A stretch of 36,216 nucleotides of DNA, taken from NCBI GenBank assembly GCA_937864125.1, contig CALMHZ010000032.1, positions 1 through 36,216 on the forward strand, given 5' to 3'. This DNA is from an uncultured bacterium. GTDB taxonomy: Bacteria; Patescibacteriota; Minisyncoccia; Moranbacterales; UBA1568. A program made the translations under genes and the position numbers. Below are positions 1 through 36,216 of this stretch, piece after piece. Under the pieces are notes generated by a model that had not been told where the DNA came from, made no database searches, and was given only the letters and a program-made list of their open reading frames with translations. How positions within the stretch are numbered: the first letter of the stretch is position 1; every line of letters begins with the position of its first letter.

Positions 1-2
1 TG

Positions 3-434
3 GTGGAGCGTCGGTATATCGTGGAATACGTCAAGTCACTGAAACTGCTTGCGGAACGGATCTGCGAATGGGCGGGGATTCCGCTCACGGATCCGAGCCC
101 GCGCTCTCCGACAACCCTGCTGTATGACCACGGAACGGCCGAAGGAAGACTTTTTCCCTCGTTCGGAAAAATATCCCTTTATTTCAGGGAAAGACAACGA
201 GAAAAAGATGCCAAAGACTGCTTCTCAGTCGAAATCATTCCGAAGCGCATGGTTATTGCGGGATGGAGACAATCGAAACGCGAAGAGGTAGGTCGATACT
301 GGCAGAGGCACTCCGAGAATAACGAAATAGCTTCACCGGACATCGATGACATACCCTTCACACCCGAGGAGTTTGCGGCATATGCCGTACGAAACAGGAT
401 CCAACCGGTAACGGATGATGGTATTCCATTTTAA
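3..434 (+). CDS. hypothetical protein (may extend beyond the left window edge)
   Basis: 143-aa ORF with GTG at the window edge, followed by a terminator-like hairpin. Confidence 0.5.
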   Translation: MERRYIVEYVKSLKLLAERICEWAGIPLTDPSPRSPTTLLYDHGTAEGRLFPSFGKISLYFRERQREKDAKDCFSVEIIPKRMVIAGWRQSKREEVGRYWQRHSENNEIASPDIDDIPFTPEEFAAYAVRNRIQPVTDDGIPF

Positions 435-436
435 TG

Positions 437-464
437 ACGGCTTCCGCAATGGAAGCCGTTTTTC
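437..464 (+). terminator. rho-independent terminator
   Basis: ACGGCTTCC-gcaat-GGAAGCCGT followed by TTTT. Confidence 0.75.
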
Positions 465-550
465 TTTTGCTTGCCGCTTTACAACAGAGCGGATCTTTGC
501 TAGGATTTCCTTTCTTCTTTCACAATTCTACAATCGCCAAAGGAGGCGCT

Positions 551-1642
551 ATGTCGCTCTTACCCGCACCTGATGATCAAGGTATCATCACATTGAAAAA
601 TGGCATCATCATCAATCGCAAGCTTGCCCATGAAGTTTTCAGGCTTCCTATGGAATCCTATCTCTCAAAAAGCAAACTCCACTCCCTCGTCACCCACGAA
701 ACGCATGCCCCGCAGGTAATATTCGTCCCCAAAGGCCTTACGCCAGGTGATTCATGGCACCGGATTTGGATCGCGCATGCCGCAGGAACCGATCGCCGAG
801 AAGTCAGCGAGAGAGTCTATGCCAGCCATCAATGGCTTTGGGAAAACCTGCCATGGATTTACGGCCCCGGACCAGGAAGCTCCGGCAGCAAAATCGATAG
901 GCACATCGAACGGCTGACCAAAACGCATCCCGTACGGGTCCCGCATCAACGCAGCCTCCTTGATACTGGTGGAAATCCGTTCCAGGATACCGCTGATGCG
1001 GAGACTGTTCTCAGGACTGAGATCGCACGCATTCTGAAAAAACAAAGGGTGGGCGTTCCAGGCCAGTCCGCGGCATATTGGCCAAGGGTTGCCCGGACAT
1101 TCTACTCGACATTTCATGGTGATCCCGTGGAAATGTTCCGTCGTTTTGCCACGATAAGCGACATTCTCGCAGCCAAAAACTCCAAAAACGGCGACCATCT
1201 CGATATCCCTGGGTTTGGGCCGAAGATACTTTCACTCCTCGCGCTTTTTTACGCCGAACTCGGATTGATTGAAATGCCTGCGGATGCGATTCCGATAGAT
1301 GTCCACTTGCAACGGATTTCCGAAGCGCTCGGCGTCATACGATTTATCGGGACAGGAGCCCCGACAAACGAGATGTTCGAAGACGCACTGAGATTGCTTT
1401 TCTGCGAAATCTGTCACGAGAACGATTGGTCCGCTATGGACATGTCACATGCGCTTTGGTTCAACGGCAAGCACCTGTGCACCAACTGTTCGGCGAACAA
1501 GGCAGTGGAGCTCTATTGTCCGATGTATTCGGTTTGCGAAGGCACGCTCATCACGAAAAGCTACTTTCTCAAGGGTCGCTGGGACACCGATGGGGACAGA
1601 AAGCTCGTCGGCACCGGAACCATCAGCCTCCTGCAAATCTGA
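551..1642 (+). CDS. HhH-GPD / endonuclease III-like DNA glycosylase with Cys cluster
   Basis: ATG at 551 preceded by AAAGGAGG; IPGFGPK...IPIDVHLQRI resembles the Nth HhH Lys and catalytic Asp region; C-x2-C-x8-C-x5-C near the C-terminus. The listed ORF start (434) is probably too early. Confidence 0.65.
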   Translation: MSLLPAPDDQGIITLKNGIIINRKLAHEVFRLPMESYLSKSKLHSLVTHETHAPQVIFVPKGLTPGDSWHRIWIAHAAGTDRREVSERVYASHQWLWENLPWIYGPGPGSSGSKIDRHIERLTKTHPVRVPHQRSLLDTGGNPFQDTADAETVLRTEIARILKKQRVGVPGQSAAYWPRVARTFYSTFHGDPVEMFRRFATISDILAAKNSKNGDHLDIPGFGPKILSLLALFYAELGLIEMPADAIPIDVHLQRISEALGVIRFIGTGAPTNEMFEDALRLLFCEICHENDWSAMDMSHALWFNGKHLCTNCSANKAVELYCPMYSVCEGTLITKSYFLKGRWDTDGDRKLVGTGTISLLQI

Positions 1643-1669
1643 CCAGCCAACACAACGGCTGGTTTTTTT
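1642..1669 (+). terminator. rho-independent terminator
   Basis: ACCAGCC-aacacaac-GGCTGGT followed by a T tract. Confidence 0.8.
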
Positions 1670-1927
1670 CTTTGCCCTTGCTAAAACAGTACTTAAGTAC
1701 AAGCCCTTACGAGTACTTTTTATACAGCCGACGTACTTAGGATGGATAAAAATACATACTTCTTCACCTACGCTTCCCCGCCGAGGAGAAAGCTTGCCAA
1801 GCTTCTCACTTAGATGTAGACTGATTCTTACTCGTATCAGGACATACTTCCTCGATCTTGTAATTTGTAAGGCGCATTAATTTATTATCAAAAAGAAGCG
1901 GACGCGCACCGTTTCACCCATACACTT

Positions 1928-3103
1928 ATGACTGAAGAAAAGACCATGTCGGCTTTGCAAAGCCTTTTAAACGAAGAAACCGTGACCATCCCCGTACTCG
2001 GCGATGTCGTCGAGGGCACGGTGATTCATGTTTCTTCCAACCATGCCATCGTTGACCTCGGACCTATCGGTACGGGCGTCGTTTTGGGCAAGGAAATGAA
2101 GAGCGGCATGGGAGGCGGACTCAAGCTCCGTGAAGGAGATGCCGTAAGCGCCACCCTCATGAGCTTCGAGAACGAAGATGGAGACATAGAAATATCCATA
2201 AGGGAGGCGTCTCATGACAAATCCTGGGAGGATCTCATGGAAAAACGGGACGGGAAATCAGTTGTGGAAACGAAGGTCCTGGACGCGAACAAGGGCGGAC
2301 TCATGATCGAGCTCAACGGCATCATGGGCTTTCTTCCGGTATCGCAGCTTTCAAGCGAGCATTATCCTCGCGTCGAAGACGGTGACAAGAACAAGATTCT
2401 CGAGCTCCTGCGGGCGATCATCGGCGAGACGATCAAAGTGCGCATCCTTGATGCCGATCGGGAAAATGAAAAGCTGATCGTCAGCGAAAAAGCGGCTCAA
2501 AGCGAGCGCGACCGGGAGCTCATCAATCGGCTTCGCGTCGGAGATGAAGTGGAAGGAGAGATAAGCGGCGTCGTGGACTTCGGAGCATTCGTCAAATTCG
2601 ATCCCCCTATCGACAAAGACGGCAAACGAGCGAATCAAAAACTCGAGGGATTGGTGCATATTTCCGAGCTTGCGTGGCAGCTCATCGATAATCCGCGTGA
2701 AATCGTCAAGACCGGCGACAAGGTGAAAGCGAAAATCATCGGCATAGAAGAAACCCGTATTTCCCTTTCCATGAAAGCCTTACGGGAAGATCCGTGGGTC
2801 GGAGCGTTGGAAAAATATGCGGTTGACCAGGTAGTTTCAGGAAAAGTCGACAAGATCAATCACTTCGGGGCGTTCGTCTATCTCGATCGCGATATTCACG
2901 GCCTTGCTCATGTCAGCGAATTCCAGGATGTATATCCCGGAAAAAAGATGGAGGACATTTTCCAAGTCGGGGAAACATATGAGTGGAAAATTCTTTCTAT
3001 CGAACCGAAATCCCACCGGATGGGCCTCCTCCCCGCACTGAAGGATGAAGGGAAGAAGCCGGCTCCCAAGAAAGCTGTCAAGAAAGTCGTCGACGAAAAA
3101 TAA
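1928..3103 (+). CDS. rpsA: 30S ribosomal protein S1 (four S1-like repeats)
   Basis: Repeated S1 motifs (VEGTVIHVSSNHAIVDLG, VEGEISGVVDFGAFVKF, LEGLVHISEL, VSGKVDKINHFGAFVYL, GLAHVSE). Confidence 0.9.
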   Translation: MTEEKTMSALQSLLNEETVTIPVLGDVVEGTVIHVSSNHAIVDLGPIGTGVVLGKEMKSGMGGGLKLREGDAVSATLMSFENEDGDIEISIREASHDKSWEDLMEKRDGKSVVETKVLDANKGGLMIELNGIMGFLPVSQLSSEHYPRVEDGDKNKILELLRAIIGETIKVRILDADRENEKLIVSEKAAQSERDRELINRLRVGDEVEGEISGVVDFGAFVKFDPPIDKDGKRANQKLEGLVHISELAWQLIDNPREIVKTGDKVKAKIIGIEETRISLSMKALREDPWVGALEKYAVDQVVSGKVDKINHFGAFVYLDRDIHGLAHVSEFQDVYPGKKMEDIFQVGETYEWKILSIEPKSHRMGLLPALKDEGKKPAPKKAVKKVVDEK

Positions 3104-3108
3104 GCCGA

Positions 3109-3136
3109 GAAAGTCCCGTGATTTCGCGGGACTTTC
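3109..3136 (+). terminator. terminator-like hairpin after rpsA
   Basis: Perfect 10-bp stem GAAAGTCCCG/CGGGACTTTC; weak T tract. Confidence 0.5.
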
Positions 3137-3160
3137 GTTATCGCACCCTCTTATTACGCT

Positions 3161-3727
3161 ATGAACACCGATCGGATTTTTATTATCTCGGGTCCATCCG
3201 GATCAGGCCAAGACTCTGTCATCGAGCGCTTAGCCGAAATCATGCCCATCGAACGGGTCATTACCTCTACCACTCGCCCGCCACGGCCGGGAGAAACAAG
3301 CGGCGCGCCCTATTATTTCCTCAGTCGGGATCAATTTGAATCCGGAATTGAAAGGGGCGACTTCATAGAATGGGCGCGCGAATACAATGACGAGCTCTAT
3401 GGGGTCACGAAAGAGGAACTCCTGCGGGTAGCGAAGAGCCAGTCGCTCGGCATCTGGAAAATGGAATATAAAGGCGTAATAACGGCAAAATCTCTTTTCC
3501 CGAACATAGTCGCCATACTCATTACCGCTCCGCTTGAAAGCATAGAAGCAAGGCTTCGCAAGCGTGACGACCCCACGGAAGCCTATCTTGCGGAACGGAT
3601 GACATACACGAGAGAATGGCTCAACTATACTCATATATATGACTATACGGTCGAAAACCTCGATGGAAAACTCGAAGAAAGTGTCAAAAAAATCACCGAG
3701 ATCATCAAAGAGCGCATCCGTCCTTAG
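3161..3727 (+). CDS. gmk: guanylate kinase-like protein with divergent P-loop
   Basis: IISGPSGSGQDSVIERL, STTRPPRPGETSGAPYYFLSRDQF, ERGDFIEWA: guanylate kinase family architecture. Confidence 0.8.
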   Translation: MNTDRIFIISGPSGSGQDSVIERLAEIMPIERVITSTTRPPRPGETSGAPYYFLSRDQFESGIERGDFIEWAREYNDELYGVTKEELLRVAKSQSLGIWKMEYKGVITAKSLFPNIVAILITAPLESIEARLRKRDDPTEAYLAERMTYTREWLNYTHIYDYTVENLDGKLEESVKKITEIIKERIRP

Positions 3728-4715
3728 CGATGTCCCTCAAGGCAGATCGAAGCCCGGGAATCGCCTTCTTTTTCGTGTTCTGGAAACCAATACCCGCTTT
3801 CATCTTTTCAGAGATAAAGAGAGTATCCTTCTTGCGCTTTCGGGAGGACCCGACAGTACCGCGCTCCTTTACCTCTTTGTTCTCTTGCGAAAGAAAATGA
3901 ATCTGAGGCTCTCGGCGATCCATGTGAATTACCGTCTCCGCGGAAAAGACTCCGATTATGACGAACGCTTCGTGAAAAAATTATGCGAGGAGCAAGATAT
4001 TCCTCTTTTTATCGAGCGGCCTCGCGGATGTGCCGGGAAAAATGAGGAGTTTTTGCGCGATATCCGCTACACGATCTTCGAAACCATCCGCCGAGAAACC
4101 GGATGCCAGAGTATCGCTGTCGCGCACACGGAGGATGACCAGGCGGAAACCGTCCTCATGCGGCTCATCCGCGGGGCGGGAATGGACGGACTTGGAGCCA
4201 TCCGACCTAAAAATGAGCATCTTATCCGGCCTCTCATCGATATTTCCAAAAGGGACATCATCCGATTTCTCAAAGAAGGCGGTCATGACTTCCGCAAGGA
4301 CGCCACCAATAATGATACGACTATCTTTCGGAATAAGATTCGGCACCACCTCATTCCCCTCCTTGAAAAGGACTATCAGCCAGGGATAAAATCTATTTTA
4401 GCCCGAACCGCACGGATTTTCGCCGAACAGGGAGCGGAAGACGGGTCGCGGGCATCGGAACTCTCGACTGTCACGATCCCAAACGGCGTCTCTTTCTCAA
4501 GAAAAGAGCTCTTGAAGCTTTCAGATGCGGAACAGTCTCGGGAAATCCGCACTCTCTTCCGGGCTGTCATGAAACAACAGAAGAACCCGAGCGAGGCATT
4601 CGTCCACGAATGCAAAAAAATGCTGAAAAGCGAAAAAAATAAAATCCAACGGCTGCGCTCCAAACAGTTGAACATCGAAGCGAAAGGTGATACAGTGGTC
4701 ATGATAAAGCTTTAA
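3639..4715 (+). CDS. tilS: tRNA(Ile)-lysidine synthase
   Basis: LLALSGGPDSTALLYL PP-loop (SGGxDS), VAHTEDDQAETVLMRLIRGAG; start uncertain (ATG 3639 or 3663, GTG 3681), overlapping the gmk 3' end. Confidence 0.88.
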   Translation: MTIRSKTSMENSKKVSKKSPRSSKSASVLSDVPQGRSKPGNRLLFRVLETNTRFHLFRDKESILLALSGGPDSTALLYLFVLLRKKMNLRLSAIHVNYRLRGKDSDYDERFVKKLCEEQDIPLFIERPRGCAGKNEEFLRDIRYTIFETIRRETGCQSIAVAHTEDDQAETVLMRLIRGAGMDGLGAIRPKNEHLIRPLIDISKRDIIRFLKEGGHDFRKDATNNDTTIFRNKIRHHLIPLLEKDYQPGIKSILARTARIFAEQGAEDGSRASELSTVTIPNGVSFSRKELLKLSDAEQSREIRTLFRAVMKQQKNPSEAFVHECKKMLKSEKNKIQRLRSKQLNIEAKGDTVVMIKL

Positions 4716-4733
4716 ATACGGATAGAATCATAT

Positions 4734-6608
4734 ATGGATACATTTTTCAAAAATATCACCACCATCGTCATTGTTTTTTTCATCATATCAGGCGTGCTCG
4801 TGCTCTATGAGGACAAGGGAACCAGGCCTGAAGAGATATCACTATCCACCCTGGTCGGCGAGATAAACGCGAGCAAGGTGAAGAGCATAGAAGTCAAATC
4901 CAACGAGCTTTCTATCGAGCTTTCCGATGGGAAAAAGCAAAAAGCCTTAAAGGAGCCTGAGGCTTCTCTCACGGAAACCCTCAAAAACTATGGCGTGGAT
5001 AATGAAAAATTAGGAGGGGTATCGGTTGAAATCAAAAAAGAATCCGGGGGGGCATTTTGGGCGGCAGCGATCCTTCCCTTTCTCATACCGTTTCTCCTCA
5101 TCGGAGTCTTTATCTGGTTTATGCTGAAACAGGCTCAGCGCGGCAACAACCAGGCTATGAATTTCGGCATGTCAAAGGCACGAATGCTCGATCCCAAAGA
5201 TAAGAAAAAGCGCACGATGTTCGCCGATGTCGCCGGCGCCAAGGAAGCGAAAGAAGAGTTGGTGGAAGTAGTGGAATTCCTCAGGCATCCAAAAAAGTTC
5301 CTCGCCATGGGAGCCAAAATTCCGAAAGGAGTCCTGCTTCTCGGCCCTCCGGGAACCGGGAAAACCCTTATCGCGAAAGCCGTGGCCGGAGAAGCCGGCG
5401 TACCTTTTTTCAATATCAGCGGATCCGAGTTCGTGGAAATGTTTGTCGGCGTCGGAGCAAGCCGGGTTCGCGACCTTTTCAAGCAAGCCAAGAAAAATGC
5501 GCCCGCGATAATCTTTATCGATGAAATCGATGCGGTGGGACGGCATCGAGGGGCGGGGCTCGGTGGCGGGCATGATGAGCGGGAACAGACCCTCAACCAG
5601 ATATTGGTTGAAATGGATGGTTTCGAAACGGAGACCAATGTCATCATCATCGCCGCGACCAACAGACCCGATGTCCTTGATCCGGCACTCCTGCGCCCGG
5701 GTCGGTTCGATCGCCGTGTCACCATAGACCTGCCCGACATCAATGACCGCGAGAAAATACTCGAAATACATCTCGTTGGAAAGCCTCTCGCGAAAGATGT
5801 CAAAGTCCGACGCCTCGCGGAACGGACTCCGGGATTCTCCGGCGCCGATCTCGCAAATCTCGTCAATGAGGGCGCCATCCTCGCGACTCGACGGAATAAG
5901 AAATCGATTCACATGGATGACCTCGCCGAAGCCATCGAAAAAGTCATTCTCGGCCCGGAGCGAAGAAGCCGCATCATCAACGAAAAGGAGAAGAAAATAA
6001 TCGCGTATCACGAAGGGGGACACGCGCTCGTGGCCGCGTCCTTGCCAAATGCCAATCCTGTGCACAAAGTCTCCATCATCTCGCGCGGGCACGCTGGCGG
6101 CTATACTCTTTCCGTCCCATCGGAAGATACCACCATGCATTCGCGCGCTTATTTTATCGATGAGCTTGCCGTGTTGCTTGGCGGCTACGCGAGCGAGAAG
6201 CTTATCTTTGCCGATACTACTACCGGACCGTCCAACGATCTCGAGCGAGCGACGCATACCGCTCGTGGCATGGTCACCCGATATGGAATGAGCACCCTCG
6301 GAGCCAGGACCTTCGGTCGCAAGGAAGAAATGGTATTCCTCGGACGAGAAATCCATGAAGAGCGCGATTATTCCGATGAAACGGCGAAAATGATCGACTC
6401 CGAAGTATCTCTCTTTATCGATGAGGCCTTCAAGCAGGCAACTTCCATCCTTACGGAAAAGCGAGCAGTGCTGGAGACTATCGCGCAAACGCTTCTGGAA
6501 AAAGAAACCATAGAAAAAGATGCGTTCGATGCGATCATCAAAGGCGAAGCGGCTCCCGAAACATCCACAGACCCATCTCGGCCAACAGATTCAATTGATA
6601 CAAAATAA
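4734..6608 (+). CDS. ftsH: ATP-dependent zinc metalloprotease FtsH
   Basis: [13 protein letters not shown] Walker [13 protein letters not shown] region, HEGGH zinc motif, N-terminal TM segments. Confidence 0.97.
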
Positions 6609-6675
6609 ATAGTGGAGTCCGGATATATTGCGCTCGTATGAACAGCACTATATCCGGAGCTTCCCTTCCTTGCTT

Positions 6676-7551
6676 ATGAATGAGTTCAGCATGTTTCTCG
6701 GGTTCTTCCAAAAGGCGATCAAAAAAACCGTCACTACTCCCCTCGCGCTTCTTTTCGCAATCCTGATGACGCTCTCGAGCGTGGAATATCTTCTTTTATT
6801 TCTGGGTGAGGGAAATGCGCTGCAGACCGGCACTGTAGATGTCGCGACGATCATAAAAAACAGACCATCGTTCTTTCTTTTGATCCCGCTTATCATAGGG
6901 CTCGCAACATTTTTTAAAACAAGCCTCATACTTTCCCTCAAGGAGAAAAAGGCGGAACTTCTTCCTGTTCTCAAGAGAGCTGCCCGATCGCTTTGGAAAC
7001 TCTCACTGCTCGAAGTAGGGGCGCTCTTGCTGTTTTTCATCATGCTTCTGGTACTTCTGACTCCAGGCTTCCTTACATCTGGTAATCCGCTGCTCAGCAA
7101 AAATCTTGTATTTCTCGGACTGGCTATTTTTATCCCGATATCGATAGTGATAGTCTTCATAGAAATCTATGCCTTCTTTTTTATCACTCTTTCACAGACC
7201 TCTCTTCGCGCCGGAGTGGAGCTTGGATACTCTCTCTTCATGAAACGAGCGGCTACCAGTATTGTTTTTGGGATTCTTTCGCTATTGCTTTTCATACCGT
7301 TTTTCTTCCTCATCGCTCTTTTGCGCGACGCGCTCACGAATGAAGCGGGACAATTTTCAAGAATGACAACAATCGTCAGCAATTTCCCATTCCTTTTGCT
7401 CCAGGCGGGATTTCTCATCATACAAAAAAGTGCGTGGCTTTCATTTTTTCACTTCATAGCCACACCAAAAGAGCCAGAGGCCGTAGCCACCGACCAAGCT
7501 TTGCAAAAAAATGAAAACGTGGTACAAAAAGAAGTGCCGGAAACCATATAA
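6676..7551 (+). CDS. multi-pass membrane protein, unknown function
   Basis: Long ORF with several hydrophobic segments; ATG at 6676 more plausible than TTG at 6628. Confidence 0.6.
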   Translation: MNEFSMFLGFFQKAIKKTVTTPLALLFAILMTLSSVEYLLLFLGEGNALQTGTVDVATIIKNRPSFFLLIPLIIGLATFFKTSLILSLKEKKAELLPVLKRAARSLWKLSLLEVGALLLFFIMLLVLLTPGFLTSGNPLLSKNLVFLGLAIFIPISIVIVFIEIYAFFFITLSQTSLRAGVELGYSLFMKRAATSIVFGILSLLLFIPFFFLIALLRDALTNEAGQFSRMTTIVSNFPFLLLQAGFLIIQKSAWLSFFHFIATPKEPEAVATDQALQKNENVVQKEVPETI

Positions 7552-7563
7552 AAGAAATGAAAC

Positions 7564-7637
7564 GGGTGATTAGCTCAGCTGGTTAGAGCGTCACATTGAC
7601 ATTGTGAAGGTCACTGGTTCGAGTCCAGTATCACCCA
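7564..7637 (+). tRNA. tRNA-Val (GAC)
   Basis: Cloverleaf GGGTGAT...ATCACCC; loop TTGACAT; TTCGAGT T-loop. Confidence 0.95.
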
Positions 7638-7716
7638 CTACCCGAGCCTTTCCCATTCTGATCCTTGCTTGTCTTATCAAAAAGCTTAAACAGAAGATAC
7701 CTTTAAAACAACTGTG

Positions 7717-7757
7717 AAAAAATAAAACGATTCATCACTGGAATCGTTTTATTTTTT
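7717..7757. terminator. bidirectional terminator
   Basis: Perfect 16-bp stem AAAAAATAAAACGATT/AATCGTTTTATTTTTT between convergent units. Confidence 0.8.
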
Positions 7758-7779
7758 TCCCATCAACTTAGAGTGCAGC

Positions 7780-8787
7780 TCAGATCGATATTCCCCTCGG
7801 AACCGCGGCTCCGGGGTTCGTCGCGGGTTTCACATTGACATTCGATTGCTGTCGCACCTCATTGACAAACCCCGCCCCCGGCCCAAGCTGAGCATCGAGG
7901 GTTTCAAGTTGGCCGGTAACCTGGGTATTGACGGTGCCGATTTCGCGTTGGATATTCGTCTGCACTTCGCCGATGCCCTTTTGCACGACATTTGTTATAG
8001 TCTTATTCACCAAAGACATTACGATCCCGCTCGCGAGCTCCTGAGGATTGCTTGCGGCGGCAATAATCTTATTCCCTACATCCTGGGCATTGGCAACCAA
8101 CTGGCCCACGGTCGCACCCGGAAGGCCGGGAGCGCTCCGATACCCATGAGATATCGCTTGCACCACCTGTTCTTGCTGCGCCTGCTCCCGTATTGACTGC
8201 TCATACCCTTGTGCCGCGAGCGCGAACCCGAAAGGATTGTTCATAGGATTGGAGAAAAGCGCATTCAGGGTACGCAAATCACCTTCGGCAAGCGAAGCCT
8301 CGGGATCTGAAGACACATCCAATATATCAGCCGGACGCGAAGACGAGGAGCTTAGACTCGATTTTGCGGTTTTGATAAGCTGAGCGCTATAATTTCCATT
8401 GATTCCTCCGGAGGCGCTATAATTCGCGGATGCTCCGCGCCCCTTCGTCGCCGAAGCAAAGAAACCTTCCATCTGCATCTGAACTTTTTTCTCCGGCTCA
8501 TCATACAAGAACTGCTTCCAGTCATTGATCACCAAAGAAGTCCCCGCGGAAGATCCTCCCACCAATTTCCCCACCTGACTATTTATCATGGAAATGGCGC
8601 TTGCCTTCACCGCGCCAAGAAGCGCCCCTTCGATCTGACGGGCTATCTTTTCCAACATATCCTTGATGAAGGTCGAATAGATGGGCTCCCCCCAATACCC
8701 TGCCTGCGCGTATGGAGTAAGGAAAACCGCATTCGAGAGAAAGCTGAGGGCGAAAATGAAGCTGAGAGTGATTTTTTTTATTTTCAT
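7780..8787 (-). CDS. secreted protein of unknown function
   Basis: Signal peptide-like MKIKKITLSFIFALSFLSNAVFLTPYAQA; Gln-rich coiled-coil-like C-terminal half. Confidence 0.6.
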   Translation of the reverse strand: MKIKKITLSFIFALSFLSNAVFLTPYAQAGYWGEPIYSTFIKDMLEKIARQIEGALLGAVKASAISMINSQVGKLVGGSSAGTSLVINDWKQFLYDEPEKKVQMQMEGFFASATKGRGASANYSASGGINGNYSAQLIKTAKSSLSSSSSRPADILDVSSDPEASLAEGDLRTLNALFSNPMNNPFGFALAAQGYEQSIREQAQQEQVVQAISHGYRSAPGLPGATVGQLVANAQDVGNKIIAAASNPQELASGIVMSLVNKTITNVVQKGIGEVQTNIQREIGTVNTQVTGQLETLDAQLGPGAGFVNEVRQQSNVNVKPATNPGAAVPRGISI

Positions 8788-8811
8788 AAATAAGGCGATG
8801 AATATCTCTCG

Positions 8812-9780
8812 CTATATATCCAATGGAATTTCAACGATTCCGTATTCAGAAATTTTGGACTGCACCTCCACCGTAAAAGCAACCATGATATTCAAAAATC
8901 CCTGCACTTTGGATAATGAGGCGATCATTTTCATTGGATCAGCTTCCGGATCGACCGCCAAATTCCCCTTCAGTGTGGTCGCATACTTGGCAAGCTTGAT
9001 CGCCTTCACATGCGTATCGAGCATCTCCTCCGGCACTTCCACTTCATATATCTGAGACAACATCTTTTCTCCGTTCTCAGCCAAAGTGTTCAATTGCGAA
9101 ATATCTCCGAATGAAAGCGATGAAAGCGCGCTTTCTGCTATCGAAAGAGAATTTTCTTGAAATTCAGTTTCATCAGAAAACGGCTGCGGAGAATTGTTCG
9201 CAAATATATATGCGATCACCGTGAGGTATTCCGTCACATCTTCTTTTATTTTTTGAGAACGCTTCTCGTCAGAGAGGTTCTTGTATGATTGTTTTTTTAT
9301 CTTTATGGAAGCGGTATCAACTTCAGGCAATACTATTTCTTCGGTCTTTCCAGCGGACAAATCCTGCACGAGTCCATTGAGATCTTCAAGCGACACCTCG
9401 GCGTTGCCATCCGTCCCCGCGCTCGCCTCCTGAACGAAGGTCGCTATCTTCTCTGAAACTTGTTCCGTAAGATTATCACCGCCGACTCCGAGCGAGCTCG
9501 CATCCGAAGCGACTTTATTTTTTTCTGAAACGATCTTATCTCCTGGCGCCTTCTTGAGAGGATCATAGCCGCCTTGGACCTCCACCCCGTCCGAATAACT
9601 ATCTCCATCCGAGTCGCGATTCATCGGGTCGGTTCCATAGAGCTTTTCTTCGCTACTCGTCAGCTCATCTTGATCCGGATCTTCAATGATGTTGTTGTTT
9701 CCCATTTCCTGAGAAGCAGAAACAAAAAAGGCTCCGCTCAAAAAAAGAAGGCCAAATAAAACAAAAAATTGTTTTTTCAT
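8812..9780 (-). CDS. secreted protein with thrombospondin type-3 / Asp-rich Ca-binding-like motif
   Basis: MKKQFFVLFGLLFLSGAFFVSA signal; DPDQDELTSSEEKLYGTDPMNRDSDGDSYSDGVEV. Confidence 0.65.
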   Translation of the reverse strand: MKKQFFVLFGLLFLSGAFFVSASQEMGNNNIIEDPDQDELTSSEEKLYGTDPMNRDSDGDSYSDGVEVQGGYDPLKKAPGDKIVSEKNKVASDASSLGVGGDNLTEQVSEKIATFVQEASAGTDGNAEVSLEDLNGLVQDLSAGKTEEIVLPEVDTASIKIKKQSYKNLSDEKRSQKIKEDVTEYLTVIAYIFANNSPQPFSDETEFQENSLSIAESALSSLSFGDISQLNTLAENGEKMLSQIYEVEVPEEMLDTHVKAIKLAKYATTLKGNLAVDPEADPMKMIASLSKVQGFLNIMVAFTVEVQSKISEYGIVEIPLDI

Positions 9781-9946
9781 GCTTGAGGCGACCGACGGAT
9801 AGGCAACTTTTTCCATAAAAAATTTTGTTTGATTTCATTATAACACTTTTAAGAGAAGAAGACAACAAGTATGCCGGTAGTCATTTAAATCCCGATCTTT
9901 CATCTTTCCACTTGTGATCGTGAATACCTACATGTTTATATTAAAT

Positions 9947-9975
9947 ACTATGCAATAAAATATAGAATATGTCAA
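9947..9975 (-). promoter_or_regulatory. promoter-like sequence firing leftward
   Basis: Minus strand TTGACA, 17-bp spacer, CATAGT; mirror of the right-arm promoter. Confidence 0.45.
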
Positions 9976-9998
9976 GTATATATGTTCCACGTGGAACA
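9953..9998. repeat. left arm of 46-bp perfect inverted repeat bounding the parS-like array
   Basis: CAATAAAATATAGAATATGTCAAGTATATATGTTCCACGTGGAACA is the reverse complement of 10452-10497. Confidence 0.95.
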
Positions 9999-10467
9999 TT
10001 TTACTCCTCTGCTATAATTTTCTTTGCTTTATTAATAAAAATTATTGCTTCACTTGTAATAAGTATCTTACTTTGTTCCACGTGGAACATTATCCACGGT
10101 AAATAGTAATAAAATTTCAGAAAATTTATAAGATGCAATCAATTTGTTCCACGTGGAACAAATGCTATAATTTGAAAATACTTTTTCTTTAAAAAAATAA
10201 ACGATGGATCACTGGATATACTCACAAGGGACACAAAGAAAGTTTACCGTAATCATTCTTTCTTATTTTATAAGGTGCGCATGTTCCATGTGGAACATTA
10301 AATGTGCTTATACCAATAAAATTCAAGTCTCATTGTTCCACGTGGAACAATGAGATACTAAATTCTTCTTGAAATACCAACGCTATAGAATATGTTCCAC
10401 GTGGAACATTAGCTGTAGATTATTTTTCTATCACAGTAAGTAAAAGATAATTGTTCCACGTGGAACA
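9983..10467. promoter_or_regulatory. parS: cluster of seven parS-like palindromes (six perfect, one with 1 mismatch)
   Basis: TGTTCCACGTGGAACA at 9983-9998, 10074-10089, 10145-10160, 10334-10349, 10393-10408, 10452-10467; TGTTCCATGTGGAACA at 10282-10297. Confidence 0.85.
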
Positions 10468-10497
10468 TATATACTTGACATATTCTATATTTTATTG
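10452..10497. repeat. right arm of 46-bp perfect inverted repeat
   Basis: TGTTCCACGTGGAACATATATACTTGACATATTCTATATTTTATTG. Confidence 0.95.
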
Positions 10498-10503
10498 TAT
10501 AAT
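10475..10503 (+). promoter_or_regulatory. consensus sigma70-type promoter
   Basis: TTGACA (10475-10480), 17-bp spacer, TATAAT (10498-10503), upstream of tRNA-Ala. Confidence 0.75.
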
Positions 10504-10586
10504 ATAACATGGGGAGAAAATTATATGAAATTGACGCAAATATGAATACACGCTACCATATGGCATGACTTAAAATCCCGAATGCA

Positions 10587-10659
10587 GGGCCGTTGGCTCA
10601 GTTGGTAGAGCGCCTCCATGGCATGGAGGAGGTCACCGGTTCGAATCCGGTACGGTCCA
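10587..10659 (+). tRNA. tRNA-Ala (GGC)
   Basis: GGGCCGT...ACGGTCC; loop ATGGCAT; TTCGAAT. Confidence 0.95.
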
Positions 10660-10742
10660 CAAAGAGTCGTTATTCGAGGCCATTCGTATTTAAAAATCTC
10701 CGGATTGATTGCAGATGCTCCGCCATTCTTTTATATATTACA

Positions 10743-10817
10743 GCCCTTGTAGTTCAATGGATAGAACAGCCCCGTCCTAAGGGGTTGATGTGGGTTCGAT
10801 TCCTGCCAAGGGCACCA
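10743..10817 (+). tRNA. tRNA-Arg (CCT), CCA encoded
   Basis: GCCCTTG...CAAGGGC-ACCA; loop GTCCTAA. Confidence 0.9.
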
Positions 10818-11175
10818 TTTATTGGCCTATGGGCTTATAAGAGCGCCTCAGTAATAGCCATTGCCACCTACCATTCTCCCATGGTGCAGGAAAAAACAAT
10901 ACGCCTCGATCAAGAAAGGATGGAAGGATGCCCATCGCACATATTTCCCATGGCCTCGGTAGTGAAAACTCCCTTTCTCCCAGTCGGTTGTAAGCAAGGG
11001 AGCGAGTCGGGTTTCGATTGAGCGGGGGAGCCTTCACTCACTAGTGGGGGCTTCTTTTCTCTAAAGTCAGCGGGGGAGAGATTTCTCACCCAACCATTCC
11101 TCAAGTTTCCAAGAAGTGCTTTGACAAAAACATTGCTTTGCTTCACTATAGTATGATTTGCTATTCCTCCCTCCT

Positions 11176-11508
11176 ATGTCCAAACGCATCATACAAATAA
11201 ACGAGCTTCTGCGTGAACATATCGGGGATATCTTCGTACATGCCCTGAATCTTAAGCCGGGCGTACTTGCGACGATTACCAAAGTAGATACGACACCCGA
11301 TCTCCGCAGGGCAGATATCTTGGTAAGCGTGTTCCCGGAATCTGAGAGCGACTATGTGATGAATGCTTTAAAAAGAGAAAAATGGAAGATTCAAAAGGCC
11401 CTGTATGCGCGTTTGTACATGAAGCCGCTCCCGAAGCTTTCTTTTTTATTCGACCCGACCGCAAGCAAAGCCGATGAAATCGAACGGATTCTAAAAAGCT
11501 TAGAATAA
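11176..11508 (+). CDS. rbfA: 30S ribosome-binding factor A
   Basis: MSKRIIQINELLREHIGDIF...TITKVDTTPDLRRADILVSVFP...MKPLPKLSFLFD. Confidence 0.8.
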   Translation: MSKRIIQINELLREHIGDIFVHALNLKPGVLATITKVDTTPDLRRADILVSVFPESESDYVMNALKREKWKIQKALYARLYMKPLPKLSFLFDPTASKADEIERILKSLE

Positions 11509-11535
11509 AGCTTATTTAAGAGTTGTGCACGACTT

Positions 11536-12501
11536 ATGCAGGATTTCTCATCTGAATTCAAGAATCTCCACTATGTGATAAACAGAGCTGAGAGCATTTT
11601 GCTCTTTGCGCATACCAGACCTGACCCTGATACGGTAGGCGCGAATATCGCTTTGCGTGAATATATTCATTCTCTTGGCAAACGAGTCGATATCGCCTGT
11701 TTTGATAGACTTCCCGTCTTCGCAACCCAGCTTTTCCCGGACATCATCTTTCAAAATCCCGCTGAACTACCCATCCAGGGTTATGACGCCATCATCGCCT
11801 CCGACAGCGTGGATCGCGGATTCCAGCTTTTAAAGGAATCCTTCCAGGAAAAACAAGTTATCGCGCTCATCGATCATCATCCCAATATACAGATGACGGG
11901 TGACATCATTATCATCGATGACACCGTTTCCTCGTCATGCGAGCTGCTGTTTCATTTTTTCACAACAGAAAATATACCCCTTTCTCCTAAGATAGCCACG
12001 CCGCTTCTTATGGGCATTATCGGCGACACGGGGAGCATGCAACATTCCTGCACAAGCACTGCCACTCTTGAGGCCGTATCGACTCTTATACAAAAAGGCG
12101 GCCAATTGCAAAAAATTACTTCCGAAGTTTTTGCCAACAACACCCTTTCGACGCTCCAATTGTGGGGGAGAGCTCTTGCTCGCGCGCAAATAAACCAAGG
12201 GAATGGGATGATCTACTCAGCTATCACCGAACAGGACATAGCCGAGCTCGGCAATCCCTCCACGGAAGACATGTATATGGCCTCGACCCTTCTCAACGCG
12301 GTTCCTGATGCGAAGTTTTCGCTGCTTTTTTATCAAATAAAGCCGGGACTCATCCGGGGAAGCCTGCGCAGCGACCCCCATAAGCAGATGGATGTTTCCA
12401 CTATAGCTAAAGCATTGGGCGGGGGAGGACACGCGCTTGCAAGCGGATTTGAGATACCAGGAACGATCATCGAAACAACTGACGGGTGGGAAGTGCGCTA
12501 A
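11536..12501 (+). CDS. DHH/DHHA1 family phosphoesterase (NrnA-like)
   Basis: HTRPDPDTVGA, IDHHPN, GIIGDTGS, GGGGHALASGFEI. Confidence 0.88.
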   Translation: MQDFSSEFKNLHYVINRAESILLFAHTRPDPDTVGANIALREYIHSLGKRVDIACFDRLPVFATQLFPDIIFQNPAELPIQGYDAIIASDSVDRGFQLLKESFQEKQVIALIDHHPNIQMTGDIIIIDDTVSSSCELLFHFFTTENIPLSPKIATPLLMGIIGDTGSMQHSCTSTATLEAVSTLIQKGGQLQKITSEVFANNTLSTLQLWGRALARAQINQGNGMIYSAITEQDIAELGNPSTEDMYMASTLLNAVPDAKFSLLFYQIKPGLIRGSLRSDPHKQMDVSTIAKALGGGGHALASGFEIPGTIIETTDGWEVR

Positions 12502-12524
12502 TATATCATGTTTATACACGAGTT

Positions 12525-13157
12525 ATGAACATCCTTCCTTCGGCGCAATCGTCGCAATTGCTCTCCGACCTCAATCTTCGCATGGAGTCATCTTGCCAAT
12601 GCGAGCTGAAACATACCGCTACTCAGGCGGTTTTTGGTATGGGAAGCGTTGACGCTTCACTTTTTTTTATCGGGGAGGCACCGGGGAAAAACGAGGACAA
12701 GCTCGGAAAGCCATTCGTGGGCGCATCAGGAAAATTTCTTGATGAGATGTTGCGATCCATATCGATGCGAAGAGAAGACATATATATTACCAATATAGTG
12801 AAGTATCGCCCCCCTCTCAATCGAGATCCTTCCAAAAAAGAAGTGGCCGAATGCGCCCCGTGGCTCCAAGAAGAAATCCGATTGATACGCCCCGATATCA
12901 TTATCACCCTCGGAAGGCACGCGCTCAACTATTTTCTTCCCGAGGCCGTCATCTCACAGTCGCACGGACAGATATTCGACTGTCATATACCCGGCATCGG
13001 AACAAAAAAACTCTACGCCCTCTATCATCCCGCAGCGGCGCTTTACAATGGGGGAATGCGACAAACGCTCATCGAGGATTTCGGAAAGATTCCGGAGCTG
13101 CTCGAGGAAATAGGGAAAACAAAAAACCCCGGACAGGATCGACCTGTCGGGGGCTGA
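12525..13157 (+). CDS. uracil-DNA glycosylase, family 4-like
   Basis: FFIGEAPGKNEDKLGKPFVGASGKFLDEML, ITNIVKYRPPLNRDP, ALYHPAA. Confidence 0.85.
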   Translation: MNILPSAQSSQLLSDLNLRMESSCQCELKHTATQAVFGMGSVDASLFFIGEAPGKNEDKLGKPFVGASGKFLDEMLRSISMRREDIYITNIVKYRPPLNRDPSKKEVAECAPWLQEEIRLIRPDIIITLGRHALNYFLPEAVISQSHGQIFDCHIPGIGTKKLYALYHPAAALYNGGMRQTLIEDFGKIPELLEEIGKTKNPGQDRPVGG

Positions 13158-13162
13158 AGAAC

Positions 13163-14278
13163 TCAAGCGAATCGTTTGGAGGGGAGCGCTCCTTTCTGAT
13201 GACGATAATGACTCGTCTCCTTCTCGTCATAGTGGATAGAGGGCGGCTCGATCATGCGCTCATAGCTTATCTCGCCTATGAGCTGCCCCGGCTGGATATA
13301 CCAGTCCTCATGAGGCCATACCTCGAGCGTGATCCGTCTTCCTAGCCACCGCATGAGCACCTTCAGGATGAATGCCCAACCAGGATCGACGAACCCGGCG
13401 GCATGGATATCCGCATGGGCGAAGCGCTTGTTCACCGCTTTCACCTCGCAGGCGAACTCCGGGGGAACCACGACATGCTCTGCCGTACCCAGAATGTAAA
13501 ATTTTCCCTTTTTGAGAAGCGCCCCGCCTTTCTCATCGGCATACACTGGATCGAAGTAATCGATTATTTGCTGCACGGTGGAATAATCGACTATGCGCCG
13601 ATTCTCCTTGCAACACCATCCGATGATTTTCTTTGGACGGAGATCAAGCGACACTGCGAGCGCGCCATCCGAAGAGCAAGATACTTTCTCCCATGGAATC
13701 GGATCCCCATTTTCATCGAAAAATAGCGGCTGTTTCCGATAGAGCCCACGGATTTCCTCCCGATCGAGACGGGTGTCAGCAGTGAAAAATCTCACCTGCG
13801 AGAGCGTCTCGCGAGGATACATGCGCACCGGCATCACGGTCGGCGAGATAAGGAGCCATGGGTTCCTCGGCCTTTTCGTACATTCGTCTTTTCCTGTAGG
13901 AACGGAATCAAAGCCGTCGACGCCATCGCAAACCGTTCGGACAAGAAGCCCGTCCCGAGCGACCGAGGATTTCGGATTGCAGTATCCGTAGATATCGTCG
14001 GGAAGCGCGAGCGTCTCCTCGGTCCGGGCCAAATACATGGTCCCGGGTTCGAAGATATCGCCAGGATTCATCGGCGTCGCGCCCAAGGCTTCCATGAGCT
14101 CTCGGATCGACTGACCCCTGACCGGCGAGGCGGAGCTCGTAACCCGGTATGTCTCCTCGCTTATCGAAAGATCGAGCGAAGCCGGGTTCACATTTTCATC
14201 TCTCGCATTTTCTATTTTTCCATCGGCTATAAGTGACCGGATCATCCGGTCGGATAGAGTGCCAGCACCGAGTATCAT
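13163..14278 (-). CDS. dcd: 2'-deoxycytidine 5'-triphosphate deaminase-like, two-domain
   Basis: NPASLDLSI, GYCNPKSSVARDGLLVR, HVVVPPEFACEVKAVNKRFAHADIHAAGFVDPGW, PGQLIGEISYERM. Confidence 0.75.
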   Translation of the reverse strand: MILGAGTLSDRMIRSLIADGKIENARDENVNPASLDLSISEETYRVTSSASPVRGQSIRELMEALGATPMNPGDIFEPGTMYLARTEETLALPDDIYGYCNPKSSVARDGLLVRTVCDGVDGFDSVPTGKDECTKRPRNPWLLISPTVMPVRMYPRETLSQVRFFTADTRLDREEIRGLYRKQPLFFDENGDPIPWEKVSCSSDGALAVSLDLRPKKIIGWCCKENRRIVDYSTVQQIIDYFDPVYADEKGGALLKKGKFYILGTAEHVVVPPEFACEVKAVNKRFAHADIHAAGFVDPGWAFILKVLMRWLGRRITLEVWPHEDWYIQPGQLIGEISYERMIEPPSIHYDEKETSHYRHQKGALPSKRFA

Positions 14279-14397
14279 GTTCCTCTCCTTTTCTTTGGTT
14301 GTAAAAAAACTTCATGAAAGCCTAGCAGAAGGACGGTTTTTTGTACAGTTTCCGTTGACGCATGGGTTCCATTCTGATACCTTTGGTATGTTTCGAA

Positions 14398-14468
14398 GGT
14401 CCGATGGCCGAGCGGTTAGGCAAGGGTCTGCAAAACCCTGTACAGCGGTTCGACTCCGCTTCGGACCT
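14398..14468 (+). tRNA. tRNA-Cys (GCA)
   Basis: GGTCCGA...CGGACC; loop CTGCAAA. Confidence 0.93.
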
Positions 14469-14479
14469 CATGAATATTC

Positions 14480-14563
14480 GCCGCGGTGGTGGAATTGGTA
14501 GACACAGGAGACTTAAAATCTCCCGGCCGAAAGGCTATGCGAGTTCGATTCTCGCCTGCGGCA
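14480..14563 (+). tRNA. tRNA-Leu (TAA)
   Basis: GCCGCGG...CTGCGGC; loop CTTAAAA; long variable arm. Confidence 0.93.
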
Positions 14564-14570
14564 CACACAA

Positions 14571-14603
14571 AAACACCCCGACGCGCCATGCATCGGGGTG
14601 TTT
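14571..14603. terminator. bidirectional terminator
   Basis: AAACACCCCGA...TCGGGGTGTTT between convergent tRNA-Leu and the 3D-domain gene. Confidence 0.75.
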
Positions 14604-14615
14604 CGCTTTCTGGTC

Positions 14616-15194
14616 TTAATCCATGACCACTTCGGCCACGAGATTTCTCCGACCGAAAGAAAATGCTTCTTTTTTCGTTTCCATGTAGATATCGAACTTG
14701 TTTCCTTTGATAGCTCCGCCACGATCTTCGCACCGTAGCACGCCCACCCCTTCTATGGATACTTTGGCTCCGAAGGGGAATTCGGGAGGGCACGCGAGGG
14801 TTTGCTGTTTTTGGACCCGCAGCCCGGAAGCAGTGACCCCGTTACTGTTCCCGCATTCATCAGCGGAAGCGGTATAGGCGGAAGCATTCACTACGAATTT
14901 TCCTTGCGGAAGATTCTCCCATTTCTCAAGCTGTTTGGCTCTCCACTTGGCAAGGATGGTGTCTTCCAGTGTTTCCTTCCGACTCTGTTTTTGTGGTTGA
15001 GAAAAAATGACACTTTCCTTTGGCAATGCGAATGAAAGAGAAAACATATCCTCTCTCAAATTATACGGTCTTTTTTCTGAAATATATCGTATTCCACTGC
15101 CTTCAATGCTCAAGGCGCTTCCTTCAGCATTCGCGACGGACGCCCCGGAGAGAAAAAGTATCCCGAGGGCAAAAGACCAGTACTTGCTCCTCAT
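14616..15194 (-). CDS. secreted 3D-domain protein (RlpA/MltA-type barrel, cell-wall associated)
   Basis: MRSKYWSFALGILFLSGASVANA signal; FVVNASAYTASADECG...GVTASG...PFGAKVSIEGVG...CEDRGGAIKGNKFDIYM. Confidence 0.75.
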   Translation of the reverse strand: MRSKYWSFALGILFLSGASVANAEGSALSIEGSGIRYISEKRPYNLREDMFSLSFALPKESVIFSQPQKQSRKETLEDTILAKWRAKQLEKWENLPQGKFVVNASAYTASADECGNSNGVTASGLRVQKQQTLACPPEFPFGAKVSIEGVGVLRCEDRGGAIKGNKFDIYMETKKEAFSFGRRNLVAEVVMD

Positions 15195-15433
15195 AGAGTG
15201 TACACAATATTTAGTCAAATCGAACTGAGGATATGTCTCGAGATGAGTTACTTTCCCTCATACCTGAAGGATGATAACGGTACAATATAGCATATCTTTC
15301 TTATTTTGTCAATAGTATATTGAAGATTATCCCTTTTATAAAGCATAAAAATCAATATTTCAGGGGTTTTCATTGACAAAAAACCAAGCAGAACTCACCA
15401 TAGACACACTGTTCTTTTTGAAAAGGATTTCCC

Positions 15434-15775
15434 ATGAATGTGAAAGCCCCGATGATAAGCGATAAAGAGCGGATATCCCTGATGATTCAAGGAATGAATC
15501 CGGATATTTTCAAAAATGCATTTATTTTCATTGACACCGGGAATTGGGATGCGCTGCTTCCGAAAACCATACCTCCGGAAGATATAACCCGATTAAAAGG
15601 GATCATCGCGTCCACATCGGCAGGGCTCATCCGACTTGTCCTTATCGCGATAGCGCAAGACTATGTGTCCTTTCGCGATTTTCAAAGTCCCCACCTTCTT
15701 TCTATCCTAGAAGCCATGGAAGAAATCGCTACAAACATCGGATTTGAGGCATGGGCCATGGATCATTCAGCGTAA
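15434..15775 (+). CDS. hypothetical protein
   Basis: 113-aa ORF bounded by a terminator. Confidence 0.45.
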   Translation: MNVKAPMISDKERISLMIQGMNPDIFKNAFIFIDTGNWDALLPKTIPPEDITRLKGIIASTSAGLIRLVLIAIAQDYVSFRDFQSPHLLSILEAMEEIATNIGFEAWAMDHSA

Positions 15776-15779
15776 CTCG

Positions 15780-15807
15780 GCGCTCCGATATCACATCGGA
15801 GCGCTTT
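15780..15807 (+). terminator. rho-independent terminator
   Basis: GCGCTCCGAT-atcac-ATCGGAGCGC-TTTT. Confidence 0.75.
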
Positions 15808-15920
15808 TCCTTGCCTCAAGCGAGATAACACCACCTTGCCCCGGCCGGCCCGTTTACAAAAAAAGAAAACTGGTATATCCTTCTTTGTTATCCATAAAGC
15901 CATCAAGCGACCAAAAGCCT

Positions 15921-16538
15921 ATGAGCACCCATGCCTTCCTTATATTCTCAAGCGTAACGCTCGTCGCCATGGGATTCGTCCTTCTCCTCGGACCCGAATC
16001 GTGGTTTCCGAATTTCTACAGCCCTGTTTTCATGGGCATCATCGCGATCATTTCCCCGCTTTTGATTCAGCTCCCGCAATTCATTCTTACAAAAAGCACT
16101 CCGAAGAAAAGAAAGCTTATCCTGCAGATGCGCACCGTAATAGCGGCCGCGCTCCTCATCAACTTCGGCGGAGAGCTCGGCTTGTTCCAATTGTACAAAT
16201 ACGGATTCGAATATGATAAATTCGCACACTTTGTCGTTTGTATGACCTTCGCGTTCATTCTCGGCGAGTCATTGCGGGAATGGGAGAATCTTCACTCCAA
16301 AAAACTGATGTTGACGGTGTTTTTCATTGTCTTCGCCTCCGGAATCGTATGGGAACTATTCGAGGCCGCCTCGGATTACCTTTTCAAAACCCAAGAGTGG
16401 GGAGTATATGGGGAGCATCTTCTTATCGACACTTCCACAGACATAATCTTTGATGCCATGGGTGCTCTTGCTGGCATTATCATTTTCAAGATTCCTAAAA
16501 GGCGAAGCGGCGCATTGAGAGAAAAATCTTCCGAGTGA
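15921..16538 (+). CDS. integral membrane protein, YjdF/DUF2238-like
   Basis: Multiple TM segments with YDKFAHFVVCM, GIVWELFEAASDY, DTSTDIIFDAMGAL. Confidence 0.6.
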   Translation: MSTHAFLIFSSVTLVAMGFVLLLGPESWFPNFYSPVFMGIIAIISPLLIQLPQFILTKSTPKKRKLILQMRTVIAAALLINFGGELGLFQLYKYGFEYDKFAHFVVCMTFAFILGESLREWENLHSKKLMLTVFFIVFASGIVWELFEAASDYLFKTQEWGVYGEHLLIDTSTDIIFDAMGALAGIIIFKIPKRRSGALREKSSE

Positions 16539-16636
16539 TACAAAAACCGCACATAAGGGAGGCGGTCATGTGTATGTTCTTAGAGCTAGCTGGTACATGT
16601 GGTTTGAACCAATTTATCCGAATAGATCAGCGACAC

Positions 16637-17323
16637 CTAGAAACCCTTAAAACCTTTGGGTGCTATGCCAATATACGCCGTGATTTTCTCATCTCCCGTC
16701 CCAGCAAATGCCAGGGAACGCATGCAGCCATCATCGATGTGACCCTTCATTTTTTTCATTCCTTTTCGGGCGTTCTTGATCGTTCCATCAGAAAGAATAA
16801 TGGGAAGCAGATACTTCTGCTTTTTAATAATATTTTTGATCTCCAATATCTTCGGCACTACACGCATTGCTCGTATTCTTGAGTATCGAGCATTCTTCTT
16901 ATTTATTTCTTCAAAAAGTATCCTGGCCGTATCTTTTACCGATCCGCGAGTCCATGACAGGGGGGCTCCTCCAGCCCCTCTCCATACCCCTACTTCGGAG
17001 ACATCAACGACTCCCTTGTACCATTCCACCGTATCATATGCCTTTAGTCTCTTTTTATACTCAGTGGAAATGATATGATCTAGCTGACCCTCCCCCAACT
17101 TCATCACTTCTTCGGTCTGTGCTTTGATATTGGCAATGATCGTTTTTTTGGATGGCTTGATCATGTGTTTTTTAACAGCGTCCTTGCGCATTCGTTTTGA
17201 GGTAAACCGCTGCGACAAAACAAAACACCGCTTAGCCTCCAATCGACTTACTTTTTTCAATAATTCCATATATTCCCAGATAAACTCAATGAAATCATAC
17301 CATACAAATAAAGAGGATTTCAC
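16637..17323 (-). CDS. hypothetical basic protein
   Basis: 228-aa ORF; start may be internal (17269). Confidence 0.45.
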   Translation of the reverse strand: MKSSLFVWYDFIEFIWEYMELLKKVSRLEAKRCFVLSQRFTSKRMRKDAVKKHMIKPSKKTIIANIKAQTEEVMKLGEGQLDHIISTEYKKRLKAYDTVEWYKGVVDVSEVGVWRGAGGAPLSWTRGSVKDTARILFEEINKKNARYSRIRAMRVVPKILEIKNIIKKQKYLLPIILSDGTIKNARKGMKKMKGHIDDGCMRSLAFAGTGDEKITAYIGIAPKGFKGF

Positions 17324-17419
17324 CTCTTTTCTGAAACCAAGTAGTTAAATGGAGTCCTTTTGATTGCTTTTGAACTGGTTGATACACAGCGTTAGAACTG
17401 TTTTCTTATAAAAATAAAG

Positions 17420-17451
17420 ACCGCCGAGAGCTACGAGGAGCTTTCGGCGGT
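17420..17451 (-). terminator. rho-independent terminator for the lipoprotein gene
   Basis: 13-bp stem ACCGCCGAGAGCT/AGCTTTCGGCGGT; T-rich tail on the minus strand. Confidence 0.7.
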
Positions 17452-17484
17452 TGTAATCTAGAAAATCCACGTGGGCAATTCCTA

Positions 17485-17805
17485 TTACTTCAGTTGGAAG
17501 ATGGATAGCGCTTTGAGCTCCTCTTCTGTGGTCCCAATATCCTCAGGTCGTAATCCACCGTCATTCAGGAAGTAACGCAACGGCTCCACATTTCCTCCTT
17601 CAGTTGGGTATTTATTCCTAGCACGCTCCAGATAAAACAGGGCTGTTGTCCGTGCCAGTTCACGGCGTTCCTTGCTATTGTCTGGATAAGGAGTCCCAAA
17701 AAGTCCTCCTTTACCCTCGAAGTCACTCCCAGTGAGCAGCCGCGCGTGATAGCAACCGCTGAGCGACGAAGTGGCTATCACTATTAACAAAAGTCGTAAA
17801 AACAT
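17485..17805 (-). CDS. small lipoprotein
   Basis: MFLRLLLIVIATSSLSGC lipobox. Confidence 0.6.
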   Translation of the reverse strand: MFLRLLLIVIATSSLSGCYHARLLTGSDFEGKGGLFGTPYPDNSKERRELARTTALFYLERARNKYPTEGGNVEPLRYFLNDGGLRPEDIGTTEEELKALSIFQLK

Positions 17806-17950
17806 GGCTATACCCCTATGATGGATGGCTATCTAAAAACCAAAATTGTTAAAGAGATGTCGATAAAGTCTCGACTGCGCATAATAGCATATTTTTACTG
17901 CTTTGTCCATACAAAAAAGAGGCTAAAATAAGCCTCTTTTTTAAACCTGA

Positions 17951-18021
17951 GCGGGTAAGGGGAGTCGAACCCCTATCTAGTCCTTGGCAAGGACTCATAA
18001 TAGCCGCTATACGATACCCGC
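17951..18021 (-). tRNA. tRNA-Gly (GCC)
   Basis: Reverse complement GCGGGTA...TACCCGC; loop TTGCCAA. Confidence 0.93.
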
Positions 18022-18109
18022 TTATTTTGGCTCACATACAACCATACAACCAAAGGCTTTCTCTCTCTCTTTTCCTCCTGGCTTCTACAATCGCCTTTCC
18101 GTTCTTCTG

Positions 18110-18181
18110 TGGGACTGGCTGGGATCGGACCAGCGACCAAGCGGTTATGAGCCGCGCGCTCTACCACTGAGCTACAGTCCC
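18110..18181 (-). tRNA. tRNA with CAT anticodon (elongator Met or Ile2)
   Basis: GGGACTG...CAGTCCC; loop CTCATAA; paired 1-72, so not a typical initiator. Confidence 0.88.
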
Positions 18182-18200
18182 TTGTTTCAACCGCTCTTCC

Positions 18201-18275
18201 TGGTGCCGGGGGGCAGAATTGAACTGCCGACACGAGGATTTTCAGTCCTCTGCTCTACCACTGAGCTACCCCGGC
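18201..18275 (-). tRNA. tRNA-Phe (GAA), CCA encoded
   Basis: GCCGGGG...CCCCGGC-ACCA; loop CTGAAAA. Confidence 0.93.
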
Positions 18276-18370
18276 TCTTCCCGATACAAAAGACATTGTA
18301 TCGTACTCGGGGAAAAAATCAATCCTGTTTCCTGTCGAACACGACAAGTGAGCGGGCCTTCGTATTTTCC

Positions 18371-18447
18371 TGGTGCACGCTCGAGGACTCGAACCTCGGA
18401 CCCTCTCGGTGTAAACGAGATGCTCTAACCAACTGAGCTAAGCGTGC
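18371..18447 (-). tRNA. tRNA-Val (TAC), CCA encoded
   Basis: GCACGCT...AGCGTGC-ACCA; loop TTTACAC. Confidence 0.93.
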
Positions 18448-18494
18448 GGATGCACTTTTCATTATAACCAAGAAAGCTGGCGATTGCCAGCTTT

Positions 18495-18522
18495 CGTTCA
18501 TTTGTGCCCAAGAGAGGACTCG
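18495..18522 (-). repeat. partial duplicate of the tRNA-Leu(GAG) 3' end plus flank
   Basis: CGTTCATTTGTGCCCAAGAGAGGACTCG matches 18672-18699 at 27/28 positions. Confidence 0.85.
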
Positions 18523-18681
18523 GTCACGAGTAAATTTCCTGACGGAAATTTCTCTCGACCCCGCCTCGCGGCGCTCGCCTCCCACCAAAGGCGGGAACTC
18601 ACGCATCGCTCCGGCCTTCTCGCCCTCACGCGAGCCAGGCAGCTGGCTCGCTTCCTGTCCCACATTTACTGCGTTCATTTG

Positions 18682-18765
18682 TGCCCAGGAGAGGACTCGA
18701 ACCTCCAATCCCTTGCGAGAACTAGCACCTCAAGCTAGCGCGTATACCAATTCCGCCACCTGGGC
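18682..18765 (-). tRNA. tRNA-Leu (GAG)
   Basis: GCCCAGG...CCTGGGC; loop TTGAGGT; long variable arm. Confidence 0.93.
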
Positions 18766-18794
18766 ATCTTCGAGAGGACAAAGCGCGCTCTCTT

Positions 18795-19286
18795 CTATTT
18801 CTTCACCTCTTCAACCGCGGAGACTTCCTTCTCCGATTCAACACCCTCGTCTGTAAAAATCGCCTCAGATGAGACCTCTTTCGATTGAGTCTCGGCTGAC
18901 TCGAGAGGTTTTTTTACATCCTTATGGGTTTTCAACCCCACTTCCTTCAATTTTCGGCTCAAAAGTTTCGAGGCCTTGTCACGGACGAAGTAGAGTTTCG
19001 CCCGGCGGGAGCGGGTGCTTTTCAACACTTCGATTTTCTCGATATTCGGAGAATAGAGCGGAAACACGATTTCCACCCCGATTCCAAACGATACCTTTCG
19101 TACCGTGACAGTCTGGGAAGAGCTTTGCCCGCCACGAAGCGCGATAACCATCCCTTGAAATATCTGGGTTCGTTCCTTTCCTGCTTCCACAATTTTGCGA
19201 TACACCTTCACCACATCGCCTGAGTGCAGGCTTGGCACTTCTTTTGTTCGGCGAGCGAGATTAAAGGCGATTAAATCTTTGTGCAT
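18795..19286 (-). CDS. rplS: 50S ribosomal protein L19 with acidic C-terminal extension
   Basis: GDVVKVYRKIVEAGKERTQIFQGMVIALRGG...GVEIVFPLYSPNIEKIEVLKSTRSRRAKLYFVRD. Confidence 0.93.
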   Translation of the reverse strand: MHKDLIAFNLARRTKEVPSLHSGDVVKVYRKIVEAGKERTQIFQGMVIALRGGQSSSQTVTVRKVSFGIGVEIVFPLYSPNIEKIEVLKSTRSRRAKLYFVRDKASKLLSRKLKEVGLKTHKDVKKPLESAETQSKEVSSEAIFTDEGVESEKEVSAVEEVKK

Positions 19287-19475
19287 AGTATTCGACTCTC
19301 TTCCAAGCCGGAAGGGCTCCAGGGAATGAGTATTTAGAAAAATAAAGAAGCCTCAGGGCGAAGCATTCAAAGCTTCACTAGGATAGCCCGAAACGATTCT
19401 TGCGTCAACCCCCCTCTTATTTGGATATATCCACGGCTTATCCACTGAGCGAAGAATTGTGGCTGCGCCCCGCTC

Positions 19476-20459
19476 TTACGAATCTTCTGTCTCAGCATCA
19501 ACGGCTTCATAGGGGGGCAAAGATGCGATAGCATTTTGAAAATCAGCCGGCAGTTGAGTCCGATAGGCATGCTGCTCGCCGAACAGCTCAAAGGATAACT
19601 GTGAGGCGTGGAGCAATTGACGCGAAGCGAGCGTCGACCCCTTGGCTTTGCGCCCGCCATAGAGATGATCTCCTACCACGGGATGCCCCAAGGCTGCAAG
19701 ATGCACGCGTATCTGATGGGTTCTGCCAGTTCTCGGAAAAAGAGCGAGCAAATCGAAATCCTGAAACCGCTCGCGGAGCTCGTACGCCGTAAAAGCCTCT
19801 CTCATGGTCCCATGAAATGCCCCGGGATTCCTCACGGCCATACGCTTGAGAGTTCCCACTCTTTGTGTCAAAGGAAAGGTTATTTCACCTTCGGCGGATG
19901 GCACATGCCCGAAAACCAAGGCATGATACACTTTTTGTACTTGGCGATTCTGAAATAATGACTTCAACTCGGAAAAAGCGAGGGCGGTTTTCGCCAAGAC
20001 AAGCACTCCGCTCGTGTTCCTGTCGAGCCTATGCACCACGCCCGCCCGAAGAGCATCTTCTCCAACCAAAGCGATGGGAGGAAAATGGGCCAGCGCCCAA
20101 TTCACAACCGTCGATAAGCGCTCGGTAGAAGAAGGATGCATTTGGATACCGGCTGGCTTATCGATGACAATAATGTGCTCATTTTCAAAAAGAACGGGAA
20201 TATCCATCTGTGAGTTCGGAGCGATTGAAGCTTCTTTGAGAGCGAGCGAGGCATCCACCCTGTCTCCGTATCTCAGTCTTCGGCTGGGATCGAGCTCTGG
20301 TACGGCGTTTACCGCAACCAAACCCTGTTCGATACTTCGACGAATGGAGGTCCGTGAGTATCCCTCGACCCCTCCGTTTTCGAGCACTTCTGTCAAAAAA
20401 ACATCAAGTCGCTTGTTAGAGCCATGCATTTCTACGATTTTCTGCACATGTTCACCCAT
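19476..20459 (-). CDS. rluD: RluA/RluD-family 23S rRNA pseudouridine synthase
   Basis: S4-like N-terminus, DKPAGIQMHPSS, GVVHRLDRNTSGVLVLAK, RTGRTHQIRVHLAALGHPVVGDHLYGG. Confidence 0.9.
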   Translation of the reverse strand: MGEHVQKIVEMHGSNKRLDVFLTEVLENGGVEGYSRTSIRRSIEQGLVAVNAVPELDPSRRLRYGDRVDASLALKEASIAPNSQMDIPVLFENEHIIVIDKPAGIQMHPSSTERLSTVVNWALAHFPPIALVGEDALRAGVVHRLDRNTSGVLVLAKTALAFSELKSLFQNRQVQKVYHALVFGHVPSAEGEITFPLTQRVGTLKRMAVRNPGAFHGTMREAFTAYELRERFQDFDLLALFPRTGRTHQIRVHLAALGHPVVGDHLYGGRKAKGSTLASRQLLHASQLSFELFGEQHAYRTQLPADFQNAIASLPPYEAVDAETEDS

Positions 20460-20464
20460 ATAAG

Positions 20465-20512
20465 AGACTACATATAGTTATAAAATCATTCTTTAAACAC
20501 AATATATTGTTG
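20465..20512 (+). promoter_or_regulatory. tandem NrdR-box-like sites
   Basis: AGACTACATATAGTTA (20465-20480) and ACACAATATATTGTTG (20497-20512); 12/16 and 14/16 to acaCwAtATaTwGtgt; starts 32 bp apart. Confidence 0.6.
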
Positions 20513-20579
20513 TTTTTTTTCTCATTTTTTCTTAAAAATGGTGGCATTATTGCAAAATAATGGCTCTATAAAGAGATAT

Positions 20580-20608
20580 TTGACATAATTTCTTAAGAAC
20601 TCTATTAT
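20580..20608 (+). promoter_or_regulatory. near-consensus sigma70-type promoter for the ahpC gene string
   Basis: TTGACA-17-TATTAT, ~48 bp upstream of the ATG at 20656. Confidence 0.7.
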
Positions 20609-20655
20609 AGCAAGACACTGTTTTGGTGTCGAATTAAACAATAACACTCATTCTT

Positions 20656-21273
20656 ATGTGCGGAAACAGCTGCGGCGGAGGTTTTGAAGGAGAGAATATG
20701 CTCCCTGTTATCGGACAAAAAATTCCTGATTTTTCCGGAGAGATATATCACGCGGAAACATTCAAAAAGGCGCACCTTTCAGACTATGAAGGGAAATGGC
20801 TTATCCTGTTCTTCTATCCGGCGGATTTCACCTTCGTTTGTCCCACAGAGCTTGAAGATCTCGCCGACAACTATGCGAAGTTTCAAGAGTTGGGAGCCGA
20901 GATTCTCTCCGTAAGCACCGACACCAAATTCACCCACAAGGCATGGCACGATCACTCGGAAGCGATCAAAAAAGTGAAGTATCCGATGCTCGCCGATCCG
21001 ACAGGCGATCTGGCGCGAATGCTCGGCGTCTACATAGAAGAAGGTGAGGATGCGGGCCTCGCGCGCCGTGGCACATTCCTCATCGATCCGGAAGGCATTC
21101 TCCAATCGTTCGAGGTGAACGCGAACAATATCGGCCGCAGCTCAGATGAGTTGATCCGAAAACTGGAAGCCGCGCGATTCGTACGCGAGCATGGAGGCGA
21201 GGTGTGCCCCGCGAAATGGATCCCGGGGAAAAAGACTCTCAAGCCAGGCATCGATCTCGTCGGAAAAATATAA
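20656..21273 (+). CDS. ahpC: peroxiredoxin (AhpC/Prx1-like, 2-Cys)
   Basis: FYPADFTFVCPTEL and GEVCPAKWIPG; GDLARMLGVYIEEGEDAGLARRGTFLIDPEG. Confidence 0.93.
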   Translation: MCGNSCGGGFEGENMLPVIGQKIPDFSGEIYHAETFKKAHLSDYEGKWLILFFYPADFTFVCPTELEDLADNYAKFQELGAEILSVSTDTKFTHKAWHDHSEAIKKVKYPMLADPTGDLARMLGVYIEEGEDAGLARRGTFLIDPEGILQSFEVNANNIGRSSDELIRKLEAARFVREHGGEVCPAKWIPGKKTLKPGIDLVGKI

Positions 21274-21283
21274 TCACAACTCT

Positions 21284-21847
21284 ATGTACGCGCCTCACGA
21301 CTTCTCGCATCTTTTGGGTACATCGGGATTTTCCGATACCTTGCTCACCAATCATTTCACTTTGTATGAAGGGTATGTGAAAAATACCAATACGCTTATA
21401 GAATCACTCAAAAAGACGGAGCCGGGGACCCCGGAGTACGCGGAACTCCATCGCCGGTTCGGGTGGGAGTGGAACGGGATGCGGCTTCATGAGCTCTATT
21501 TCGGAAACATGAAAAAGGGCGGGGCAATTCTCGAGGACGGAGCGCTCAAGTCCGCGATCGAAAAAGAGTACGGCAGCATTGAGCTCTGGCGAAAAGATTT
21601 TTCAGCGATCGGGGCCATGCGCGGAATAGGATGGGTGGTATTGGTCAAGGATACCGCGCAAGACAAGCTTCTCAATATCTGGGTGAACGAGCACGACTTG
21701 GGACACCTGGCAGGCACTACGCCGATTCTCATCATGGACGTATTCGAACACGCCTTCATGATCGATTACGGACTCAAGAGGGCCGACTACATCGAGGCAT
21801 TCTTCAATGCCATCGACTGGAAAGAGGCGGAAAAACGACTGCGATAA
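21284..21847 (+). CDS. sod: superoxide dismutase (Fe/Mn family)
   Basis: NHFTLYEGYVKNTN, RLHELYFGNM, LNIWVNEHDLGHLAGTTPILIMDVFEHAFMIDY. Confidence 0.9.
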   Translation: MYAPHDFSHLLGTSGFSDTLLTNHFTLYEGYVKNTNTLIESLKKTEPGTPEYAELHRRFGWEWNGMRLHELYFGNMKKGGAILEDGALKSAIEKEYGSIELWRKDFSAIGAMRGIGWVVLVKDTAQDKLLNIWVNEHDLGHLAGTTPILIMDVFEHAFMIDYGLKRADYIEAFFNAIDWKEAEKRLR

Positions 21848-21899
21848 AGCCTCGAGCCGCAACTTTCTTTAGATTCTCCTGCCATTTACCACAAACCTT

Positions 21900-24515
21900 A
21901 TGCCTCTTACAAAAATCAAACGACGCAACGGAGAAATCGTGGATTTCGATCGCACAAAAATCGAAACGGCTATCGAGAATGCCTGCGACGCCATCGGCGA
22001 AACCGACAAGGCCTTCATCGCGGAACTGACAACGGCGGTCATCCAAGACGCCGAGCATGTGTACACCGATATCTTCGTCAACCGCATGCCGGCGGTCGAA
22101 GACATCCAGGACATCGTGGAAAGAAATCTGGTCAAGGCGAACAAATTCGAGATCGCGAAGGCGTACATCCTCTATCGGGAGAAGCGCAAGGGGGAGCGCG
22201 AGGAGAAGAAGGAAAAGCTCATGGAGCAATTCGAGAATCGTTCGCTCAAGGTCACCAAATCGGACGGTTCGAAAGAGATATTCGACTTCGGGAAAATCCG
22301 CGCCGTATTCGATCGCGCCGCGAAGGGCTATGAGAAGGACTGCCGTTTTGAGGATCTCATGGATGCCTTCAAAAAAAATATCGTCGAAGACATCAAGACT
22401 TCCGACATCGGCAAGCTCCTCGTCAAAACATGCATCGATCTCGTAACGGTAGAAAATATTTCCTGGCAGCAGGTAGCATCCCGGATATTTCTCGGAACCC
22501 TCTACAAGGCGGCGATCAAGAATCGCGGACTCGCCCAGAAGGACATCTATTCTCCGAAGGCGTATGCCAAGCTTTTCGAGGAATATGTGAATGACGGCCT
22601 CTACTATAAAGACTTTTATAAATACTATTCGAAAGAGGACATCCTGAAGGCAGGGGAGCTTCTTTCAGTAGCCACGGACGAGCGATATGAGTATACGACG
22701 CTCCTTTCCCTCGCGAAGCGGTACCTGCTCAACCCGAACAAAATAGTGAAGGAGCTTCCGCAGGAAATGTACATGTCGATCGCCCTTTTTCTCGCCATTC
22801 CCGAATCGGATGAAACGCGCCTTGATTTCGCGTTCAAGATATATCGGCACTGCTCCGAGCAACGCATCTCGCTTCCGACACCGACCCTGCTCAACTCCCG
22901 AACGAATTACCATCAGCTCTCCTCATGCTTCAAGATCAATGTCGATGACGATCTTCGCGGCATCTATCATGCCATCGAGAACATGGCGCAGATATCGAAA
23001 TTCGGTGGCGGTGTGGGGGTATATCTCGGCAATATCCGGGCTCGGGGAAGCGCCATCCGCGGCGTGCTCGGGATGTCCGGCGGAGTGAATCCGTGGATCA
23101 AGGTGATAAACGACACGGCGGTCGCGGTCAACCAGCTCGGTTCCCGTCTCGGCGCCATTTCGGTCACGCTCGATGCCTGGCACGCGGATATCTACGACTT
23201 CCTTGACCTCCAGACGGAGACCGGCGACATCCGATCGAAGGCGTTCGACATCTTCCCCGCCATTTCGATCCCGGATCTTTTTATGCGGAGAGTCAAAGAC
23301 AACGGTGACTGGACGCTTTTTGATCCGCACGAGATCGCCACAAAGTATGGAAAGGAATTGCAGAATGATTTCGGGGAAGCCTTCGAAGCATTTTACGAAA
23401 CCCTCGAGAAAGACGATACGCTTACGATGAAGCGCACGGTCAAGGCGAAAGACCTTTTCAAAAAATTCCTCAAATCCGTGGTCGAGACCGGAATGCCGTA
23501 TGTGTTCTTCCGCGATACGGTCAATCGGCTGAATCCGAACAAGCACGAGGGGAATGTGTATTCGACGCAGCTTTGCACGGAAATCTGCCAGAACACCTCG
23601 CCGAGCAAATTTGTCGAAGAAGAGATCGAGGACGGCACCATCGTCATCCGCTATGAGCCGGGCGACCTTGTCGTCTGCAACCTCGCCTCGATCAACATGG
23701 CGACGGTGCATGACGATGCCACGATGGCGGAGGTTTTCCCGGTCGTCATGCGCGTCCTCGACAATGTCATCACCCTTAACTACTACCCTATCAAGGAAGC
23801 CGCGCGGACAGCCATGCGCTACCGCAGCATCGGACTCGGGTATCTCGGCCTAGCCGAATATCTGGCCACGAGAAAAATAGCGTACGATAGCGAAGAGGCA
23901 AGAACCATAGTGGACAAGCTTTTCTCCCAATACGCCTATTACACCTATCGATCCTCCGTCGATCTGGCGAAAGAGCGGGGCCAGTATCCTCTCTATTCCG
24001 GAAGCGAATATGACAAGGGAATCATCCTCGGAAAAGAAAAGGCCTGGTTCATAGAACATACCGAGCAAGGAAAGCTCTGGGAGCAGCTCTTCGCTGACAT
24101 GAAGAAATATGGCACCCGATTCGGCTACCACACCGCTCCCGCCCCGAATACTTCGACAGCCGGCGTCGTCGGGACGACCGCAGCACTTCTCCCCATATAC
24201 AAGCGATACTTCGTGGAAACCAACCTCTCTGCCCCCACCCTTCGCGTCGCCCCGAAGCTCAACAAAGAAAACTTCTGGTACTACAAAGAATATGTGAACA
24301 TGGACATGAACGATGTCATAGACATGATCGCCGTGGTCTATAGATGGGTGGACCAGTCCATAAGCTTCGAGTGGATGATCGATCCTTCCAAAGTTTCTCC
24401 GGAACAGCTCTTCAGCTACTACATCAAGAGTTGGGAGAAGGGAATCAAGACCGTATATTATGTACGCAGCCTCTCAGGCGAGGTAAGCGAAGACTGCGTG
24501 AGCTGCAGCGGATAA
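21900..24515 (+). CDS. nrdA: ribonucleoside-diphosphate reductase, class I alpha subunit
   Basis: N-terminal ATP-cone-like region, LSSCFKI, GGGVGVYLGNIRARGS, QLCTEICQNTSP, C-terminal CVSCSG. Confidence 0.95.
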   Translation: MPLTKIKRRNGEIVDFDRTKIETAIENACDAIGETDKAFIAELTTAVIQDAEHVYTDIFVNRMPAVEDIQDIVERNLVKANKFEIAKAYILYREKRKGEREEKKEKLMEQFENRSLKVTKSDGSKEIFDFGKIRAVFDRAAKGYEKDCRFEDLMDAFKKNIVEDIKTSDIGKLLVKTCIDLVTVENISWQQVASRIFLGTLYKAAIKNRGLAQKDIYSPKAYAKLFEEYVNDGLYYKDFYKYYSKEDILKAGELLSVATDERYEYTTLLSLAKRYLLNPNKIVKELPQEMYMSIALFLAIPESDETRLDFAFKIYRHCSEQRISLPTPTLLNSRTNYHQLSSCFKINVDDDLRGIYHAIENMAQISKFGGGVGVYLGNIRARGSAIRGVLGMSGGVNPWIKVINDTAVAVNQLGSRLGAISVTLDAWHADIYDFLDLQTETGDIRSKAFDIFPAISIPDLFMRRVKDNGDWTLFDPHEIATKYGKELQNDFGEAFEAFYETLEKDDTLTMKRTVKAKDLFKKFLKSVVETGMPYVFFRDTVNRLNPNKHEGNVYSTQLCTEICQNTSPSKFVEEEIEDGTIVIRYEPGDLVVCNLASINMATVHDDATMAEVFPVVMRVLDNVITLNYYPIKEAARTAMRYRSIGLGYLGLAEYLATRKIAYDSEEARTIVDKLFSQYAYYTYRSSVDLAKERGQYPLYSGSEYDKGIILGKEKAWFIEHTEQGKLWEQLFADMKKYGTRFGYHTAPAPNTSTAGVVGTTAALLPIYKRYFVETNLSAPTLRVAPKLNKENFWYYKEYVNMDMNDVIDMIAVVYRWVDQSISFEWMIDPSKVSPEQLFSYYIKSWEKGIKTVYYVRSLSGEVSEDCVSCSG

Positions 24516-24602
24516 TCCGCCGAAGACCCTCGAAGAAATACGCGATGGCAAGCAGAAATAAACCCGATTACCGACACAGCATTTGGCAGTAATAAGAAAT
24601 AT

Positions 24603-25646
24603 ATGCACGAAACGCTCATCCAAAGGCCGCTCTTCAATCCAGGGGGGAATGATGCCGTAGAAAAACGCACGATCATCAAGGGGTCCGCGACCGGCCTCTT
24701 CAACCTCAACGCCACGAAGTACCCATGGGCCAAGTCCCTTTATCAAGTGATGGTCGGAAACTTCTGGGTTCCTGAAAAAGTCTCGGGGCTCAAGGATGAC
24801 GCGCGGATGTTTCATACCGACCTTTCGGATGATGAGCAGCGCGCGTACAAGGGAGTGCTCTCTTTCCTTATTTTTCTTGACTCTCTCCAGACGGTAAACC
24901 TCCCTCATTTCTCGGACTACATCACCTCGCCTGAGGTGAATCTCATCCTCTCGATCCAGGCATACCAAGAGGCGATACACTCGCAATCCTATGCCACCAT
25001 CCTCGAATCGGTGGTCGAAAGCGATGAACGCGATGAAATCTATTACTTCTGGCGCACCGATGAAACCCTCCTCAAGCGCAACAAGTACATCGGCGCCATC
25101 TACCAAGATTTCATCGACACCCCGTCCGATCAGAATTTCTTCCGCGGGATCGTGGCCAACTTCCTCCTCGAATCGATCTACTTTTACAACGGCTTCGCGT
25201 TCTTCGACACGCTCGTCGACCATATGAAAATGCTCGCCACCGGACGCATGATCGCCTACATCAGACGCGATGAGCTCACTCATGTGACGATATTCGCCAA
25301 TATCATCCGGGAAATCAGGCGCGAATTCCCGGAACTCTACGATGAAAAGCTCATCATCAACATGATGGATACCGCGGTCAAACAGGAAATCGAATGGAGC
25401 AAGCACATCTTGGGCGATCGGATCCCCGGCATGAACGGCCAGACCTCCGAAGAATACACCCGCTTCCTGGCCAACAACCGTCTCGCGATGCTCGGAATAG
25501 CGCCGCTTTATCCGGATGCGGTGGGCAATCCCTACAAGCACCTCGACCGTCTGCAAGATACGAATGCCGACAAGGGCAACTTCTTCGAGACGACCGTCGT
25601 CAATTACACGCAATCATCAAGTATGAACGGAAGCTGGGATTTCTGA
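24603..25646 (+). CDS. nrdB: ribonucleoside-diphosphate reductase, class I beta subunit
   Basis: FLDSLQT, YQEAIHSQSY, LLESIYFYNGFAFF, RDELTHVTIF: metal ligands and radical Tyr present. Confidence 0.95.
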   Translation: MHETLIQRPLFNPGGNDAVEKRTIIKGSATGLFNLNATKYPWAKSLYQVMVGNFWVPEKVSGLKDDARMFHTDLSDDEQRAYKGVLSFLIFLDSLQTVNLPHFSDYITSPEVNLILSIQAYQEAIHSQSYATILESVVESDERDEIYYFWRTDETLLKRNKYIGAIYQDFIDTPSDQNFFRGIVANFLLESIYFYNGFAFFDTLVDHMKMLATGRMIAYIRRDELTHVTIFANIIREIRREFPELYDEKLIINMMDTAVKQEIEWSKHILGDRIPGMNGQTSEEYTRFLANNRLAMLGIAPLYPDAVGNPYKHLDRLQDTNADKGNFFETTVVNYTQSSSMNGSWDF

Positions 25647-25686
25647 AAATCTCATCGAAGGGTAGCCCTCTCATGAAAAAGAACTG

Positions 25687-25710
25687 AAGCCTGTCCCTGC
25701 GACGGGCTTT
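25687..25710 (+). terminator. rho-independent terminator
   Basis: AAGCCTGTC-cctgc-GACGGGCTT-T. Confidence 0.6.
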
Positions 25711-25809
25711 ATTTCATAACATATGACAACTCGAAGGAAATCCCCAAGAGCCTTCATTTTTTCTTTTTAGCGGAATGTATTATACTGAAGAAGAAAAATA
25801 ACATACATT

Positions 25810-26673
25810 ATGAAATCAAAATCATTTTTCGCTCTTGCTTTCACAATACTCATTGTAGGCTTTTTTATCCTCGATACGCACACGGCCTTCGGACAATTCT
25901 CATACACCCCGCTCGAGAAAATCCCCGGCGCGTCGACCGCCAAAACCCTGCCACAGTATATCGAAGGCATTTACAAGTTCGGCATCTGGACCGTGGGCAT
26001 CGCGGCGCTTTTCATGCTTACGATCGGCGGCTTCGTCTATATGACGAGCGGGGGCAACACCTCGACCCTTTCCCGGGCCAAAGGATATATCACTGATGCG
26101 CTCATCGGACTCGTCCTCGCCCTCGTCGCGTACCTTATCTTGAATGTCATCAACCCCGACCTCGTCAATCTCAACCTCTCGAAATTCAGCGAAGTTGGCG
26201 GGGTGCTGCCTCCGCCTCCGGCATTGGGTGCTCCCGCGGCCCCAAGTGCGACCTATACGGGACCCGTAGTCGCAGGATGTATAGACTGCCAAGCAGTTTC
26301 CGGCGTACCTATCAAACCTGTTGGTTCGGGCTGCAAAAGCCCTGGTCCATGCCAGCTCAACAAAACATTTCTTAGCAGGTTAAAAAATGTTACTACCAGT
26401 CCACTTGTCAGTAAACCCTGGTGGATCACGGAAGCATGGCCTCCCATCGTGAAACATAGCTCCAAGTGTCATTACAATGGCACCTGTGCGGATATTAATT
26501 TTACCGGAGGTGTAACTGATCCTGCTTCGGTACAAACACTGTACCAAGCTCTCAGAAGCAACGGATTTAATGTGGTGTATGAAACATTCAGCTCTTGTTC
26601 TCCATATACTAAAGTAGGTGTCCCTTGCAAGCAATTTAAAACTACCACAGGCAGCCATTTTCATGTTTATTAA
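25810..26673 (+). CDS. VirB2/TrbC pilin-like N-terminus plus C-terminal M15-peptidase-like domain
   Basis: Signal plus two TM segments (IWTVGIAALFMLTIGGFVYMTSGGN, DALIGLVLALVAYLILNVINP), Pro-rich linker, HSSKCHYNGTCADINF and C-terminal GSHFHVY. Confidence 0.6.
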   Translation: MKSKSFFALAFTILIVGFFILDTHTAFGQFSYTPLEKIPGASTAKTLPQYIEGIYKFGIWTVGIAALFMLTIGGFVYMTSGGNTSTLSRAKGYITDALIGLVLALVAYLILNVINPDLVNLNLSKFSEVGGVLPPPPALGAPAAPSATYTGPVVAGCIDCQAVSGVPIKPVGSGCKSPGPCQLNKTFLSRLKNVTTSPLVSKPWWITEAWPPIVKHSSKCHYNGTCADINFTGGVTDPASVQTLYQALRSNGFNVVYETFSSCSPYTKVGVPCKQFKTTTGSHFHVY

Positions 26674-26684
26674 AAAGAAGGAAA

Positions 26685-27824
26685 ATGAAAAAAGTCTTCG
26701 CCATCTCCATCGGACTCTTCGTACTTACCCTCCTTTTCCTCGGGGTGTATAACTTCGCCTTCAAAAATAATCCGAACAATCCAACGGTAGATGAACAGGT
26801 GAAAAAAGAGGCGAAAGAAGAAACCGACAAAGGATTCCTCGACAAGCTGACCTCGGCACCCGTAGAGAAAATAACGGATACGGACACAACCGGGGGCATT
26901 GCCCTAAGCGGTACTTCTCTTGCCTATTTCACCGGAAAATCCCTCAAAAAATCCTCGCTCGGCGGAGGAGCGGAAGAAACGATTGTCGAGTCGCTTCCAG
27001 GAAATGTTCTCCGCGCGACCTGGTCACCGGATAAAAAACAGGCGCTTGCGCTGCTTGCTACCGCCGAAGGACAAAGATGGTATCTTATCCGCATCGAAGA
27101 CAAGTCATTTCTTCCCTTGAAAGCAGGACTCGCTTCTCCATCGTGGGCGAATATCGGAGAAAAAATATTCTATTTCTATACCGATCCGGGCAATGGACAG
27201 ACGGGCATCAACACCGCGAACCCCGATGGCAGCGAATGGAAAGAAATCGGGAAAGCGCCATTTGCCAACCCCTTCATCGCAACCGTACCCAACTCCGCCC
27301 TCATTTCCTTTTGGAATCGGCCAAACGGACACGAGGAAACCGCGCTCTACACGATACCGGCATCCGGCGGGGAGCCGAAGCGGATATTCTCCGGAAAATA
27401 TGGCGGAAACTATCTCTGGTCGCCGAACGGGGAGCGCCTCCTCGTAAGCTCGGTAAGCGAAAAAAGCGGTGCGAATATCGGACTCGGGATCTCAAATGGA
27501 AGTGGCGGCGAATATCGGACGCTCCAAGTGCCTACATTGGTATCAAAAACGGTCTGGTCGAAAGACAACAAGACGATCTACTACGCGCTTCCGACCTCCA
27601 AACCGGAAAATATCGTGCTTCCGAACGACTATTTCGATCGACCGATATATACCGCTGATCTCTTCTGGAAAATAGACGCTGACACGGGAAAAAGCGATCG
27701 GATCATCAAGCCGGAGGATATCGGGGGAGAATTCGATAGCATCGATTTGTTCTTGGACCCGAAAGAAGAGTATCTCTTCTTTACCAACCGGAAAGACAAA
27801 AAGCTCTATCGGATACAGCTTTGA
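26685..27824 (+). CDS. membrane-anchored TolB-like beta-propeller protein
   Basis: N-terminal TM anchor; repeated ATWSPDKKQAL, LWSPNGERLLVSS, VWSKDNKTIYYA. Confidence 0.65.
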   Translation: MKKVFAISIGLFVLTLLFLGVYNFAFKNNPNNPTVDEQVKKEAKEETDKGFLDKLTSAPVEKITDTDTTGGIALSGTSLAYFTGKSLKKSSLGGGAEETIVESLPGNVLRATWSPDKKQALALLATAEGQRWYLIRIEDKSFLPLKAGLASPSWANIGEKIFYFYTDPGNGQTGINTANPDGSEWKEIGKAPFANPFIATVPNSALISFWNRPNGHEETALYTIPASGGEPKRIFSGKYGGNYLWSPNGERLLVSSVSEKSGANIGLGISNGSGGEYRTLQVPTLVSKTVWSKDNKTIYYALPTSKPENIVLPNDYFDRPIYTADLFWKIDADTGKSDRIIKPEDIGGEFDSIDLFLDPKEEYLFFTNRKDKKLYRIQL

Positions 27825-27908
27825 TAGGAATCTCTTTCGGATGCATATCTTTCGTTTTCCTTTCGCTCCGCATGGAAGCCGCTAAAAATATGCACCGGGA
27901 GGTGTGTA

Positions 27909-29174
27909 TCATCCGCGAACAGTCGCGGATTTTTTCGTACCGCAAGGAATAGTTGCCAGTGCCACAAGCGCCCAAAAGGAAAGCGCGAGATCGTTTTTGA
28001 AATAGGGAGTATCCACAACCCCAAACACAAGAAATGCCAAAAAAAGGCTGAGAAAAAGCGCGTTAATGCTTCTGCATGCGCTTTCTTTTGAAGAGTGGCG
28101 CATGATGCCCCTGAAAAGATCGCGCAACAACCCGCAAGAAAGAGCCAAAAATCCGACAAGTCCGACAAGTCCGGTAAAAAGCCAAAACGCAAAGAAAATA
28201 TTATGAGGATGGGGCACAGCCCACTCCATATACGAAGGAAACTGTGGCTGCGCGCCGAGATAAGCGTCCTGAAAATTTCTCATGCCGATTCCCGCTATTG
28301 GGTGCTCGGAAATCAATAAAAGGGAAGTATTCCAAATCATCACCCGGGAACCAAGCGAGCTTCGCACCTCACCGCTTGCAAGCCCCCTCCAGTCGACAGT
28401 AACCGTGAGCGCCACACACAAGATGGCTCCCGCTGACAAAAGAGGGAAAAGCGATCTTCGGATCATCCGGCGCGGCAGGCAAAGAAAAAAAACGAGGGCG
28501 GCCATCCCCGTAAGGGCGCTGATCCTTCCTCCGAGGGAGGCGGTTTGAACGAGGGCGAGGGACATGAGTCCGACCACCAAAAGCTGCGCGAACAGCATTC
28601 CCCGCTTCTTCTCTTTTTTACCGTTTGTTTCTTCCGCAAAGAGCGTCCGCATACAAAAGAAAATCCCGATAAGTATGCCGGGAACGATAAACATCGCCAG
28701 GTGATTCGGGGAGGGATAGAAGAACCGCAGACGTCCGTCGTATGTGGCAAGAAAAGAAAAAAATGGCAATAAGGAGATGAGACTCGTAAAAGCCACCCCG
28801 AGAAACCAGGCACCCAACATTCGATATCTTTCCCTGGGATCTTCTCCTATTTGGAAAAGAAGAAAGGAAAACACGAGAGGGAACACTATCCAGCTCTTGA
28901 AAGCGCCAAGCTCTTGAACAGTTATGCCGTTTGCGAACAATGACACGATCGACCCGCCCAAGATAAGGCCGGCGCCGATAAGGTATATTTTTTTCGGATA
29001 TCTTATTCGTATTGATTGCCTTCTCCCATATATGAAAAATGAGGCTGCCGCGAAGAGCAAGGAAAGCTCGGGCAAATATACCGGCATCCGGAAGAAGCGT
29101 ATGCTCACTTGTGCGAAGGGAAGAAGCAAGAGGGTGAGAAGAAGAAAAAAGATGAAAGACTTGTTTTTGTTCAT
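27909..29174 (-). CDS. O-antigen ligase/polymerase family (Wzy_C-like) membrane protein
   Basis: Multi-TM; LGSRVMIWNTSLLLISEHPIAGIGMRNFQDAY...VPHPHNIFFAFWLFTGLVG. Confidence 0.8.
   Translation of the reverse strand: MNKNKSFIFFLLLTLLLLPFAQVSIRFFRMPVYLPELSLLFAAASFFIYGRRQSIRIRYPKKIYLIGAGLILGGSIVSLFANGITVQELGAFKSWIVFPLVFSFLLFQIGEDPRERYRMLGAWFLGVAFTSLISLLPFFSFLATYDGRLRFFYPSPNHLAMFIVPGILIGIFFCMRTLFAEETNGKKEKKRGMLFAQLLVVGLMSLALVQTASLGGRISALTGMAALVFFLCLPRRMIRRSLFPLLSAGAILCVALTVTVDWRGLASGEVRSSLGSRVMIWNTSLLLISEHPIAGIGMRNFQDAYLGAQPQFPSYMEWAVPHPHNIFFAFWLFTGLVGLVGFLALSCGLLRDLFRGIMRHSSKESACRSINALFLSLFLAFLVFGVVDTPYFKNDLALSFWALVALATIPCGTKKSATVRG
27911..27935 (+). terminator. terminator overlapping the 3' end of the convergent gene
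   Basis: ATCCGCGA-acag-TCGCGGAT-TTTTT. Confidence 0.65.
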
Positions 29175-30454
29175 GGGGATTGTTCTGAAGCGGTAAGTGC
29201 GCCGGGAATCGCGAACAAAAGGAGAATCACCGGGAAAATATGCACGGAATAAAGAGGAAACTCGACCAGGGAGTGCCCTAAAAATACCACAAGCGCGATC
29301 GACGTGGAAAGACCGAGGGTCGTCCTTTCCCTCAAAAATCCGCGGAGGATAAGAAAAAATGCGAGGAAAAAAAGGCTGCTTCCGATCACCCCTGTCTCCG
29401 ACGCTATATCAAGAAACATATTATGGGTATAGATCGGCTCTCGGTAGGCGGCTCGGGGATTCGCTTTCAAGGGATAGTTCCCCACGCCATAGCCAAGCCA
29501 GGGCTGCTCCGCGATATCTTCGCTTGCCTGCCTCCACAGATCAAGCCGCCCCTGGTTGGAGCCATCCTCGAGAGAAAAGGAGGAGATAAACCTACTTTTA
29601 ACAGGATTATCAAAAAAAAGTATCGGAAAAAGCACGAACGGCACGGCGCCAAGAAGGAATATGATCGAAGTCTTCTTCCCACGGGCGAGGGAAACGCCGA
29701 AAAGGAATATTCCGCCACAGAAAAGGCCGAGGTAACCGCCTCTGGAGAAAGAAAGAAGGTCCGCGCTAAGGACAAGAACGAAGATGATCATGAAAAGAAG
29801 CTTCTTTCTGGGGAAAGTTTCTCTATAAAAAAGGCCGAAAGCCAAAGGAGCGGCCATTCCCATGTAAAATGCGAACATATGCGGATCTGGGAAAAAAGCG
29901 GTCGCTCGCAGCAGGGTTGCGCCCCCAATGTTTGCCAACAAGCTCGGATATTGGGCCACCGCCCCCGCAAAGGAAGGTCCGAGAAAAATCGGGAACACGG
30001 ACTCTATCCAAAAATGAAATACCCGGCTTGCCCCAAAGATAAATTGGGAAAAAAACTGAATTACTCCAATGAAAGCGGCAAGTCCGGCCCCAAAAACGAA
30101 TGCCTCAATCAAAAGCGAGGCGCCTTTTCTCCCCGTATTCGTAACGATGGATGAAAATATGAAAAAAAGAGGGAAAAGAGAGAGGAAAAAGGTCGCGCGG
30201 CGCAGCGCCCATCCAGCATTTTCGGCCCAGAGAAACGATATGGAGGAGAGAAATATGAAAGAAATCAAGAGAAAAGCCGCTGGTGAAAATGGAATTACCA
30301 CATTTTTTCGGATCAATCCGCTTATCAGCCACAGAAAGAAAAGGGTAAGAGAGAAAATCCTTGCAAAGGCGAGGTCGACTCCCGGAAACAATGGCAACGC
30401 GAATTGAAAAGGAAGCGTGAAGAGGAAAATTTGAGAAAGACGGAGGAGAAGCAT
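29171..30454 (-). CDS. O-antigen ligase/polymerase family (Wzy_C-like) membrane protein
   Basis: NQGRLDLWRQASEDIAEQPWLGYGVGNYPL...YTHNMFLDIASETGVIG. Confidence 0.85.
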   Translation of the reverse strand: MLLLRLSQIFLFTLPFQFALPLFPGVDLAFARIFSLTLFFLWLISGLIRKNVVIPFSPAAFLLISFIFLSSISFLWAENAGWALRRATFFLSLFPLFFIFSSIVTNTGRKGASLLIEAFVFGAGLAAFIGVIQFFSQFIFGASRVFHFWIESVFPIFLGPSFAGAVAQYPSLLANIGGATLLRATAFFPDPHMFAFYMGMAAPLAFGLFYRETFPRKKLLFMIIFVLVLSADLLSFSRGGYLGLFCGGIFLFGVSLARGKKTSIIFLLGAVPFVLFPILFFDNPVKSRFISSFSLEDGSNQGRLDLWRQASEDIAEQPWLGYGVGNYPLKANPRAAYREPIYTHNMFLDIASETGVIGSSLFFLAFFLILRGFLRERTTLGLSTSIALVVFLGHSLVEFPLYSVHIFPVILLLFAIPGALTASEQSP

Positions 30455-30493
30455 AGAGAGCAGGTATGAGTGAAGAAAAAAGCGCGACTCTTT

Positions 30494-31303
30494 TCAAAAA
30501 GGGATCCTCATAAGCTTTTTCGCGGATTTGAGCAGAACATACTCCCACATGGGTCGATGTTTCATAAAATATTTTTCCTGCGATTCGTAGAAAAGTTTTT
30601 TTTGGGAATACCGTGATTCATGGCTCATGCCACCTTTATGGAAAAAAATAAGCGAAGGAAAGGTGGCGATGAGAAATCCTTCCTTTTTTGCCCGGAAGCA
30701 AAGATCAACATCTTCAAAATAGAGGAAGAATTTTTCATCAAATCCAGAAAGGGAATCGAATACGCTTTTTCGTATGAATAGCGCCGCGCCGCTCACAAAT
30801 CCCACCGACATCGGCCGGGTCCTTTTTAACAGTCGCCGGTCGGAAAAAAGGCCGATGTTGTTTCGAAAAAGAGCGAACAAGGAAGGATTCGTCCCGACGC
30901 TCCACTTTTCAGCCAGGCTTGCCTTGTCGATAAGCCTCGCTCCGACAATGCCGATTTTTGGATATTTTTTAAAGAAACGATCAAGGTTTTTCAAAGATCC
31001 GGCCCGGTATTCGACGTCCGGATTTATGCACCCGATATATATACCCCGCGCTTCCCGCGAAGCCCGATTGATGCTCGCGCCAAAGCCCTTATTTTCACAT
31101 GTCGGTATCAATACGCAAGAAAATTTTTTGGCGAGTCGCGCCACTTTTTTTTCCTCGCCACAATCATTATTTACAAGGATAATCTCCGCCATTTCATCAA
31201 AATCGCGATTCTGCTTCAGTGAGACCAGCGCTTGTTCCAGCAAATCGGCACTCTTAAAATTAATGAGGATGAGAGAGAATATCGGCTTTTTTTCCTGAGG
31301 CAT
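30494..31303 (-). CDS. glycosyltransferase family 2
   Basis: PIFSLILINFKSADLLEQALVSL, NNDCGEEKK, GFVSGAALFIRKSVFDSLSGFDEKFFLYFEDVDLCFR; start chosen at internal Met. Confidence 0.85.
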   Translation of the reverse strand: MPQEKKPIFSLILINFKSADLLEQALVSLKQNRDFDEMAEIILVNNDCGEEKKVARLAKKFSCVLIPTCENKGFGASINRASREARGIYIGCINPDVEYRAGSLKNLDRFFKKYPKIGIVGARLIDKASLAEKWSVGTNPSLFALFRNNIGLFSDRRLLKRTRPMSVGFVSGAALFIRKSVFDSLSGFDEKFFLYFEDVDLCFRAKKEGFLIATFPSLIFFHKGGMSHESRYSQKKLFYESQEKYFMKHRPMWEYVLLKSAKKLMRIPF

Positions 31304-32150
31304 AGTCAGCATAGGCTTTGTGGACAAGAAGGGCCGTCTCATCGTTTCGCGAGGACCTATCCATCCTATTCTTTACCTTTCTCAAAAGAATGTAAAGCTT
31401 CATCCAAGGCCGCAACAGCCGGGGCGCGTGAAGATCAAAAAATCTCAATCCTGATAATACGAGAAAATAAACTTTCTTTTGAGCGGCTTGGCTTTGTTCC
31501 CCATGCACGATTACTGCTTTTGGCACAATTAAAAGCTTTATTTTAGCATTTTTTGCTCGCATGGAGATATCGGCATCCTCGTAGTAAAGAAAGTACTTCT
31601 CATCGAAAAATCCTATTTTTTGCAATACTCTCTTGGGGAAAAACATGGCGCAGCCCGAAAGATACTCGCTTTCATACGGATTGCTCTCTTTGGTGTCGAC
31701 TGGCGGGGCTGAATGAAAGGCTTTCATGCGAAAAAAGTCTATCTTTCCGAAAGAAAACCATGTTTTCCCGAGCGGCGTAAGGATAAGCGGACTCAAAATA
31801 GCGTTATTTTGTTCCTTCCGAATAGCTGAGACAAGCTCGCTTAGCGAGTCCCGGCCGCACAGCGTATCATTGTTAAGTATCCAGACATATCGAGCGCCCC
31901 TCGAGAGAGCGAATTTCATCCCGATATTCATACCCGCGGCAAAACCAACATTCTTCTCATTCCGAATAAAATGCGCTCGGCTGAAGTGCGAGCGGGCAGA
32001 TTCGAATGAGCCATCAGCAGACGCATTATCAACAACTACGACTTCAAAATTCGTATAAGTGAGGGAAAATACCGAGCGAAGACACGGCAGCAAAACCTGA
32101 CCGCCATTCCAATTCAATATGACAATAAAAATCTTTGGCGCGGTATTCAT
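31260..32150 (-). CDS. glycosyltransferase family 2 (rhamnosyltransferase-like)
   Basis: IFIVILNWNGGQVLLPCLRSV, VVDNASADGS, WILNNDTLC, GFFDEKYFLYYEDADISMR. Confidence 0.88.
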   Translation of the reverse strand: MNTAPKIFIVILNWNGGQVLLPCLRSVFSLTYTNFEVVVVDNASADGSFESARSHFSRAHFIRNEKNVGFAAGMNIGMKFALSRGARYVWILNNDTLCGRDSLSELVSAIRKEQNNAILSPLILTPLGKTWFSFGKIDFFRMKAFHSAPPVDTKESNPYESEYLSGCAMFFPKRVLQKIGFFDEKYFLYYEDADISMRAKNAKIKLLIVPKAVIVHGEQSQAAQKKVYFLVLSGLRFFDLHAPRLLRPWMKLYILLRKVKNRMDRSSRNDETALLVHKAYADYASGKKADILSHPH

Positions 32151-32195
32151 GTTATTTCTATAAATAGTCGCTGGAAGACGGGAAAAGATGCGGCA

Positions 32196-33647
32196 CTACA
32201 GCGTTTCGTCCCGCGTGACAAAGGCAGGTGATTTTTTTGAAAATAACTCCGTGATTTCCTGGCTGGTTACCGATCGGGTAAGCCACAAGCCTACGGCATA
32301 TATTCCCAAAGAACCGAATCCGCCCACCAAGAAGGGAATGTCGGGGAAGGAAAAAAGAAAAAGGCCCATAAGAAATCCGGCCATGAGCACACGGCTTATT
32401 TTCAAAAAAGACGGCTTGTAGTCAAGGAATTTGTATACCAAAAAGCTGGTCAGTATCACCACCAACATCTCGGTGAACACGGAAGCTATCGCCGCGCCAA
32501 AAAAAGAATAGCGCGGTATAAGCACGAAATTAAGCGATATGTTGAAAATAGCTACGAAAATGAGCATTTTCATAAGCTTTTTCTGTAAATTCGCGACAAT
32601 GAGCATCATATTGAAATAATGCCCGAAGAAAATAAATCCAAGGGACAAGAGGAGCAGTTCAAGCACGATTCCCGACTCCTCGAACCCGGCACCGCTTACG
32701 ATATTCACGATATCAGCGGAGAGAAATATTCCTCCGACGATAATAGGGACTATGATGATAAAAAATACGCGAAAAGTCGTATCGGCGATATCCCGGAACT
32801 TTTTCTTGTCGGTAAAGACGGATTTTGCAAGCAGAGGGAGGATCAGTCCCGCAAGCATGGCCGGGAAAAAGGTGAGGTTCTCTATGATCTTATAAGCGAC
32901 GCCATAAATACCAACCGCTCCGCTTCCTTGAAGTATGGAAAGGAGGATGGCATCGAGCTTGAAATAAAAAAATGTGATAAGGGCGCTTGCGCCAAGGGGA
33001 AGTGACTGGTGCAGAAACTTTTTCCAATACTCGACATCGATAATAAAGGAAAATTTCGCGTAGCGCCTGCTCATAATGAACGCCAGGGAAGCGTTAAAAA
33101 CGAGCGAGATGAGAAGAGTCGATATGATGGCGAGGAAGCCGAGATTCAAGGACACCACGACAAATACCGCCCCCACCTGAAAGAGCTTGCCAAAAAACTC
33201 GATCAGCGCGATTTTGTCCATCGCGATATTCTTCTGGAAAATGCCGTTCAAAAAGAGGGAAAACGAGGAAAAAATAACGGCGCCCACCGTAATCCAGATT
33301 CCCAACTTCACGGAGAGCGGGTAAGAAAAGAAAAACAACACCACGGGAGCGAGCAGAAACAATCCGACCGACGAAATAAGTCGGAGAGAAACCACCCGGC
33401 TCAGTATATGACGCTCATCCGCGCCCTCGCGGGAAATTTCTCGCACCGTAACGGCGCTAATGCCCAAATCAGCGATGGCTGAAAAAAAGGCAAAAAAAGC
33501 TAGAGTGGTCGTATAATCACCGAAGCCCTCTTTCCCAAGGTATCCGGTGATAAGACGGATTGAAAGCAGGGACAATGCGACGGTGGTAACCACCTTCAGC
33601 AATGAGTTGAAGACGATGTTATAGGCTATTTTTCTTGCAACAGCCAT
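32196..33647 (-). CDS. polysaccharide flippase (Wzx/MATE-like)
   Basis: Many TM segments; LITGYLGKEGFGDYTTTLAFFAFFSAIADLGISAVTVREISRE; start at MAVARK preferred. Confidence 0.85.
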   Translation of the reverse strand: MAVARKIAYNIVFNSLLKVVTTVALSLLSIRLITGYLGKEGFGDYTTTLAFFAFFSAIADLGISAVTVREISREGADERHILSRVVSLRLISSVGLFLLAPVVLFFFSYPLSVKLGIWITVGAVIFSSFSLFLNGIFQKNIAMDKIALIEFFGKLFQVGAVFVVVSLNLGFLAIISTLLISLVFNASLAFIMSRRYAKFSFIIDVEYWKKFLHQSLPLGASALITFFYFKLDAILLSILQGSGAVGIYGVAYKIIENLTFFPAMLAGLILPLLAKSVFTDKKKFRDIADTTFRVFFIIIVPIIVGGIFLSADIVNIVSGAGFEESGIVLELLLLSLGFIFFGHYFNMMLIVANLQKKLMKMLIFVAIFNISLNFVLIPRYSFFGAAIASVFTEMLVVILTSFLVYKFLDYKPSFLKISRVLMAGFLMGLFLFSFPDIPFLVGGFGSLGIYAVGLWLTRSVTSQEITELFSKKSPAFVTRDETL

Positions 33648-33747
33648 AGATATTTCAAAACAATACCCTCTTATTGTATGTTTTGATGAAAGAAAAGGCA
33701 AACAAAGGAAATATTTGGGGAGTCGCAGAAAAAACAGCCGCCCTCTT

Positions 33748-34245
33748 TCAGTCACCGGAAACCGCGCGCGCAACAGAGGTTACGACGATTCTTCTTTCCT
33801 CTCCTTTCCCCACCCCCGTCGCTTTCACCCCTGTGTAGCGTGAGAGTATGAAGTAAGCTATTTTCCGCTCATAGGAAGACATGGGACTCAACCAAACGGG
33901 CTGACCGGAATGAAGCGCGCTCTGCACCGCCTCTTTCGCCCTTTTTTCCAAAAGCATTCTCTTTTGAGCCCAGTATTCATTTATGTCTATCGAAAAATTC
34001 GATGCCTCCGGTAGTGTTTTTCGAACCAAGGCATGGAGGAGGTATTGGATAGCGGCGAGCGCAAGGCCATGCTGCCCTATTAAAAGCCGGGAAGTCTCTT
34101 TATCCACAAGCACCGAAAGCACGAAGGATTCCTGCAACTCCGATCTCCCCGGGAGAGCCTCTATCTCAAGCGTCGATATGTCCAACATTTTAAAGAGGGC
34201 GCGCAGCTCCTGTAGTGCGACAGATTGAGAAGAGGACTCTTCCAT
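33748..34245 (-). CDS. jag: Jag/SpoIIIJ-associated KH-R3H RNA-binding protein
   Basis: SRLLIGQHGLALAAIQYLLHALV, SSYERKIAYFILSRYTGVKATGVGKGEERRIVV; next to yidC. Confidence 0.87.
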   Translation of the reverse strand: MEESSSQSVALQELRALFKMLDISTLEIEALPGRSELQESFVLSVLVDKETSRLLIGQHGLALAAIQYLLHALVRKTLPEASNFSIDINEYWAQKRMLLEKRAKEAVQSALHSGQPVWLSPMSSYERKIAYFILSRYTGVKATGVGKGEERRIVVTSVARAVSGD

Positions 34246-34252
34246 AGAAATC

Positions 34253-34996
34253 TTATACCTCGAGAGGGGTTTTTTTCAAGATAAATCGCTGCTGAATAAT
34301 GGAAAATATCGTAGAAACAAGCCAGTAAAGAGAAAGGCCGGCAGGAAAAGTGAACCCGATCCATAAGGTGAGGATAGGCCCGATATACAGCATCTGCTTG
34401 TTCATCATGCTGGCAAAGTCTGGCTCATCGCTCTCTTTTTTCTCTTCCTTCGGTTTCTTCGGCTGCATTTTTATGAGCATCTTCATCTGAAAATACTGAC
34501 CCGTTGCCGCAAGAATGGCAAAAAGCGCGCTTGGTACCGCCAAATCCGCTATCCCGAAAAAGGTGTGCGAAAGGGTTCCGGGATTAGAAACGAAAGAATA
34601 CAGTATCGAGGAGTCGATCGAGAAATTATTATTGGAAATTCGAATGATGATTTGATAAATGGTGATAAGAAAAAATATCTGCACCAAAAGAGGAAGGCAC
34701 CCAGAAAAGGGATTCACCTTGTTTACCCGATAAAACTCCATGAGCTCTTTCGCCTGCTTTTCCTTATCATCCTTATTTTTTCTCTGTATTTCCTTTAATT
34801 TCGGCTGTATTTCTTGCATTTTCTTCTGCATCTCAATCTGCTTTTTTGAAAGAGAAAGGAACAGTATTTTTATAAGGATGGTAGTCGCGATTATGGCTAT
34901 GCCGAAGTTTGCTCCAGGAAAAATATCAGCGAAGAAAACTATCGCGTTATAGATCGGCTCATATACGATTGCGTCATAGATCGACATCATACTCAT
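34253..34996 (-). CDS. yidC: membrane protein insertase YidC/OxaA
   Basis: FGIAIIATTILIKILFLSLSKKQIEMQKKMQEIQPKLKEIQ, NPFSGCLPLLVQIFFLITIYQII. Confidence 0.93.
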   Translation of the reverse strand: MSMMSIYDAIVYEPIYNAIVFFADIFPGANFGIAIIATTILIKILFLSLSKKQIEMQKKMQEIQPKLKEIQRKNKDDKEKQAKELMEFYRVNKVNPFSGCLPLLVQIFFLITIYQIIIRISNNNFSIDSSILYSFVSNPGTLSHTFFGIADLAVPSALFAILAATGQYFQMKMLIKMQPKKPKEEKKESDEPDFASMMNKQMLYIGPILTLWIGFTFPAGLSLYWLVSTIFSIIQQRFILKKTPLEV

Positions 34997-35340
34997 TGGA
35001 GTTTATAATTCTTTATCTTCGAAATAAGCCCTGAAAAGTCACTTCGTAAGGAGTCTCTCCCCTCAGGCTCTGGCCGCTTCCTCAGAAAGAATACCACAAA
35101 AGCATGGGGAGGGATATCATCCCACGAGGATACGACCTCTTGTGAAAGGAGGCGTTTTATGGCATTGCGATGTACAGCCAAAGGAAGTATTTTTTTTGCC
35201 AAGGCAAATCCGACTTTTTTCTTTGCCGTCGGGTCAAAAAACACTTTGCATCCGATATTTCCAAAGAAAAAGGGCTTTCCGAAACGGAAAGCCTTTTGGA
35301 ATAGCGCCCTGTCTTTCAGCCGATATGATTTTTTGAGCAT
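34993..35340 (-). CDS. rnpA: ribonuclease P protein component
   Basis: MLKKSYRLKDRALFQKAFRFGK...KVGFALAKKILPLAVHRNAIKRLLSQEV. Confidence 0.9.
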   Translation of the reverse strand: MLKKSYRLKDRALFQKAFRFGKPFFFGNIGCKVFFDPTAKKKVGFALAKKILPLAVHRNAIKRLLSQEVVSSWDDIPPHAFVVFFLRKRPEPEGRDSLRSDFSGLISKIKNYKLQ

Positions 35341-35347
35341 ACAATGC

Positions 35348-35482
35348 TTAAGCGGAGAGCTTTTTTCTCCCTTGATTCCGTCGCTTTTGAATAACTTTCT
35401 TTCCTCCGACAGTACTCATTCTCTCGAGAAATCCATGCCGTCGAGCTCTGCGTATTTTTTTCGGCTGATAAGTGCGCTTCAC
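35348..35482 (-). CDS. rpmH: 50S ribosomal protein L34 (GTG start; 5' end may be chimeric)
   Basis: [45 protein letters not shown]. Confidence 0.88.
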
Positions 35483-35527
35483 GGTACCCTCTCCAACGGG
35501 TAACTGCCCTGGTTGAGCGGACGCCGG

Positions 35528-35556
35528 TATATAGGGGAGCGCCTCGGGCAAGTCAA
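35528..35556 (-). promoter_or_regulatory. promoter-like sequence upstream of rpmH
   Basis: Minus strand TTGACT-17-TATATA; lies in the suspect GC-rich tail. Confidence 0.4.
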
Positions 35557-35819
35557 CGACGGCCGGGGTCGCCCGCCCGCGGATCGAGTGGCAGAATAAG
35601 GACCCTTCCGGTGAGCGACGAGATGATGATCGCGGCCGCCGACACCACGGCGCAGGAGGGCACATCGCAGGATCACGCTGCTGCTGCCACGCTCGCCACG
35701 CCCTGCTGGAGTTGCCGCCGCTGCGGCCAGCGACAACCCGCGGCGGTGCGCCAGGGCTTTTTGCGCCACGGCGTGCCCCAGCGGCGGCGCCATGACCATA
35801 GCCCCTGACCTGGTGGCGC

Positions 35820-36214
35820 AGATCCTGCGTGATGTCCCGCGCCATCTCGCTCAAATTCACTTCCTCCGGCTTCAATTCGGCGCGGGTCACGCGGGACAGC
35901 TTCAGCAAGTCATCGATGAGTGAGCCCATCCTGTGAGCAGCGGCTCGTACGCGGTGCAGGGAGTCACGTCCCTTGGCGTCCAGATTATCGGCATGATCCT
36001 CAAGGAGGATCTGGCTGAAGCCGTCGATGGCGCGCAGGGGCGCGCGCATGTCATGCGAGACGCTGTAGGAAAAGGATTCGAGTTCCTGGCGCGCGGCTTC
36101 CAGGTTATCCAGGCGTTGTTTGGACGTTAACAGGTTATCCACGCGGGCCAGCAGTTCCTCCGCCCTGGCGCGGGCTTCCGCCTTCGACTTGCCGCCGATC
36201 CGCAGCGGCATCAT
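35820..36214 (-). pseudogene. histidine kinase fragment (DHp domain), probably foreign DNA
   Basis: [72 protein letters not shown]; homology lost after ~[11 protein letters not shown], no ATPase domain. Confidence 0.7.
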
Positions 36215-36216
36215 CA

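Follow-up and report, generated by a model that had tools for sequence, protein, structure and literature searches.

The window, by which we mean the whole 36,216-nucleotide stretch of DNA that was analysed, contains seven sites of the form TGTTCCACGTGGAACA within about 0.5 kb, from 9983 to 10467. A motif search placed exact copies at 9983-9998 (parS 1), 10074-10089 (parS 2), 10145-10160 (parS 3), 10334-10349 (parS 5), 10393-10408 (parS 6), and 10452-10467 (parS 7), and one copy with a single mismatch, TGTTCCATGTGGAACA, at 10282-10297 (parS 4), all unstranded. The start-to-start spacings are 91, 71, 137, 52, 59, and 59 bp; the same seven sites, at these positions and spacings, had been listed in the first-pass annotation and were reproduced exactly. 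A search for DnaA boxes within the array found none. The outer sites, parS 1 and parS 7, lie in the two arms of an inverted repeat (57 bp, 95%) that encloses the array; a repeat search located these arms at 9945-10001 and 10449-10505 (unstranded). A sigma-70-type consensus promoter, TTGACA-17-TATAAT (10475-10503, plus strand), lies 7 bp past parS 7 and points toward tRNA-Ala, and a weaker mirror element, TTGACA-17-CATAGT (9947-9975, minus strand), points outward to the gene for a TSP3-repeat protein. Since the arms of the inverted repeat carry these elements, the array is bounded by outward-facing promoter-like elements, which are consensus matches only and are about as numerous in the region as in its shuffles. 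In the syntenic relatives examined, a TTGAC(A/T) element is found on the tRNA side after most of the outer parS sites.

The TSP3-repeat gene (PF18884; 8812-9816, minus strand) flanks the array on its left, as it does in many relatives, and tRNA-Ala(GGC) (10587-10660, plus strand) and tRNA-Arg(CCT) (10743-10817, plus strand) are its right syntenic neighbours. The origin side of the contig is marked by rpmH (L34; 35348-35482, minus strand), which lies beside dnaA/oriC in a genome of the same genus, G002, and the contig ends just beyond it. A HisKA histidine-kinase domain is encoded upstream of rpmH and in frame with it (35483-36214, minus strand), and the syntenic oriC-side sequence of G002 stops matching the contig beyond rpmH. 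To judge from the sequence, the contig end past rpmH looks chimeric.

The assignment of the palindromes to the parS form TGTTNCACGTGNAACA, made in the first-pass annotation, was borne out, as these 16-bp palindromes fit the form beyond chance both by shuffling and by a search of the whole genome. When up to three mismatches were allowed, shuffled sequence gave a mean of 0.05 sites, and none of 100 shuffles reached seven. The search of the whole 840,372-base assembly found no copy of TGTTCCACGTGGAACA outside the array at zero or one mismatch, so the array is the sole parS locus at this threshold; the two sites with two mismatches, on other contigs, are at about the level of a reversed-pattern control.

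A scan of the genes in the window found no parA or parB, as the first-pass annotation had reported. Both are on contig C84 of the same assembly, where the gene for the ParA ATPase adjoins parB. The encoded ParB has the Pfam domains ParB_N, HTH_ParB, and ParB_C together with CTP motifs; it contains GERR, ENIQR, and an N-terminal LGRGLSSLI, and it matches Thermus Spo0J (E 3e-54) and, in an alignment, Caulobacter ParB. It has R, T, S, and G where the Caulobacter protein has R173, T179, A184, and G201, which we take, from work on ParB and Noc, to be the positions that determine parS specificity. ScpB is encoded on contig C31.

The order to which the bacterium belongs is that of Candidatus Moraniibacteriota, and records under that name (L087, L102, and L150) share the neighbours of the array or the array gene described below. 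The motif is present in 47 of 58 relatives and ParB_N in 50 of 58, and the array is kept in most of the relatives that possess ParB. The motif copies form one cluster per genome in the loci that were read, 5-18 copies in many relatives, with spacings that vary from genome to genome; even within the genus, the spacings differ, and the sites remain exact or nearly so. The place of the array and its neighbours are common to many families of the order, with a conserved sequence of ftsH ... tRNA-Val, the TSP3-repeat gene, the array, tRNA-Ala, tRNA-Arg, a DHH protein, and uracil-DNA glycosylase. Six genomes (G012, G016, G019, G030, G035, and G050) have ParB and lack an exact TGTTNCACGTGNAACA, and their parS may have diverged. 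Five others (G018, G020, G021, G022, and G025) have the array with no ParB match. We considered these as 'orphan centromeres' and then set that biological reading aside, if not conclusively, because an assembly or binning gap is the simplest reading: parA runs into a contig end in G020 and begins 471 bases from one in G025, and in G018, G021, and G022, the whole block of ParA, ParB, and the adjacent folD is absent, probably through such a gap, with the array kept. The latter three assemblies are rated 94-98% complete despite the missing genes.

We did not locate dnaA in the assembly of the window, and the distance from the array to oriC was therefore taken from relatives. The 826,099-base contig of G002 carries dnaA at 144 kb, rpmH at 145 kb, a syntenic array of 12 sites at 167.8-168.5 kb, and parB at 301 kb, which puts the array about 23 kb from dnaA and 133 kb from parB. 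In 20-kb samples of this contig, the sign of the GC skew switches twice, once between the samples at 135-155 kb and 155-175 kb and once near 640 kb. The gap between array and dnaA is 32 kb in G010, 21 kb in G018, and 17 kb in G021. By these distances, the array lies close to the origin and, in G002, well apart from parB; for the genome of the window itself, whose contig ends past rpmH, the placement is indirect. The roughly 25 kb that separate the array from rpmH do not place it away from oriC, since in G002 the array has dnaA, rpmH, and the skew switch all at a distance of about 23 kb.

Being compact and having no parAB beside it, the array could look like the centromere of a plasmid or mobile element that had integrated into the chromosome. 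However, its place and neighbours are the same across many families of the order, it is surrounded by core chromosomal genes (FtsH, dCTP deaminase, ribonucleotide reductase, and tRNAs), and neither a rep gene nor an integrase was found among the window genes scanned. The combination of a rep gene and adjacent parAB, as in a plasmid centromere, is not seen here; the synteny is chromosomal, and parAB are elsewhere. The position of the G002 array near dnaA at the skew switch, with parB 133 kb away, likewise argues for a chromosomal centromere rather than a plasmid remnant, and we regard a plasmid origin as scarcely credible. Thus, the array is most likely the ori-proximal parS centromere of the chromosome of a reduced-genome CPR bacterium, as predicted from sequence and synteny. 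This upholds the core of the first-pass annotation, which had proposed the main chromosomal centromere, in that the genome has ParB and no second parS locus, and most relatives with ParB keep the array; the unusual, plasmid-like clustering that was part of the proposal finds no support.

In 20 other genomes of the order (G003, G004, G005, G010, G018, G022, G023, G028, G029, G033, G034, G036, G038, G039, G042, G044, G048, G052, G054, and G056), the array at this same locus lies within the open frame of an O-antigen-ligase-like (Wzy) gene, with three of five sites inside the frame in G052 and only one or two near-consensus sites in G044 and G056. Three named records (L102, L138, and L150) also carry the array in one frame. 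The array-borne open frames are about 455-690 aa long and, in seven regions that hold one, are on the strand opposite tRNA-Ala. Among 18 aligned members, Pfam Wzy_C was matched in 15, and FPHPN and QPVHN are among the motifs whose residues are fully or almost fully conserved. A single gene holds as many as 18 parS sites, all translated in frame. The palindrome contains no stop in any frame, and all three reading frames are used by the 162 sites in the 18 frames (60, 69, and 33), giving the peptides VPRGT/VSRET, FHV(E/K)H, and CSTWN. The in-frame sites fall in hydrophilic stretches (mean hydropathy 0.04 vs 0.64 for random positions, p ~1e-14) and often share alignment positions across members. 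Outside the parS codons, dN/dS is 0.16-0.38 (seven pairs), showing that the Wzy-type frames are under purifying selection. In G010 (L223:8978-10981), a parS-containing segment (FHVKHFLREKQENQNVSRETLSENN...) is present twice in the Wzy-type frame. This repeat suggests that parS arrays may grow by in-frame duplication.

These coding arrays also bear on whether the palindromes might be operators for a transcription factor, or Noc-like nucleoid-occlusion sites, that control the two outward promoters. Such a role would account for outer sites that abut consensus promoters on both sides. It accords poorly with a motif that is the parS consensus, is confined to a single locus, and occurs there in so many copies in many relatives, and with sites that in relatives are often spread through a coding frame. 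Furthermore, three of the four positions tied to parS specificity are R, T, and G in this ParB and not the Noc residues, if these positions presumably mean here what they mean in the Caulobacter ParB and Noc work. We consider control of the promoters by such sites very improbable.

The Wzy frame is absent and the array present in the genus of the window and in 14 other genomes. Seventeen genomes without the frame were read directly (the window, G001, G002, G006, G007, G008, G011, G014, G017, G021, G032, G037, G043, G046, G047, G049, and G055), and no frame of at least 200 aa holding two sites was found in any of them. The array of the window has no Wzy-homologous open frame across it and no relic of one: the best match in a search for gene relics scored 8.6 bits, and the best in the non-coding arrays scored 13 bits (G002), with nothing above noise in either. 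A profile of the array-borne proteins found a parS-free homologue elsewhere in 24 of 24 genomes that lack the array-type gene (the 17 read directly and seven more). In six coding genomes, the second match to this profile was never better than 2e-18. A coding array and a parS-free homologue are mutually exclusive states where tested. The array-borne proteins form a single clade (SH-aLRT 92), with the parS-free proteins of family f11 as its sister. The other parS-free proteins are more distant, so most parS-free homologues seem to have replaced the gene non-orthologously and not to be copies of it that moved.

On the ParB tree, the coding or non-coding label needs six changes, with a direction that the tree does not fix. 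G021 is non-coding and has the same genus code as the coding G010, G018, and G022, and G047 is non-coding and nested beside the coding G042; both look like recent switches. It is possible that the centromere was always intergenic in the lineage of the window and that the Wzy-type gene enclosed the array elsewhere, several times, which would compete only with the evolutionary part of our explanation. In its favour, family f11, which branches close to the midpoint root of the ParB tree, has a non-coding array and keeps the parS-free sister gene elsewhere. However, the array-borne genes form one clade across many family groups, their neighbours are the same where the flanks were read, and the non-coding G021 and G047 belong, by their genus code or their place in the tree, among coding genomes. 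Together, the single clade, the shared neighbours, and this nesting favour one carrier gene and repeated losses, although they are not decisive, and we think an always intergenic centromere unlikely. Our reading, including its direction, is that the enzyme gene was repeatedly lost and the centromere retained. Because the array of the window holds no relic, we infer the loss here from synteny and the ParB tree. That the centromere was ancestrally inside the O-antigen ligase gene, and that the enzyme was later displaced in several lineages, including that of the window, to leave a bare centromere, is the history we lean toward. If so, the parS word would be kept by selection for segregation and the frame by selection for the enzyme, with polar loops holding the translated palindromes. 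The centromere appears to outlive its host gene, or to move independently of it.

Our explanation of the locus as a whole, at a probability of about 0.92, is that it is a ParABS centromere kept as an intergenic island after loss of its former host, a Wzy-type gene. In the proposed mechanism, the seven parS sites would serve for the CTP-dependent loading of ParB dimers, which would then slide along the DNA on either side and recruit SMC-ScpAB. Movement of the ParB complexes by ParA would then segregate the origin region first. In an ancestor, the array would have been inside the O-antigen-ligase-like gene at the same place, as it still is in the 20 relatives. After that gene was lost, the parS-free homologue would serve from elsewhere, and selection for segregation would hold the array as a compact intergenic island, with putative outward promoters toward the TSP3-repeat gene on one side and tRNA-Ala/Arg on the other. 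The cluster of seven predicted ParB sites is probably the handle by which this bacterium segregates its chromosome, and the locus offers a clear, testable candidate centromere for these CPR bacteria. It also provides an order-wide case in which a centromere and an enzyme share DNA and in which the enzyme gene can go and the centromere stays. The shared DNA opens questions on how one stretch can be both transcribed and loaded with ParB, on the growth of parS arrays by in-frame insertion and duplication, and on what fixes the place of the centromere on a reduced chromosome.

The layout is less unusual than first claimed, and the surprise is the gene-borne state of the locus in relatives. A scan of 85,488 species gave at least 120 dense parS stretches in many phyla, and we therefore rejected the idea that only CPR bacteria have dense parS clusters. 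Among the matches listed, two from Verrucomicrobia (L068:6050-7999 and L088:1520-3754) have several parS sites in frame inside MnmG/GidA. Nearly or strictly periodic parS tandems, also among the matches listed, are found in L097, L163, L126, L118, L084, and L074, with units of about 36, 43, 42, 57, 64, and 55 bp; these records are from Bacilli, Deltaproteobacteria, Clostridiales, Ruminococcus, and Bacillales, and the spacing in the window is irregular instead. In the open-access literature, we found no report of a whole parS array hosted by one gene or of ParABS in CPR bacteria.

The 16-bp consensus and the type of ParB are the same as in the Spo0J/parS system of Bacillus subtilis, reportedly the subject of work by Lin and Grossman in 1998 that PMC5815017 cites, and SMC loading is likewise expected here. 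The parS sites of B. subtilis are scattered around the origin and do not form one island. The 'unusually clustered, plasmid-like' layout of the first-pass annotation gives way to a different picture, as compact arrays are the rule in the order and occur in many phyla and in Myxococcus (PMC3899335). In Myxococcus xanthus, 22 parS sites are packed into 3 kb at a distance of about 4 kb from parAB, and its ParB binds this cluster in vitro (PMC3899335). The two systems are alike in packing many consensus parS sites into a few kb near the origin (PMC3899335); unlike M. xanthus, the window has seven sites in 0.5 kb, and its parAB are on a separate contig, with a distance to parB of 133 kb in G002. 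In Pseudomonas aeruginosa, nine of ten parS sites are in coding sequence (PMC4368675), and in Caulobacter, parS lies within essential or costly genes (PMC5815017). The parS sites of the 20 relatives with a coding array are similarly intragenic, whereas the array of the window is non-coding. Those relatives differ from P. aeruginosa and Caulobacter in that one gene hosts the whole array, with up to 18 sites in frame, rather than isolated sites lying in different genes.
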